Shown: positions 1-54,756 of the stretch, piece after piece
Layout: each line of letters starts with the position of its first letter
How positions within the stretch are numbered: position 1 is the stretch's first letter
Assembly: GCA_947589345.1 (NCBI GenBank)
Contig: CANQAC010000001.1
Location: forward strand, 1 to 54,756
DNA length: 54,756 bases
Reading direction: 5' to 3'
Source of the DNA: an uncultured Akkermansia sp.
Lineage (GTDB): Bacteria > Verrucomicrobiota > Verrucomicrobiia > Verrucomicrobiales > Akkermansiaceae
Program-made: the position numbers and the translations under genes
The notes under the pieces: model-generated
Seen by the model: only the letters and a program-made list of their open reading frames with translations
Databases searched by the model: none
Told to the model about the DNA's origin: nothing

Positions 1-370
1 TCAATAATTTAAATAATTTATTGATACTAAATTCCATACGTCCAATCCCCCCTAGCTTTTCTAATGCGTTTGCCCTGTAAGACAAGTGATTGGTCTTGAC
101 AAAACGGGCGGGGGTGGTGTAGGAAAGGCACAGAGCGGAGTGAAAAGAGCTTCGCAAACGGGTCAGGTGACGCCGTAAGGTCACCCCGGAAGCCGCGCGT
201 GCGGTGGATGGGCAAATAATGTGACGGCATAGGTCAATCCTTCGGCGGCAACGCTGATTGTATGAACAAGATGCCGTGGCATTCATCCTGAAAGCGGGTG
301 GAAGCTGCGGTTTTTTGTATCTGCGGGCTTGTGCTGTCAATCACTCAACCAATCAGCACAACCCAATGAT
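1..370. other. Non-coding stretch before the first gene
   Basis: No convincing gene is seen. Short frames on both strands have no recognisable protein character. The first 24 bases form an AT-rich inverted repeat (TCAATAA at 1-7 and TTATTGA at 18-24), possibly the terminator of a gene outside the window. A TTGACA at 96-101 followed 18 bases later by TAGGAA is a weak promoter candidate. GGTGAC at 166-171 can pair with GTCACC at 180-185. Confidence 0.5.
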
Positions 371-1135
371 ATGTCAAGATTCGATAGATTACCCTCGCCG
401 GTCGGCGATTTTTTCCGCTCCAATGCATCCGCACCGCAGGGCCTTTTGCCTTCAAGCCAGACGCCCCAAAACGCGGAGAAGAAGGTTGAAAACAAGTGGC
501 GGGATTATCAGCCGAACACGTCACAGGAGTGGGAGGAATTCCTGGCGCAGCCGGTGGAGCTCTGCCACCGCCGACCTGTGCCACAAGGAGACGCGCTGGA
601 GCTGTTGTCGGACAACATCGACCTGTTGCTGGAGAATACGGAGAGGATTATCCAAACGCCGGAGATGGCAGAATGCCGGGAGGTAAGGGGAGGAGCTGCG
701 CTGACGACGCTTGATTTAGGCGATCTCCTTTGGGCGTGGAAAAGGGGAGGAGCCGGCTGGAAGCGAATCTCTGTCGAGGGGCATCCCCTGTATGCGCTCA
801 ACATCAATGGCTCTGTTCTCAGCGGCTCATGCTATATGTACAGATTGCTTGATCCCATTGCCAAGGAATTGGGCACCACGTTGTCCTGGTGGCGTCCGAG
901 TCTCAGCAAGGCTCGTCGGGTTCTTTGCGATATCCAACGAGCCCCGAAACGTCCATGGAAGAAAATTCCCCCGCTTCACGCTCCTGTACACTGCGGCGAG
1001 TCGTTTGCCGACTGGGAACGGCGGACGCAGCAATATATGCCTACCATTGAAGAGGTGGAGCCGCACTACCTGATTCCCCCGACGCTCACCCTGGCTGGAA
1101 TCATCGCTAAGTTGAAGGGCGATCAGATTAAGTGA
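371..1135 (+). CDS. Hypothetical protein, Trp-rich, about 254 residues
   Basis: An uninterrupted frame with good composition that I do not recognise. An upstream in-frame start at 329 exists, but ATG 371 (MSRFDRL) looks more natural; neither has a ribosome site. The first 45 residues are polar and probably disordered. The rest is a soluble domain rich in Trp and Pro, with a charged segment around DLGDLLWAWKRGG and a C-terminal half with several WW and RP pairs. There is no signal peptide or membrane segment. The gene runs head-on into the ADP-ribosylglycohydrolase and overlaps its 3' end by 13 bases. The function is unknown. Confidence 0.6.
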   Translation: MSRFDRLPSPVGDFFRSNASAPQGLLPSSQTPQNAEKKVENKWRDYQPNTSQEWEEFLAQPVELCHRRPVPQGDALELLSDNIDLLLENTERIIQTPEMAECREVRGGAALTTLDLGDLLWAWKRGGAGWKRISVEGHPLYALNINGSVLSGSCYMYRLLDPIAKELGTTLSWWRPSLSKARRVLCDIQRAPKRPWKKIPPLHAPVHCGESFADWERRTQQYMPTIEEVEPHYLIPPTLTLAGIIAKLKGDQIK

Positions 1136-2034
1136 GCATATTCCGGGTTTCGGCGGCGGAGGGTGGTGAGCCAAGTGGCGGGCAGAGAGGCACCGGGGAA
1201 GGTGGCGGCGTAAAGCACGGCGGCGGTGGCGGCATTGGTGTCGGTATCGCCGCCGGCAGAGGCCGAACGAGTGATGGCGGCGCGTAGGGAGGGCGCGTGG
1301 AGAAGCTGGTAGAAGGCGCCCTGCAGCGTTACGAGAACCCAGCCGATGAACTCGCCATCGTAGTCCGGCGCGTGGTGAAGAGAAGCGCGAAGAGCAGCCT
1401 TCACAGCGCCGGTGGAGGGATGGTTCGGGCCGAACGGATGTTCCTTCCCCTTGCAGAGAGCAAGAGCGTGGCGAAGAACTCGCTGAGGTGAAGCAGGGCG
1501 TCCCTTCCTTGCGGCAGTGAGCGCGTAGAGAAGGGAACCGGTGAAAACGTAATTTGCGAGGAGACAGGTGGGGTGCGGATGGGTGAGGGCTGCGTCCTGC
1601 AGGGCTGCATTTTTCCAATCAAAAAGGGGATGATCCGCTGCCCACAGCGCGATGGGGAAGATACGCATGAGCGCGCCATTGCCCTGCGACTCCAGATTAA
1701 AGTGTCCCTCCAGGGAATCCTTCACCGTTTCCCCTACATCCGGCGGATCGGTGGCGAGCCAGGCGAGGTATTCCTCGCGGGCGATGTCCGGGGCGTAGCC
1801 ATCCGCGCGCACCAACGCGCGCTGCAGGCAAGCGGCCATCTGCGTGTCATCTGTCACCACCCCGGCCTCACGATCGGTCACGATGCCGAACCCGGGAACC
1901 ATCTTCCGCAACCCGTGTGGGAAGTGGGAAACAATGTCATGGCGGTAGCAAAATTCAGCCGGTGCGCCCAAGGCATCACCGACCATGAAGGCAGACCAAA
2001 GCTGCGCCGAAGGAGAGGAAACAGGTACGTGCAT
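1123..2034 (-). CDS. ADP-ribosylglycohydrolase family protein (DraG-like)
   Basis: This enzyme probably removes ADP-ribose from proteins or small substrates using two metal ions. From the start chosen here, the family motifs are GDALGAP at residues 19-25, TDDTQM at 61-66, QGNGALMR at 117-124, THPHP at 151-155 and GGDTDTNAA at 261-269. They supply the Asp/Thr metal ligands and the substrate loop, so the enzyme looks intact. Length (303 residues) fits the family. An upstream ATG at 2082 adds 16 basic residues, but a perfect TATAAT lies 6 bases before ATG 2034, so transcription probably begins at this ATG. No partner ADP-ribosyltransferase or nitrogenase gene is nearby, so the substrate is open. 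Confidence 0.88.
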   Translation of the reverse strand: MHVPVSSPSAQLWSAFMVGDALGAPAEFCYRHDIVSHFPHGLRKMVPGFGIVTDREAGVVTDDTQMAACLQRALVRADGYAPDIAREEYLAWLATDPPDVGETVKDSLEGHFNLESQGNGALMRIFPIALWAADHPLFDWKNAALQDAALTHPHPTCLLANYVFTGSLLYALTAARKGRPASPQRVLRHALALCKGKEHPFGPNHPSTGAVKAALRASLHHAPDYDGEFIGWVLVTLQGAFYQLLHAPSLRAAITRSASAGGDTDTNAATAAVLYAATFPGASLPATWLTTLRRRNPEYAHLI

Positions 2035-2040
2035 GAGACT

Positions 2041-2046
2041 ATTATA
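2041..2046 (-). promoter_or_regulatory. -10 box of the ADP-ribosylglycohydrolase gene
   Basis: A perfect TATAAT read leftward is followed by only 6 bases before ATG 2034. That places transcription start on the start codon itself (a leaderless mRNA). No good -35 box is seen at 16-18 bases upstream. Confidence 0.45.
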
Positions 2047-2253
2047 TACCCAATTTCTCCGCCGGAGGAGAGGATGACGCATTTTCTCGCTGAATCAGCC
2101 ATCTTTTGCACTTTTCGTCGCATGCAAGCCGGGTGTTGCGTTTCTGGCATCCGGACTTCTACTCAGACGGAGCCCAATTTCCTTTTTTTTGCCCCAGAAC
2201 CCTGCATCGGCAAGTTTGAAACAGACGAAACGCGCATTTCAGTCGTAATTTGC

Positions 2254-2281
2254 TTGACAAAGAGAAAAGATGGTGTAAACT
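2254..2281 (+). promoter_or_regulatory. rpsT promoter
   Basis: TTGACA (2254-2259), a 16-base spacer, then TAAACT (2276-2281). The predicted transcript starts near 2288, giving a leader of about 24 bases before the rpsT ATG. Confidence 0.65.
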
Positions 2282-2311
2282 ACACCGCACCGAGACGAAA
2301 CATACATAATT

Positions 2312-2575
2312 ATGGCACACACACTGTCCGCAAAAAAGCGTATTCGCCAGACTGAAACTCGCACCGCAGCCAACCGCGCTATGATGTCGCGCGTTCGCAC
2401 TCTTCGAAAGAAAGTAGCCGCCGCTGTTGAGCAGAAGGATAAGGAAGCCGCCGCCGGTGCGTACAATCGCTTCGCCGCCGCTGTGGATAAGGCCGCCAAA
2501 AAAGGGACGGTGCATCCCAACCGTGCAGCGAATTACAAAAGCAAGGCCGCCAAAGCCATTGCTTCCATTTCTTGA
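2312..2575 (+). CDS. rpsT: 30S ribosomal protein S20
   Basis: S20 is a primary 16S rRNA-binding protein of the small subunit. The 87-residue product is highly basic and helical, starting MAHTLSAKKRIRQ and containing NRAMMSRVRTLRKKV and the conserved tail HPNRAANYKSKAAKAI, all typical of S20. Length is normal. ATG 2312 has no Shine-Dalgarno site (preceding bases acataatt). The gene is monocistronic, with its own promoter just upstream and a strong intrinsic terminator just downstream. Confidence 0.97.
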   Translation: MAHTLSAKKRIRQTETRTAANRAMMSRVRTLRKKVAAAVEQKDKEAAAGAYNRFAAAVDKAAKKGTVHPNRAANYKSKAAKAIASIS

Positions 2576-2597
2576 GAAACAGTAAGTATCTTTTTCC

Positions 2598-2637
2598 GGC
2601 AAGTGGTCACGGTTTTCGTGGTCGCTTGCCTTTTTTT
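2598..2637 (+). terminator. Intrinsic terminator after rpsT
   Basis: GGCAAG (2598-2603) pairs with CTTGCC (2625-2630) with an extended, slightly mismatched inner stem closing on CACG/CGTG, followed directly by seven T. Confidence 0.85.
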
Positions 2638-2670
2638 GCGGCAGGCCGTTGCAATTTTCGCCGTCAATAA

Positions 2671-2680
2671 GGGGGGGGGG
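2671..2680. repeat. G10 homopolymer tract
   Basis: Ten consecutive G in the gap between the rpsT terminator and the symporter promoter. It is not inside a recognisable gene. Tracts this long are prone to slippage during replication. Confidence 0.8.
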
Positions 2681-2830
2681 TAAAACAGAGAAAAATTGGG
2701 ACGATTGCCGGTGGCATGCAGGCGGTCGTTCCAGATTTTACCGATGGGAGGAGCGCGTGGAGCATGGGGAAGCAAGCATGAATACGATGTCCTTGATCCG
2801 GCGTAATCGACGTAGAGTGTGAGGCGTGGC

Positions 2831-2859
2831 TTGACATGCGGACAGGTGGCGGGTACAAT
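2831..2859 (+). promoter_or_regulatory. Symporter promoter placed for a leaderless transcript
   Basis: TTGACA (2831-2836), an ideal 17-base spacer, then TACAAT (2854-2859). The expected start point, 7-8 bases after the -10 box, falls on ATG 2867. An alternative upstream ATG at 2858 lies inside the -10 box and is therefore unlikely. Confidence 0.75.
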
Positions 2860-2866
2860 GCGCGCA

Positions 2867-4249
2867 ATGGTTGTGGATGCGATAGATACCCTGCTGGCGC
2901 AGGCGAGCAATTGGTTGTGGGGGTATGTACTGCTTTTTGGGTTGCTGGGGACACATTTCTATTTGACGGTATTGCTACGCTTTCCGCAGAGGTACCTTTT
3001 TACGGCGTTGCGCTATTATTTTGCGGGACGCGATGGGGAGGGCAGCATCTCGCACTTTGGTTCGCTGATGGTATCGCTGGCGGCCAATGTCGGTACCGGG
3101 AATATCGTTGGGGTGGCCACGGCCGTAGCCATGGGCGGACCGGGGGCCGTGTTTTGGTGCATGCTGACGGGATTGCTGGGCATGTCCACGCGTTATGCAG
3201 AGAGTTTGCTTGCCATCCGCTATCGTGTGCGCAATGAGCGGGGGCACATTGTGGGCGGCCCCATGTATGCCATTGAACGCGGGATGGGGTGCAAGTGGCT
3301 TGCTGTGCTGTTTGCGATTTTCACGGCGTTGGCGGCTTTTGGCATCGGGAATATCACCCAGGCCAACGCAGTGGCGGGGGTATTGCATGAATGTCCTTTG
3401 CACATTGCTCCGTGGGAGACAGGGTTGGCATTGACCTTGCTGGTGGCGGTGGTGTTGCTTTTTGGATTAAAAGGGATTTCTCATGTATGCACAGCGTGTG
3501 TTCCGGGGATGGCCATCATCTATATGACGGGTTGCGGGGTACTCATCGGCTCGCACCTCGAACTCGTATGGCCGGCAGTGAAACTCATCTGTTCTTCAGC
3601 TTTCAATAATCATGCGGCCACTGGCGGATTTATCGGTTCCACGATTATGCTTGCCATGCAAACGGGTGTGCGGCGAGGCTTGTTTTCTAACGAGGCGGGA
3701 ATGGGATCATCTCCCATCGTGTCTGCGCCGGTACGCACCCCCAATGCGGTGCAGCAGGCTCTTGTCTCTTCCACAGGGCCGTTCTGGGATACGGTGGTGA
3801 TATGCTCACTTACGGGACTAACGCTCACCATCTGTCTGATGGCGTGTCCCGGAATAGCGAGCGGGGAAGGGAGCATGTTGACCTATCGTGCTTTTGCGAG
3901 CGCCGGGAGCGTGTGTTCCTGGCTGCTTACGATTAGCCTGACCACGTTTGTGATATCTACCTTGCTGGGGTGGTCCTACTTTGGGGAGCAGGCTCTGGCC
4001 TATTTAGGCGGCCGGAGGCTGATATTGCCATACCGCATGGTGTGGGTGCTGGTGGTCTTTTTGGGTTGTGTGGTACCCAGGAGTACCATCGTATGGAATT
4101 TTGCCGATTGCGCAAATGGGCTCATGGCTCTTCCGAATCTCGTGTGTATGATCGCCCTCTCCGGTGTTCTTCTTGCGCAGACTCGTCGTTTCCTCTGGCA
4201 AAAGCGCCTTAATGATATTGATCCGGATGTGAGCGCGACGGAGGAGTAG
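2867..4249 (+). CDS. Alanine/glycine:sodium (AGCS-family) symporter
   Basis: An inner-membrane carrier of the AGCS (SSS-like fold) family that takes up alanine or glycine with sodium. The 460-residue product has about ten to eleven hydrophobic segments. The family signature lies at residues 74-97, including NVGTGNIVGVATAVAMGG; a second conserved element, GVRRGLFSNEAGMGSSP, is in the middle, and a late WSYFGE element follows. The start at 2867 is preferred because the consensus promoter ends 7 bases before it, while in-frame starts at 2819 and 2858 lie upstream of the expected transcript start. The exact substrate cannot be read from sequence. Confidence 0.92.
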   Translation: MVVDAIDTLLAQASNWLWGYVLLFGLLGTHFYLTVLLRFPQRYLFTALRYYFAGRDGEGSISHFGSLMVSLAANVGTGNIVGVATAVAMGGPGAVFWCMLTGLLGMSTRYAESLLAIRYRVRNERGHIVGGPMYAIERGMGCKWLAVLFAIFTALAAFGIGNITQANAVAGVLHECPLHIAPWETGLALTLLVAVVLLFGLKGISHVCTACVPGMAIIYMTGCGVLIGSHLELVWPAVKLICSSAFNNHAATGGFIGSTIMLAMQTGVRRGLFSNEAGMGSSPIVSAPVRTPNAVQQALVSSTGPFWDTVVICSLTGLTLTICLMACPGIASGEGSMLTYRAFASAGSVCSWLLTISLTTFVISTLLGWSYFGEQALAYLGGRRLILPYRMVWVLVVFLGCVVPRSTIVWNFADCANGLMALPNLVCMIALSGVLLAQTRRFLWQKRLNDIDPDVSATEE

Positions 4250-4281
4250 TCGGCAATAATTGCGACCTATGCTTCTTTCGC

Positions 4282-4365
4282 ATGGCGTGCCTTTTGCACG
4301 CCATCTACTAGTTATTCAACGCCTGTAAAGACAGGATTGTCAGTACGAGTGCCTTTCGCACGTAC
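4282..4365 (+). terminator. Three consecutive hairpins after the symporter
   Basis: A perfect 9-bp stem (ATGGCGTGC 4282-4290 with GCACGCCAT 4296-4304, loop CTTTT) is followed by CCTGT/ACAGG (4322-4335) and by GTGC/GCAC (4349-4361, loop CTTTC) flanked by GTAC arms. There is no clear T-run, so simple termination is uncertain; the last hairpin abuts the start of the next gene at 4368. Confidence 0.45.
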
Positions 4366-4367
4366 AG

Positions 4368-5558
4368 ATGATTCCCGATACTATAAAAAAGCGCCTATCC
4401 ATCTTGTTCCATTACACATGGGGCTACATGGGGACGCTGGCGGCCATGGGGCTTCTGGTAGGTGTGTTGGGAATGGGTGCATACCACGCCGTGACCCGGG
4501 ATGCCGAATATCAAGCTGTGCGCTGCTACAGCGGCTTGTTTAACAGCGCTGACGCAACGACACCTACCGGACTGGATGAGTTGCCTTCCTCCGCTTTATC
4601 CGCCGTTCCCCATCTGCGCTTTGAATATGGCAAGGGCGGGCGACTGGAACGACTCGTTCACATCAGCAGCGATGGCAGACCCACCGCGATGCCGGGCAGC
4701 CATGTGGCTGAGCAGCGGATGGAATACGATGATGCCGGACGCCTGATTCGCAAAAGCAATTACACGGCTACCGGTGAACCGACTGTGGATGCCTCCGGAG
4801 TGCATGCCCGAGTATTTCGTTATGATAAACAGGGACGTCTGAGTTGCACGGAATTTCAGGATCGCGCCGGACAAAAAATCGTGCCACGTATGCCCGGATA
4901 CGCTATGGAGTGCATCCACTACGATGAGCAAGGGCGTCCCCTGCGTATTGATTATTTGGATGGTCAGGGTGAGCTTATTACCAACGCTCGCGGCGAACAG
5001 CAAATTATTTTCACCTATGATGATGAACATAACTGCGCCACACGTACAAACTTCGTTGCCGGCGTTCCTTCTGACAATGCTCATGGAATTGCCCGGGAGG
5101 AAAGAGTTTGCACGGCGGATGGTCGCGGCACCATGACGACGTGGTACAATGCAGACGGCTCACCTGCTCACCAGCCGGAAACGGGAGCCTGCAGAGTATT
5201 GGAGGAAAATACTCAGGAGGGGACGCTGCAGCGCGAGAGATACTGTGATGATTCCGGGACCATGCGCCGTCGCAGCCGTCCGTGTGCGGAACGATTAGTT
5301 CGCACGACGCCGCAGGGATTCGTGGAGTGGGAGTGTTATAACGATGCGGATGGTTTGCCCTGCATGAATGAGGCCCTTGGGTACGCCGAACGAGTGTGTG
5401 AATACGGTCAGGATGGGGCCCTGCTACGAGAGTATTTTTGGGATGATACAGGCAACCCCTGTGAACGTTTTGAAAAGCTCTACACCTCGTCTCCGGGCGG
5501 GCATCATGTGCTTTCCCTGCTGACGGATGGATCTACTGAATTGCGCAGAATGTGGTAA
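4368..5558 (+). CDS. Membrane-anchored YD-repeat (RHS-like) protein
   Basis: A 396-residue protein with an N-terminal membrane anchor (about residues 19-38) and no cleavage site, so the rest is probably periplasmic. The body is built from about seven degenerate YD repeats: a Tyr/Phe, a pair of acidic or Asn residues, a Gly-Arg/Lys-Leu turn, and later a Gly-x-Pro (for example YDDAGRLIRK, YDKQGRLS, YDEQGRPLRIDYLD). Such repeats form beta-strand scaffolds that bind carbohydrate or wrap cargo in larger RHS proteins. There is no RHS core-end motif or toxin domain. Cysteines recur in the later repeats. Function unknown; the family call rests on the repeat pattern alone. Confidence 0.7.
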   Translation: MIPDTIKKRLSILFHYTWGYMGTLAAMGLLVGVLGMGAYHAVTRDAEYQAVRCYSGLFNSADATTPTGLDELPSSALSAVPHLRFEYGKGGRLERLVHISSDGRPTAMPGSHVAEQRMEYDDAGRLIRKSNYTATGEPTVDASGVHARVFRYDKQGRLSCTEFQDRAGQKIVPRMPGYAMECIHYDEQGRPLRIDYLDGQGELITNARGEQQIIFTYDDEHNCATRTNFVAGVPSDNAHGIAREERVCTADGRGTMTTWYNADGSPAHQPETGACRVLEENTQEGTLQRERYCDDSGTMRRRSRPCAERLVRTTPQGFVEWECYNDADGLPCMNEALGYAERVCEYGQDGALLREYFWDDTGNPCERFEKLYTSSPGGHHVLSLLTDGSTELRRMW

Positions 5559-5616
5559 AGCCCGGTCATCCGTCCGCGATTTTTCTGCCATTGAGTGACT
5601 GGCGTGAGGAACAGAC

Positions 5617-5645
5617 TTGCAATCAGGCGCCCGAAGTGGTACTAT
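5617..5645 (+). promoter_or_regulatory. Promoter of the acyl-CoA synthetase gene
   Basis: TTGCAA (5617-5622), 17 bases, TACTAT (5640-5645). The predicted transcript has a leader of about 55 bases containing a small hairpin (CCCCgTTGC around 5649 with GCAAggtGGGG near 5674). Confidence 0.5.
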
Positions 5646-5707
5646 GACCCCGTTGCCCCCCTCGCAAGGTGGGGTTCCTATTTTTTCACAACTGAAAACA
5701 TCTAGCC

Positions 5708-7789
5708 ATGTCACTGGAATCATTCTTTCAGCCTAAGAGCATCGCAGTCGTCGGCGTGTCGGATAACCCCGCCAAGCTGGGTGCAGTCGTCTTTAATAAT
5801 ATTATCGCAGCGAAATACACCGGTGAACTATACGGTGTGAATCCGAAACTGGATGGGCAGCAGGTGTATGGCAAACCCTGTTATGCCTCGGTTGATAAAT
5901 TGCCCAAACCGATGGATTTGGTGGTGATCTTGGTGCCGGCGCGCTTTACTGAGCCGGTGATCGATGCCTGTGTCGTCAACGGCACCAAGAACGTCTCCAT
6001 CATCACGGCAGGATTTGCTGAAGTGGGTGAGAAGGAGCTTGAGAAGCGCATTGCGCAAAAATGCATGGACAATGGGATTAATCTGCTCGGGCCGAACTGC
6101 TTGGGGCATATATCCACCTACGACAATGTAAACGCCTCGTTCGCGGATGGCTTCCCGAAGAAGGGGAATGTGGCCTTCATCTCCCAATCCGGCGCATACT
6201 GCTCGGCTATTATGGATTGGGCAGCCGGCAAGGACATAGGTTTCTCCCACTTTATTTCCATCGGCAACAAGGCCGTGATGGGTGAGGACGTTTTGCTTGA
6301 TGCTCTGAAGAATGACCCGAATACTTCCGCTTTTGTCTTCTACCTGGAGTCCCTGAAGCATGGTCGCCATTTCTTGGAAGTGCTCAAGCGCGTATCAGAT
6401 ACTAAACCCTGCGTTATCATGGAGCCGGGAAAGAGCAGCAAAGCCCAGGCTGCGTCGCTCTCCCATACCGGATCGCTGGCTCCGAACTACCGCGTCCTGG
6501 AGATAGCTCTCCAAGGGGCGGGGGCTATTCAGGCGTACAACGATCGCGAGCTTTTCGGCCTTTTGGAGATATTGCAATACTGCAACCATACGGATTTCGG
6601 CGGTCAGGTCGCGGTACTCACCAATGCAGGCGGCGTTGGCGTGCTTACGTCTGATTTGTGTGAGGATGCAGGGTTGGATTTAGCTCGACCGAGTGAGAAA
6701 ACCGTAGAGGCGCTCAAGGCGGTACTCACGCCGGAGGCCTCTCTGGGCAACCCGATAGATGTGGTGGGTGATGCCAAAGCTGACCGTTACGAGAATGCCT
6801 TGCGAGTACTCTGCGAGAGCGGAGAGTACAAGAATATTCTCGTGCTGCTTACACCGCAGCGCGTTACAGATCCTACCGGCACTGCAGAAGCAATCATCCG
6901 CCTTGCGCCGCAGTACAAGGATGTCAACATATTCTGTTCCTTTGTGGGCGGAGCGCATGTGGATGCGGGGCGCAAGCTTCTCTCGGCCGCGCACGTACTG
7001 ACGTATGAGTATCCTGCAGATGTGGTGCGGCTGCTCGGCATGCTCAAGGCGCAGATGGCATATCGAGGCAAGAAGCTGCCCACGGTAGCCACCAATCCGT
7101 TGCCGAAGGAGCTGCACGATGCCATTACTTCTGCCCAGCAGGAGGGTCTTGCCTCGCTGCCTCAGGAGATAGTCAACAGGCTCATGGATCACTACGGCAT
7201 TGATTACCCCAAGAGTGCCAACTTTACCTCCAAGGAGGAGGCTCTGGAGTTTTGCCACAACATATTCCCGAGCCCGGTAGTGCTCAAACTATCTGCACCT
7301 GACGCTCTGCATAAGACCGAGATGAAGGGCATTTACCTGAATATCCACAACGATGCCACCTTCCAGGAGGCATGGAGCGGACTTTGGAACTCTATTGAGA
7401 AATTCCAGCTCAAGGGGGCGTCGGTTCTCATTCAGGAGATGATTACCAAGGGTACGGAGACAATTATCGGCGTGAATAGCGATAAAAATTTCGGTCGCGT
7501 GATGGTGTTCGGTACCGGCGGCATATACACCGAGGTAATGCGCGATACCACGATGCGAATCTTACCGGCGGATGACTTTGAGACCATGATCAAAGAAACC
7601 AAGGTCGGTACCATTCTCAATGGCGTGCGAGGCGAAGCCCCTAAAGCCGTGGATGCTTTGGCGGATACGCTTCGCAAGGTGCAGCAGCTCGTGCTTGAAA
7701 TCCCGGAAATCAAGGCTATTGACGGTAACCCGGTGCTTGTCACCGCCAAGCGTGCGGCTGTTGTCGATTTCAAGATGCTGCTCAAGTAA
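5708..7789 (+). CDS. Acetate/acyl-CoA synthetase, NDP-forming (AcdA-AcdB fused type)
   Basis: This enzyme interconverts acyl-CoA plus ADP and phosphate with the free acid plus ATP. It either captures energy from acetyl-CoA in fermentation or activates acids. The 693 residues carry, in order, an N-terminal CoA-binding Rossmann domain (SIAVVGVSDNPAKLG), two ligase-CoA subdomains with the phosphohistidine loop SLSHTGSL (His253), and a C-terminal ATP-grasp domain from about residue 480 (VVLKLSAPDALHKTEMKG, later FGTGGIYTEV). There is no fused acetyltransferase, unlike PatZ-type proteins. It is a single gene with its own promoter and shares a terminator with the convergent mnmE. Confidence 0.93.
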   Translation: MSLESFFQPKSIAVVGVSDNPAKLGAVVFNNIIAAKYTGELYGVNPKLDGQQVYGKPCYASVDKLPKPMDLVVILVPARFTEPVIDACVVNGTKNVSIITAGFAEVGEKELEKRIAQKCMDNGINLLGPNCLGHISTYDNVNASFADGFPKKGNVAFISQSGAYCSAIMDWAAGKDIGFSHFISIGNKAVMGEDVLLDALKNDPNTSAFVFYLESLKHGRHFLEVLKRVSDTKPCVIMEPGKSSKAQAASLSHTGSLAPNYRVLEIALQGAGAIQAYNDRELFGLLEILQYCNHTDFGGQVAVLTNAGGVGVLTSDLCEDAGLDLARPSEKTVEALKAVLTPEASLGNPIDVVGDAKADRYENALRVLCESGEYKNILVLLTPQRVTDPTGTAEAIIRLAPQYKDVNIFCSFVGGAHVDAGRKLLSAAHVLTYEYPADVVRLLGMLKAQMAYRGKKLPTVATNPLPKELHDAITSAQQEGLASLPQEIVNRLMDHYGIDYPKSANFTSKEEALEFCHNIFPSPVVLKLSAPDALHKTEMKGIYLNIHNDATFQEAWSGLWNSIEKFQLKGASVLIQEMITKGTETIIGVNSDKNFGRVMVFGTGGIYTEVMRDTTMRILPADDFETMIKETKVGTILNGVRGEAPKAVDALADTLRKVQQLVLEIPEIKAIDGNPVLVTAKRAAVVDFKMLLK

Positions 7790-7817
7790 ATCTGAGCGAC
7801 AGATTAAATCTCCTCCA

Positions 7818-7851
7818 AATCCCGCGGTCCCTAGTGGCTGCGGGATTTTTT
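7818..7851. terminator. Bidirectional terminator between the CoA ligase gene and mnmE
   Basis: AATCCCGC (7818-7825) pairs with GCGGGATT (7840-7847), followed by a T-run on the plus strand. On the other strand the arms are preceded by A-rich sequence, so it can serve both convergent genes. Confidence 0.8.
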
Positions 7852-9178
7852 ATTTACCCAGACAGAAGGTAGAGAAAATGCGCGTGAGCAGGTCATCGGT
7901 ATCAACCTTGCCGGTGATGGAACCCAGAGAGTCCAGCGCAGCGCGCAGGTCCACGGCAACAAGTTCCGGTAAGGAATTCGCTTCAAGACCCGAGAGCGCT
8001 GCCTGCAGAGAAGAAAGGGCAGCGCGCAGGGCATGCAGGTGGCGCGAGTTGATGGCTGCCGCTGTGTCGTATTCGCCGGATTGTGCGGCAAAAACTTCAG
8101 CCAAGGCTTGATGAAGGGCCGGGATACCGGCGCCGGTGAGCGCCGAGATGCGAATGCCGGGCTGATTTTGTCGCGACGGGTGTTCGGGCAGATCGCTCTT
8201 ATTGAGCAGGATGAGATGCGGCACATTTTCGCATCCTTCCAGTTCCGGAAGCTCGCTGAGCGGCATCGTGGAATCCTGGACTTCAAGCAATAAATCAGCC
8301 GAGCGAAGCGCTTGTCGAGTGCGCTCCACACCGGCTTTTTCCACCGGGTCTGCACTATCACGCAGCCCGGCGGTATCCCTGAGGCGCAGTAATATCCCTC
8401 CAAGAGTGATGGATTCCTCCACCGTGTCCCGCGTGGTACCGGGGAGAGGACTGACTATGGCTCGGTTGAAGCCGAGTAGTCGATTGAGCAGACTGGATTT
8501 ACCGGCATTCGGCGCGCCGATGATTACTGTGCTCACACCCTCGCGGAGCAAGCGTCCGGCATTCGCTGTGGAACACAATCGCGTAAGCTCAACTTCTACC
8601 CCTTTCAGCGAGGTTTGCATGTCTGCCATGGATTGCGGAGAGATGTCTTCCTCCGGAAAGTCGATATAGGCTTCCAAGTGCGCGGCCACGTTGAGCAAGG
8701 TATCAATAGCTGACTGGATGGGACGCGCAATAGCTCCGGAAAGTTGGGATTGAGCCGCTCGCAGTGCCAAATCGCTGCCTGCGTTAATGATGTCCATGAT
8801 GGCTTCTGCGGCGGTGAGATCAAGTTTGCCGTTTTCGAAGGCTCGGCGAGAGAATTCACCGGGTTCAGCCGGGCGCGCGCCACAAGCAAACACGCGTTCC
8901 AGTACCCGCTGCGTCACAAGCATACCGCCGTGGCAGGTAAGTTCCGCTACATCCTCTCCGGTGAAACTGGCGGGCGATGCAAAGCAGGTAGCCATGCATT
9001 CGTCCAGCACATCGCCATTTGCTGCGCGCACGTGTACCAGCGTTGCCATGCGTGGGGGCAGGGGAGTTTTACGTGCTGTGGCTGCTTGCAGCACGGCATG
9101 CGCTTTCGGTCCGCTGATGCGGATTACCGAGAGCGCTCCTACTCCAGACGGGGTGGCTATGGCGGCGATGGTGGACAT
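7850..9178 (-). CDS. mnmE: tRNA uridine-5-carboxymethylaminomethyl modification GTPase MnmE
   Basis: With MnmG, MnmE makes the cmnm5 modification of wobble U34 in several tRNAs. The 442-residue product has an N-terminal formyl-THF-binding domain (starting MSTIAAIATPSG), a helical domain, and an inserted G domain: G1 GAPNAGKS at 221-228, G2/G3 TTRDT and DTAG at 268-271, G4 NKSD near 325. It ends with the catalytic C-terminal CLGK (CxGK). The first track methionine would add 33 odd residues; ATG 9178 matches the family start. It follows tsf on the same strand across a gap holding a perfect 13-bp hairpin. No mnmG is in the window. Confidence 0.96.
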   Translation of the reverse strand: MSTIAAIATPSGVGALSVIRISGPKAHAVLQAATARKTPLPPRMATLVHVRAANGDVLDECMATCFASPASFTGEDVAELTCHGGMLVTQRVLERVFACGARPAEPGEFSRRAFENGKLDLTAAEAIMDIINAGSDLALRAAQSQLSGAIARPIQSAIDTLLNVAAHLEAYIDFPEEDISPQSMADMQTSLKGVEVELTRLCSTANAGRLLREGVSTVIIGAPNAGKSSLLNRLLGFNRAIVSPLPGTTRDTVEESITLGGILLRLRDTAGLRDSADPVEKAGVERTRQALRSADLLLEVQDSTMPLSELPELEGCENVPHLILLNKSDLPEHPSRQNQPGIRISALTGAGIPALHQALAEVFAAQSGEYDTAAAINSRHLHALRAALSSLQAALSGLEANSLPELVAVDLRAALDSLGSITGKVDTDDLLTRIFSTFCLGK

Positions 9179-9190
9179 GGAAGAATGAAA

Positions 9191-9228
9191 CGGGTCGCGT
9201 AGTCGATGAAGCGAAACTACGCGACCCG
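9191..9228 (-). terminator. Perfect 13-bp hairpin between tsf and mnmE
   Basis: CGGGTCGCGTAGT (9191-9203) is perfectly complementary to 9216-9228, with a 12-base loop. Read leftward it follows the tsf stop and ends 12 bases before the mnmE ATG. The following sequence is only weakly T-rich (TTTCATTC), so it may be a terminator, an mRNA stabiliser or a processing site. Confidence 0.6.
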
Positions 9229-9251
9229 ATGAAATGTTGCGAGGTTCTTCT

Positions 9252-10118
9252 TCAAGCCCCGAGCTGGAAACGCTCAAAGGCGACTACCTTCAGCGTGTCG
9301 CCGAGCGACTTTCCGGTGTTCTCCACGAGCTTCTCCACGGTGATGGAGGGATCCTTCACGAACTCCTGATTGAGCAGGCAGCTCTGTTTGTAGAGAGCCT
9401 TGAGCTTACCGGGCAGGATTTTCTCCAGTAGAGCCTCTGGCTTGCCCTCTGCGATGAGCTGAGCCTTGGCGATTTCCTGCTCCTCGGCTACGAAAGCAGG
9501 ATCCAGAGAGGAAGAGTCGACACTTCGAGGAGCACTTGCTGCGATGTGCAGAGTAATATCCTTGCAGAGGGCTGCAAAGTCCGCCGAACCGGAAGTTTCA
9601 GGCTTGGTGCAGGACACTTGCAGGAGAACACCTACCTTGCCGCCCATGTGAATGTACGAGGCAATGACGCCCTCACCGCTCAGCGTGTAGCGGGCAAAGC
9701 GACGCAGTTTCATGTTCTCACCGATGGAGGCGCATTGCTCTGCAATGTAGGTTTCCACGGTAGAACTGCCCACAGACACCGCCAGAGCTTGCTCGAGTGA
9801 GGTGGCGGTTGAGGCTTTCAGGGCTTTGCCGACTTCTGCCACGAGAGTCTTGAACTTATCACCTTTAGAGCAAAAGTCCGTCTCGCAGTTGATCTCGAAG
9901 ATAATCCCATCCTTGCCTTCTACCACGGTAGCAACCACTCCTTCCTTAGCTTCGCGGTCGGCTTTCTTTGCGGCTTTGGCGATACCCTTTTCGCGCAGGT
10001 ACTTCACAGCTTCATCCATGTTGCCGTCGCACTCCACAAGAGCATTCTTGCAGTCCATCATGCCTGCGTCAGTTTTCAGGCGCAGTTCTTTGACCATTTG
10101 TGCAGTAATTTCAGCCAT
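9252..10118 (-). CDS. tsf: Elongation factor Ts
   Basis: EF-Ts is the nucleotide exchange factor for EF-Tu, releasing GDP. The 288-residue product begins with a UBA-like domain (MAEITAQMVKELRLKT), contains the hallmark TDAGMMDCKNAL, and has the first core motif GIIFEINCETDFCSK (the usual NxETDF). It ends with a normal second core region and a short tail. Length is typical. It sits 14 bases after rpsB in the conserved rpsB-tsf operon, and its ATG has no Shine-Dalgarno site. Confidence 0.97.
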   Translation of the reverse strand: MAEITAQMVKELRLKTDAGMMDCKNALVECDGNMDEAVKYLREKGIAKAAKKADREAKEGVVATVVEGKDGIIFEINCETDFCSKGDKFKTLVAEVGKALKASTATSLEQALAVSVGSSTVETYIAEQCASIGENMKLRRFARYTLSGEGVIASYIHMGGKVGVLLQVSCTKPETSGSADFAALCKDITLHIAASAPRSVDSSSLDPAFVAEEQEIAKAQLIAEGKPEALLEKILPGKLKALYKQSCLLNQEFVKDPSITVEKLVENTGKSLGDTLKVVAFERFQLGA

Positions 10119-10132
10119 GTCGGAGAATCGAG

Positions 10133-10822
10133 TTAGTCTTTTACCGGGCGGGATTGGTTGATCGCCTCCACCAGTTTGTTGAGAATGAGTCGGATGGAGC
10201 GTACGGCGTCATCATTACCCGGGATGGGGAACTCGACGCTGTCCGGATCGCCGTTCGTGTCGGTGAGCACCACCACCGGGATGCCCAAAATGTGGGCTTC
10301 GCGGATGGCGATATCCTCGTGATCGGCTCCGATTGCAACAATGGCATTAGGCGCACCGCCCATGTTGCGAATGCCTTGCAGGTTGCGCAAAAGTTTTTCA
10401 CGCTCGCGGGAGAGTGCTGCGAGCTCTTTCTTTGACATGCTCTTATACTCAGGCTGACTGCTCAGATTTTCCAAATATTCAAGGCGAGCAATACTCTTCT
10501 TGATGGTGGACATATTAGTGAGCATGCCGCCCAGCCAACGGAAGTTGACGTAGAACTGACCGGTAGCCTCAGCGGCCTCCTTAACAGCTTCCTGAGCCTG
10601 GCGCTTGCAGCCTACAAAAAGGATCTTCTTATTTTTAGAAGCCAGCTCGCCCAAAAACTTGCCGGCCTTGTCGAGGCACTTTTCAGTCTCCTCAAGATTG
10701 ATGATATGAATGCCATTCTTCTGGGTGAGAATGAACTTCTTCATGTTCGGGTGCCACTTGCGGGTCTGGTGTCCGAAGTGAACGCCGGCTTCCACCATTT
10801 CGGTGATGAGTTCGTTGATCAT
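10133..10822 (-). CDS. rpsB: 30S ribosomal protein S2
   Basis: S2 binds the head of the 30S subunit next to S1. The 229-residue product starts MINELITEMVEAGVHFGHQTRKWHPNM and contains NFRWLGGMLTNMSTI and the IAIREAHILGIPVV/DTNGDP elements of all bacterial S2 proteins. An AAGGAGG sequence exists upstream but is 19 bases from the ATG, too far for normal Shine-Dalgarno pairing. It is the first gene of rpsB-tsf, transcribed from a promoter about 115 bases upstream with a structured leader, a likely site of S2 autoregulation. Confidence 0.97.
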   Translation of the reverse strand: MINELITEMVEAGVHFGHQTRKWHPNMKKFILTQKNGIHIINLEETEKCLDKAGKFLGELASKNKKILFVGCKRQAQEAVKEAAEATGQFYVNFRWLGGMLTNMSTIKKSIARLEYLENLSSQPEYKSMSKKELAALSREREKLLRNLQGIRNMGGAPNAIVAIGADHEDIAIREAHILGIPVVVLTDTNGDPDSVEFPIPGNDDAVRSIRLILNKLVEAINQSRPVKD

Positions 10823-11145
10823 GTCTGTATGTATAGTTGCTCCTCCTTAGATCAGGGGGGACGGTTGGGTGGAAGGTGCCGCCTTGGGACCCTCAGCCTT
10901 CCGTTGTTCGTATGGCGGCATCAGCAGGGATGCTCAGGATATCCTCTCATGCCTTTTTTGTCAATAAAAATCATCTTGAGAGGCCGAAAAATTTTCAGCA
11001 ACTATGTCCAGCGCTTTACGGCGGGAGCGGACGACGGAAAGCGACAGTTTGGAGAGGAGAATGGAGGAGGCCCCGCAAAATTGCGGGGAGGAGGGTGGCG
11101 TGCCCCCCGCCAGTGTGTGGTGTAACAAGCGGCTGCGGATCATCC
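10823..11145 (-). promoter_or_regulatory. rpsB upstream region with structured leader
   Basis: This 323-base gap has no gene. Read leftward it holds a short hairpin with arms CCCCGCAA/TTGCGGGG (11071-11088), the rpsB promoter, and a leader of about 105 bases. The leader can fold as GGAAGG (10897-10902) pairing with CCTTCC (10871-10876), with an inner GGGtCCC. Next comes a C-run and the displaced AAGGAGG. The arrangement suggests, but does not prove, translational feedback by S2. Confidence 0.45.
10936..10964 (-). promoter_or_regulatory. rpsB-tsf promoter
   Basis: Read leftward: perfect TTGACA (10959-10964), a 17-base spacer, then TATCCT (10936-10941). The start point should be near 10929. 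Confidence 0.65.
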
Positions 11146-11508
11146 TCACATCCCCGGAGAAACACTTTGCCAAGCTTGGAAAGCGAGGGTTACGCGGAGG
11201 ATAAACGCAAAAAGCATGCCCCAAGTTATAGCCAGAGTGGCCTTTCCTCGTGCGGTGAGGCGGCGTGAACGAACAGTGCAGAAAAAAAGAGTGGCCTGAA
11301 GCAATGCAGAGCAGCATAGACCTGCAACAGGCGAGAAGTCCAAGTAAATGAGCGGTAGCGCAAGTGGCCAGAGAAAGGCAATGGCGCAGTCCAGAAGGCT
11401 ATGGATACCCCCAAGCCACGCCACAACGGCCGATGGCGTCATGACACAAAGAAAGAGCGTAATCCGTGCGATTTTGCTGTATCTTACTTCTTGGGTGGGG
11501 ATGTACAT
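11146..11508 (-). CDS. Small hydrophobic membrane protein, unknown
   Basis: A 120-residue protein with three to four hydrophobic segments (about residues 14-32, 36-55, 58-77 and 88-106) separated by short basic loops (RSRRLTARGK). This predicts an inner-membrane protein with no periplasmic or cytosolic domain of note. I do not recognise a family. The reality of the gene is supported by a TTGACA-17-CATAGT promoter ending 11 bases before its ATG, diverging from uvrB only 55 bases away. The predicted leader is about 5 bases. Confidence 0.6.
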   Translation of the reverse strand: MYIPTQEVRYSKIARITLFLCVMTPSAVVAWLGGIHSLLDCAIAFLWPLALPLIYLDFSPVAGLCCSALLQATLFFCTVRSRRLTARGKATLAITWGMLFAFILRVTLAFQAWQSVSPGM

Positions 11509-11519
11509 GTCGTGTTCGT

Positions 11520-11548
11520 ACTATGCCTCAAACTCCCGGCGCTGTCAA
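11520..11548 (-). promoter_or_regulatory. Promoter of the small membrane protein gene
   Basis: Read leftward: TTGACA (11543-11548), 17 bases, CATAGT (11520-11525), then 11 bases to ATG 11508. Confidence 0.55.
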
Positions 11549-11563
11549 TGACGGAATAAGCAG

Positions 11564-13726
11564 ATGTCAATCTTCCGACTAGAGACGAACTTCAAACCTT
11601 CCGGTGACCAGGAGCAGGCTATCGGCAAGCTTCTTAAGTCGCTTCGCGCGGGGAATCGTCACCAATGCTTGCTGGGGGTGACGGGCAGCGGCAAGACCTT
11701 CACGATGGCCAATATCATTGCGCAGCAGGACAGGCCGGTGCTGGTGCTTTCGCACAACAAGACGCTCGCCGCTCAACTCTACTCCGAATTGAAGACCTTT
11801 TTCCCGCACAACGCAGTGGAGTATTTCGTGTCCTACTTTGACTATTATCAGCCGGAGGCTTACATCGCCAGCACCGATACCTACATTGAGAAAGACAGCG
11901 CGATTAACGAGGAGATTGACCGCCTTTGCCTGAATGCGATGCGCTCACTGCTGCTGAGGAAAGATGTCATTGTGGTGGCGAGTGTATCGTGCATTTACGG
12001 ATTGGGTTCGCCGGAGGATTACCGCAACCTTACGCTTTCCATCGCTGCCGGACAGGAGATGAATCGCGACGCCCTGTTAGTGTGTCTCACGGAACTACTC
12101 TATGAGCGTAGCGATTACGACTTTCGGCGCGGGACATTTCGTGTGCGGGGAGATGTGGTGGAAATCTATCCCGGCCAGAGCGACGGGGAGGCCATCCGCG
12201 TGGAGTTTTTCGGGGATGAAATTGAGCGCGTTTCACTTATTGACGCCGGTACAGGACGAGTGCGCGAGAAGTTGGCGAGTTATCTCTTTTTCCCAGTGAA
12301 GCAATATGTGTCTGCCCCGGAAAAACGCGCCGCGGCGATGCAGAACATTCGCGCGGAACTTGCAGAGCGAGTGGCGTGGTTGGAGTCGCAGAACAAACTT
12401 ATTGAGGCACAGCGCCTCAAGATGCGCACGGATTATGATTTGGAACTTATCAATGAAATCGGCTATTGCAAGGGCATTGAAAACTATTCTCGCCACCTTG
12501 CCGGTCGCGCTCCCGGCAGCACTCCCTCAACCCTTCAGGATTATTTTCCGTCAGACCACTTGACGATCATTGATGAATCGCACGCAACAGTGCCGCAAAT
12601 CGGAGGCATGTACGAAGGGGATCGCTCCCGCAAGCAGGTACTCATTGATTACGGCTTCCGACTGCCTTCCGCGCTGGACAACCGCCCGCTGCGCTTTGAT
12701 GAGTTCATGAACCGCCAGGCGCAAATCATCTACATGAGCGCTACGCCCGGTCCTTTCGAGTATGTGAACTGCGTGCCGGGCAACAAGAGTTTCATTCCGA
12801 TTTTGAAGGCGAAGCGTGGCAACACGCATGCTCGCAGTGAGAAGGCCAGTCAGGCCATTACCCATGCGCCGGAGGGATTTCGCGGCGTCTTCTTTCGCAA
12901 TCTGGCAGAGCTTCGTGTGCTGCCACATCCTTCTGACGCCTCGGTGGAGAGTTTTGACCCTACACGACTCGGGCAGCCGCTTATTGTGGAACAGTTGATT
13001 CGCCCGACTGGATTGCCGGAACCTAAAATCACTATTTTTCCGCTGGAGGGACAGATCGACAAGACGATCGAGCTGTGTCATGAGCGCGTTCAGGCGCACG
13101 AACGAGTCCTCATCACCACCCTCACCAAGCGCACGGCGGAGGATCTCACCGACTACTTGAGAAAGGTGGACCTGCGCGTGGAGTACATTCATGCGGATGT
13201 GGACGCCATCGAGCGCGTGGAGATTCTGCGCAAGCTGCGCAGTGGCAAGGTGGATATCCTCGTGGGTATCAACCTGCTGCGCGAGGGTCTGGATTTGCCG
13301 GAGGTCTCGCTGGTGTGCATATTGGATGCGGATAAGGAAGGATTCCTGCGCAATGAGACCAGTCTGGTGCAGACGGCCGGTCGCGCTGCCCGCCATGTGC
13401 ACGGAGAATGCGTACTCTTTTGCGATGTGATTACCGATTCTATCCGTGCACTTGTGGAGGAGAGTGATCGTCGCCGCAAAATCCAGCTCGCTTACAATGA
13501 GAAATACGGCATTGTGCCGCATAGTGTTGCGCGCGCTGATCAGAGTACACTGCGCCTCTACACCCCGGATGAGGAAGAGGAGGTGCTTACAGCTGCCGAA
13601 GAGGACGATGAGTCTCAGGCTACCGTCGCGCGTCTGGAGAGGGAGATGCACGATGCTGCGGCGCGGCTGGATTTCGAGGTAGCAGCTGTGCTGCGTGACC
13701 GCATCAAAGAGTTGCGCAAAGCATGA
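11564..13726 (+). CDS. uvrB: Excinuclease ABC subunit B
   Basis: UvrB verifies DNA damage after UvrA loading and guides UvrC incision. The 720 residues include Walker A GVTGSGKT (38-45), the beta-hairpin region with YFDYYQPEAYI and IEKDSAINEE, the DESH box near 336, SATPGP near 392, RPTGLPEP, the helicase C-terminal motifs (INLLREGLDLPEVSLV, QTAGRAARH), and a final UVR domain for UvrA/UvrC contact (RLDFEVAAVLRDRIKELR). Between SATPGP and the RPTG motif it has about 79 residues where Escherichia coli has about 12, a large insertion. The start is ATG 11564 with no ribosome site. No uvrA or uvrC nearby. Confidence 0.97.
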   Translation: MSIFRLETNFKPSGDQEQAIGKLLKSLRAGNRHQCLLGVTGSGKTFTMANIIAQQDRPVLVLSHNKTLAAQLYSELKTFFPHNAVEYFVSYFDYYQPEAYIASTDTYIEKDSAINEEIDRLCLNAMRSLLLRKDVIVVASVSCIYGLGSPEDYRNLTLSIAAGQEMNRDALLVCLTELLYERSDYDFRRGTFRVRGDVVEIYPGQSDGEAIRVEFFGDEIERVSLIDAGTGRVREKLASYLFFPVKQYVSAPEKRAAAMQNIRAELAERVAWLESQNKLIEAQRLKMRTDYDLELINEIGYCKGIENYSRHLAGRAPGSTPSTLQDYFPSDHLTIIDESHATVPQIGGMYEGDRSRKQVLIDYGFRLPSALDNRPLRFDEFMNRQAQIIYMSATPGPFEYVNCVPGNKSFIPILKAKRGNTHARSEKASQAITHAPEGFRGVFFRNLAELRVLPHPSDASVESFDPTRLGQPLIVEQLIRPTGLPEPKITIFPLEGQIDKTIELCHERVQAHERVLITTLTKRTAEDLTDYLRKVDLRVEYIHADVDAIERVEILRKLRSGKVDILVGINLLREGLDLPEVSLVCILDADKEGFLRNETSLVQTAGRAARHVHGECVLFCDVITDSIRALVEESDRRRKIQLAYNEKYGIVPHSVARADQSTLRLYTPDEEEEVLTAAEEDDESQATVARLEREMHDAAARLDFEVAAVLRDRIKELRKA

Positions 13727-13732
13727 TCGGCG

Positions 13733-14791
13733 TCAAATGATGCATCGGCTGTGCGTGCGAAAATTGCTCTGTCGGTCTAGGCTGTACTGCAGAATCGCCT
13801 TCATCAATTTCCCGTGCGAAATTCCGTATTTCTCCGCTCCCATGGCAAAGGGACCAGATTTGCCGATGTAGCAGCAGATGTTCATTTCGATGAGTCGCCG
13901 GGCGCCGGTAGCGGGATCGATGCGGTAATCCAGTCGGAAATAGTCGATGGGACCCAGCCCGCGCCACACGGTCATCACATCTTCGTGTATTTGTCGCTGC
14001 ACTTGATCGGGTAAATTCGCCCATTCGTAGCCCAGGTGGTCGTGCAACTTCAAGTCACCGGTGAGAATGCCTTCTCTTTTGTCCGACCTTGGCTTCACAA
14101 AGCCCAGAATGGTGGGTTCCGACAAGCCCCCTACCACCGGCACCGTGTAGTCTGATCCGGGGCAAAACTCCTCAATGAGAGCGTCGTGTCCTTGTCCGTT
14201 GAGAGTGCGTGCGCAGTCAGCCGCCACTTGCCAGCTGTCGGCGATGTTGGCTTCGGTAATGCAGTCGGATGCGGCCCCAAAGCGCTTTTTTACGAAAAAA
14301 CGCTTGGCGTGGGTGAGTTGGCGCGGCGGATCGGAGGGGGGCGAAGAAAGTTTACTGACCGTCATTCCGGGAGCCACGGGAAGTTCCAACCCTTTAAAGG
14401 TCAGTTTCATGAGCCACTTGTCTTCCGCCATGGCGCGTATGTTTGGCGGCGCTCCCAGATAGGGAATGCGAGCAAATTCGCAGTACGATGATATAAAAAT
14501 TTCCGGGTTTTCTATCGGGATGCGATTAAGCAGCGAGAAGACGTAATCCACGTTTCCTTTTGCTTGCAGGATAGCGTACGGTTTCGAGCAGGAGTACACC
14601 TCGCACCCAATACTCTGCAACAGACGGAAAATGCTGTGGTGATACTGCGGATATCCGCCATTCCCCTTGTACGGCTTCACGCTGAAGTCAGGCCCATCCG
14701 GAGCATACGGCGCTAAATACAGCACTCGTAGAGGCTCCCCGTGTTCATTGCTCAATTTTTCCGGGATGCGTGGGAAGGTTTTCGGTATCAT
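13733..14791 (-). CDS. ATP-grasp ligase of the D-Ala-D-Ala ligase type
   Basis: Enzymes of this fold activate a carboxylate with ATP and join it to an amine. The 352-residue product has a Ddl-like entry motif (LGAPPNIRAMAEDKWLMK, 112-129), an ATP-lysine strand (FFVKKRFGAAS, 165-175), a lid/adenine segment (EEFCPGSDYTVPV), DYFRLDYRI (283-291) and the metal motif EMN (302-304), where typical Ddl has EVN. The N-terminal 100 residues differ from classical Ddl, and the segment after EMN is CCYIGKSGP, so the substrate is probably not D-alanine. ATG 14791 is chosen because TAGAAT lies exactly 7 bases upstream. It converges on uvrB with a 6-base gap. Confidence 0.8.
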   Translation of the reverse strand: MIPKTFPRIPEKLSNEHGEPLRVLYLAPYAPDGPDFSVKPYKGNGGYPQYHHSIFRLLQSIGCEVYSCSKPYAILQAKGNVDYVFSLLNRIPIENPEIFISSYCEFARIPYLGAPPNIRAMAEDKWLMKLTFKGLELPVAPGMTVSKLSSPPSDPPRQLTHAKRFFVKKRFGAASDCITEANIADSWQVAADCARTLNGQGHDALIEEFCPGSDYTVPVVGGLSEPTILGFVKPRSDKREGILTGDLKLHDHLGYEWANLPDQVQRQIHEDVMTVWRGLGPIDYFRLDYRIDPATGARRLIEMNICCYIGKSGPFAMGAEKYGISHGKLMKAILQYSLDRQSNFRTHSRCII

Positions 14792-14798
14792 GGTTCCT

Positions 14799-14827
14799 AT
14801 TCTACCGACACATTCTCCCTGAGGCAA
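14799..14827 (-). promoter_or_regulatory. Promoter of the ATP-grasp gene, leaderless geometry
   Basis: Read leftward: TTGCCT (14822-14827), 17 bases, TAGAAT (14799-14804), then 7 bases to the ATG. The expected first nucleotide is the A of the start codon or its neighbour. Confidence 0.65.
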
Positions 14828-14918
14828 GCCGTTAGATTCCCTTTTTCTGTCCGCATCAAATGAGCCTTTCTTTCGGGCGTCATCTTGCCGATTCCGCCCT
14901 CACCGCAAGTTCGTCCTC

Positions 14919-16193
14919 TCAGTGTGGCACAACAAGGGTCTGAGAGCGGTCGGGACCAACGCCGACGGAGCCGACAGGACAGCCGATGATCTCACCAAAA
15001 CGCTTCACATAGGCCTGGCAGTTGGACGGAAGCTGCTCCCAGGAGGTACACTTCGTCGTGTCCTGCATCCAGCCGGGCAGAATTTCATAAATCGGAGTGC
15101 ATCGTTCCCAATCGTCGATGAGGGCAGGGGGGTATGCCAGCGTGTGTTCGCCGAGCTTGTACCCGGTGCAGATCTTGATCTCCTGGCAGGCATCCAGACC
15201 ATCGAGGTTGGTCATGGCCATTTCGTTGAAGCCATTGAACATAGCAGAGAATCGCAGGACAACGCCATCCGCCCAGCCGCAACGGCGCGGGCGTCCTGTG
15301 GTGGCGCCGAACTCACGCCCCAGTCCATGGAGGTAGTCCGCTAGTTGTGCGTCCTCGGAGACGAAGGGACCGGCGCCTACACGAGTCGTGTAAGCTTTGC
15401 ACACGCCAATAATCTTGTGGATGCCGGTGGGAGGTACGCCTGAACCTGTGCAACAGCCGCCAGCGCTGGTGTTGGACGATGTGACAAAAGGATAGGTGCC
15501 GAAGTCCACATCCAGCATGGCGCCCTGAGCTCCCTCAAAGAGGATGCTCTTGCCTGCTTTTACCGCATGGTTAAGCACGGGGATAGTGTCCGTGATGTGT
15601 GCGCGCAGCTCATCCGCGGCCTGCATGACGACATCCAAGGTCTCTTGCGGATCGGCGGCGGCGTGACCGAGGCGCACCAGTTCTTCGTTGGCGGCGGCGA
15701 TACGAGCGGTGAGACCAGATTTCAGATGTTCCGGGTTGACGAGGTCGACCATGCGGATGCCGATACGGCGTACTTTATCCGCGTAAGTGGGGCCGATGCC
15801 CTGTTTTGTGGTGCCGATTTTGCGGTCGCCGAGCGCCTCCTCCTGAGCGGCATCGATCTCTTTGTGGATGGGTAGCACCACGTGGGCGCGGTCGGAGAGC
15901 AGCAGATTTTTCGGGGTGATTTCTACGCCGAGTCCGCGCAAATAAGCCATCTCTTCCACGAGGGATGCAGGGTTAATGACAACGCCATTGCCAATGACAT
16001 TCAGCTTACCGGGCCAGAGAATGCCCGATGGCACCAAGTGCAGCACGTATTTTTTTCCATGGGCAATGACGGTGTGACCGGCGTTGCTGCCGCCCTGACT
16101 GCGCACCACAATATCCGCATCTTCGGTGAGGAAGTCGATCACCTTGCCCTTGCCTTCATCTCCCCATTGGGAGCCAATCACGAGTGTGTTCAT
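14919..16193 (-). CDS. purA: Adenylosuccinate synthetase
   Basis: PurA converts IMP, aspartate and GTP to adenylosuccinate, the first committed step to AMP. The 424-residue product begins MNTLVIGSQWGDEGKGK (the GDEGKGK P-loop with catalytic Asp), then NAGHTV, FEGAQGAMLDVDFGTYPFVTSSNT, and the IMP/Asp motifs TTGRPRRCGW and VGVGPDRSQT at the C terminus. All catalytic parts are present. It starts 6 bases after the carA stop with no ribosome site, so the two are probably cotranscribed, linking purine and carbamoyl phosphate supply. Confidence 0.97.
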   Translation of the reverse strand: MNTLVIGSQWGDEGKGKVIDFLTEDADIVVRSQGGSNAGHTVIAHGKKYVLHLVPSGILWPGKLNVIGNGVVINPASLVEEMAYLRGLGVEITPKNLLLSDRAHVVLPIHKEIDAAQEEALGDRKIGTTKQGIGPTYADKVRRIGIRMVDLVNPEHLKSGLTARIAAANEELVRLGHAAADPQETLDVVMQAADELRAHITDTIPVLNHAVKAGKSILFEGAQGAMLDVDFGTYPFVTSSNTSAGGCCTGSGVPPTGIHKIIGVCKAYTTRVGAGPFVSEDAQLADYLHGLGREFGATTGRPRRCGWADGVVLRFSAMFNGFNEMAMTNLDGLDACQEIKICTGYKLGEHTLAYPPALIDDWERCTPIYEILPGWMQDTTKCTSWEQLPSNCQAYVKRFGEIIGCPVGSVGVGPDRSQTLVVPH

Positions 16194-16199
16194 AGTGTT

Positions 16200-17357
16200 T
16201 TAAACTTGATACTTGCCAGCCTTGAAGTCCTCAATCAATCCGATGAACTCGCCGAAGAAATAAGTCGCGTCCTTGGGTCCCGGAGCTGCTTCCGGATGGT
16301 ACTGCACGCAAAATATAGGAAGTGTCTTGTGGCGCAGCCCTTCTACCGTGCCATCGTTGAGGTTGATGTGGGTGACCTCCGCTTCCGGCGGCAAGGACTC
16401 CGGATCCACTGCGAAGCCGTGGTTTTGGGAAGTAATGGCTACTTTCCCCGTGCGCAAGTCCTTGACGGGTTGATTGCCACCGCGATGACCGAATTTCAGC
16501 TTGAAGGTGCGTCCGCCAAAGGCCAAGCCAAGCAACTGGTGTCCCAGACAAATGCCGAAGATGGGCAGCTTGCCGATAAGCTTCTGAATTTCTGAGTATA
16601 TGTCCGGCAGAGCAGAGGGATCGCCCGGTCCGTTGGAGAGAAAGACGCCGTCCGGCTGCAGAGCCAACACCTCTTCCGCCTTGGTGTGGGCGGGCACGAC
16701 GGTTACGTCAAACCCATCCCGGCGCAGGCAGCGCAGGATATTTCGCTTGATTCCGAAATCAAATGCCACGATGCGGTAGCGGATGGGGGGCAACTCAGCG
16801 TAGTTGGAGAGATCTCCGGTGGTTTTGTTCGGCAGTTTCCAGTCGCGGGACTCCTCCTCCCAATGATACAGCTTTGGGGTGGATACCTCGGTTACGAAGT
16901 CGCTTCCCGCCATGGGTGGGGCAGATTGGGCGGCTGCTACGGCTTGCTCGGCGGTGAGTTCAGTGGTGAGACACGCTCGCTGGGCGCCCCTTGTTCGCAG
17001 TAATTTCGTGAGCTTGCGCGTATCGATTCCCTCAATGCCCGGGATGCCGTGGCGAGTCATCCAGTCCGGTAAGGATTCGCTGCAGCGCCAGTTGGAATGC
17101 AGCTGAGCCACCTCCGCCACAACAAAACCACGCACCTGCGGATGAGAGGATTCATTATCTTCCTCACACACGCCGTAGTTGCCGATAAGCGGGTAAGTCA
17201 TCGTAACGATCTGCCCGCGGTAGGAGGGATCGGTGAGTACCTCTTGGTATCCCGTCATGGACGTGTTAAAACAAACCTCTCCGGTAACAGTGGCGGCGGC
17301 TCCGAAGGACTTGCCCTCGAATATAGTTCCGTCTTCTAACGCAAGTATCGCTTTCAT
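16200..17357 (-). CDS. carA: Carbamoyl-phosphate synthase small (glutaminase) subunit
   Basis: CarA hydrolyses glutamine and channels ammonia to CarB for carbamoyl phosphate (arginine and pyrimidine synthesis). The 385 residues have an N-terminal CPSase small-chain domain ([28 protein letters not shown]) and a class I glutamine amidotransferase domain with nucleophile Cys270 in FGICLGHQ, followed by [11 protein letters not shown] and the His/Glu pair in [10 protein letters not shown]. It heads a carA-purA transcript from its own promoter. carB is not in the window. Confidence 0.97.
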
Positions 17358-17378
17358 CCCGATTCGTTCAGCCGAGGA

Positions 17379-17407
17379 ACTTTAGCAAATCGCCCGCCAA
17401 ATAGCAA
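17379..17407 (-). promoter_or_regulatory. carA-purA promoter
   Basis: Read leftward: TTGCTA (17402-17407), 17 bases, TAAAGT (17379-17384), 21 bases before the carA ATG. Confidence 0.55.
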
Positions 17408-17479
17408 GACAAATCCGCTCAATTAACATGACAGATTTCATCATGGTAGAAAAAACTTCGTCATTTTGCCTGAGTTAGC

Positions 17480-17509
17480 TTGCAAAAGTTTATAAATCGT
17501 GCTTATAAT
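17480..17509 (+). promoter_or_regulatory. Promoter of the ElaB/YqjD-like gene cluster
   Basis: TTGCAA (17480-17485), 18 bases, perfect TATAAT (17504-17509). A GTG codon in frame with the downstream gene lies exactly 6 bases after the -10 box (17516), so a leaderless GTG start is possible. Confidence 0.65.
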
Positions 17510-17581
17510 AGCCGCGTGAGCAGGGTGATTCCTTCGTGTGAGGGAATGCCAGCCCACATGGCGTCAATTCGTATACCAAAC

Positions 17582-17920
17582 ATGAGCAACGAAGAAAATG
17601 ATCAGAATGTTGTGCCGGCTCCTACTCCGGAGCCTGCCCCATCCAGCGACACACGGAATCGCCTGAGTGCGGCTCGTGAGTTTGCCTCCGAACAGTACGA
17701 AAGGCTGCGTCGGGTTACGGCGGACCAGATGGAAAATGTACGTCGCTACACGCAGGATGCTCGTCGTCAACTGAATGAAGGTTGGGATGCGACGCGTACA
17801 AAAGCTAAGGATCTTCACCACGCCGGTGAGGAGTACGTGAAGGCAAATCCGACTGTCAGTGTGCTGGGTGCACTTGGTGTGGGCCTGGTGCTTGGACTTC
17901 TGTTGGGCAGCCGTCGCTGA
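17582..17920 (+). CDS. ElaB/YqjD (DUF883)-like membrane-anchored protein
   Basis: A 112-residue protein with a Pro-rich polar N terminus, a long charged amphipathic helix (residues about 20-80, rich in Arg, Glu and Gln, likely coiled coil), and a single C-terminal membrane segment with glycine zipper (VLGALGVGLVLGLLLGSRR). This is the layout of ElaB/YqjD/DUF883 proteins, C-tail-anchored inner-membrane proteins reported to associate with ribosomes in Escherichia coli. ATG 17582 gives the usual hydrophilic start. A GTG at 17516, placed for leaderless initiation, would add 22 residues. It leads a set with YqjE-like and YqjK-like genes. Confidence 0.75.
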   Translation: MSNEENDQNVVPAPTPEPAPSSDTRNRLSAAREFASEQYERLRRVTADQMENVRRYTQDARRQLNEGWDATRTKAKDLHHAGEEYVKANPTVSVLGALGVGLVLGLLLGSRR

Positions 17921-17964
17921 GATATTTGCTTCCTTTTCGTTTCCATCCATTCCCCGATAGCCCT

Positions 17965-18402
17965 ATGGCCGAGAGTCATCTGCCTGAGAAGTCTGCATCC
18001 TTGCGCGAGCAGGGAGGGGCGGTCCTTGGCGGAGTGCGTGAAGCTGTGCTGCACGTGGCTCGGCACGTGGAAGCCCTGGCTGAGTTGATTCAGGTCGAAC
18101 TTGAGGAATATGGACGCCGCCAGGCCAAACGATTCACGGCAGTCATGGTCGGGGTGGTATTGTTGCTTTGTGCCTATTTGATGCTTTGCATATTCGCGGT
18201 ACTGATGCTTCAGACGTTTGTCATTAAGCCGATGTGGGCTGCAGTGCTTGCCGTGGCAATTTTCAATGCACTAGCGGGACTCATTGCCCTCTTGGTGAGC
18301 CGGTGTGGCAAGTCGGCGGGTGTCGCTCCCGAAACTGTCAAGGAACTAAAAAACGACATCGAATGTGTCAAACTTTATCTGAAAGGAAAAGAGAAATCCT
18401 GA
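17965..18402 (+). CDS. Phage holin family / YqjE-like membrane protein
   Basis: A 145-residue protein with an N-terminal amphipathic region (LHVARHVEALAELIQVELEEY) and two membrane helices (about residues 58-82 and 87-110) joined by a short turn, then a charged C-terminal helix ending KLYLKGKEKS. This matches the YqjE / actinobacterial Holin-X type (DUF1469), which despite the name is not a lysis protein. Its stop overlaps the next ATG (TGATG), so translation is coupled. Start ATG 17965 is the first methionine of the conserved region. Confidence 0.75.
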   Translation: MAESHLPEKSASLREQGGAVLGGVREAVLHVARHVEALAELIQVELEEYGRRQAKRFTAVMVGVVLLLCAYLMLCIFAVLMLQTFVIKPMWAAVLAVAIFNALAGLIALLVSRCGKSAGVAPETVKELKNDIECVKLYLKGKEKS

Positions 18403-18782
18403 TGCGCTCTGCTGAGTCGCGCGTGCTGGCAGTGGAGAGTGTAGACGCCACTGCGGATACGGTGCGGGACGTGTACGAGCGTTTTAGTGTGCCTCGGTCG
18501 TACGTACGTGCCGGTCTTGCTATGGGAGCAGGAGTGGTCGGGATGTGGATGCTTAGCCGTATATTTGCGGCGGGGAACCGTCGAGTAAATGATGTGGTGA
18601 ATGCGGGGGCCGGGGCAACGCGGAGTGCTGGCGGTGCGGCGTTGCTACTGCTAGTTCAAGTGGCATCGGCCGTGCTGTTGCCAATGGTGCGAGACCGTTT
18701 ACGGGGCGTTGAATTGGGGGGTGCGCTGAAGCGCATGAGCCCGTCACACATACTCTTCCGTTGGCTGGGGTTGGAAAAGTAG
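18402..18782 (+). CDS. YqjK-like membrane-associated protein
   Basis: A 126-residue protein with a hydrophobic segment at about residues 37-54 (AGLAMGAGVVGMWMLSRIF) and another at about 77-92 (AALLLLVQVASAVLLPM), plus a basic tail. It overlaps the previous stop codon by one base. Position and layout match the third member of yqjD-yqjE-yqjK clusters, but the sequence itself is too generic for a firm family assignment. The set may act at the cell envelope. Confidence 0.6.
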   Translation: MRSAESRVLAVESVDATADTVRDVYERFSVPRSYVRAGLAMGAGVVGMWMLSRIFAAGNRRVNDVVNAGAGATRSAGGAALLLLVQVASAVLLPMVRDRLRGVELGGALKRMSPSHILFRWLGLEK

Positions 18783-18785
18783 GGC

Positions 18786-19154
18786 ATGATACCCATAGCA
18801 TACAAAATAGGAGATACGGATACCCGCCCGTGGGGGCGATGGGTCGTTCTGGATATGACTCCGCAGCTCGTTGTGAAGAAACTCGTTGTGGAACCGGGGA
18901 AGAGAATATCCCTGCAAAGGCATCGCTATCGTTCAGAGCGCTGGATTGTGATGCAGGGCGAGGCGGTGGTCCAACGGGGCGAAGAGCAGGTTCGTCTCGC
19001 TCCCGGGGACGGAGTACTCATCCCCCAAAATGTCAGGCACCGTCTCACTAACGAGAGTGATCAGGAAGTGATGCTGCTGGAGATACAATTTGGCGAACTG
19101 CTCAGTGAGGATGACATTGAGCGATTTGATGACGACTACGGCAGAAAAGAGTGA
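18786..19154 (+). CDS. Cupin, phosphomannose isomerase type II C-terminal-like
   Basis: A 122-residue single-domain cupin. It carries the pattern of the C-terminal isomerase domain of ManC/AlgA: RPWGRW, LVVEPGKRISLQRH with metal His ligands, RSERWIVMQGEAVV, then LAPGDGVLIPQNVRHRL. In the full-length enzymes this domain makes mannose 6-phosphate from fructose 6-phosphate, feeding GDP-mannose. Here the guanylyltransferase domain is missing, so it may be a stand-alone isomerase or a sugar-binding cupin. It starts 3 bases after the YqjK-like stop and abuts a glycosyltransferase gene, which suggests a role in surface polysaccharide. Confidence 0.8.
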   Translation: MIPIAYKIGDTDTRPWGRWVVLDMTPQLVVKKLVVEPGKRISLQRHRYRSERWIVMQGEAVVQRGEEQVRLAPGDGVLIPQNVRHRLTNESDQEVMLLEIQFGELLSEDDIERFDDDYGRKE

Positions 19155-19155
19155 G

Positions 19156-20067
19156 ATGGATACACCCGAAACAGGTAAATCGTGTTGGGATGCAATTGAT
19201 GCCGTGGTTTGTATCAATCTGAACCACCGTCAGGATAAATGGAAGTCATTCTGCAGGACGGTCGAAGGAGTTGTTCCTGCCAATAAGCTGTACCGCGAAC
19301 GTGCCATACTCGGGAAAAACCTTCCGGGAGCGGGAGAGCCGCCATGGTTTACGCGCAGAACGGGAGACCGGAGTTATTACTGGACGGCCGTTGCCGGATG
19401 CGTTCTTTCGCATCGTAATGCCATACGTCGGGCTCAACAAGAAGGATGGCGCAATGTTCTTGTTTTTGAGGATGACGTAGAATCGAGACTGACTGATGAC
19501 GGAACGCGGTTGTTATTTCGGACGGTTGAAAAACTGAGTGGGAAGTTTATGCTCTATCTGGGGTGCAAGAGCAAACGTACCGTAGGCAAGAGAGTATACC
19601 AGTGCGGGGAAAGTGCATTGTGGCGTGTGAATGGTGTATTTACCACACACGCTTATCTGGTGCCGGCAAGCATGTACAGTGTGTTGCTTGAGTCTCTGCC
19701 GCATGACGATAACGAGATATGGGAGTGGGTAGCGCGTCATCGGGCCATTGATGCGTTTTATCGTGATGAGGTTCCTCTATGGCGCGGGGTCAAAATCTAC
19801 GCCATATTACCCCAGTTGTACAAACAGAGTGGGGTTTCAAGTGACATCCTTATGGGGCAGAGTACACCTTTTGTCCCGGACGGGATGACGCATGACTTGA
19901 GCGGATGGGGTGGTATATTTTTTGAAATTGCCAGTTTCATAAGTTGGCCGTACCGAAAACTCAAAGTTTATCTGAATGGAATACGCATGTACCACCGAGC
20001 TCTCTCTGGCGGTTTCCCCAGTTTTCATCGCCCGAAGAAAAAGAAGAAAGAGACTCGTCATCCATAA
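19156..20067 (+). CDS. Glycosyltransferase family 25 (LPS-type), first copy
   Basis: GT25 enzymes add galactose or related sugars to LPS core or O-chains. The 303-residue product has the family entry VVCINLNHRQDKW, the conserved GCVLSHRNAIRRA helix (81-93), and the acidic metal motif VFEDD (EDD at 105-107). A mid-domain THAYLVP follows and the C terminus is very basic (RPKKKKKETRHP), likely membrane-associated. ATG 19156 starts one base after the cupin stop; 19129 is an alternative overlapping the cupin. A paralogue of roughly 45% identity by eye lies just downstream. No homopolymer tract is seen in this copy. Confidence 0.88.
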   Translation: MDTPETGKSCWDAIDAVVCINLNHRQDKWKSFCRTVEGVVPANKLYRERAILGKNLPGAGEPPWFTRRTGDRSYYWTAVAGCVLSHRNAIRRAQQEGWRNVLVFEDDVESRLTDDGTRLLFRTVEKLSGKFMLYLGCKSKRTVGKRVYQCGESALWRVNGVFTTHAYLVPASMYSVLLESLPHDDNEIWEWVARHRAIDAFYRDEVPLWRGVKIYAILPQLYKQSGVSSDILMGQSTPFVPDGMTHDLSGWGGIFFEIASFISWPYRKLKVYLNGIRMYHRALSGGFPSFHRPKKKKKETRHP

Positions 20068-20068
20068 A

Positions 20069-20097
20069 TTGAACGACAAAGAACTAGAGTGATTCAT
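20069..20097 (+). promoter_or_regulatory. Possible relic of the thrS promoter
   Basis: TTGAAC (20069-20074), 17 bases, ATTCAT (20092-20097). The distance from the -35 box to the following ATG (47 bases) is identical to that at real thrS (21178 to 21225). The -10 is poor, so it may be inactive. Confidence 0.35.
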
Positions 20098-20115
20098 GAG
20101 GTTCACGTCCCCGAT

Positions 20116-20229
20116 ATGAGCGACCATAAAGAACGTAAAACACTGGAAGAACGCAATAAAGCCACGGAGTTGGAAAGGCTCCGCCACTCCTGCGCGCACG
20201 TGTGCGCCGCAGATTACGGAAGAATTTAA
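20116..20229 (+). pseudogene. Truncated copy of the thrS 5' end (37 codons)
   Basis: ATG 20116 opens a 37-codon frame whose first 31 residues (MSDHKERKTLEERN through HSCAHVCA) match the intact ThrRS N terminus at 29 of 31 positions. Aligned with 21225-21317 there are 18 differences in 93 bases, 15 of them silent. Homology then stops, and six unrelated residues (ADYGRI) lead to TAA. It cannot make a synthetase. Its stop lies 7 bases before the ATG of the second GT25 gene, so it could act as an upstream frame coupling translation. It is probably a duplication or recombination scar. Confidence 0.85.
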
Positions 20230-20236
20230 GGTAATT

Positions 20237-21161
20237 ATGTTATCCGCCCCCCCCAATATCTGTTATTCGAGTTTGTCGAGACCTGATTGATGGTGTAGTT
20301 TGTATCAATCGAGATGCGGACATCCATCGGTGGGAAAATTATTGTGTACGGGCGAAGGGAATCATAGAGCCGGAAAAGTTGTACCGGCTGAGTGCCGTAG
20401 AGGGCTTGCAGTTGCCGGGTTACGGGGAAAGGCCATGGTTTACGGAGCGTACCGGCGCGCGAAAGGAATATTGGGCTCACGGGGGCGGATGTTTGTTGTC
20501 GCACCGCAACGCGATACGCCTCGCGCAGGAGAGGGGATGGGGCAATGTGCTCATCATGGAGGATGATGCTGTGCCGGAGATAGGAGAAGAGGCTACACGA
20601 GCGTTGGCGCGAGCCTTGCGAAACATGAAGGGCAAGTGGGTGCTCTATCTCGGGTACTCTGAGCGTCCTCGTCCGTGTGGGAGTGCACTGTGGCAGCAAG
20701 GCGGATATTCTCTTTGGCAGATCAGCGGAGCTATTGCTTTGCACGCTTACATCGTGCCCCGGAGCATGTATGCGGCAATTCTGGCGCACCTCCCTCAGGA
20801 GGATTCCCAAGTGTGGCCCTGGATGGCTCGACACAGAGCCATTGACAATTGGTATAGGAATGAGGTTTCCGAGTGGCAGGGGGTACGAATATATACAGTA
20901 CTGCCGCATCTGTATTACCAAGAGCATTTTTATCACGTGATCGGGGCGACAGGGTCTGCCAGCGAACTGGGAAAAGACGTTAAACTCAGCTCACGTACGG
21001 TATATCCCCGCACATGCTGGGGGTTATTTTTGCTTGGACACTTCCTTTTTGCCCCGTTCAGGAGGTTAGCTGTACGCATGAACACTCTGCGCACATATTT
21101 CCTTTGCCGCTGTTTTGGCTTTCGAGGGCAGAAAAAAAGGAAACGTGCGAAATTGCTATGA
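20237..21161 (+). CDS. Glycosyltransferase family 25, second copy, apparently frameshifted at a C8 tract (phase-variable candidate)
   Basis: The body from 20283 onward is a clear GT25 enzyme: LIDGVVCIN, GCLLSHRNAIRLA, VLIMEDD, HAYIVP, and a basic tail (RGQKKRKRAKLL). In its own frame there is no ATG, GTG or TTG before this conserved start, only a TTG at 20379 that would remove about 32 conserved residues. ATG 20237, preceded by TAAGGTAATT (AAGG five bases before it), runs into a C8 tract and stops at 20288. With one C fewer, it reads MLSAPPISVIRV and then LIDGVVCIN in frame. The gene is therefore probably switched by tract length, or read by slippage, or the tract is miscalled. It is upstream of thrS. 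Confidence 0.8.
20247..20254 (+). repeat. C8 tract near the start of the second GT25 gene
   Basis: Eight C starting 10 bases after the A of ATG 20237. C7 (or C10) joins the start codon to the enzyme frame; C8 gives a 17-codon dead end. Confidence 0.9.
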
Positions 21162-21177
21162 AGGACACTAATTAGAC

Positions 21178-21206
21178 TTGAAATCCACTCGCTTTCATGG
21201 CATATT
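21178..21206 (+). promoter_or_regulatory. thrS promoter
   Basis: TTGAAA (21178-21183), 17 bases, CATATT (21201-21206); expected start near 21213, about 12 bases before the ATG. No T-box or operator-like fold was seen. Confidence 0.5.
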
Positions 21207-21224
21207 AACGCGACCGCACAGAGC

Positions 21225-23147
21225 ATGTCAGATCATAAGGAACGCAAAACACTTGAAGAACGGAACCAAGCAAGTGAGCTGGAGAGGCTTCGTCACTCTT
21301 GCGCGCACGTGTGCGCCACGGCGATTTGCCGCATATGGCCGCAAGCGCAGTTGGCAGCTGGCCCGGCTGTCGAAAATGGATTTTATTACGATATTGAGCT
21401 TGATCACAACATCTCGTCGGATGAGTTTGCGCTTATCGAGGATGAAATGAAAAAGGTGGTGAAGGAGAATGCTCCTTTCGAGAAGACTGTGGTGAGTCGT
21501 GCCGAGGCAGTGCACATGGCGGAAACCGGGGAGTTGGGCAGTATAGGACCGCGCAGCGTACCTTCCAAGTTCAAACTGGATCTTCTCTCCCGTATCCCGG
21601 AGGATGAGCCCATTTCCATCTATCGCAATGGCGACTTCACCGACTTGTGCGCTGGCCCGCACGTGGCCCGCACGGGGAATTGCAAGGCTTTCAAGATTAT
21701 GAGCGTGGCCTCTTCTTATTACCAAGGAGATGCCAACGGACCGCGATTGCAGCGTGTGTATGGCACCTGCTTCCCGAATCGCACGCAGCTGGATGAACAT
21801 CTCGCGCGTCTGGAAGAGGCCAAGAAACGCGATCATCGCAAGCTCGGACGCGAACTCGGTCTCTTTGCCATTGATGAGATGGTGGGACAGGGACTGATTC
21901 TATGGAAGCCAAAGGGCGCTATTATCCGTCGGGAGCTGCAGAAATTCATCACTGAGGAATTGGATCGCATTGGCTATTCACAGGTGTTCACCCCACATCT
22001 CGGCAAGCTGGATTTGTACATGACCAGTGGCCACTGGGAGCACTACAAGGAGAGCCAATTTCCTCCCATTCCGGATCCGGACGATTTCAAGAAATTGCGT
22101 GATGAGCATGCCACCTGCGCCGATCTTTTCAATGCGCTTGATACCCGCGCCATCATGGGGTTTATGCTCAAACCCATGAATTGCCCTCACCACATCCGTA
22201 TCTATGCGAATGAACCGCGCTCCTATCGCGACTTGCCTGTACGGCTTGCCGAGTTCGGCACGGTGTACCGTTGGGAGCAGAGCGGTGAGCTGGGCGGCAT
22301 GACCCGTGTGCGCGGCTTCACTCAGGACGATGCTCACATTTTCTGCCGACCGGATCAGATCAAGCAGGAGGTGCGGCAGTGCATCGGCATCGTGAAGCTT
22401 ATCCTTGGCACCTTGCACATGACTGATTTTCGTGTGCGGCTTTCCTTACGTGATAAAGGTTACACCGACACCAAATACGTAGGAAGTCACGAAAACTGGG
22501 AACTCGCGGAGAGCGCTCTGCGCGAAGTTTTGCAGGAAGAGGGCTTCGATTTCGTGGAGGCTGAAAATGAAGCGGCTTTCTACGGTCCGAAGATTGATTT
22601 CATTGTGCGTGATGTCATCGGCCGCGATTGGCAACTCGGCACAGTCCAGGTGGATTACAATTTGCCGGAGCGTTTCGAACTCACGTACACCGGGGCAGAC
22701 AACAAGCCCCATCGCCCCGTTATGATCCATCGCGCTCCCTTTGGTTCTATGGAGCGTTTCACGGGCTTGCTTATTGAGCATTTTGCCGGTAAATTCCCCA
22801 CTTGGCTTGCCCCGGAGCAGGTGCGCGTGCTGCCTATCTCCGAGAAGGTGCTTGAATTCGCACATCAGGTGCGCGCGCAGCTGGCAGATGCCGGCGTGCG
22901 CGTACGCATGGACGACGCGCCGGACAAGATTGGCGCCAAGATTCGCAATGCGCGCATGGATCGCGTGCCCTACATGCTTGTCGTCGGGCAGCGCGAGGCG
23001 GAGCAGGGGCTTGTCTCCGTACGTCACAGAGATTTGGATGTCATTGGAACCATGTCATTGGCCGATTTCTGCGGCGCTGTGAAGCGCGAGATAGATCAGC
23101 GCCTCATTGCTCCCGAGCTTCAACCATCCGCGCCCCAAGCGGAGTAA
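21225..23147 (+). CDS. thrS: Threonyl-tRNA synthetase lacking the TGS domain
   Basis: ThrRS charges tRNA-Thr and edits Ser-tRNA-Thr. The 640-residue product starts almost directly with the editing domain: the zinc/editing motif HSCAH near residues 25-29 and CAGPHV later. It then has the class II catalytic core: motif 1 region, MNCPHH, motif 2 (YRWEQSGEL, FTQDDAHIF), motif 3 (PVMIHRAPFGSMERF), and the anticodon-binding domain. The usual 60-residue N-terminal TGS domain is missing. About 25 extra residues sit between HYKESQF and KPMNCP, so total length stays near normal. ATG 21225 has no ribosome site. It is followed by infC. Confidence 0.97.
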   Translation: MSDHKERKTLEERNQASELERLRHSCAHVCATAICRIWPQAQLAAGPAVENGFYYDIELDHNISSDEFALIEDEMKKVVKENAPFEKTVVSRAEAVHMAETGELGSIGPRSVPSKFKLDLLSRIPEDEPISIYRNGDFTDLCAGPHVARTGNCKAFKIMSVASSYYQGDANGPRLQRVYGTCFPNRTQLDEHLARLEEAKKRDHRKLGRELGLFAIDEMVGQGLILWKPKGAIIRRELQKFITEELDRIGYSQVFTPHLGKLDLYMTSGHWEHYKESQFPPIPDPDDFKKLRDEHATCADLFNALDTRAIMGFMLKPMNCPHHIRIYANEPRSYRDLPVRLAEFGTVYRWEQSGELGGMTRVRGFTQDDAHIFCRPDQIKQEVRQCIGIVKLILGTLHMTDFRVRLSLRDKGYTDTKYVGSHENWELAESALREVLQEEGFDFVEAENEAAFYGPKIDFIVRDVIGRDWQLGTVQVDYNLPERFELTYTGADNKPHRPVMIHRAPFGSMERFTGLLIEHFAGKFPTWLAPEQVRVLPISEKVLEFAHQVRAQLADAGVRVRMDDAPDKIGAKIRNARMDRVPYMLVVGQREAEQGLVSVRHRDLDVIGTMSLADFCGAVKREIDQRLIAPELQPSAPQAE

Positions 23148-23186
23148 GCTCACTTCTACCTGTCAAACCTATACACCACACTACAC

Positions 23187-23840
23187 GTGCCACTCCCACC
23201 CAAAAAACCGACTAGTCCCGCGCGCAACAACCGTCGCGACCAATTTAACAAAGCCCCTCAAACTCGCGTCAACGACCGCATACGCGCTCCGCGTGTTCGT
23301 GTCGTCACGGCAGATGGTACCCAGCTTGGTATCGTAGCTACGCGGGATGCCTTAGCAAAGGCAAGAGAATTGGGGCTTGATTTGGTGGAAGTGGCTCCGA
23401 ATGCCGATCCCCCCGTCTGCCGCATTATTGACTATGGTAAGTATAAGTACATGCAGGCCAAGCAGCAGAAAAACAGCAAATCCAAAATCGTGCGCATGAA
23501 GGAAGTGAAGCTGCGCATAGGAACCGACGTGAACGACTACAACGTGAAGATGGGGCGCACAGAACAATTCCTTGACCATGGTCACAAAGTGCGGTTTCAG
23601 CTGCGCTTCAAAGGGCGGGAAAATGCTCACCAGCAGATGGGATTGGATGTGATGGCCAAGGTGGCTGAGGACATGAAAACCATGGGGCGCGTGGATCAAC
23701 CTGCCAAACTCGTGGGCAACACGGTGAGTATGGTTCTCTCTCCTCTTCCGAATGGACAGCGCATCAAAAAGTTTAAGAAATACGAGGAAGCCGATTTTGA
23801 TACCGAATCTTCGGAGTTTGATGCCACAGAAGACAGCTGA
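23187..23840 (+). CDS. infC: Translation initiation factor IF-3
   Basis: IF-3 checks start codons and keeps 30S subunits free. The 217-residue product has a disordered basic N terminus, the IF3-N motif RVNDRIRAPRVRVV, the family hallmark AKARELGLDLVEVAPNADPPVCRIIDYGKYKY, and an IF3-C domain with KEVKLRIGTDVNDYNVKM. An acidic C-terminal tail of about 25 residues exceeds the usual 180-residue form. The only reasonable start is GTG 23187; rare starts are common for infC because IF-3 discriminates against them in its own mRNA. The usual rpmI-rplT pair does not follow. Confidence 0.96.
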   Translation: MPLPPKKPTSPARNNRRDQFNKAPQTRVNDRIRAPRVRVVTADGTQLGIVATRDALAKARELGLDLVEVAPNADPPVCRIIDYGKYKYMQAKQQKNSKSKIVRMKEVKLRIGTDVNDYNVKMGRTEQFLDHGHKVRFQLRFKGRENAHQQMGLDVMAKVAEDMKTMGRVDQPAKLVGNTVSMVLSPLPNGQRIKKFKKYEEADFDTESSEFDATEDS

Positions 23841-24003
23841 ATGTTGAGAATGCCACGGTTTTCCCGTTGAGAGAAGCCGTGTGACAGCGGGGATTGAATA
23901 AACAGAGGACGGAGTGTTTGGTGGTAAAATCATCGTCTCGGTGATTTAGTGAGATATTTTTCTTGTAAAAAACGCCTGAGCATGATAGAGAGGAGCCGAA
24001 CAC

Positions 24004-26211
24004 ATGGACCCGATATACTACGTTATCTATGGGGTACTCCTGCTGCTTTCCGTGTTTGGATTGAAAGTGGGAGTGAGTAACGATGCGGCAAACTTTTTGA
24101 ATTCATCGCTCGGGTGTCGGGCAGGTTCCTTTTACACAGTGGTGGCGGTGGCTGCGGTTGGTGTATTATTGGGGGCAAGCTTTTCGAGTGGAATGATGGA
24201 GGTGGCTCGCAGTGGCGTATTCAACCCCCGCATGTTCAATTTTCATGAAGTGATGCTGTTGTTTTTGGCGGTGATGATTTCCAATGTGATCCTGCTGGAT
24301 GTTTACAACACCCTGGGATTACCGACATCTACCACCATTTCATTGGTGTTTGCTTTGCTGGGTTCGTCTATCGGCATGGCAGTGTATAGCAAGGATATGG
24401 CCACGGATGATGCGCCGCTGGCTGCCTACATCAATACGAGTAATGCCTTTGCCATTGTAGTGGCTATTTTCATTTCTGTGGTGATCGCGTTCACCCTTGG
24501 CTCTATGATCATGTGGTTCGCGCGGTTGCTGTTCAGTTTTCGCTACACGCGGGCATATCGGTATATTGGCCCAGTTTGGTGCGGCAGCGCGCTGACTGCC
24601 ATTACCTACTTTGCTATTTTCAAGGGACTGAGGGACAGCTCGATGCTCTCTTCGGGGATGAAGGCGCTGCTCAATGCGGATGTGAGCGTTACGATGACTT
24701 GGTGCTGGTTGGTGTGGCTGGTGATCATGGCGTTTCTTCAGTATGTGTGCCGCGTCAACACTCTGCGAATAGCTGTACTCAGTGGTACGGGCGCTCTGGC
24801 ATTGGCTTTTGCCGGCAACGATCTGGTGAACTTTATAGGTGTTTTTATGGCGGCGCAAACAAGTATGGACATTGCTGCTAATCACGCCGGCGATGTTTCA
24901 AGCATGATGATGAACGAACTGGCAGACACAGCTATTCAGGCTAATCCCCTGTACCTGCTTACGGCCGGTCTCATCATGGTAGCCTCGCTCTTTTTTTCCA
25001 AAAACGCTCGGCGTGTCACCGAAACGGAACTGAAACTTTCCTCTGCCAATACGGGAAAGGAGCGGTTTGGTTCCAGTCTGGCTGCACGTGTGATGGTCCG
25101 CTACGCCCTCAACACGGCCCGCTTCATTGAACGCATTACTCCGAAAGCTGTCGCCGACTTTGTGGGGCGCCGCTTTACACCGCTACCACCGGAGGAGGAA
25201 ACAGGTACGAATTACGATCTGGTGCGGGGTTCTGTAAATCTGACCACGGCAGCGCTTCTCATCTCCATCGCCACCTCGATGAAGATGCCGCTTTCCACCA
25301 CTTATGTTACCTTCATGGTGGCTATGGGGTCCTCGTTGGCTGACCGGGCGTGGGGACGGGATAGTGCGGTGTACCGAATCACCGGTGTACTCACGGTGAC
25401 GGGTGGATGGTTTCTCACGGCGATTGGAGCTTGTCTGGCATCCTTTTTGGTTGCTTTGGTGTTGTCCTATGGTGGGCTATGGGCGCAGTATGCGATGATC
25501 ATCCTGGCGATGACGCTTTTGGTGCGTTCTACCTTCTTAGCTCACAGTGACAAACGGGAGTATAAGCTGTTGGATGTTAACAAGGACTCCCAAATACACG
25601 AGTACGGGGCTGCGGCTGCCGGGCGCCTCGGGCGCATGGTGGGCATCTACAACGCTATGGTCAAGGCCCTTTTGGTGGAGGATCGTGATTCGCTCAAAAG
25701 GCTGCGTAAAAAAGCTCGTTCCATCAAGCAAGACTTGAAGCTGGTGAAGGAAAATGAGGTGCTTCCCACTCTAACATCCATTCCGAAAGAGCACGCGGAT
25801 CGGGGACAACTCATATTCCGTATCGTAGAGATATCTCTTTCTACCTGCGACTGTCTAGTCACTCTTGTAAAAGCAGCCTACAACCACATCGACAATAACC
25901 ATACCGGGTTAAATGATGACCAAGCAAAGGATTTGCTCGCGCTCACAAGTAAAATTGGACGGTTTTACCCGAATATTCTTGACATGCTGAAAGAGGGTGA
26001 TTATGCAGGCATTGATGAATTGCTCGTCGGGACGGAGCAGTTGGGGCAGGAGTTTGCAGACTGCATCACTCGCCACCTCATGCAGAATGCCACTGATGAA
26101 AGCGGCATGCGAACGGGCATACTTTACCTTACTCTCCTCAATGAGACACGCGCCATGGTGAGCCACGCATTTTCCCTCATTCGCCGTATTGAAGAGTTAT
26201 ACAAGGGTTAA
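24004..26211 (+). CDS. PiT-family inorganic phosphate transporter with PhoU-like C-terminal domain
   Basis: Imports phosphate, probably with protons or sodium. The 735-residue product has about eleven to twelve membrane helices in two homologous halves carrying the PiT signatures: GVSNDAANFLNSSL and GLPTSTTISL in the first, FAGNDLVNFIGV and MPLSTTYVTFMVAMGSS in the second. From about residue 510 it continues as a soluble helical domain (DSQIHEYGAAAAGRL, LKRLRKKARSIKQDLKLVKENE, DCLVTLVKAAYNHIDNNHTG) resembling PhoU. That fusion suggests regulation inside the polypeptide. GAGGAG 8 bases before ATG 24004 is one of the few plausible ribosome sites here. A weak CACGG/CCGTG hairpin lies upstream. 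Confidence 0.92.
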   Translation: MDPIYYVIYGVLLLLSVFGLKVGVSNDAANFLNSSLGCRAGSFYTVVAVAAVGVLLGASFSSGMMEVARSGVFNPRMFNFHEVMLLFLAVMISNVILLDVYNTLGLPTSTTISLVFALLGSSIGMAVYSKDMATDDAPLAAYINTSNAFAIVVAIFISVVIAFTLGSMIMWFARLLFSFRYTRAYRYIGPVWCGSALTAITYFAIFKGLRDSSMLSSGMKALLNADVSVTMTWCWLVWLVIMAFLQYVCRVNTLRIAVLSGTGALALAFAGNDLVNFIGVFMAAQTSMDIAANHAGDVSSMMMNELADTAIQANPLYLLTAGLIMVASLFFSKNARRVTETELKLSSANTGKERFGSSLAARVMVRYALNTARFIERITPKAVADFVGRRFTPLPPEEETGTNYDLVRGSVNLTTAALLISIATSMKMPLSTTYVTFMVAMGSSLADRAWGRDSAVYRITGVLTVTGGWFLTAIGACLASFLVALVLSYGGLWAQYAMIILAMTLLVRSTFLAHSDKREYKLLDVNKDSQIHEYGAAAAGRLGRMVGIYNAMVKALLVEDRDSLKRLRKKARSIKQDLKLVKENEVLPTLTSIPKEHADRGQLIFRIVEISLSTCDCLVTLVKAAYNHIDNNHTGLNDDQAKDLLALTSKIGRFYPNILDMLKEGDYAGIDELLVGTEQLGQEFADCITRHLMQNATDESGMRTGILYLTLLNETRAMVSHAFSLIRRIEELYKG

Positions 26212-26213
26212 TG

Positions 26214-26225
26214 GAGTTTAAACTC
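26214..26225. repeat. Perfect 12-bp palindrome between convergent genes
   Basis: GAGTTTAAACTC fills most of the 14-base gap between the phosphate transporter stop and the exonuclease stop. It has no loop, so it is unlikely to be a normal terminator. Confidence 0.5.
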
Positions 26226-26804
26226 TCAATCGTCCTGATTTCCTTCCCAATCTACGGGTATCTTCACACTCTTGCCATTCTTGTCTTCGTAGAGGACAAA
26301 ACCGTTTTTCACCCCGAATTGATGTAGAGCCATAGTCACTTTTACATCGAAGCAGCAGTATTTTGCTATGTCCAGGAGACGTTGTGGCTCTTTCGTGGCT
26401 TCGTATTCGGACCACCATTTAAGAGCATCCGTACCCTCTGCCGTCTTGCTATGTCCCCCCAAAGTGGGTCGAGCCAGAGAGTCAAGTTTGAGACGGTGCC
26501 CTAAACGGTCAGAGAGGTCGCGACAGAGATCGAGGTTATGCGTTACCTCAGCCACAGTCCAAAACGTAAAGGGCTGAAGGACGCCGTAATCAAAGGCGAT
26601 GTGATTATAGCCGACCACAAGGTCGGCGAGGCGGAGCTGTTCAATGAGTTGCTCAGCCTGGTCTTCGGTGTAGATAGCGTATGCATTGGAGGCCGTGGAG
26701 AAAGTGACTCCTACGGACATCCCCATTTTGGCCGTTTCATGCCAACCACCGACTTGAGCGGCAGATCGGCGAGTTTCCAGATCAAAGTAGACGATGTTTT
26801 TCAT
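26226..26804 (-). CDS. Predicted DEDDy 3'-5' exonuclease (RNase H-like fold)
   Basis: A 192-residue protein with the three exonuclease motifs: FDLET at residues 7-11 (Asp8, Glu10), the second motif in VVGYNHIAFDYGVL, and YCCFD (Tyr-x3-Asp) near the end. These give the DEDDy set of metal-binding residues and the catalytic Tyr. The fold is that of YprB-type RNase H-like domains often attached to helicases, but here it stands alone. Substrate (DNA or RNA) cannot be told. Its ATG overlaps the trmL stop (ATGA), so it is translationally coupled and last in the leftward operon with trmL. Confidence 0.8.
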   Translation of the reverse strand: MKNIVYFDLETRRSAAQVGGWHETAKMGMSVGVTFSTASNAYAIYTEDQAEQLIEQLRLADLVVGYNHIAFDYGVLQPFTFWTVAEVTHNLDLCRDLSDRLGHRLKLDSLARPTLGGHSKTAEGTDALKWWSEYEATKEPQRLLDIAKYCCFDVKVTMALHQFGVKNGFVLYEDKNGKSVKIPVDWEGNQDD

Positions 26805-27268
26805 GGAGAAGGAGAGATGTTGTGTAGTGCTTCGTATAAAACGATGGCAACTGCCGTTGACAAATTGAGGGATCGAGCGTGTATTCCTGGCATGGGGATA
26901 CGCAACGCTTCATCCGGATGCTCAAGGAGCATGCTCTCTGGGAGGCCGCGGGTTTCAGAGCCAAAGACAAGGTAATCGCCGTCAGCCCACGGTGTTGAGG
27001 GTGACCAGATGCTGCGCGTGGCCTTGGTAGAAAGCAGCCGAAAGTTCGCTGTCGGCGCGGCTGTTGCCCTCAAGTCCTCCAACGAATCCCATAGCTGTAG
27101 GTCCACATGTTTCCAATAATCTAAACCCGTGCGGCGCAGGTGCTTCTCATCAAGACTGAAACCGAGGGGGCGGATGAGGTGAAGTCGGGAACCAGTGGCT
27201 ACAGCCAAGCGGCCTGCTGCGCCGGCATTATGCGGTATCTCCGGGTGATGCAATACGATGTGAAGCAT
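26801..27268 (-). CDS. trmL: tRNA (cytidine/uridine-34-2'-O)-methyltransferase TrmL
   Basis: TrmL methylates the wobble ribose of certain leucine tRNAs using SAM bound in a trefoil knot. The 155-residue single domain starts MLHIVLHHPEIPHNAGAAGR, contains LGFSLDEKHLRRTGLDYW and the three SpoU motifs: NAGAAGR, VFGSETRGLP and IPMPGIHARSLNLSTAVAIVLYEAL. It lacks the N-terminal extension of other SpoU enzymes, as is right for TrmL. It sits 14 bases after the IF-1-like gene and overlaps the exonuclease gene by four bases, in an operon concerned with translation and RNA. Confidence 0.94.
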   Translation of the reverse strand: MLHIVLHHPEIPHNAGAAGRLAVATGSRLHLIRPLGFSLDEKHLRRTGLDYWKHVDLQLWDSLEDLRATAAPTANFRLLSTKATRSIWSPSTPWADGDYLVFGSETRGLPESMLLEHPDEALRIPMPGIHARSLNLSTAVAIVLYEALHNISPSP

Positions 27269-27282
27269 GGGGAAGCGTACAA

Positions 27283-27531
27283 TTACACGGGCGCGCGTTC
27301 AGTGATACGTGCCGTATCCATGTTAGCTGGAGAGAGGACGAGTTGGACAACGTTACCGGACTGAAGGTTGCCCAGATGCTCGATGGCACGGTGCGGCATG
27401 TATGCGACAGTTGATTTACCGTTGGGCAGAGTAGCGCGAAACACCGTGGGAGCGATACGCTGAGTCAACGTGGCGGATACAACGATAGATTGCGCGGGAT
27501 AAAAAGATGCTGTTTTTTTTCGTGAACTCAT
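27283..27531 (-). CDS. IF-1-like S1/OB-fold protein (second infA paralogue candidate)
   Basis: An 82-residue protein starting MSSRKKTASFYP. Residues about 17-78 align in pattern with IF-1: VVSATLTQRIAPTVFRATLPNGK, then AYMPHRAIEHLGNLQSGNVVQLVLSPANMDTARITER, matching IF-1's [21 protein letters not shown] and the end GRITYR. It differs in many conserved IF-1 positions, so it may be a divergent IF-1, a specialised paralogue or another RNA-binding OB protein. ATG 27531 is preferred; the longer frame is an artefact. It lies 34 bases after the AsmA-like gene and 14 before trmL, all leftward. Confidence 0.75.
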   Translation of the reverse strand: MSSRKKTASFYPAQSIVVSATLTQRIAPTVFRATLPNGKSTVAYMPHRAIEHLGNLQSGNVVQLVLSPANMDTARITERAPV

Positions 27532-27565
27532 TGTCGTGAAGATGCCAACCCTGCAATCCGTGTGC

Positions 27566-29164
27566 TTAGAGCAGAATATCCAAGCCACTACTGATAATAT
27601 CCTTTGCTTTTTGCTCAGACTCCTGCAACGGTGTATCCTTTTGTTGCTCCTGTTCTCGGTTTTGTGGCTTGTTGGACGGGATTCCGTGTGGCAGAAAATC
27701 ACCAATGACACTGTTAATCGACTTTATCGCTGAGTCCGACAAAGATGAAATGAATTCTGGCAGAATGGTGGCAAAACGTACAGAAAAATCTTCATGCGGA
27801 TCATCCAGGGTGCCACTCAGATTAACATGCACCCAGACGTACCCCGGATATTGCGGCAGGGTATGGAAAAGCTGAGAAGCGGCCGGATTTCCTTGGAGAC
27901 CTAACTGAGTTACCAACTGCTGCGGTACGGCAAGTTGAAGCGTTCCTGAAAGCGTTCCATCCAGACCGGTAATTACGCGTCCTCGTACGATAAAGTTTCC
28001 CTCTTTTGTTCGCACATCAATGTGATCCCACAACCATGCGTCGTGGATGTTATGCTGCTCATCGGTGTAGGGAAAGCTGATGCGGCAGGACGCTTTTTCA
28101 AACCTTATGGAGCGGTATGGAGCGGTATCATTGAGCTTAATTTGCGAGAGTATGGGCAGCCCTTCCAACACACCATCCTCCAAACGCATTTCTCCATGCG
28201 CCTTCCACGCGGATCCTGTTTGTCCCTCGAAGTCAAGATGTCCCACCAGAGCGCCCGTCAATTTTTTCTTCCAAGCCTGTTTAAGCAAACGAGACACACT
28301 TGCACGTCTCACGTCAGCGTGAGCTTCCCATCGTCCAGTGCTTGGAGAATACACGGCCTTGGCATGTATACCACCCGGTGAAAGAATGATTCGGCAAGAC
28401 GTGAGCTTGATCTCACCGGTCGTGAGTTTAATGGTGGCCGTCTTTACCCCGCTTTCTGCCAACCACGAGAATGGGGAAACAACGCGCCCATTTTCGATAT
28501 TCAATGTCCACGCATCATTCCCGGCTTCAGGGCAGGGGGTAGCTGTCATGCGGTAACCCTTCAAACCAAACTCACGGCCGGAACTTAATAGCGTTGTGTC
28601 GGCGTAATGCACTTCACATGACCGTGCTTGTACGGCTCGGAAAAATCCTGCATGAGTGGATGGAGATTGACTGCCACTTGTCGAAGCGTGCCGCGAAGTG
28701 CGAGTCGAGGAAGGAGAAGTTGCGGGGGAAGAGTTCGCCGCCGATTTTTGCTCTGCGCGAAGCACAAGGCGCAGCTCTTCGGCCGAGAATTGATTCATGC
28801 GCAGGATGCGGTTCCAGAGAGCTTTTCGGTCGACGCTCATGTGCAATTTATGAACGCTTAGTTCCTCAAAGTGGTTAGCATGCAGCAGAGTAAATTGAGG
28901 GACCGTTAATTGATTGCCGTTCACCTCCAGATTATCCGGCACGGACACCTGTTGTGCGTGGGTTGCCTGTTGTAAAAAATCGGCAAGCTTAGTTCGACAG
29001 CCATCGCCTTGCAACCACGACATGAAAAAGAGGTAGGCAACAACAACGAGGAGGATGAGACCAACCAAAATCAGGGAGAATATTGTGAGCAGGAGGCGGG
29101 CGGTACCAGAGGCGGGTACGGTAGCTTGTCTGGATAAAAAACTTCCTCGTTTTCGACGTGGCAT
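27566..29164 (-). CDS. AsmA-like envelope protein
   Basis: A 532-residue protein with a basic cytoplasmic start, one membrane anchor (about residues 22-48), and a long periplasmic beta-rich region. A Ser/Thr/Pro-rich linker (about 145-172) divides it. The C-terminal part repeats short amphipathic strands of the AsmA type (LDGTLSGTLQLAVP, HVNLSGTLDDPHEDFSVRF), ending in a polar Gln/Glu tail. AsmA-family proteins are thought to move phospholipids between membranes or assist outer-membrane assembly. The assignment is by architecture; sequence motifs are weak. It heads a leftward operon with the IF-1-like protein, trmL and an exonuclease. Confidence 0.65.
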   Translation of the reverse strand: MPRRKRGSFLSRQATVPASGTARLLLTIFSLILVGLILLVVVAYLFFMSWLQGDGCRTKLADFLQQATHAQQVSVPDNLEVNGNQLTVPQFTLLHANHFEELSVHKLHMSVDRKALWNRILRMNQFSAEELRLVLRAEQKSAANSSPATSPSSTRTSRHASTSGSQSPSTHAGFFRAVQARSCEVHYADTTLLSSGREFGLKGYRMTATPCPEAGNDAWTLNIENGRVVSPFSWLAESGVKTATIKLTTGEIKLTSCRIILSPGGIHAKAVYSPSTGRWEAHADVRRASVSRLLKQAWKKKLTGALVGHLDFEGQTGSAWKAHGEMRLEDGVLEGLPILSQIKLNDTAPYRSIRFEKASCRISFPYTDEQHNIHDAWLWDHIDVRTKEGNFIVRGRVITGLDGTLSGTLQLAVPQQLVTQLGLQGNPAASQLFHTLPQYPGYVWVHVNLSGTLDDPHEDFSVRFATILPEFISSLSDSAIKSINSVIGDFLPHGIPSNKPQNREQEQQKDTPLQESEQKAKDIISSGLDILL

Positions 29165-29313
29165 GACACGCTCTATTTACCATACACACTGCACTCCAAT
29201 CAAGCCTAATCTGACCCGAGGCACTGCATTTTTTTCACGTTTCTCTTTCTCATTTTGGTCATTGCCAAGACTTTCCCGGCTCAGAAAAAAATTAAAAAAC
29301 ATGCATTTCTGTG

Positions 29314-29342
29314 TTGACTCATGACTCATAGTGTGGTTGAAT
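29314..29342 (+). promoter_or_regulatory. Promoter candidate of the small lipoprotein gene
   Basis: TTGACT (29314-29319), 17 bases, TTGAAT (29337-29342), about 24 bases before ATG 29367. Confidence 0.4.
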
Positions 29343-29366
29343 ACGGGTGAGAAACCTCTTGACACC

Positions 29367-29540
29367 ATGAAAGCAGTTACTCTCATTACCATGCTTGTGG
29401 GTTCCGTGGCCCTGTCTTCGTGCTGCTGCCAGTCGCAGCCTGCACCGCCGTTGCGTCCTATGCCCAAAAACTTGGTGGAGGATATGCCCCAGCCGCCTCA
29501 CGTGGAGCCGGTGAAGGTGTTCTCCCAGAAGGGCAAGTGA
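29367..29540 (+). CDS. Small lipoprotein, 57 residues
   Basis: A short protein with a signal sequence (MKAVTLITMLVGSVALSSC) ending in a lipobox ALSSC, so Cys19 would be lipidated. Two more cysteines follow immediately, then a Pro-rich, positively and negatively charged mature part (PAPPLRPMPKNLVEDMPQPP) without a fold. It is followed by a strong terminator, so it is transcribed alone or from the promoter just upstream. The function is unknown; an entericidin-like or envelope-spacer role is only a guess. ATG 29367 is preferred over 29331 because the signal sequence starts there. Confidence 0.7.
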   Translation: MKAVTLITMLVGSVALSSCCCQSQPAPPLRPMPKNLVEDMPQPPHVEPVKVFSQKGK

Positions 29541-29605
29541 TGTCCATTCAGCGTGGAGCGAGATGAGGCAACTTGTTTTGCCCTCCCGTTTTCGTATTCT
29601 TCTCG

Positions 29606-29642
29606 GAACCGTGGCCTCGTTGGCGACGGTTCTTTTTTTTAT
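29606..29642 (+). terminator. Intrinsic terminator after the small lipoprotein gene
   Basis: GAACCGT (29606-29612) pairs perfectly with ACGGTTC (29626-29632), with inner GCC/GGC, followed by a run of about ten T. Confidence 0.88.
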
Positions 29643-29670
29643 AAAAATGCGTCCACCCTGCAAATCTTTC

Positions 29671-29698
29671 TTGCATTCCTGATTTTTTTCGGTTAAAT
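29671..29698 (+). promoter_or_regulatory. Promoter of the exbB-exbD-TPR operon
   Basis: TTGCAT (29671-29676), 16 bases, TTAAAT (29693-29698), about 39 bases before ATG 29738. Confidence 0.5.
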
Positions 29699-29737
29699 AG
29701 GAACTTGTCAATTCTGCACAGAATGAGTTTCACTACC

Positions 29738-30553
29738 ATGAAAACGATTATTACACGCATTGGTCTCCGTGCCTTTTCTTTTGGAATGGCTGCCCTGTTC
29801 ATGATGCCCGCCGTCTTTGCTCAAGAGGCTGAAGGTGGCGCTGTCACTCAGAAGTCTGCTCTGGATAAATGGGTGATTGACGGTGGATGGACGATGATTC
29901 CGCTCGTGGTGCTGCTTGCAGCTACCATTTTTCTGATCGTCTTCTGCATGATGGCTCTCACGAAAGAAAAGTTCTGCCCGGAGGAGCTTCGTTCCCAGAT
30001 GCTGGCTCTCATGCAGGAGTGCCGGGTCCAGTCTGCTATCCAACTCTCCACCACTAGTCCCACGTTCTTGGGACGCTTGGTTGCTTACGCCCTTCCGAAC
30101 ATTGATGCCAATCGTCCTGAGGATCTCGGAAAAGACGGCATTGAAGATGCCATCGCAGACTTCACGGCTAATGAACGGCCTCAGACGATGAAGTACGTGG
30201 ACATGCTAGCTTTGATAGGTTCGCTTGCTCCGTCCATCGGGCTGTTCGGTACTGTGCAAGGCATGGTGGGCGCATTCGCCATTTTGGCTGAGTCTGGTCA
30301 GGCAGACCCTACGCAGCTGGCAAGTTCCATTTCTGTGGCTCTACTCACCACCTTCTGGGGACTGATCGTTTCCATTATCGCTATACCTGCTTTCTTCTTC
30401 CTCAAGAAGCACGCTCAGGCGCTGGAGGCTGATTGTGTGAACACCATTGAAGAGATGGTCAATACCTCCATCAACGTTATCAATGCTGAGGCCCAACTCG
30501 CCCGGATACCGGAAGGTCTTGATACCGGCGACGAAGCGGCGGCGGAGGCGTGA
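29738..30553 (+). CDS. MotA/TolQ/ExbB proton channel family protein
   Basis: A channel subunit using proton flow across the inner membrane to power envelope work. The 271-residue product begins with an extra N-terminal signal-like segment (residues 1-28, ending VFAQEAEGG), absent from E. coli ExbB/TolQ but known in larger ExbB variants. It then has TM1 (about 52-73), a cytoplasmic domain, TM2 with LALIGSLAPSIGLFGTVQGMVGAF and TM3 with LLTTFWGLIVSIIAIPAFFFL, the typical pore helices. It is followed by two ExbD genes and a TPR gene. There is no tonB or tolA/tolB beside it. ATG 29738 is the best of three in-frame starts. Confidence 0.92.
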   Translation: MKTIITRIGLRAFSFGMAALFMMPAVFAQEAEGGAVTQKSALDKWVIDGGWTMIPLVVLLAATIFLIVFCMMALTKEKFCPEELRSQMLALMQECRVQSAIQLSTTSPTFLGRLVAYALPNIDANRPEDLGKDGIEDAIADFTANERPQTMKYVDMLALIGSLAPSIGLFGTVQGMVGAFAILAESGQADPTQLASSISVALLTTFWGLIVSIIAIPAFFFLKKHAQALEADCVNTIEEMVNTSINVINAEAQLARIPEGLDTGDEAAAEA

Positions 30554-30572
30554 TCGCTTTGATCGTTTTCCT

Positions 30573-30609
30573 GCACGGGGGAAATCGGCTCGACCACCGA
30601 CCCCCGTGC
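30573..30609 (+). promoter_or_regulatory. Long hairpin between exbB and the first exbD
   Basis: GCACGGGGG (30573-30581) pairs with CCCCCGTGC (30601-30609), with an inner TCGG/CCGA stem. There is no T-run. It may set the ExbB:ExbD ratio as a partial terminator or a 3'-end stabiliser. Confidence 0.55.
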
Positions 30610-30652
30610 GGCGTGGTGGTTATCTATCATCTTTCGCAATTTTTCAGATATT

Positions 30653-31174
30653 ATGGCAAAAAAGAATGCACGAGGAAATGACGAGGTAAACGGTAACGTA
30701 AACCTCTCGCCGATGATTGACTGCTGCTTCCTGCTTCTGATATTCTTCGTGGTGAATGCTACGCAGATTACAGTGGCGAAGGATCCGAGTGTCAAGATGC
30801 CCAGTGCGGTCTCTTGCTCAGATCTTAAGGATGCCAACGGTTGTATCGTTGTTAATGTGTTTTCTGACATTGATAAGATGTCGCCCAAGGCTTTGGAGAA
30901 GTACAACAAAGCTTACGCTCCGAACTCGTTATGGGGTGTTGCAGATGCCAATGGCAACACCATTGGGTACACCTCTGGGCAGACTCAGGAACTCACGGAC
31001 TTTATCAAAAAACAGAAAGAAAACTTCAAAGGGAAAGGGTTAGAAGATGGTAAGATTCGCCTGTACCTGCGCGGGGATATGGCTGCTCCGTGGGAGCGTT
31101 CATCCACGGCCATTCGTTGTGCAGCTGCAGCAGGCGTGACCAACATTGTTTTCGGTACCTTGCCCTCCAAATAA
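30653..31174 (+). CDS. ExbD/TolR-family protein, first copy
   Basis: ExbD-type subunits insert one helix into the ExbB pore and carry the proton-accepting Asp. The 173-residue product has a short basic cytosolic tail, then NLSPMIDCCFLLLIFFVVNAT with the key Asp23, then a periplasmic domain (about residues 42-173) larger than usual and holding an inserted segment (SPKALEKYNKAYAPNSLW). It ends with the normal REXDMAAPWERSS-like core (LRGDMAAPWERSS) and AGVTNIVFGT. The two cysteines after the Asp are unusual and shared with the second copy. No ribosome site precedes the ATG. Confidence 0.9.
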   Translation: MAKKNARGNDEVNGNVNLSPMIDCCFLLLIFFVVNATQITVAKDPSVKMPSAVSCSDLKDANGCIVVNVFSDIDKMSPKALEKYNKAYAPNSLWGVADANGNTIGYTSGQTQELTDFIKKQKENFKGKGLEDGKIRLYLRGDMAAPWERSSTAIRCAAAAGVTNIVFGTLPSK

Positions 31175-31195
31175 AAACACTCCTCATTTGCACTT

Positions 31196-31696
31196 ATGGC
31201 ACGACATAAACAAATCAAGACCGAGGATCAGGAAGATCCGGAAATGAACATCTCCTCGATGATTGACTGCTGCTTCCTGCTGCTCATTTATTTCTTGGTG
31301 GCAACATCATTGGTAAGTGAGAAAAAGCTTGATATTTCCATCCCGGCTTCAACGCAGTCCTCCTCTTCTCAGAAACCTCCAGTGGATCCTGGTCGTATTG
31401 TCCTGAGAGCAGACGGCAGTGCCACGTGGAATGGAGACCTCACCGTGGCTGATGTTTACAATCCTGATGCTCAACCCGGCACCAGTGAGTACCGTAGTCA
31501 GCGTGAACTCGACCAGCTTGTCGAGCAGCTCAAAAACTACAAAGATTTGGCAACATCGGTGCAAGCAGAACCTGTAGTGATGCTCACTGGCGCACCGTCT
31601 GCTCCGCATCAGCGGATTGTGGATATCATGGCGGCTCTGGCAGAGGCAGGCATCAAGTCAGTTGGCATTAGCACGGCTGATCCGGAAGCCAATTAA
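31196..31696 (+). CDS. ExbD/TolR-family protein, second copy
   Basis: The 166-residue product resembles the first ExbD: cytosolic tail (KTEDQEDPEMNIS), membrane helix SSMIDCCFLLLIYFLVATS with Asp24, and a periplasmic domain that ends VMLTGAPSAPHQRIVDIMAALAEAGIKSVGIS. It lies 21 bases after the first copy, so both are expected in one complex with the ExbB homologue. ExbD works as a dimer inside the ExbB pentamer, so a heterodimer is plausible (inference). A strong hairpin follows before the TPR gene. Confidence 0.9.
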   Translation: MARHKQIKTEDQEDPEMNISSMIDCCFLLLIYFLVATSLVSEKKLDISIPASTQSSSSQKPPVDPGRIVLRADGSATWNGDLTVADVYNPDAQPGTSEYRSQRELDQLVEQLKNYKDLATSVQAEPVVMLTGAPSAPHQRIVDIMAALAEAGIKSVGISTADPEAN

Positions 31697-31736
31697 TACT
31701 GATGTTAACTAAAGTACACAGATTCACGTGACCCAA

Positions 31737-31774
31737 GGGGGAGCTGAGTGTCGGCTACGAGCTGCAGCTCCCCC
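31737..31774 (+). terminator. 10-bp hairpin between exbD2 and the TPR gene
   Basis: GGGGGAGCTG (31737-31746) is perfectly complementary to CAGCTCCCCC (31765-31774), followed by CCAATTTTG. It may be a partial terminator separating channel and TPR expression. Confidence 0.65.
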
Positions 31775-31837
31775 CCAATTTTGCCTCCTCAGTTTTTATC
31801 CATTTATCATTCAACCTTCAATAAGAACTAATCCTCT

Positions 31838-34800
31838 ATGAAAATATCAACCCCATTCTCCATGATTCTTGCCTTGGCGCTTCTTGGGACCTCGCATGTG
31901 AGTCAGGCACAGGATCCGGCTGCCGAGTTCAAGGTTGTGCAGCAACTGCGTGCTGAGAAAAAAACAGCCGACGCTCTCAGGCGTACCGAACAAGTGTTGT
32001 CCGTGTATGGCAACCCGAATACTCGCGTAGGCAAGCAATTCTCGTATTTTGCGCCGTTTTTCCTGTGGCAGAAAGCGAGTATTCTCACTGATATGGGGGA
32101 GTATGATAAGGCGTGCGAGGTGTATAAAGAATTGAGTTCAAGTGCTACGTACAAGGATCGGACTCTTATAGAACGCTCCAAGGTGCTCCCCGGCTGGGGT
32201 GAAGAGGGGTATGCTCCTCTGCTCAGTATGGCTTTGTTTCAAGAGGGGCTGGCGAGGTATCACCAGGCGGTTGGTGCCAATGGAAAGGAGGGTAAGCCCG
32301 AGATGTTTGATAAATGCATTCCTCTGCTGGAAGATTACCTGAAGCAGTACGACGGCAATAAGGTATCCAAGAAGGAGAGGGCGATGAAGATTGACGGACA
32401 GGTGTGCGTGTTGCTGTTGCAGTCGTATTTGCTCAAAAAAGACCCGGACTTTGCAAAGGCTGGAGTCTACATGGAGCGCATGGGGAAGGCGAAGGCAATG
32501 CTGCCGGATGATATGGTGATGAGTGCGCTGAGTACCGTGATGCGCATTGCTTCTGATAACCCGAAGTATATTGAATGGGGAACTAAGATGGTGGAAGCTA
32601 ATCCGGGCAGTTTCCACGTGGCGGCTCATCGTCTTGCTCCATACACGGGGAATCTGTACAACTTTGGAGTGCGAGCCGTACGGCTTATGGAGGACGGACT
32701 CGCCGCCGGCAATATGGAGCAAGCTCTTTCGTCGCTCCGTACAGCCAATACCTTGCTGGGTATCATGCCGGATACCGTTGAAGCGAGGGATTCGCTCATG
32801 GATGTAGTGAAGCTCGTAGGGGTTTCACCCCGGAGCGTGGTAGATCGTAATTTGGGCATCTCCTATGTGGGAGATCGGAGTAAGAATTATGCAGAGCGTC
32901 TCAATTCGATTATCAACGATCACACAGAGTTAGAGGCGTACGCTACGCTTAGTCTGGCCAACGCGGCTGTGCGCTTGGGGTCTAGCCGCTTGGCCAAGGC
33001 GGGTGTGAAATTGATGTTGGAGCGCTACCCGCATTTGCGTCAGCAGGGAGGAGAAAAGAAGGAACTCCGGGATCTTAACTACCTGCAATATTCCCAGCTT
33101 TGCCGCGCTACCGGAGATGAGGAAACGGCTCTCAAGTACGAAGACAAGCTGAACCCCGAAAATGTGGGTGATGGCAACAAGAATGTGGTGGCGATCAACA
33201 AAATGATACGCCTTACCAAGGAGAGACAATGGGAGCGCGTTATTCCCGCAGCGGATGAAGTGCTTGCTGGGCTTACGGTTCAAACGGATCCGCTCAACTA
33301 CGTGAGCGCGCGCTTCACCAAGATAGCGGCCAACTACAACCTGCATCGCATGGAGCAGGTGGTCAAGGAAGGCAGCGAGTTGATAAACTCCGGCTTGTTC
33401 ACGCCTAAGGAAGGGGGTCTCACCGCAGAGCAGGTACTCAACTACGAGCCGCAGACCATGTACTTTGTCATGGATGCTTATAAGGAGCTGGGCGCAAAAG
33501 ATCCTAAAAATTACGACAAGGCCATGGCTGTGGCTGACAACTTTATGCAGAAGTATCCCTCCATCAATTTGGAGGAAAACAGCATGGCTCCCAATGTGTA
33601 TTTTGACGCTATCACGGTGTTGCTCAAGAGACGTGGTCACGGTGATGAAACAGCTGATAAAGCTGACATGCAGAAGGCATTGCGCTACTGCGATGTGATT
33701 GCTAAGAACTGGAAAGAGCACGAGCTTTATCCTACTTCGAAACTTCTCGCCGGCAGCATCCTGATCAATGGTGATGACGATTCAGTGAAGCCCGACGGTA
33801 TCGTTGCTCTTGAGGAATGTGTGCAGGCTGCACTCAAACTTGAGGAAGGTAAGGGTAAGCCGGTGGCTTCCAATGCTCTCTTCTGGCTTGTTTCTTTTGC
33901 ACCGGAGTATCCACGTGATGGGGAGGATCCCGCGGCGCTCGCCGCCCGTGTAAAGGGCTATTTTGATACCTACTGGAAGGATGTGGACAGCGAGGGTGAT
34001 GCCTATGCGTTGCAGATGGCGTCTCTTCAGCTCTCACGTTCTTTGGAAGCCAAGGATCCTGGTGCTTACGAAGAAGCCTTGGATAAGGCCCCAAAAGTCA
34101 TTGCTCGCGAGGCTGCGTACAACTTCGCGAACAACCTTCACAATCCGGAGCTTGAGCGTACCATCAACTCCTACGTTGAATCCTATGTGAATGGTGAAAA
34201 GGATATCCACAATAAGGTGCTTACTTTGGAGGAGAAAACGCAGCATCTTACCAACTTCCCCGGTATTGATCCGCAGGACAAGTATAGCAATGCTATCCTG
34301 CGTATGGCTTTGCTCAATTCCATGAACGAAGAGATGACCGCAGCCAAGCGGGGTGGTAGAGCAGAGGAAGCCGCTGGATTGGAACGCGATATTGCGCGCT
34401 CCTTCCGCCAGATGCGCGACGCCTTTAAACCAGAGGATCTCACCAACTTTATCTGTGTGCAAGTGGGTAATTTTGAAGTGGATTATGCGCGTCGTTTCCG
34501 TCCAGGCAGCCCGGAGCGTAAGCAAGAGGTGCAGATGGCTCTCGCTTATTTCAATCAGGTGCTTGATCGAGGGACAGATTACCAGAATGAGGCTATGCTG
34601 GGTAAGGCGCAGTCTCTGGCCCTTTCGGATGATGCCTCCGCTCAGCAGGAAGCCTTTGGACTGTATTCCAAGCTCAGCAATGTGCAGGATCCAGCCGTGG
34701 TTGGTCCCGCTCTCATTGGTTTGACCGATTTGAATATGAGTACCGGAAATTACCGCGGTGCTGTGGAGAGCGCTGGCAAGTTCATGAACATACGCGGTGG

Positions 34801-35221
34801 TAGTACACCCCGTGCTCGTCTGGAGATGATGCTCAAACTTGCCGAGGCTTTCTGTGCGTCGGGCGAAGTGCAAAAGGGTATTCAGACCTATGTAAACCTT
34901 TATAGCCAGAATCGAGGTAACATTACGTTTTCTGCTCCGGCTGTAAAGGGCATTATGACTCAACTTTGGAAGCGTAACACCCCATCCAGCGGCGATCGCT
35001 TACAGAACACTTTCAAGCAATCCGACCATTGGCGCGCTTGGAATACAGGTCGCGATTACGTGAACCAAATTCGCCGAGCCGGCATTGATCAAAAGATGAC
35101 GCCGGGTGAGAGAGATTTGTTCAATGAGGTCGTGCTGCTTGTGGAAGAATACAGCAAGGATGCTGCTGTGCAGCGAGAGGAGAAGGAGAAGAATGAATTC
35201 CAATCAAAACTCAGCAAGTAA
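31838..35221 (+). CDS. Large periplasmic TPR-repeat protein
   Basis: A 1127-residue secreted protein: signal peptide (residues 1-24, ending VSQAQDPA) followed by helical repeats of the TPR type through almost the whole length. Examples are the region around FLWQKASILTDMGEYDKACEVYKEL (about 72-96), ALFQEGLARYHQAVG, and later YNEAMLGKAQSLAL-like and ALIGLTDLNMSTGNYRGAVESAGKFM. No enzymatic motif or membrane anchor is seen, and the C terminus is charged (KDAAVQREEKEKNEFQSKL). It follows ExbB-ExbD-ExbD and precedes another secreted protein, so it probably is the periplasmic partner or scaffold through which the proton channel acts. Confidence 0.8.
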   Translation: MKISTPFSMILALALLGTSHVSQAQDPAAEFKVVQQLRAEKKTADALRRTEQVLSVYGNPNTRVGKQFSYFAPFFLWQKASILTDMGEYDKACEVYKELSSSATYKDRTLIERSKVLPGWGEEGYAPLLSMALFQEGLARYHQAVGANGKEGKPEMFDKCIPLLEDYLKQYDGNKVSKKERAMKIDGQVCVLLLQSYLLKKDPDFAKAGVYMERMGKAKAMLPDDMVMSALSTVMRIASDNPKYIEWGTKMVEANPGSFHVAAHRLAPYTGNLYNFGVRAVRLMEDGLAAGNMEQALSSLRTANTLLGIMPDTVEARDSLMDVVKLVGVSPRSVVDRNLGISYVGDRSKNYAERLNSIINDHTELEAYATLSLANAAVRLGSSRLAKAGVKLMLERYPHLRQQGGEKKELRDLNYLQYSQLCRATGDEETALKYEDKLNPENVGDGNKNVVAINKMIRLTKERQWERVIPAADEVLAGLTVQTDPLNYVSARFTKIAANYNLHRMEQVVKEGSELINSGLFTPKEGGLTAEQVLNYEPQTMYFVMDAYKELGAKDPKNYDKAMAVADNFMQKYPSINLEENSMAPNVYFDAITVLLKRRGHGDETADKADMQKALRYCDVIAKNWKEHELYPTSKLLAGSILINGDDDSVKPDGIVALEECVQAALKLEEGKGKPVASNALFWLVSFAPEYPRDGEDPAALAARVKGYFDTYWKDVDSEGDAYALQMASLQLSRSLEAKDPGAYEEALDKAPKVIAREAAYNFANNLHNPELERTINSYVESYVNGEKDIHNKVLTLEEKTQHLTNFPGIDPQDKYSNAILRMALLNSMNEEMTAAKRGGRAEEAAGLERDIARSFRQMRDAFKPEDLTNFICVQVGNFEVDYARRFRPGSPERKQEVQMALAYFNQVLDRGTDYQNEAMLGKAQSLALSDDASAQQEAFGLYSKLSNVQDPAVVGPALIGLTDLNMSTGNYRGAVESAGKFMNIRGGSTPRARLEMMLKLAEAFCASGEVQKGIQTYVNLYSQNRGNITFSAPAVKGIMTQLWKRNTPSSGDRLQNTFKQSDHWRAWNTGRDYVNQIRRAGIDQKMTPGERDLFNEVVLLVEEYSKDAAVQREEKEKNEFQSKLSK

Positions 35222-35261
35222 TCACACGACACAGACAACAATTCGCAAACGATTTACTGAT

Positions 35262-36296
35262 ATGAAAGCTAAACACGTTCTCATTCTTCTTTCTGGATTG
35301 CTTGCGCTGCAGTCTCAACTGTCGGCTCAGGAGCAGGGGCCTGCCCCCCTTGTACTCACGGCTCAGCTGCAGCCCAATAAGAGCAACAAACTGCGTCGCA
35401 TCCCCATTATGGCTCCTCCTGGGGCGCCCAAAGGAGTCTTTCTCTACCAGGTCTCTCGAGAGGAGCCGCCAGTGAGTGACCAGGTGAAGAATTACAAACT
35501 TTTCTTCATTGAAACTCCGCCGGATCTTGCCGGGGCGATGCGTGCTTACTCATCTGATGATCTGAACACAGCGAAGCGGCAGCTTGCTCGTGTGCGTGCC
35601 ACATATGCTCCTTTCATTGGGTTACCCAACAACCCCTCCACCACGGCCGCTCTTCTGGAACTGAGTTGCAACGCTCGCTCCATGGATTGGTCCGAATTGG
35701 GGAAGGTAGTGGAGGAGTTCCCCGCACCGAAGTCGCTGGAAGCGTCAAATCGTTTAAAACTGGAGGCGGCACGTGTCCTCAGTCATGTGAGCGATGATCC
35801 AGGTACGGCTGAGAGTCGCGCCAAGGAGGCCGAAGACGTCATCTCATCAGCCCAGAGATCCAACTCGGTCACCTCGGAGACTTATACTTGGCTTAAATAT
35901 GCCTTGGCGCGTGCGCTCGCGAGCAATATCCCTCCCGCAGAGTTGCAAAAGGGTATCAGCGAGCGAAATGCTAAGGTGGCCAGTCAAGCTGTGGATGCGT
36001 ACTGCGAGGCCGCGGCATCTGCTCACGGGCGCTACATGGAGATACCGGTAGATGCTATGCATCGTGCGTTCCACATTCTTTGGGCCATGCCTGGTGTGAG
36101 AGATTATATACCCCAAGCTCGAAAAATGGATAAAAAAGTGTGGGGCGCTGCGCCGTGTAACTTCAAGGATGCCGTGGCTTTGGCCTATCTGCTGCGCAAT
36201 GTGTATGCCCCGGCACTGAAGGATGAAGCCGTGACAACTGCCTGTGGTTTCTACTTCAGTGAGCAGCTTAACACGAAGAAGGCTCCCAAGAAATAA
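35262..36296 (+). CDS. Secreted helical protein of the exb-TPR operon, unknown
   Basis: A 344-residue protein with a clear signal peptide (MKAKHVLILLSGLLALQSQLSA, then QEQ). The mature part begins with a beta-like Pro-rich segment (RRIPIMAPPGAPKGVF) and continues with helical repeats resembling those of the preceding TPR protein (AMRAYSSDDLNTAKRQLARVRATY, LLELSCNARSMDWSEL). I do not recognise a named family. It lies 40 bases after the TPR gene and is closed by a strong terminator, so it is the last gene of the operon. ATG 35262 is chosen because the signal peptide begins there. Confidence 0.75.
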   Translation: MKAKHVLILLSGLLALQSQLSAQEQGPAPLVLTAQLQPNKSNKLRRIPIMAPPGAPKGVFLYQVSREEPPVSDQVKNYKLFFIETPPDLAGAMRAYSSDDLNTAKRQLARVRATYAPFIGLPNNPSTTAALLELSCNARSMDWSELGKVVEEFPAPKSLEASNRLKLEAARVLSHVSDDPGTAESRAKEAEDVISSAQRSNSVTSETYTWLKYALARALASNIPPAELQKGISERNAKVASQAVDAYCEAAASAHGRYMEIPVDAMHRAFHILWAMPGVRDYIPQARKMDKKVWGAAPCNFKDAVALAYLLRNVYAPALKDEAVTTACGFYFSEQLNTKKAPKK

Positions 36297-36314
36297 CCCT
36301 TATCTTCAAGCTTT

Positions 36315-36359
36315 GGCAGGTGGAGCAGCTAGACTCCTTCACCTGCCTTTTTCTTTTTT
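36315..36359 (+). terminator. Intrinsic terminator ending the exb-TPR operon
   Basis: GGCAGGTG (36315-36322) pairs perfectly with CACCTGCC (36340-36347), followed by TTTTTCTTTTTT. Confidence 0.9.
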
Positions 36360-36382
36360 CACACGATTCTTCGTAGATTGTC

Positions 36383-36868
36383 ATGCACGATATGATCGTT
36401 CGTCTGTACGCTCTTCCGGACCGAATCCTTCCTGCGAGCCCGGCGACGGAAGACGGAGTACGTATTCGTCGGTGTCGCCCTTTTGAGTTGCACGCATTAT
36501 TGCATTGGGTAGCCGCAAACTTCAGTCCCAAGTGGGTGAGCGAAGCGAGTGTCGCCATGAGCCATCAGCCTCCCGGTTGCTTTATTGCTACGCAGGACGC
36601 GCAGATCGTTGGCTTCGTATGTGTCGATGCTACGATGCGTGGATTCGTCGGTCCCATGGGGTTGGTGCAAGATGCTCGAGGCAAGGGGCTGGGACGTCGA
36701 CTGCTTCTCACCGCACTGCATGAGATGAGATCCCTCGGATACGCATACGCCATTATCGGGGGAGTCGGACCAGCTGATTTCTACCGCCATGTGGCCGGAG
36801 CCATCGATATTCCGGATTCGACCCCGGGCATATATGATAATTTGCTTCCTGATCCCCCTCTGGAGTGA
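36383..36868 (+). CDS. GNAT-family N-acetyltransferase
   Basis: A 161-residue acetyl-CoA-dependent acyltransferase. The central beta strand GFVCVDATMRGFVGPMGLV leads into the acetyl-CoA pyrophosphate loop DARGKGLGRRLLLTALHEM (the Q/R-x-x-G-x-G/A pattern), then a Tyr-containing strand (YAYAIIGGVGPADFYRH), the typical acid/base region. The N-terminal 30 residues are a non-conserved extension. The acceptor (protein, antibiotic, sugar amine) cannot be told. It lies between two terminators and so is transcribed alone; a TAGATT is close upstream. ATG 36392 is an alternative start. Confidence 0.85.
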   Translation: MHDMIVRLYALPDRILPASPATEDGVRIRRCRPFELHALLHWVAANFSPKWVSEASVAMSHQPPGCFIATQDAQIVGFVCVDATMRGFVGPMGLVQDARGKGLGRRLLLTALHEMRSLGYAYAIIGGVGPADFYRHVAGAIDIPDSTPGIYDNLLPDPPLE

Positions 36869-36928
36869 GAAATGGATGTTGCGTGCGCAATTTTTTTACC
36901 TCAAGCGATATTTTTCTTTCTCTTTACC

Positions 36929-36957
36929 TTGACACGCTCCCTGTTTCTTGCTAAAGT
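36929..36957 (+). promoter_or_regulatory. Promoter of the 231-residue lipoprotein gene
   Basis: Perfect TTGACA (36929-36934), 17 bases, TAAAGT (36952-36957). The leader is about 21 bases. Confidence 0.7.
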
Positions 36958-36984
36958 GCAAGAGAAGCACTACTTACCCTATCC

Positions 36985-37680
36985 ATGAAACAAACCATTT
37001 TCGCTGCTTCCTGTGCCGTTTTGGCTACTCTCATGCTCAGCTCCTGCCAAAAGGAGAACAAGAGCGTTGTTGAACTTGCGCGCGAACTTACGACCGAGCT
37101 GCAGGCGATCACGGATCTCCCTACGGCGAATGCCCATGCTGCTCGCGTTGCCGTGCTTAATAAGCGCTTTGAAAATGCCAAGGTGCGTGTGCTTGCATTG
37201 AACGACACGGCTCTGTATCGCAGCGCAGAGAGTGACTCTGCCAGCATGGGAGCTGATTATGCCGCAGCCACAAAAGCTCTTTCCCGTGAAGTTGGTCGTG
37301 TTCGCGCCTCATTTCCTTCTGCCTCCAGTGATGGCGATGTAGATAAGGATCGTCTTTTCATTGCTATTGCCGAAGCTCAGGGCGTCAAAGGTACGCCAGA
37401 TGAACTCAAGGAAGCAGGATCGCGATATATGCAAGATGCCAATAATCCCCATGCAACGCCCGGTGATTTTCCCGAGTATTACGGCTCAGAAAAGCTTCGT
37501 GACGCTCTTGCATACAGGGCTGCCGTGACCCAGGTCAACAATATGAAGTTTGACTCAGCGGAGGACGTGCCTGCCGTGCCGGCTGTCAGTCAGGAGCCTC
37601 AGGATGCCCCCACCGGTACAACGTCTGATGGTGACGGTGAAGGCGATTCCTCCGGCGACACTGGCGAGGAGGAACTTTGA
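36985..37680 (+). CDS. Lipoprotein with acidic tail, unknown
   Basis: A 231-residue protein with a lipoprotein signal (MKQTIFAASCAVLATLMLSSC; lipobox MLSSC, Cys21). The mature part is a helical, charged domain (VVELARELTTELQAITDLPTAN, AARVAVLNKRFENAKVRVLALN) resembling a coiled-coil bundle, then a loop-rich region. It ends in a strongly acidic Gly/Ser/Asp/Glu tail (SDGDGEGDSSGDTGEEEL). No family recognised. It is monocistronic: consensus promoter upstream, intrinsic terminator downstream. Probably located on the inner leaflet of the outer membrane or the inner membrane (residue +2 is Gln, favouring outer membrane). Confidence 0.75.
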   Translation: MKQTIFAASCAVLATLMLSSCQKENKSVVELARELTTELQAITDLPTANAHAARVAVLNKRFENAKVRVLALNDTALYRSAESDSASMGADYAAATKALSREVGRVRASFPSASSDGDVDKDRLFIAIAEAQGVKGTPDELKEAGSRYMQDANNPHATPGDFPEYYGSEKLRDALAYRAAVTQVNNMKFDSAEDVPAVPAVSQEPQDAPTGTTSDGDGEGDSSGDTGEEEL

Positions 37681-37730
37681 GAACAGACCCTCGCCGCGTG
37701 AGCAGGTGAGGCTCCCGTGAGTACTGTCAC

Positions 37731-37766
37731 AAAGCGGCTCAGCGAATGATGCGGTGCCGCTTTTTT
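37731..37766 (+). terminator. Intrinsic terminator before truA
   Basis: AAAGCGGC (37731-37738) pairs with GCCGCTTT (37756-37763), ending in six T. The possible upstream truA starts at 37746 and 37749 lie inside this structure and are therefore unlikely. Confidence 0.8.
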
Positions 37767-37775
37767 ACTCCTGAT

Positions 37776-38546
37776 ATGCCGCGTTATTTGTTCACTTGCG
37801 CCTACGACGGTCAACCTTGGCTCGGTTGGCAGAGTCAGGCCGGCGGCGGCACTGTGCAGGATTGCATCGAAAGCGCGTTTGCACGTATCCTTAAGGGCTC
37901 ATTACGGATACACGCTGCTGGACGCACGGACTCGGGAGTGCATGCCTTGGCTCAGTGTTTTCATGCAGACGTGCCAGCTGCTTGTCATTTGAATGAAGAA
38001 ACTTGGCGTGCCGCTCTGAATGCTCAGTTACCAGCTTCCGTCCGTATCATGGATGTACGAGTTGTCTCGCCCGATTTTCACGCGCGGTTCAGTGCTACTG
38101 CCAAAGAGTACGAGTACCGCATCTGCGTCGGGGTGGTATTACCGCCTCATTTGGCTGGTCGCGTGTGGCATTGTCGGCACGCTCTGCATGTCTCCGTGTT
38201 GCGCCGTACTCTCAAGCTTTTTGAGGGAGAACACGATTTTCGAAATTTCAGTGCGCGCCGTGGTAACGAACCGACGTCCCCACCGCCAGATTTTTTTTGT
38301 CGCACGATATATTCAGCTACTCTCACTCAGAGTGGAGAAATTCTGGTTATGCGTTTTTGTGGTTCCGGTTTCCTTTATCGTATGGTACGTATGCTCGTGG
38401 GGACAGCTGTCCGAGTCGCTTGCGGATCATTGCAGATGGCTGATATCCGTCATATGCTGAAGTATCCATCCGGTACTGCACCCCGCTATTGTGCTCCTGC
38501 GGAGGGATTATATCTCACGCGAGTCATTTATGACAACGTGTCTTAA
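37776..38546 (+). CDS. truA: tRNA pseudouridine synthase A
   Basis: TruA makes pseudouridine at positions 38-40 of tRNA anticodon arms. The 256-residue product has the catalytic motif AAGRTDSGVHA with nucleophile Asp52, the N-terminal YDGQPWLGWQSQ, then EYEYRICVG, GEHDFRNFSA and the closing GSGFLYRMVRMLVGT. All family elements are present. ATG 37776 is the family-like start (MPRYLFTCAYDG); upstream codons lie in a terminator. It is followed by a bidirectional terminator shared with the convergent Sel1 gene. Confidence 0.95.
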   Translation: MPRYLFTCAYDGQPWLGWQSQAGGGTVQDCIESAFARILKGSLRIHAAGRTDSGVHALAQCFHADVPAACHLNEETWRAALNAQLPASVRIMDVRVVSPDFHARFSATAKEYEYRICVGVVLPPHLAGRVWHCRHALHVSVLRRTLKLFEGEHDFRNFSARRGNEPTSPPPDFFCRTIYSATLTQSGEILVMRFCGSGFLYRMVRMLVGTAVRVACGSLQMADIRHMLKYPSGTAPRYCAPAEGLYLTRVIYDNVS

Positions 38547-38567
38547 TTTCCTCCCTTTTCAGGAAAG

Positions 38568-38604
38568 TACGCGCACTGTCTCCCGACAGCGCGCGTAATT
38601 TTTT
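38568..38604. terminator. Terminator between truA and the Sel1-repeat gene
   Basis: TACGCGC (38568-38574) pairs with GCGCGTA (38591-38597) and inner CTGT with ACAG, followed by six T on the plus strand. The convergent arrangement allows use from both sides. Confidence 0.82.
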
Positions 38605-38618
38605 GGTTAATCCTTTTT

Positions 38619-39110
38619 TCACATATCCGTGTTTTTTGAGTCGCCGGAAGAGCTTGGATTTTCTTTGCCGCCGTTTTCTTTGCACTGATCCATGAACTCT
38701 TTAGCCTTCTCCCCGTCTTTTTCAACTCCTCCCTTGCCGTGTTCATACATGTGAGCCAGCGCGCGGCATGCCGTCGGATTGCCTTCTTTGGCTGCCTTTA
38801 ACAGACCGGGCAGGGCATGTGCATACAGTGCCTTTGCCTTTTCCGGGTCCTTCTTCGTCCCGTTTACTCCGTTTTCTGTGATGTACGCTATGGCGTATTG
38901 CGCTATCGGGTCTCCATTCGCTGCGGCCAGTGTCATCGTATCCACGTTGATCCAATAGGTTTCATCACACGATGCACCCGTTCCATCTGCACTGCAGGTG
39001 ATGGAGGGCCTTGTGGCGTCCTGTCCGCTTGGGGTGGTGGTGCTGTCAGAGGCGCCCATAGCCAGGAAGCTGCTCAACGCCATTATTGTCATGAATGCTG
39101 TTGTTTTCAT
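38619..39110 (-). CDS. Secreted Sel1-repeat protein
   Basis: A 163-residue protein with a signal peptide (MKTTAFMTIMALSSFLAMGA) followed by a Ser/Thr-rich linker and two Sel1-like repeats: one around AAANGDPIAQYAIAYITENGVNGTKKDPEKAKALYAHA, one around AAKEGNPTACRALAHMYEHGKGGVEKDGEKAKEFMDQ. The pattern is A-x3-G-x2-x-A-x-Y-x-L-A-x2-Y-x2-G-x-G-V-x-K-D-x2-K-A. Two cysteines in the linker could form a disulfide. Sel1 proteins are adaptor scaffolds; no partner is evident. The C-terminal tail is polar and disordered. The neighbour upstream is the divergent tRNA-Thr/tuf promoter. Confidence 0.82.
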   Translation of the reverse strand: MKTTAFMTIMALSSFLAMGASDSTTTPSGQDATRPSITCSADGTGASCDETYWINVDTMTLAAANGDPIAQYAIAYITENGVNGTKKDPEKAKALYAHALPGLLKAAKEGNPTACRALAHMYEHGKGGVEKDGEKAKEFMDQCKENGGKENPSSSGDSKNTDM

Positions 39111-39222
39111 AGGCTTTCAGGATGCATCTACCTGGGGCAGACTGCAAACTAACTTTACCAACCTTTAGTTCTCACGATTTTCTTTTATTAAGAAAAAATT
39201 ATATCTTTTCGCGAAATTGTGA

Positions 39223-39251
39223 TTGACGTAGCGCCAAATGTCGTGTATATT
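39223..39251 (+). promoter_or_regulatory. Promoter of the tRNA-Thr/tuf transcription unit
   Basis: TTGACG (39223-39228), 17 bases, TATATT (39246-39251). It is among the strongest promoters in the window and is followed about 40 bases later by tRNA-Thr. Confidence 0.75.
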
Positions 39252-39297
39252 CTCCCCGCTTTTCCGTCCCCTCGTGGGATGGCTCTGGAGCGTGATC

Positions 39298-39369
<72 letters not shown>

Positions 39370-39415
39370 TTGATGCTCTGCAAGAATAAGCAGCTTAAAC
39401 TAATACAACAACATT

Positions 39416-40597
<1,182 letters not shown>

Positions 40598-40623
40598 TCC
40601 CGCTTTATTTTATAACCTAACCC

Positions 40624-40711
40624 CCGGCTGCACCACGCTTCCCCGTTGAGGAGAACAAGGTACAGCCGGCGCGGGTGGCGGGGGATGCCTCAGTTATAGG
40701 TGGCATCCCCC
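40624..40711 (+). terminator. Two GC-rich hairpins between tuf and tRNA-Trp
   Basis: CCGGCTG (40624-40630) pairs with CAGCCGG (40663-40669), and GGGGGATGCC (40680-40689) pairs perfectly with GGCATCCCCC (40702-40711). Neither has a T-run, so they may be processing sites, a stabiliser of the tuf 3' end, or a factor-dependent terminator. rpmG, often found here, is absent. Confidence 0.55.
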
Positions 40712-40744
40712 GGCCGTCCGACCAAAGCAAACTTATAATCCTTT

Positions 40745-40817
40745 AGGGTACTAGCTCAATTGGTAGAGCAGCGGTCTCCAAAACCGCGTGTTGGGAGTTC
40801 GAGTCTCTCGTACCCTG
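40745..40817 (+). tRNA. tRNA-Trp (anticodon CCA)
   Basis: 73 bases: acceptor AGGGTAC/GTACCCT, D arm GCTC/GAGC, anticodon stem GCGGT/ACCGC with loop CTCCAAA (CCA at 40778-40780), T arm GGGAG/CTCTC around TTCGAGT, discriminator G as usual for Trp. The 3' CCA is not encoded. Placed 59 bases before secE, as in many bacteria. Confidence 0.97.
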
Positions 40818-40876
40818 TTCAAGAAGTCAGCAAACAGATTCCAAGAGAACGTCACTTTTTCCCCCGTAAAACTCCT

Positions 40877-41104
40877 ATGTTCCGCAAGCTTTCACAATTC
40901 ATCTCGGCGATCAAGAGTGAACTCAAGAAGTGTTCATGGCCGTGGGAAAGTGACCCGAAGATTAAAGGTTTCAAAAAGTTTCGAGAGTTGTGGGGATCCA
41001 CACTGGTGGTGTTGATTGCCATGGTGTTGCTGGGTGCCTATGTCGCGTTTTTCGATTTTGTGATGGCTCGTGTGGTAACATGGGCCGTGGAGCAACTTTC
41101 CTGA
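40877..41104 (+). CDS. secE: Preprotein translocase subunit SecE
   Basis: SecE clamps the SecY channel. The 75-residue single-helix form has the conserved amphipathic element SAIKSELKKCSWPWESD (the KxELKKVxWP signature), then FRELWGSTLVVLIAMVLLGAYVAFFDFVMARVV as the membrane anchor. ATG 40877 follows a short leader after tRNA-Trp; the upstream frame overlapping the tRNA is not coding. It precedes nusG, as is nearly universal. Confidence 0.95.
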   Translation: MFRKLSQFISAIKSELKKCSWPWESDPKIKGFKKFRELWGSTLVVLIAMVLLGAYVAFFDFVMARVVTWAVEQLS

Positions 41105-41153
41105 TGTAAGCCGTAATTAATTCTTATCCACCTCACTTATCTCACCTCCTTCT

Positions 41154-41801
41154 ATGTCACGCCCCTACGAACGCAAGTCTGGTACGCGCCACGCTATACC
41201 CGCTGCCCAGGATCAGTGGTATGTATTGCATGTGCTTTCCAATAAAGAACGCCGTGCGGTGGAAAACCTTAAACGACTTTTCAAGGAAGATGAAGAGCTT
41301 GGAGCGTTACTCCAGAGCGAACCTCTCGTCCCCACGGAAAAAGTAGAAGAAGTCCGCAATGGGAAAAAGGTTGTCCAAGAACGCAAGCTTTATCCTGGCT
41401 ACGTGTACCTTAACTTTGCCCTTCGTGACCCGGTTTCCGGTGCCCTTAACAATGATGCCTGGTATAAGATTCAGGCGGTTGACGGCGTCATCAGTTTTGC
41501 TTGCGGTCGCAATAAGGAACCCCTCCCCATGTCGTCCAAGGATGTGGCCGACTTCAAGCGTGAAGTGGAACGTCGTAGCGAAGGTACGCGCCAAAAGATC
41601 GTCATCAATGTGCAGGATGAAGTCGTAGTGCTGGAAGGTGCGTTCCAAGGTGAGAGAGGCATCGTGGAAGAGGTTGATACGGAACATGGGCGCTTGCGCG
41701 TTGGAGTGACAATGTTTGGACGTTCCAACCCGCTGGATTTGGATTTCACGCAAGTTCAGATTGTGCCGGAGGACGAGCGCAATATTCCACGAAGCGAATA
41801 A
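41154..41801 (+). CDS. nusG: Transcription termination/antitermination protein NusG
   Basis: NusG binds the RNA polymerase clamp and links it to Rho or the ribosome. The 215 residues have an NGN domain (QWYVLHVLSNKERRAVENL through RKLYPGYVYLNFAL) and a C-terminal KOW domain (VVVLEGAFQGERGIVEEVDTEHGRLRVGVTMFGRSNPLDLDFTQVQ). It exceeds the common 180-residue length through a 15-residue N-terminal tail and a loop near residues 45-75. The UTR directly before its ATG reads TCACCTCCTTCT, close to the 3' tail of 16S rRNA. Confidence 0.97.
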   Translation: MSRPYERKSGTRHAIPAAQDQWYVLHVLSNKERRAVENLKRLFKEDEELGALLQSEPLVPTEKVEEVRNGKKVVQERKLYPGYVYLNFALRDPVSGALNNDAWYKIQAVDGVISFACGRNKEPLPMSSKDVADFKREVERRSEGTRQKIVINVQDEVVVLEGAFQGERGIVEEVDTEHGRLRVGVTMFGRSNPLDLDFTQVQIVPEDERNIPRSE

Positions 41802-41860
41802 CTTTTTCCTGCTTTGGCGGTGTCAACCCGGCAGAGAGGATCACATAAACAAACAAAACC

Positions 41861-42289
41861 ATGGCAAAAGAAGTAGTCAAAACCATCAAACTGCAGATTC
41901 CTGCGGGTGCGGCTAATCCGTCGCCTCCGGTGGGACCTGCCCTTGGTCAGGCTGGTGTGAACATCATGGCCTTCTGCAAAGAGTTCAACGCAAAGACTCA
42001 GAAGCAGTCTGGTGATGTTCTCCCCGTCGTGATCACAGTGTACAAAGATAAGTCCTTCGACTTCATCACCAAAATGCCGCCGGCGGCTAATCTTCTCAAG
42101 AAAGCTGCCGGAATCTCTTCGGGATCGGGCGAACCGAATAAGAAAAAGGTCGCCAAGATTTCCAAGGAGAAACTCATGGAGGTGGTCAACACGAAGATGC
42201 CTGACCTGAATACCAAAGATCCTGAGGCTGCCGCTCGCGTCATTGCTGGACAAGCGCGACAGATGGGTATTGAGGTGGAAGGCCTGTAA
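41861..42289 (+). CDS. rplK: 50S ribosomal protein L11
   Basis: L11 forms the GTPase-associated centre with 23S rRNA and L10. The 142-residue product starts [43 protein letters not shown] and ends [29 protein letters not shown], normal throughout. It lies 59 bases after nusG and lacks a Shine-Dalgarno site. Confidence 0.98.
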
Positions 42290-42361
42290 AGCCCCTTTCT
42301 CTTTTCCGCAGGAGGGACAATCATCTAACCCATAACCCCGCACGTACTGCAATACATTACT

Positions 42362-43063
42362 ATGTCAACTAAACACTCCAAACGTTACACTCAAGCTTCA
42401 GGTTTGGTGGATTCCACCAAAACCTACTCGGTTGAAGAGGCTGTGGAACTCATGAAGAGTTTTCCCGCTCCCAAGTTCGATCCAACCGTCACCATTTCTT
42501 TCCATCTCACGGTTGACCCGCGTAAGTCCGACCAAATGGTTCGTGGATCTGTCGCTCTTCCACACGGCACCGGTAAAAATGTCCGCGTCATCGTCTTTGC
42601 ACAAGGCGAGGCTGCTCAGGCGGCTCTCGATGCAGGCGCCGAAAAAGTCGGCCTGGAAGATCTCATTAAAGAGGTGCAGGCCGGTTTTCTTGCATTTGAT
42701 AGCGCAATTGCCACCCCGGATGCCATGGCCCAGGTGCGCAAAATTGCCCGTGTGCTCGGACCCCGCGGCCTTATGCCCAATCCCAAGACTGGCACCGTGA
42801 CTGATGACACGGCCAAGGCTGTGCGTGAAGTGAAAGCCGGGCGTGTGGATTACAAAGTGGATAAAAATGCTAACATCTCTGCGGCTGTCGGCAAACTTTC
42901 CTTCAGTTCTGAGCAGCTTGTGGAAAACTTGCGCTCGCTGATTGCCTCCGTTGTCAAGGCTCGTCCTGCTGGTGCGAAAGGAGCCTATATTGCGGCTGCC
43001 ACAGTGACTTGCTCCATGAATCCGGGCATTGTCCTCAACACCACAGAATACGCGAAGCTCTGA
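42362..43063 (+). CDS. rplA: 50S ribosomal protein L1
   Basis: L1 forms the mobile stalk at the E site and in other bacteria represses its own operon. The 233 residues contain YSVEEAVELMKSF, PHGTGKNVRVIVFA, the hallmark LGPRGLMPNPKTGTVTDD and a normal C terminus. A GGAGGG lies about 45 bases before the ATG, too distant to act as a ribosome site. It is 72 bases after rplK. Confidence 0.98.
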   Translation: MSTKHSKRYTQASGLVDSTKTYSVEEAVELMKSFPAPKFDPTVTISFHLTVDPRKSDQMVRGSVALPHGTGKNVRVIVFAQGEAAQAALDAGAEKVGLEDLIKEVQAGFLAFDSAIATPDAMAQVRKIARVLGPRGLMPNPKTGTVTDDTAKAVREVKAGRVDYKVDKNANISAAVGKLSFSSEQLVENLRSLIASVVKARPAGAKGAYIAAATVTCSMNPGIVLNTTEYAKL

Positions 43064-43086
43064 GAACCCTAACCTCTGAAACGACT

Positions 43087-43596
43087 ATGAGTACAGAAAA
43101 GAAAGTGAATACTGACAAGGAGACAATTATCTCCCAGTTGCTTGAGAAGGTGAATGGTTCGCCGTTCCTGATTGTCATTGATTACGCTGGGGTGAGCGTA
43201 CCGGAGTTCACGGCCCTGCGTGCGTCATTGGCCGCTGGAGGTGCCTCTTGCACTGTGGCTAAAAACTCCTACATGGCCAAGGCTCTTGCCCAGGCAGGAC
43301 TCCCGGATATTTCTTCCGCTCTCAAGGGGCAGACAGCTTACGTTACCGGACAGAGTGATATCTGCGCTGCCGCTAAGGTCATCAATACCTTCTTCAAGGC
43401 CTCTAAAAAGGCCGATTATAAGACAGGTATTCTCGACGGAGCTCAGCTGACACCCGACAAGATCAGGGCGTTAGGCGAATTGCCCAGCCGTGAGGTGCTT
43501 CTCGCTACCTTGCTCGGTACCATCAACGGAGCCGGGGCTGCTCTTGCCCGAGTCATTCAGGCGCATGTCGATCAACAAGGCGGTACAACTGAGTAA
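43087..43596 (+). CDS. rplJ: 50S ribosomal protein L10
   Basis: L10 carries the L7/L12 dimers on the stalk. The 169-residue product has the usual opening domain (FLIVIDYAGVSVPEFTALRASLAAGGASCTVAKNSYMAKAL), and a C-terminal helix (REVLLATLLGTINGAGAALARVIQAHVDQQ) for L12 binding. ATG 43087 lies 23 bases after rplA; no ribosome site. The gap to rplL (166 bases) is unusually long and structured. Confidence 0.97.
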   Translation: MSTEKKVNTDKETIISQLLEKVNGSPFLIVIDYAGVSVPEFTALRASLAAGGASCTVAKNSYMAKALAQAGLPDISSALKGQTAYVTGQSDICAAAKVINTFFKASKKADYKTGILDGAQLTPDKIRALGELPSREVLLATLLGTINGAGAALARVIQAHVDQQGGTTE

Positions 43597-43631
43597 TCTG
43601 TGTCATTACCCCAAAAAAGACTTGAACAGAT

Positions 43632-43741
43632 GGCGGTGGTGTGGTATCACTTTTCGCCGCCTGAAAAAATTAGGTTCTCTGTCGGCTCTCCGGCCGGTGA
43701 GGACTGAAATGGATGGGGAGCCCCCATCCGCGACAAGAACC
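43632..43741 (+). ncRNA. Structured RNA between rplJ and rplL
   Basis: A first hairpin pairs GGCGG (43632-43636) with CCGCC (43657-43661). A second, composite fold closes with GGTTCT (43673-43678) and AGAACC (43736-43741), continues with GTCG (43681-43684) and CGAC (43731-43734), and encloses an 8-bp hairpin GGATGGGG (43711-43718)/CCCCATCC (43722-43729) plus a weak CCGG/CCGG element. It probably regulates or processes the mRNA for the multi-copy L7/L12. Confidence 0.55.
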
Positions 43742-43762
43742 AATTAAATAACACACAATACA

Positions 43763-44140
43763 ATGGCTGATATAAATACGATCGCTGAGGAACTCGGTAA
43801 ACTCACTATTCTGGAGGCTGCCGAACTCGTTAAACTGCTCGAAGAGAAGTGGGGTGTTTCCGCTGCAGCGCCTGTGGCTGCTGCAGCTCCGGGCGCTGCC
43901 GCTCCTGCTGAGGCTGCTGAGGAAAAGACCGACTTCAATGTCGAGCTTACCGATGCTGGAGCTAACAAGATTGCCGTCATTAAGGCGGTTCGTACGGTCA
44001 AGCCCGGTCTGGGCCTGGCTGATGCCAAGAAGCTTGTAGAAGGCGCTCCTGCTGTCATCCTTGAGGGTGCTTCCAAAGAGGATGCCGATAAAGCTAAGGC
44101 TGAGCTCGAGAAAGCCGGTGCTAAGGTTACTATCAAGTAA
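43763..44140 (+). CDS. rplL: 50S ribosomal protein L7/L12
   Basis: The flexible stalk protein that recruits translation factors. The 125-residue product has an N-terminal dimer domain ([24 protein letters not shown]), an Ala/Pro-rich hinge (residues 36-53), and the conserved C-terminal domain ([24 protein letters not shown] through [17 protein letters not shown]). It lies between two structured intergenic RNAs. No ribosome site precedes the ATG. Confidence 0.98.
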
Positions 44141-44153
44141 TCCGTCGCCTTTT

Positions 44154-44193
44154 GCGAAGGCAGGGAAGGACCGAGTCCTCCCCTGCGCTTCGC
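44154..44193 (+). terminator. Long hairpin just after rplL
   Basis: GCGAAG (44154-44159) and CAGGG (44161-44165) and GGA pair with TCC, CCCTG (44181-44185) and CTTCGC (44188-44193), with small internal bulges. No T-run follows. It could stabilise or process the rplL 3' end. Confidence 0.6.
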
Positions 44194-44265
44194 ATTCTCG
44201 GCGTATTGGGGGGTCTTGCCTCATTTCTCCTTTTTTATAAACATCTAACCTCTCCTCTATAAGAT

Positions 44266-44335
44266 CGACCCGGTGCGCGCATTCGCGTACGCGTCAAGTG
44301 CCCCGGGTCGGTTTTATTCCAACCTAAAACCGACC
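44266..44335 (+). promoter_or_regulatory. Candidate two-state attenuator before rpoB
   Basis: State 1: CGACCCGG (44266-44273) pairs with CCGGGTCG (44303-44310) and is followed by GTTTTATT, resembling a terminator. State 2: GGTCGGTTTT (44306-44315) pairs perfectly with AAAACCGACC (44326-44335). The arms overlap at 44306-44310, so only one can form at a time. A further hairpin, GCA-CCGG/CCGG-TGC (44337-44355), follows before the rpoB ATG. Confidence 0.65.
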
Positions 44336-44377
44336 TGCATCCGGGATCCGGGTGCAAAACCCAATTTCCGCTACTCC

Positions 44378-47300
44378 ATGTCCAAGCCCAAGCAAGAGCG
44401 AATTAGTTTCGGCAAGATCACTGAGGTTATCCAGCCACCGAACCTCATTGAGATACAAACCAAATCCTACGAAGAGTTTCTGCAACGTTTCACAGCTTCG
44501 GGAAAGCGGCTCAAGGTGGGGCTGCAGGCTGTGCTCGCAGAACATTTCCCGATAGAGAGTTATGATTCGCAAATCCGCTTGGAGTTTATCTCCTACGAGA
44601 TATCGCCGCCCAAAATGAGCGATTTTGCGGCAATCCGCGCCGGGGAGACGTACAGTTCTTCTCTTTACATTCGCTTTCGCCTGAAGTGCAATGATTACAC
44701 GGCTGAAGAGGACGTTTACATGGGAGAAATTCCCATGATTACTGACCGCGGCACTTTTGTCATCAATGGTGCTGAACGTGTCATCGTGGCTCAGTTGCAC
44801 CGCTCTCCGGGCATTTGTTACGAGAAAACACGCCACGCTAATGGCAAAGAGCTTTTCTCTTTCCGTATCATCCCGGATCGCGGATCATGGCTTGAGGTGC
44901 AGTTCGACACGAACGATCTCATGTACGTGTACTTGGATCGTCGTCGCCGTCGTCGCAAGTTTTTAGCAACGACCTTTTTGCGTTATCTCGGGTATGAGAC
45001 AGATCGGTCCATTGTGGAGCAGTTTTATACCATCCAGAAGCTGCGCGTAGCAGATGTCAGCGGTGATGAGCTGGAATATCTTGTGCCGTTTGAAGATGTG
45101 AAGTACAGCGAGAAGAATTCGCCGCGTCCGGCTTCGGTGATTGCTAAGGCATACGAACCGCTTAGCCTCGCTACGATTCGAAAGATGCAGGAGCTGGGCA
45201 TTAAGACGGTTGAGGTGATAGATCAGCGTGAGGATGAACTGCTGGTCAAAACCCTTAAGAAGGATCTCTCATTTGACCGTGATAGTGCACTCAAAGAAAT
45301 CTTCCGCAAGTTCCGTCCGGGGGATCCCACTTCCGTCCAACAGGCAGCGGCTGCCTTGGATAGATTGTTCCGTGAAGAGAAACGCTACGACCTCACCCGG
45401 GTAGGACGCTACAAGATCAACCAAAAACTTGGTTTGGATGTACCGGAGGATGTAAGGCTCATTCAGCCCATAGATTTCCTCACGGCGGTCAAGTATTTGT
45501 TGCGCTTGCGTCACGGTGAGGGATCTGTAGACGACATTGACCATTTGGGCAATCGACGGGTTCGTGCTGTTGGAGAGCTAATCGCTAACCAGTGCCGGGT
45601 TGGCTTTGCTCGCACCGAGCGTTTGGTGAAGGAACGCATGACTCTTTGCGACACGACGCGCAACGATCTTACCCCCAGCAAACTGATCAATCCCAAGGCG
45701 CTTAGCGCTGTGGTGCGCGATTTCTTCGGCCGCAGCCAGCTTTCCCAGTTCATGGATCAAATTAATCCGCTGGCCGAGCTGACCCACAAGCGACGTCTCT
45801 CGGCTCTTGGTCCGGGCGGCTTAAACCGAGATCGGGCTGGCCTTGAAGTGCGAGACGTTCATCCTTCGCATTACGGTCGCATTTGCCCCATTGAGACGCC
45901 TGAAGGTCCCAACATTGGCCTTATCAACTCTCTCTGCACCTACGCTCGCATTGACGAGTACGGGTTCATTGAGACACCTTTCCGAAAAGTTAAGACGATT
46001 GAGAAGAAGAATAAGAAGGGAGGAGTAGATACGGAGGTGATTATCACCAACGAGGTGGAGTATCTTTCCGCTGACAAAGAGGAGTATCACCTCATCGCTC
46101 AGGCTAATAACCCCATCGACAACGATAATGGTCACGGCCACTTTGTTAAGCCTCGAGTCACCGCTCGTGAACACGGCGAGTTCATTGAAGTGGATCCCCG
46201 GCGTGTGGAGTACATGGATGTGTCTCCCAAGCAGATCATATCTATTGCAGCTGGTCTTATTCCTTTCTTGGAACATGACGACGCTAACCGTGCCCTCATG
46301 GGTGCGAACATGCAACGCCAAGGCGTGCCGCTCATGGTCAATCAGGCTCCATTGGTGGGTACCGGCATTGAGGCCAAGTGTGCTCGCGATAGTGGTGCTG
46401 TGGTTGTTGCAGCCGGCCCCGGCATAGTAGCTTCTGCTACGGCGGAGTACATTGTGACCACCAAAGATGGTGAATTGCCGGTGGCTCCCCAGCGATGGCT
46501 GAGTGATCCGGATTGCCTCAAAACGGATCCGGAGAAAGGCATCTATGTATATCAGTTGCGCAAATTCATGCGCTCCAATGCGTCCACGTGCATCAACCAA
46601 CGCCCGATTGTGGCGCGTGGAACTAAGGTAAAGGCCGGGGACGTGTTGGCCGATGGTCCCTGCACGGATGGTGGGGAACTTGCCTTGGGACGCAATGTGC
46701 TGGTGGCTTACATGTCATGGTACGGATATAACTTCGAGGATGCGATCATCATCTCTGAGCGTTTGGTCCAGGAGGACGCCTACACTTCCATCCACATTGA
46801 GGAGTTTGAAGAGAAGGCCCGCGATACGAAGCTTGGTCCGGAGGAGATCACGCGCGACATTCCCAACGTGGGTGATGAAGCTCTCAAGAATTTGGGCAGT
46901 GATGGCGTAGTACGTATTGGTGCTGAGGTAAAGCCCGGGGATATTCTGGTCGGCAAAATTAGCCCGAAGAGTGAGACTGACCTTGCGCCGGAGGAACGTC
47001 TGCTGCGTGCTATTTTCGGCGAAAAAGCAGCAGATGTGAAAGATACGTCGTTGCGTGTACCACCTGGCACCACGGGCGTGGTCATGGATGTTCGTATCGT
47101 CCGCTCTGTGGCTCCGGGAGCTCCGGAGTTAGACTCCGAGAAAGAAGCTCAGAAACAGCGTAAAAAGGTGGATGAAGAGTACGTACGCGATAAGAAGAAT
47201 CTTATTGATTTGCTCACCAGTCGCCTCTCCGACCGGCTGCTTGGCGAGAAAATCCCGCTGGAGGTGACTCGTGTCGGTACCGGCGAGGTACTCATCCCGG

Positions 47301-48454
47301 CCAATCGCAAGATTACAAAGACGCTTCTTCATAATCTGGCTGAGCATCATGACCAGATTGATATGAATGAAAGTCCTGTTCGTAACCAAATCTTCGAAAT
47401 TATCAATGCCTACGAGCCTCGTTTCCGCGATTTGGATGAGGAACGTGACCACAAACTCGACCAAATTGAGGCAGGAGCCGAGATGGAACCGGGAGTTGTT
47501 ACCGAGGTGAAGGTATATATTGCCACTAAGCGCAAGCTCGGTGTTGGCGATAAGATGGCCGGTCGACACGGTAACAAGGGCGTCTGCTCTCGTGTGTTGC
47601 CCGTTGAGGATATGCCATACTTGGAAGATGGTACTCCGGTGGATATCATCCTTAACCCACTTGGTGTTCCGTCGCGCATGAACGTGGGGCAGGTGCTGGA
47701 AGCTCACCTGGGCGTCGCCGCTAAGGCTCTCGGCTTTAAGGTAGCTACACCAGTGTTCGACGGTATTGATGAAGCCAAGATATGGGACTATATGAGCCAG
47801 GCTAAGAAGGTTCCGGGCTTCACTTGGGTGGGTGATGGCAAGGATGGTTCCGTGGCCGGCAAGAGCCGTCTTATAGATGGATTAACCGGCGAGTATTTTC
47901 ACTACCCCGTCGTGGTCGGTTATACCTACATGCTTAAGTTGAACCACCTCGTTGCCGATAAAGTGCATGCTCGTGCCGTGGGCACTTACTCATTGGTGAC
48001 CCAGCAACCTCTGGGTGGTAAAGCTCAGCACGGTGGTCAACGATTTGGCGAAATGGAAGTGTGGGCTATTGAGGCGTACGGTGCGGCGTACACCCTGCAG
48101 GAGCTGCTCACCGTCAAATCTGACGATGTTCAGGGACGTACGCGTATCTATGAAAATATTGTACGCGGCGACAATTCCCTTGAGGCCGGTACACCGGAGT
48201 CTTTCAACGTACTCATCAAGGAAATGCAGGCGCTGTGCTTGAATGTACAGCCGCTCGAGAAGAAGTATCGTGACGGAACTCCCTCTCAGGAGGTGGATGT
48301 CTTCCAAGTGTTGGCGGATGTAGCCGATGAGGAAGAGATTCAGAAGGATGTGCAGGATTACGAAAATATGATTGAAATCCGCTTGGATGGGTCAGATTCG
48401 GAAACCAACACACCCATTGACATTCATGCCGATGAGGAAGAGTCAGCCCAATAA
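44378..48454 (+). CDS. rpoB: DNA-directed RNA polymerase subunit beta
   Basis: RpoB is the catalytic beta subunit. The 1358-residue product has all major blocks: the rifampicin region SQLSQFMDQINPLAELTHKRRLSALGPGGL (about residues 452-481, sensitive-type Ser and His kept), HPSHYGRICPIETPEGPNIGLI, the later DKMAGRHGNKGV (about 1059-1070), and the end segments GGKAQHGGQRFGEMEVWAIEAYGAAY. ATG 44378 (MSKPKQERISFGK) is right; 35 upstream in-frame codons belong to the attenuator. It ends with an acidic tail. Cotranscribed with rpoC 34 bases downstream. Confidence 0.98.
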   Translation: MSKPKQERISFGKITEVIQPPNLIEIQTKSYEEFLQRFTASGKRLKVGLQAVLAEHFPIESYDSQIRLEFISYEISPPKMSDFAAIRAGETYSSSLYIRFRLKCNDYTAEEDVYMGEIPMITDRGTFVINGAERVIVAQLHRSPGICYEKTRHANGKELFSFRIIPDRGSWLEVQFDTNDLMYVYLDRRRRRRKFLATTFLRYLGYETDRSIVEQFYTIQKLRVADVSGDELEYLVPFEDVKYSEKNSPRPASVIAKAYEPLSLATIRKMQELGIKTVEVIDQREDELLVKTLKKDLSFDRDSALKEIFRKFRPGDPTSVQQAAAALDRLFREEKRYDLTRVGRYKINQKLGLDVPEDVRLIQPIDFLTAVKYLLRLRHGEGSVDDIDHLGNRRVRAVGELIANQCRVGFARTERLVKERMTLCDTTRNDLTPSKLINPKALSAVVRDFFGRSQLSQFMDQINPLAELTHKRRLSALGPGGLNRDRAGLEVRDVHPSHYGRICPIETPEGPNIGLINSLCTYARIDEYGFIETPFRKVKTIEKKNKKGGVDTEVIITNEVEYLSADKEEYHLIAQANNPIDNDNGHGHFVKPRVTAREHGEFIEVDPRRVEYMDVSPKQIISIAAGLIPFLEHDDANRALMGANMQRQGVPLMVNQAPLVGTGIEAKCARDSGAVVVAAGPGIVASATAEYIVTTKDGELPVAPQRWLSDPDCLKTDPEKGIYVYQLRKFMRSNASTCINQRPIVARGTKVKAGDVLADGPCTDGGELALGRNVLVAYMSWYGYNFEDAIIISERLVQEDAYTSIHIEEFEEKARDTKLGPEEITRDIPNVGDEALKNLGSDGVVRIGAEVKPGDILVGKISPKSETDLAPEERLLRAIFGEKAADVKDTSLRVPPGTTGVVMDVRIVRSVAPGAPELDSEKEAQKQRKKVDEEYVRDKKNLIDLLTSRLSDRLLGEKIPLEVTRVGTGEVLIPANRKITKTLLHNLAEHHDQIDMNESPVRNQIFEIINAYEPRFRDLDEERDHKLDQIEAGAEMEPGVVTEVKVYIATKRKLGVGDKMAGRHGNKGVCSRVLPVEDMPYLEDGTPVDIILNPLGVPSRMNVGQVLEAHLGVAAKALGFKVATPVFDGIDEAKIWDYMSQAKKVPGFTWVGDGKDGSVAGKSRLIDGLTGEYFHYPVVVGYTYMLKLNHLVADKVHARAVGTYSLVTQQPLGGKAQHGGQRFGEMEVWAIEAYGAAYTLQELLTVKSDDVQGRTRIYENIVRGDNSLEAGTPESFNVLIKEMQALCLNVQPLEKKYRDGTPSQEVDVFQVLADVADEEEIQKDVQDYENMIEIRLDGSDSETNTPIDIHADEEESAQ

Positions 48455-48488
48455 TCCCTGATATCGTAACCTAAAAACCTTTACATAT

Positions 48489-51400
48489 ATGTCTCAAGCC
48501 GATATTAATACCGAGAAACCAAAAAACTTCGACCAGGTTTGCATTACCGTTGCTAGCCCGGACGATATCCGCAAGTGGTCCAACGGTGAGGTGAAGAACC
48601 CCGAGACGATCAATTACCGCACGTTCAAGCCCGAGCGCGGAGGTCTCTTCTGCGAGCGTATTTTCGGACCTACCCGTGATATGGAATGCTCTTGCGGTCG
48701 TTACAAACGCGCCAAGAATAAGGGCATGGTTTGCGACCGCTGCGGCGTGGAGGTCACTTCGTCTCGTGTGCGTCGTGAGCGCATGGGTCATATTAACTTG
48801 GCCGTACCTGTCACCCATATTTGGTTTTATAAGTGCATGCCCAGTCGTATAGGACTGATGCTTGACCTCACCGCTAAGGATCTTGAGCGTATCATCTACT
48901 ACGAAGATTACATCGTTATCGATCCTCGCGGAGTGAATGGTGTCGAGCGTGGCATGATTCTCAGTGAGGAACAGTATGAGGAAATCCAGGAAGATTACGG
49001 TGATGAAGCTCCCGAGGCTGCCATGGGAGCGGTGGCCATCCAGCGTTTGCTGGAAACGATTGATCTCGATGCCCTTATTGACCAGTTGCGGCACGAGATG
49101 GATAGGACCAACTCCAAGCAGAGCAAGCGTAAAATTGCCAAGCGCTTGCAACTTGCCCAAGGATTCCGTAGCAGCGGTTGCCACCCGGAATGGATGGTAC
49201 TCACCGTGTTGCCGGTCATTCCCCCGGATCTGCGTCCGCTTGTACCTCTGCCTGGTGGCCGTTTCGCTACCAGCGATCTGAATGACTTATACCGACGGGT
49301 TATCAATCGTAATAACCGTCTCATGGAACTCGCTTCTCTGCAAACGCCCGAGGTGATTCGTCGCAATGAGATGCGTATGTTGCAGGAAGCTGTGGATGCC
49401 TTATTTGATAACGGTCGCCACGGCCGCCACGTCACCGGTGCAGGGAATCGACCTCTCAAGTCGCTCTCTGACATGCTGAAAGGCAAGAGTGGGCGTTTCC
49501 GTCAGAACCTGCTGGGTAAGCGTGTGGACTACTCGGGTCGTTCGGTGATTGTGATTGGTCCGAACCTTAAGATGCACCAGTGCGGCCTTCCCAAAAAGAT
49601 GGCGCTCACGCTCTTTGAGCCTTTTATCATCCATCGCCTTAAGGAGCTTGGCTACGTGCATACCGTGCGATCCGCCAAGAAAATGATTGATCGCAAGGAG
49701 ACTGTGGTGTGGGATATCCTGGAAGAAGTCACCAAGGGACACCCTGTCTTCCTGAACCGCGCTCCTACGCTCCACCGACTCTCCATTCAGGCCTTCGAAC
49801 CTGTTCTCATCGAGGGTTCCGCTATCCGCTTGCATCCGTTGGTGTGTACGGGATACAACGCAGACTTCGATGGCGACCAGATGGCCGTGCATGTACCGCT
49901 TTCTGTGGAAGCTCAGTTGGAGGCGCGCTTGCTTATGCTCGCTCCCAACAACATTTTCTCGCCTGCCTCTGGTAAGCCGATCTCCACGCCCACGCAGGAC
50001 ATTATTCTGGGTGCATACTACCTCACCCATACCCGTGCGAAGATCGTGAAGGAGAATCAGGATAATCAGCACTTGCTGCCCCTCTTTGAGTCCATCTCTG
50101 AAGTGGAGTTTGCCATTGCTTCCCGCAAGATCGGCTACCACGATTGGATCCGACTTAAGAACCCTGATTATGGCAAGACGGGCAAAGAATTGGATCGCCT
50201 CTCCTTCAACCAGGAGAACGTCGATAAGAAAACCATCGTTACGACTGCCGGTCGAGTTCGTTTTAACGAAATCTGGCCCAATGAAATCGGCTACATCAAC
50301 CGCAACGTCGGTAAAAAGCAACTCGGCGAGATTATCTGGCGTTGCTACCAGACATGCGGTCAGAAACGTACGGTGGAAACTTTGGATGCCCTGAAAGCGC
50401 TCGGGTACAAGGAGGCCACACGTTCCGGTTGCTCCATCGGCATCGTGGATATGGTTGAGCCGGAGAGCAAAGACGCTCTCATAGCTGAAGCGTATGATGA
50501 GGTGACCAAGGTGACCGAACAGTATGAGGAAGGCCTGATCACGAATGGTGAGCGTTACGAAAAAGTCGTGAACATCTGGTCTGCCACGACGGATGCCATC
50601 CAGAAAGAGCTTTATACCAAGCTCGAGTACAATGATGGCTCTGCCGTTGCGAATCCTCTCTTCATGATGGTTGACTCGGGTGCGCGTGGCAATAAGGCGC
50701 AGATCAAGCAGCTCTCCGGTATGCGCGGCCTTATGGCTAAACCCTCCGGCGAGATTATCGAACGTCCCATCACTTCCAACTTCCGTGAAGGACTTTCTGT
50801 GCTGGAGTATTTCATCTCTACTCACGGTGCCCGAAAAGGTTTGGCTGATACGGCTCTGAAGACGGCTGACTCCGGCTACATGACCCGAAAGCTCGTGGAT
50901 GTAGCTCAGGATGTCATCGTGCGTGATGAGGATTGCGGTACCAACAATGGCATCGTCATGACCGCCATTTACGACGGAGAAGACGAGATAGCCACGCTTT
51001 CCTCGCGCATATATGGTCGTGTCACCTGTGATGATATCGTGGATCCTACAACCAAGGAGCTTATCGTGGCCAAGAACGAGATTATCACTGACGAAGCCGC
51101 TAAGCAGATTGAAAAAGTTGGTATCGAGAAGGTGCGCGTGCGTTCCGTCCTTACCTGCGAATTGGGCAAGGGGTGCTGCGCGAAGTGCTACGGACTGAAT
51201 CTAGCCACTGGGTTGCCGGTGAAGGTGGGTGAAGCAGTGGGCATTATCGCTGCTCAATCCATCGGTGAGCCTGGAACTCAGCTTACCATGCGCACTTTCC
51301 ACGTAGGTGGTACGGCCACTGCCACGACCAATCGTCCGGAATACGTCTCCAAGACGGCTGGTCGGGTCATCTATGATGAGAATCTGCGCGATCGCTGTGT

Positions 51401-52757
51401 CGAGGACGAAAACGGCAACAACGTTGTACTCTGCAAAAATGGCAGCGTGAAAATTTACGATGCCGAAGGCAAGGAACAGGAGGCCTACCAGCTCGCTATG
51501 GGTGCTGTGCTGCACGTCAAGGACGGTCAACAGATCAAGGCGCAGACACTTATTGCCGAGTGGGATCCCTTCGCTATTCCCGTCATCGCCGAGGTCGGAG
51601 GTACTGTGGAGTTTGAAGACATGATCGAGGGTATCACCTGCCGTACAGAGGCAGGCCACACCGAATCCGGTAAGGGTACTACAGTTATCATTGACCACCG
51701 GCAAGATCTTGCACCGCGCATTATCGTGCATACCGGTAAGGGCGATAAAGATAAGCCGCGCGTTTATTCCATCCCCACCGACGCTTATCTGGCCGTTTCC
51801 AACAGGCAGAAGATTTCTGCCGGTACGCAGATTGCCAAGACTCCCCGCAAAGTGCAGAAGACGAATGACATCACAGGTGGTCTTCCACGCGTGGCGGAGC
51901 TCTTTGAAGCGCGTCGCCCGAAGGACACCTGCGTTCTTGCGGAGATTGACGGTATTGTAGCCATTGACGATGCCATGATTCGCGGCAAGAAGGTGGTAAC
52001 TGTGTATCGCGATGCCGAGGCACGTGATGCTGCTGCCAAGTCTCGCAAACGCTCCACGAAGCTCTCTGAGAAAGACGAAAAGGATGGCATGATTTCCTAC
52101 AAGCATCTTGTCCCTATGGATCGGCATATCATCGTCCATGATGGAGACTTTGTACACGCCGGGGAACCTCTTTCCGACGGTTCTGAGGCTTCTGACGAGA
52201 TCTTGCGCATCTGCGGTAAGGAGGCTCTGCAGGAACACCTCGTCAACAAGGTGCAGCAGGTGTACCGCGTGCAGGGTGTGGAAATCAACGATAAGCATGT
52301 GGAGATCATCGTATCCCAGATGCTGCGCAAGGTTCGCGTCAAGGATCCCGGAGATACCGGGTTGCTCTGGGGTGACGAGGTGGACCGTTCCGCCTTTGTG
52401 CGCATCAACAAGGAGACCGTCGAAATGAATGGTCGCCCGGCTGAGTGTGAACCCGTGCTGCTCGGCATTACAAAGGCCTCTCTGAAGACAGATTCCTTCA
52501 TCTCCGCCGCCTCCTTCCAAGACACCACGCGAGTCCTTACCGAAGCTGCGACGCTTGGCAAGACCGACCAGCTGGAGGGCTTCAAAGAGAACGTTATTCT
52601 GGGGCATCTCATTCCCGCCGGCACAGGTTTTGACAAGTACCGCAACATTGTTGTGGAACCCGCGCCGGGGGCCACTCCCATCCCTCGTGCTTCCTACGAT
52701 GTCGATGAGGACGTGGCGCCGTCGGATGACACCATCTCTGTTGGCTCCGAGGACTGA
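48489..52757 (+). CDS. rpoC: DNA-directed RNA polymerase subunit beta'
   Basis: RpoC completes the active site with RpoB. The 1422-residue product has the N-terminal zinc ribbon (Cys67, Cys69, Cys82, Cys85), the catalytic NADFDGDQM loop (457-465), the bridge/trigger regions ([20 protein letters not shown]), and the second zinc cluster ([13 protein letters not shown] near 890). It ends in a short acidic tail. No large lineage insertions were noticed beyond the normal bacterial length. The upstream bases (cctttacatat) lack a ribosome site. A strong terminator follows. Confidence 0.98.
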
Positions 52758-52781
52758 TCCTCACCTCTTCAGTTGCTTTTC

Positions 52782-52818
52782 GCCCGCTTTCCTACCATGG
52801 AGAGCGGGCCTTTTTTTT
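52782..52818 (+). terminator. Intrinsic terminator after rpoC
   Basis: GCCCGCT (52782-52788) pairs with AGCGGGC (52803-52809), with inner TCC/GGA, followed by eight T. It closes the tuf-to-rpoC unit. Confidence 0.93.
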
Positions 52819-52857
52819 CTTGCCTTTTAAAGAGTGCCTGATAGTATCGGAGAGGAA

Positions 52858-53250
52858 ATGGGTGAACCTTGTGCAGAACAAGACGATGCTCCGCGTTTTT
52901 CAGATGCGCTGTTCATTCTTTGTATCCTCGTGTTGCCGTTACTTTTCCCGAGCATCATTCTCTCGTGTGTGGTGTTGCTTTTTGGGATGCTACCCACTGC
53001 CTCTGTCTACTTGCTGGTGCGACATAGGGCCGCGCGCTGTCGCTGTGCGTACTATGCAAGCGGCGCGGGAGTTGCTGTGCTGGGGCTCTTGTTCATGTCG
53101 TTTGGTCTGGCTTTTAATGGAGTATATTGTCTGTTGGATCTTGGATTGTGTGTCGTCTATGCTTTGGGTGTGGCAGCGCTGCACGGTGTTGCCTTCTTGA
53201 TCTTCTACGCCCTGTGGAAATGGAATCGTGCAGGGAGCCCGCGATCATAG
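52858..53250 (+). CDS. Small four-helix membrane protein, unknown
   Basis: A 130-residue protein with four hydrophobic stretches (about residues 17-33, 35-53, 66-88 and 91-120), a Cys-rich loop (RHRAARCRCAYY) and short polar ends. No family recognised. ATG 52858 with GGAG five bases upstream is preferred to the GTG at 52834, which lies before that ribosome site. It comes right after the rpoC terminator and before a repeat element. Confidence 0.62.
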   Translation: MGEPCAEQDDAPRFSDALFILCILVLPLLFPSIILSCVVLLFGMLPTASVYLLVRHRAARCRCAYYASGAGVAVLGLLFMSFGLAFNGVYCLLDLGLCVVYALGVAALHGVAFLIFYALWKWNRAGSPRS

Positions 53251-53325
53251 CCGAACCTCTGTTTCTTAGACGGACGAAGTAAGATTGGCAAGCCGACGAA
53301 CTATTGACGATTCAGCAAAGCGGTG

Positions 53326-53443
53326 AAAGCCCCCGAGGGCTCGGAGGGGGATTAGACAAAAGTGCAGCTTTTGCCCGAAGGGCGAAGCGCCGATGGGGCG
53401 GCGCTGAGTCAAAGCCCCCGAGGACTCGGAGGGGAATTGGACA
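53326..53443. repeat. Direct-repeat element between the membrane protein gene and ychF
   Basis: Two 33-base copies (53326-53358 and 53411-53443) match at 30 of 33 positions. Each begins AAAGCCCCCGAGG and ends in GACA. Between them lie two short hairpins: GCCCgaaGGGC (53373-53382) and GCGCCG/CGGCGC (53387-53403 region). There is no coding character on either strand. The layout resembles a small dispersed repeat or the ends of a minimal non-autonomous element. Confidence 0.7.
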
Positions 53444-53521
53444 TCCTCAAATCGTAATTCGAAATCGTAAATAGACGACATAGTCGCCTTGTTTTGTCTT
53501 TTCTCTTGAGTGGAGATGCTG

Positions 53522-53527
53522 TAAAAT
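53522..53527 (+). promoter_or_regulatory. -10 box of ychF
   Basis: TAAAAT ends 9 bases before ATG 53537, giving a leader of about 2-4 bases. The -35 region is poor (TTTTCT at a 17-base spacing). Confidence 0.45.
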
Positions 53528-53536
53528 AGCGACGTT

Positions 53537-54658
53537 ATGTTGCAAGCAGGTATTGTAGGATTGCCGAATGTTGGGAAGTCCACGTTGTTTAACGCGGTGA
53601 CGCGTTCGCGTAAGGCAGAGGCGGCGAATTATCCTTTCTGTACGATTGATCCGAATGTGGGAGTGGTGGAGGTGCCGGATGCTCGTTTGGCGGTGCTGGC
53701 GGAGATGAGCAAGAGTGCGCAAATCATTCCCGCTGCCATCGAGTTTGTGGATATCGCAGGCCTTGTGAAGGGGGCGGCTGAGGGCGCGGGATTGGGCAAC
53801 AAGTTTCTTTCTCACATTCGAGAGACGGATGCTATCGTGCAGGTTGTTCGCTGTTTTGAAGATTCGGATATTATCCATGAGCTGGGTAGTGTGGATCCCG
53901 TGCGTGATATAGAAATCATCAACAATGAGCTCATTCTGGCGGACATTGCTGCGCTGGAGAAACGGCGCGAATCCCGCGCGAAGAAAGCGAAAGGAGGCGA
54001 CAAAGAGGCACGCGAAGAAATGGCGCTTATCGAAAAATTGCTGCCGCATCTGGATGCCGGCAATCCTGCCATTACCCTTGATCTTTCCGATAACGAACGC
54101 AAGCTGCTGCGTACGTTTTTCCTGCTCTCAAACAAGAAGAGCATTTTCGCTTGCAATGTGAGCGAGGCTGAGCTCGCTGGCGCTGTAAACGATCCGGATT
54201 CCCATCCCTTTGTTGCTGCCGTGCGCCGCTACGTCGCCAAGCAGCATCACGCGGAAGCCGTCGTTATCTCTGCTCGCATTGAGGAAGAGCTTTCCGATTT
54301 GCCAGAGGACGAGGCAAGCGAGTATTTGCACGACCTTGGGGTGCAAGATTCCGGCGTGAGTTCACTCATCCGTGCAGTGTATCACCTGCTCGGACTGCGT
54401 ACTTATTTGACTACCGGACCCAAGGAAACGCGCGCGTGGACTATTCCCGCCGGAGCCAAAGCGCCGCAGGCCGCCGGTGTCATCCACACAGATTTTGAAC
54501 GAGGTTTTATTGCAGCGCAGGTGGTAGCCTACGACGATCTCGTGGCGTGCGGTTCTCTGCTTAAGGCCAAGGAAAACGCCAAGCTTCGCATCGAGGGCAA
54601 AGACTACGTTGTCCAAGATGGCGATGTCGTTGAATTCCGCTTTAATGTATCCAAGTGA
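53537..54658 (+). CDS. ychF: Redox-regulated ATPase YchF (Obg-type)
   Basis: YchF is a conserved TRAFAC P-loop protein that binds ATP rather than GTP and associates with ribosomes. The 373-residue product has G1 GLPNVGKS (8-15), [15 protein letters not shown]3 [17 protein letters not shown], and NVSE in place of the guanine-specific NKxD, the family hallmark. A coiled-coil arm and the C-terminal TGS domain ([38 protein letters not shown]) complete it. Length is normal. It is likely transcribed nearly leaderless. Confidence 0.97.
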
Positions 54659-54693
54659 TTTGACCGGTTCCGGGGTGATTGGAGCGACGGGAC

Positions 54694-54756
54694 TTATTTG
54701 TCGTTACGCAAGATGTCCTGCAGCGTTTCCAAAGAAACGCTCCCTTCCCGGATGAC
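54694..54756 (-). CDS. C-terminal end of a leftward gene cut by the window edge
   Basis: The last 63 bases read leftward as 20 sense codons and TAA (VIREGSVSLETLQDILRNDK). The composition is protein-like and the stop lies 35 bases from the convergent ychF stop. Too little is present to identify it. Confidence 0.5.
   Translation of the reverse strand, partial: VIREGSVSLETLQDILRNDK

Follow-up and report, generated by a model that had tools for sequence, protein, structure and literature searches.

The gap between rplL and rpoB in Akkermansia holds an array of four hairpins (A–D): B and D are RNA structures under selection, and C shares a strand with B and is predicted to form only once B has been opened. 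Our preferred reading, which we put forward tentatively, is that the gap is a multi-hairpin spacer or leader that may uncouple rpoBC from rplL by cleavage at A and B, with or without some termination, with C forming afterwards. The original prediction for this region was a classical terminator/antiterminator layout; both the element order and the poor U-run tails contradict it.

The window, i.e. the whole 54,756-nt stretch that was analysed, has the gene order rplJ-rplL-gap-rpoB-rpoC, which bears out the predicted placement of the two stems between rplL and rpoB. The upstream gene, rplL (ribosomal protein L7/L12; 43763–44140, + strand), is a 125-aa ORF, and an rplL orthologue adjoins rpoB at 63 Akkermansia loci. 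The rpoB start codon lies at 44378–44380 (+) and opens an N-terminus, MSKPKQERISFGK, that is kept across Akkermansia relatives. An N-terminal extension of RpoB from an in-frame GTG at 44273 was disfavoured, the conserved start being MSKPKQERISF at 44378. No Shine-Dalgarno sequence was found 5′ of the rpoB start in the window sequence; the stretch from hairpin D to the rpoB AUG (44357–44377, +) is CAUCUCCGCC-like and is well conserved genus-wide despite this absence. At the far end of the same operon, the rpoC terminator of the window consists of an 11-bp stem followed by eight T, indicating that the organism does use ordinary terminators. Between rplJ and rplL (43622–43661, +), we also observed a promoter-like sequence (TTGAAC-17 nt-TATCAC) overlapping an inverted repeat (GGCGGTG...CGCCGCC); it is conserved in Akkermansia, with TTGACA or TTGACC as the −35 element in some members, and would represent an internal promoter for rplL-rpoBC.

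Hairpin A (44153–44194, +) is a strong stem-loop that begins 12 nt downstream of the rplL stop codon and, in the window, lacks a proper U-run. Hairpin B (44260–44316, +; fold z −5.1) is formed by UAAGAUCGACCCGG and CCGGGUCGGUUUUA around a variable apical part. Its core is an 8-bp stem of CGACCCGG (44266–44273) with CCGGGTCG (44303–44310), which six further pairs (UAAGAU with GUUUUA) extend to 14 consecutive pairs (44260–44273/44303–44316); an interrupted U-run, GTTTTATT, lies at its 3′ edge (44311–44318, +). Hairpin C (44306–44335, +; GGUCGGUUUU/AAAACCGACC) is a perfect 10-bp stem in which GGTCGGTTTT (44306–44315) pairs with AAAACCGACC (44326–44335). The original prediction had described an 8-bp stem followed by GTTTTATT and a perfect 10-bp stem sharing 44306–44310, and this is exact in the sequence. 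The two stems are also mutually exclusive, as had been proposed, since 44306–44315 belongs to both: with its 14 bp, B competes for all ten bases of the 5′ arm of C. Hairpin D (44336–44356, +; UGCAUCCGG GAU CCGGGUGCA; fold z −3.25) ends 21 nt before the rpoB start and, like A, is part of the same array as B and C. Against dinucleotide shuffles, z scores of −5.1 (44260–44316), −4.25 (44300–44345) and −5.0 (whole gap) were obtained, and no shuffle folded as well. A nested pairing of the 5′ arms of B and D around C was seen when the RNA ended before the 3′ arm of D, and was no longer the minimum with D complete.

The spacer between A and B (44195–44259 in the window) is between about 10 and 90 nt long across Akkermansia, and in some lineages (e.g. 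L064 and L056) an extra GC-rich hairpin (GCGCGCGCCTTCGCG, GTGCGCGTGCGCAC) is found directly 5′ of B. We considered whether the spacer is of the C-rich, G-poor Rho type; cytosine exceeded guanine more than 1.5-fold in only 32 of 59 spacers, and the feature is thus not conserved.

Among 76 Akkermansia genomes, the rpoB start was located in 63, all of which yielded an rplL-rpoB gap (59 distinct sequences). Hairpins A, B and D are kept in 63/63 gaps and C in nearly all, with the arms of B, the arms of C and hairpin D aligning throughout; the apical loop of B, about 11–43 nt long, shows no conservation of sequence. When the initial 62 nt of each gap were folded, hairpin A had a median of 17 pairs, −31 kcal/mol and a shuffle z of −6.1 (n=59), and its arms are divergent in sequence yet complementary. 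A covariance model of B and D detected one strong copy per genome, located before rpoB, in 63/63 (E values from 8e-12 to 1e-28), a result that speaks for consistency rather than being an independent test, as the model was built from the same 63 gaps; its antisense matches are these hairpins in mirror image. No strong match to this model was found in other genera among 289 genomes of the order. The best of the weak matches outside Akkermansia had an E value of 1.3e-5, and five weak matches that were fetched (G038, G297, G100, G255 and G256) had no rpoB alongside. Rfam 15 at gathering scores returned two tRNAs only for the window, and at relaxed E values it returned only chance-level microRNA and sRNA models for 43560–44420.

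Sister genera of the same family (20 gaps) again have a hairpin after rplL and, in most gaps, a further long hairpin, with unrelated sequence. A run of TTTTT or TTTTTT comes after this first hairpin in a few of these gaps (L116, L126 and L134), which suggests that the position equivalent to the E. coli attenuator, if there is one, is A and not B/C. Many sister-genus gaps also have a hairpin before rpoB. In L118–L124, L127 and L128, the last ~60 nt before rpoB contain a longer hairpin and a near-invariant CUCAACUUGCAAGCA-type sequence, apparently the counterpart of hairpin D. A crude scan, in which hairpin borders were assigned automatically, gave no convincing C-like partner in the sister genera.

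Because related sequences can mimic covariation, we assessed each stem against a tree-aware null, in which a tree was derived from the flanking coding sequence and alignment columns were simulated independently along it (400 simulations). For B, the covariation total was 1.13 (null mean −1.43, sd 0.34, maximum −0.50), and 10 of the 17 alignment pairs show changes on both sides; cells of B were paired in 90.8 % of cases, vs 81.1 % for shuffles and no more than 54.5 % after a slide of one to three columns. For D, the total was 0.06 (null −0.66, sd 0.22, maximum 0.03). Both stems exceed all 400 simulations, establishing them as selected RNA structures. The total for C, −0.38, falls inside the null range (mean −0.78, sd 0.25, maximum −0.22). 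Compensatory changes were found at two of its pairs in the Akkermansia alignment; pair 81–101 changes from U-A to C-G (tree-aware p = 0.003), and the outer pairs 73–113 and 74–111 often fail. C was better than 95 % of 3′-side shuffles in 43/59 sequences, a count that understates L064, L067 and L068, where the motif search clipped the 3′ side of C. On average, C arms from one species paired better with each other than with those of another species (−11.3 vs −10.4 kcal/mol). In L027, L063 and L065, C is weak or broken. Taken as a whole, C is a probable but not proven selected structure. Covariation in relatives was one of the checks named in the original prediction, and the structure survives it, with B covarying strongly and C weakly.

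For naked RNA at 37 °C, thermodynamic predictions indicate the order in which these hairpins would form. B was predicted in 56/59 transcripts ending at the U-run and in 53/59 full gaps, C being predicted in four of the latter; when the RNA started inside the 3′ arm of B, such that the 5′ strand of B was removed, C was predicted in 53/59. C is less stable than B by a median of 4.8 kcal/mol (4.2 kcal/mol in the window), and by up to about 8 kcal/mol in A. muciniphila relatives. In these predictions, B comes before C and is the ground state, and since C competes for a strand of B and has its 3′ arm downstream, it would form only after B opens.

These results bear directly on the classical attenuator reading, which casts B as an intrinsic terminator and C as its antiterminator. 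Attenuators place the antiterminator ahead of the terminator (PMC4538822). Here, the 3′ arm of C (44326–44335) is downstream of the U-run of B (44312–44318) and is therefore made past the point at which B would terminate, so C cannot antiterminate B. The roles cannot be exchanged either, as C is followed by UGCAUCC and has no U-run with which to serve as a terminator; none was found after C or D in the window. The mutual exclusivity of the stems and the GTTTTATT tail of the window (six T in eight) favour the classical reading, but this tail is not conserved: B has at most four T in 8 nt in 46/59 distinct sequences. In relatives the tail is mostly TTTTACCA/TTTTACCG (mostly TTTTACC), with four U in most species; the A. 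muciniphila group has UUCCGUCU, TTCCGTCT or similar, with no U-run. A terminator scan that recovered the rpoC terminator returned neither B nor C, with the caveat that its loop limit would miss B. We consider this reading very improbable. A leaky terminator at A, acting as the true attenuator as in E. coli with B–D as mere leader, is a better candidate that we still regard as distinctly unlikely, and it overlaps with the cleavage-spacer reading that we prefer. Hairpin A sits where E. coli has its terminator-like hairpin, and the U-runs after the first hairpin of some sister genera point the same way; however, the A stem of Akkermansia is longer and poor in U-run, and a lenient terminator criterion picked out only a handful of the 59 sequences, the window not among them.

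The remaining alternatives concern what C does. In one, the element is a regulated RNA switch in which a factor (RNA polymerase subunits, the L10–L12 complex, NusA/NusG or another protein) stabilizes B or C and thereby alters pausing, Rho access, stability or translation of the rpoBC mRNA. Such a switch would fit the retention of B, C and D alongside a freely varying apical loop in B, the two-sided changes that maintain complementarity at two pairs of C and the small energy difference between B and C in many species, the window included (+4.2 kcal/mol). Autogenous control of E. coli rpoBC at the level of translation, for which PMC10931766 cites Passador and Linn (1989), is a further point in its favour. 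Set against it are the weak covariation of C under the tree-aware null, the large energetic disadvantage of C in A. muciniphila relatives and the lack of a match to any known binding motif or Rfam family for the B/C/D element; we regard a regulated switch as rather doubtful. Somewhat less probable in our judgement is that A, B and D are functional and that the exchange is incidental, C being complementary mainly because its 3′ arm resembles the 5′ arm of B and both are conserved for some other reason, e.g. protein binding. The covariation total of C within the null range, the failing outer pairs, the three loci with a weak or broken C and the missing C-like partner in the crude sister-genus scan all favour this reading, but the shuffle test, the compensatory change at 81–101 and the better pairing of native over swapped arms argue against it. 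It is also doubtful, if conceivable, that we are dealing with an undescribed genus-wide RNA element that sets RNA polymerase synthesis through strand exchange between B and the downstream C, possibly triggered by cleavage or by a protein; an exchange of this kind would be the reverse of the usual attenuator order.

We return to the uncoupling spacer as the reading we prefer. A and B may split the rplL message from that of rpoBC; the most likely means is double-strand (RNase III-type) cleavage, accompanied or not by some loss of transcription. Once the 5′ strand of B had been cut off or invaded, the freed strand could refold as C, leaving the rpoBC message with C and D as 5′-proximal hairpins. 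Such a spacer would let rpoBC expression differ from that of the upstream ribosomal genes, and C would be a follow-on fold rather than an antiterminator, given that it forms only after B is opened. The computed behaviour of B, C and D is consistent with this account, in which cleavage, refolding in vivo and the effect on expression are what we infer. Several observations speak for it: B and D lie beyond all null simulations, B is the default fold and C appears once the 5′ strand of B is removed, each genome has one strong copy before rpoB, sister genera keep hairpins with different sequence, and E. coli has the same order of a hairpin and then a long stem together with known attenuation and RNA processing. 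Against it, the fit of the stem length to RNase III is loose, C might itself be a state under regulation instead of arising from cleavage as a by-product, it is weak or broken at the three loci named above, and partial termination at A is conceivable.

A second conserved RNA was observed directly before rplL (43671–43763, +). It is a three-way junction of the type GGUUCCUCGUCGG-hairpin-CUGAAAUG-hairpin-CGCGACGAUACC, in which an outer stem encloses an invariant CUNAAA and a pair of covarying hairpins, and compensatory changes were found at 12 of its 16 predicted pairs (34 sequences). It has no Rfam match. A model of this leader was found once per genome in 42/288 genomes of a phylum sample that included other families of the order and class; the hits fall in Akkermansiaceae and further Verrucomicrobiae families, and rplL was directly downstream in 8/8 cases fetched from other families. 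The main text of a 2020 survey of new ribosomal leaders mentions neither L10, L12 nor Verrucomicrobia. This RNA is a candidate for a new L12 or L10–L12 leader; it is more widely conserved than the gap element and may constitute a new ribosomal-protein leader.

How one operon yields different outputs of ribosomal protein and RNA polymerase has been best studied in E. coli, and Akkermansia is a gut bacterium that attracts much research. The element at its rplL-rpoB junction, single-copy and supported by covariation, offers a target for distinguishing termination, cleavage and refolding, and the corrected logic (a downstream competitor and no conserved U-run) guides which experiments would separate the three.

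The E. coli MG1655 gap is 319 nt long and contains an 11-bp hairpin with TTTTT 39 nt after rplL and, further on, a long imperfect stem. The processing enzyme is RNase III, which acts in this stem. The Akkermansia gap resembles it in its place between rplL and rpoB within one operon and in having a strong hairpin soon after rplL and then a long imperfect stem; it differs in that the E. coli hairpin is an 11-bp terminator with TTTTT, whereas A and B of Akkermansia have no conserved U-run and no U-run terminator follows rplL in the window. The original prediction appealed to attenuation in E. coli, and the rplL-rpoB region of that species is indeed described as an attenuator (PMC4670729). The E. 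coli region is also reported to be processed, in a statement for which PMC5371410 cites Barry et al. (1980), whereas cleavage in Akkermansia is a candidate only. The L10(L12)4 attenuator of B. subtilis rplJL, which consists of an anti-antiterminator, an antiterminator and a terminator (PMC4538822), is likewise a series of overlapping, strand-sharing hairpins in a ribosomal-protein/polymerase gene cluster. In B. subtilis, however, the alternatives lie upstream of the hairpin that they prevent and the last hairpin carries a U-run, whereas C of Akkermansia lies downstream and has none; and the B. subtilis attenuator precedes rplJ, whereas the Akkermansia element precedes rpoB.
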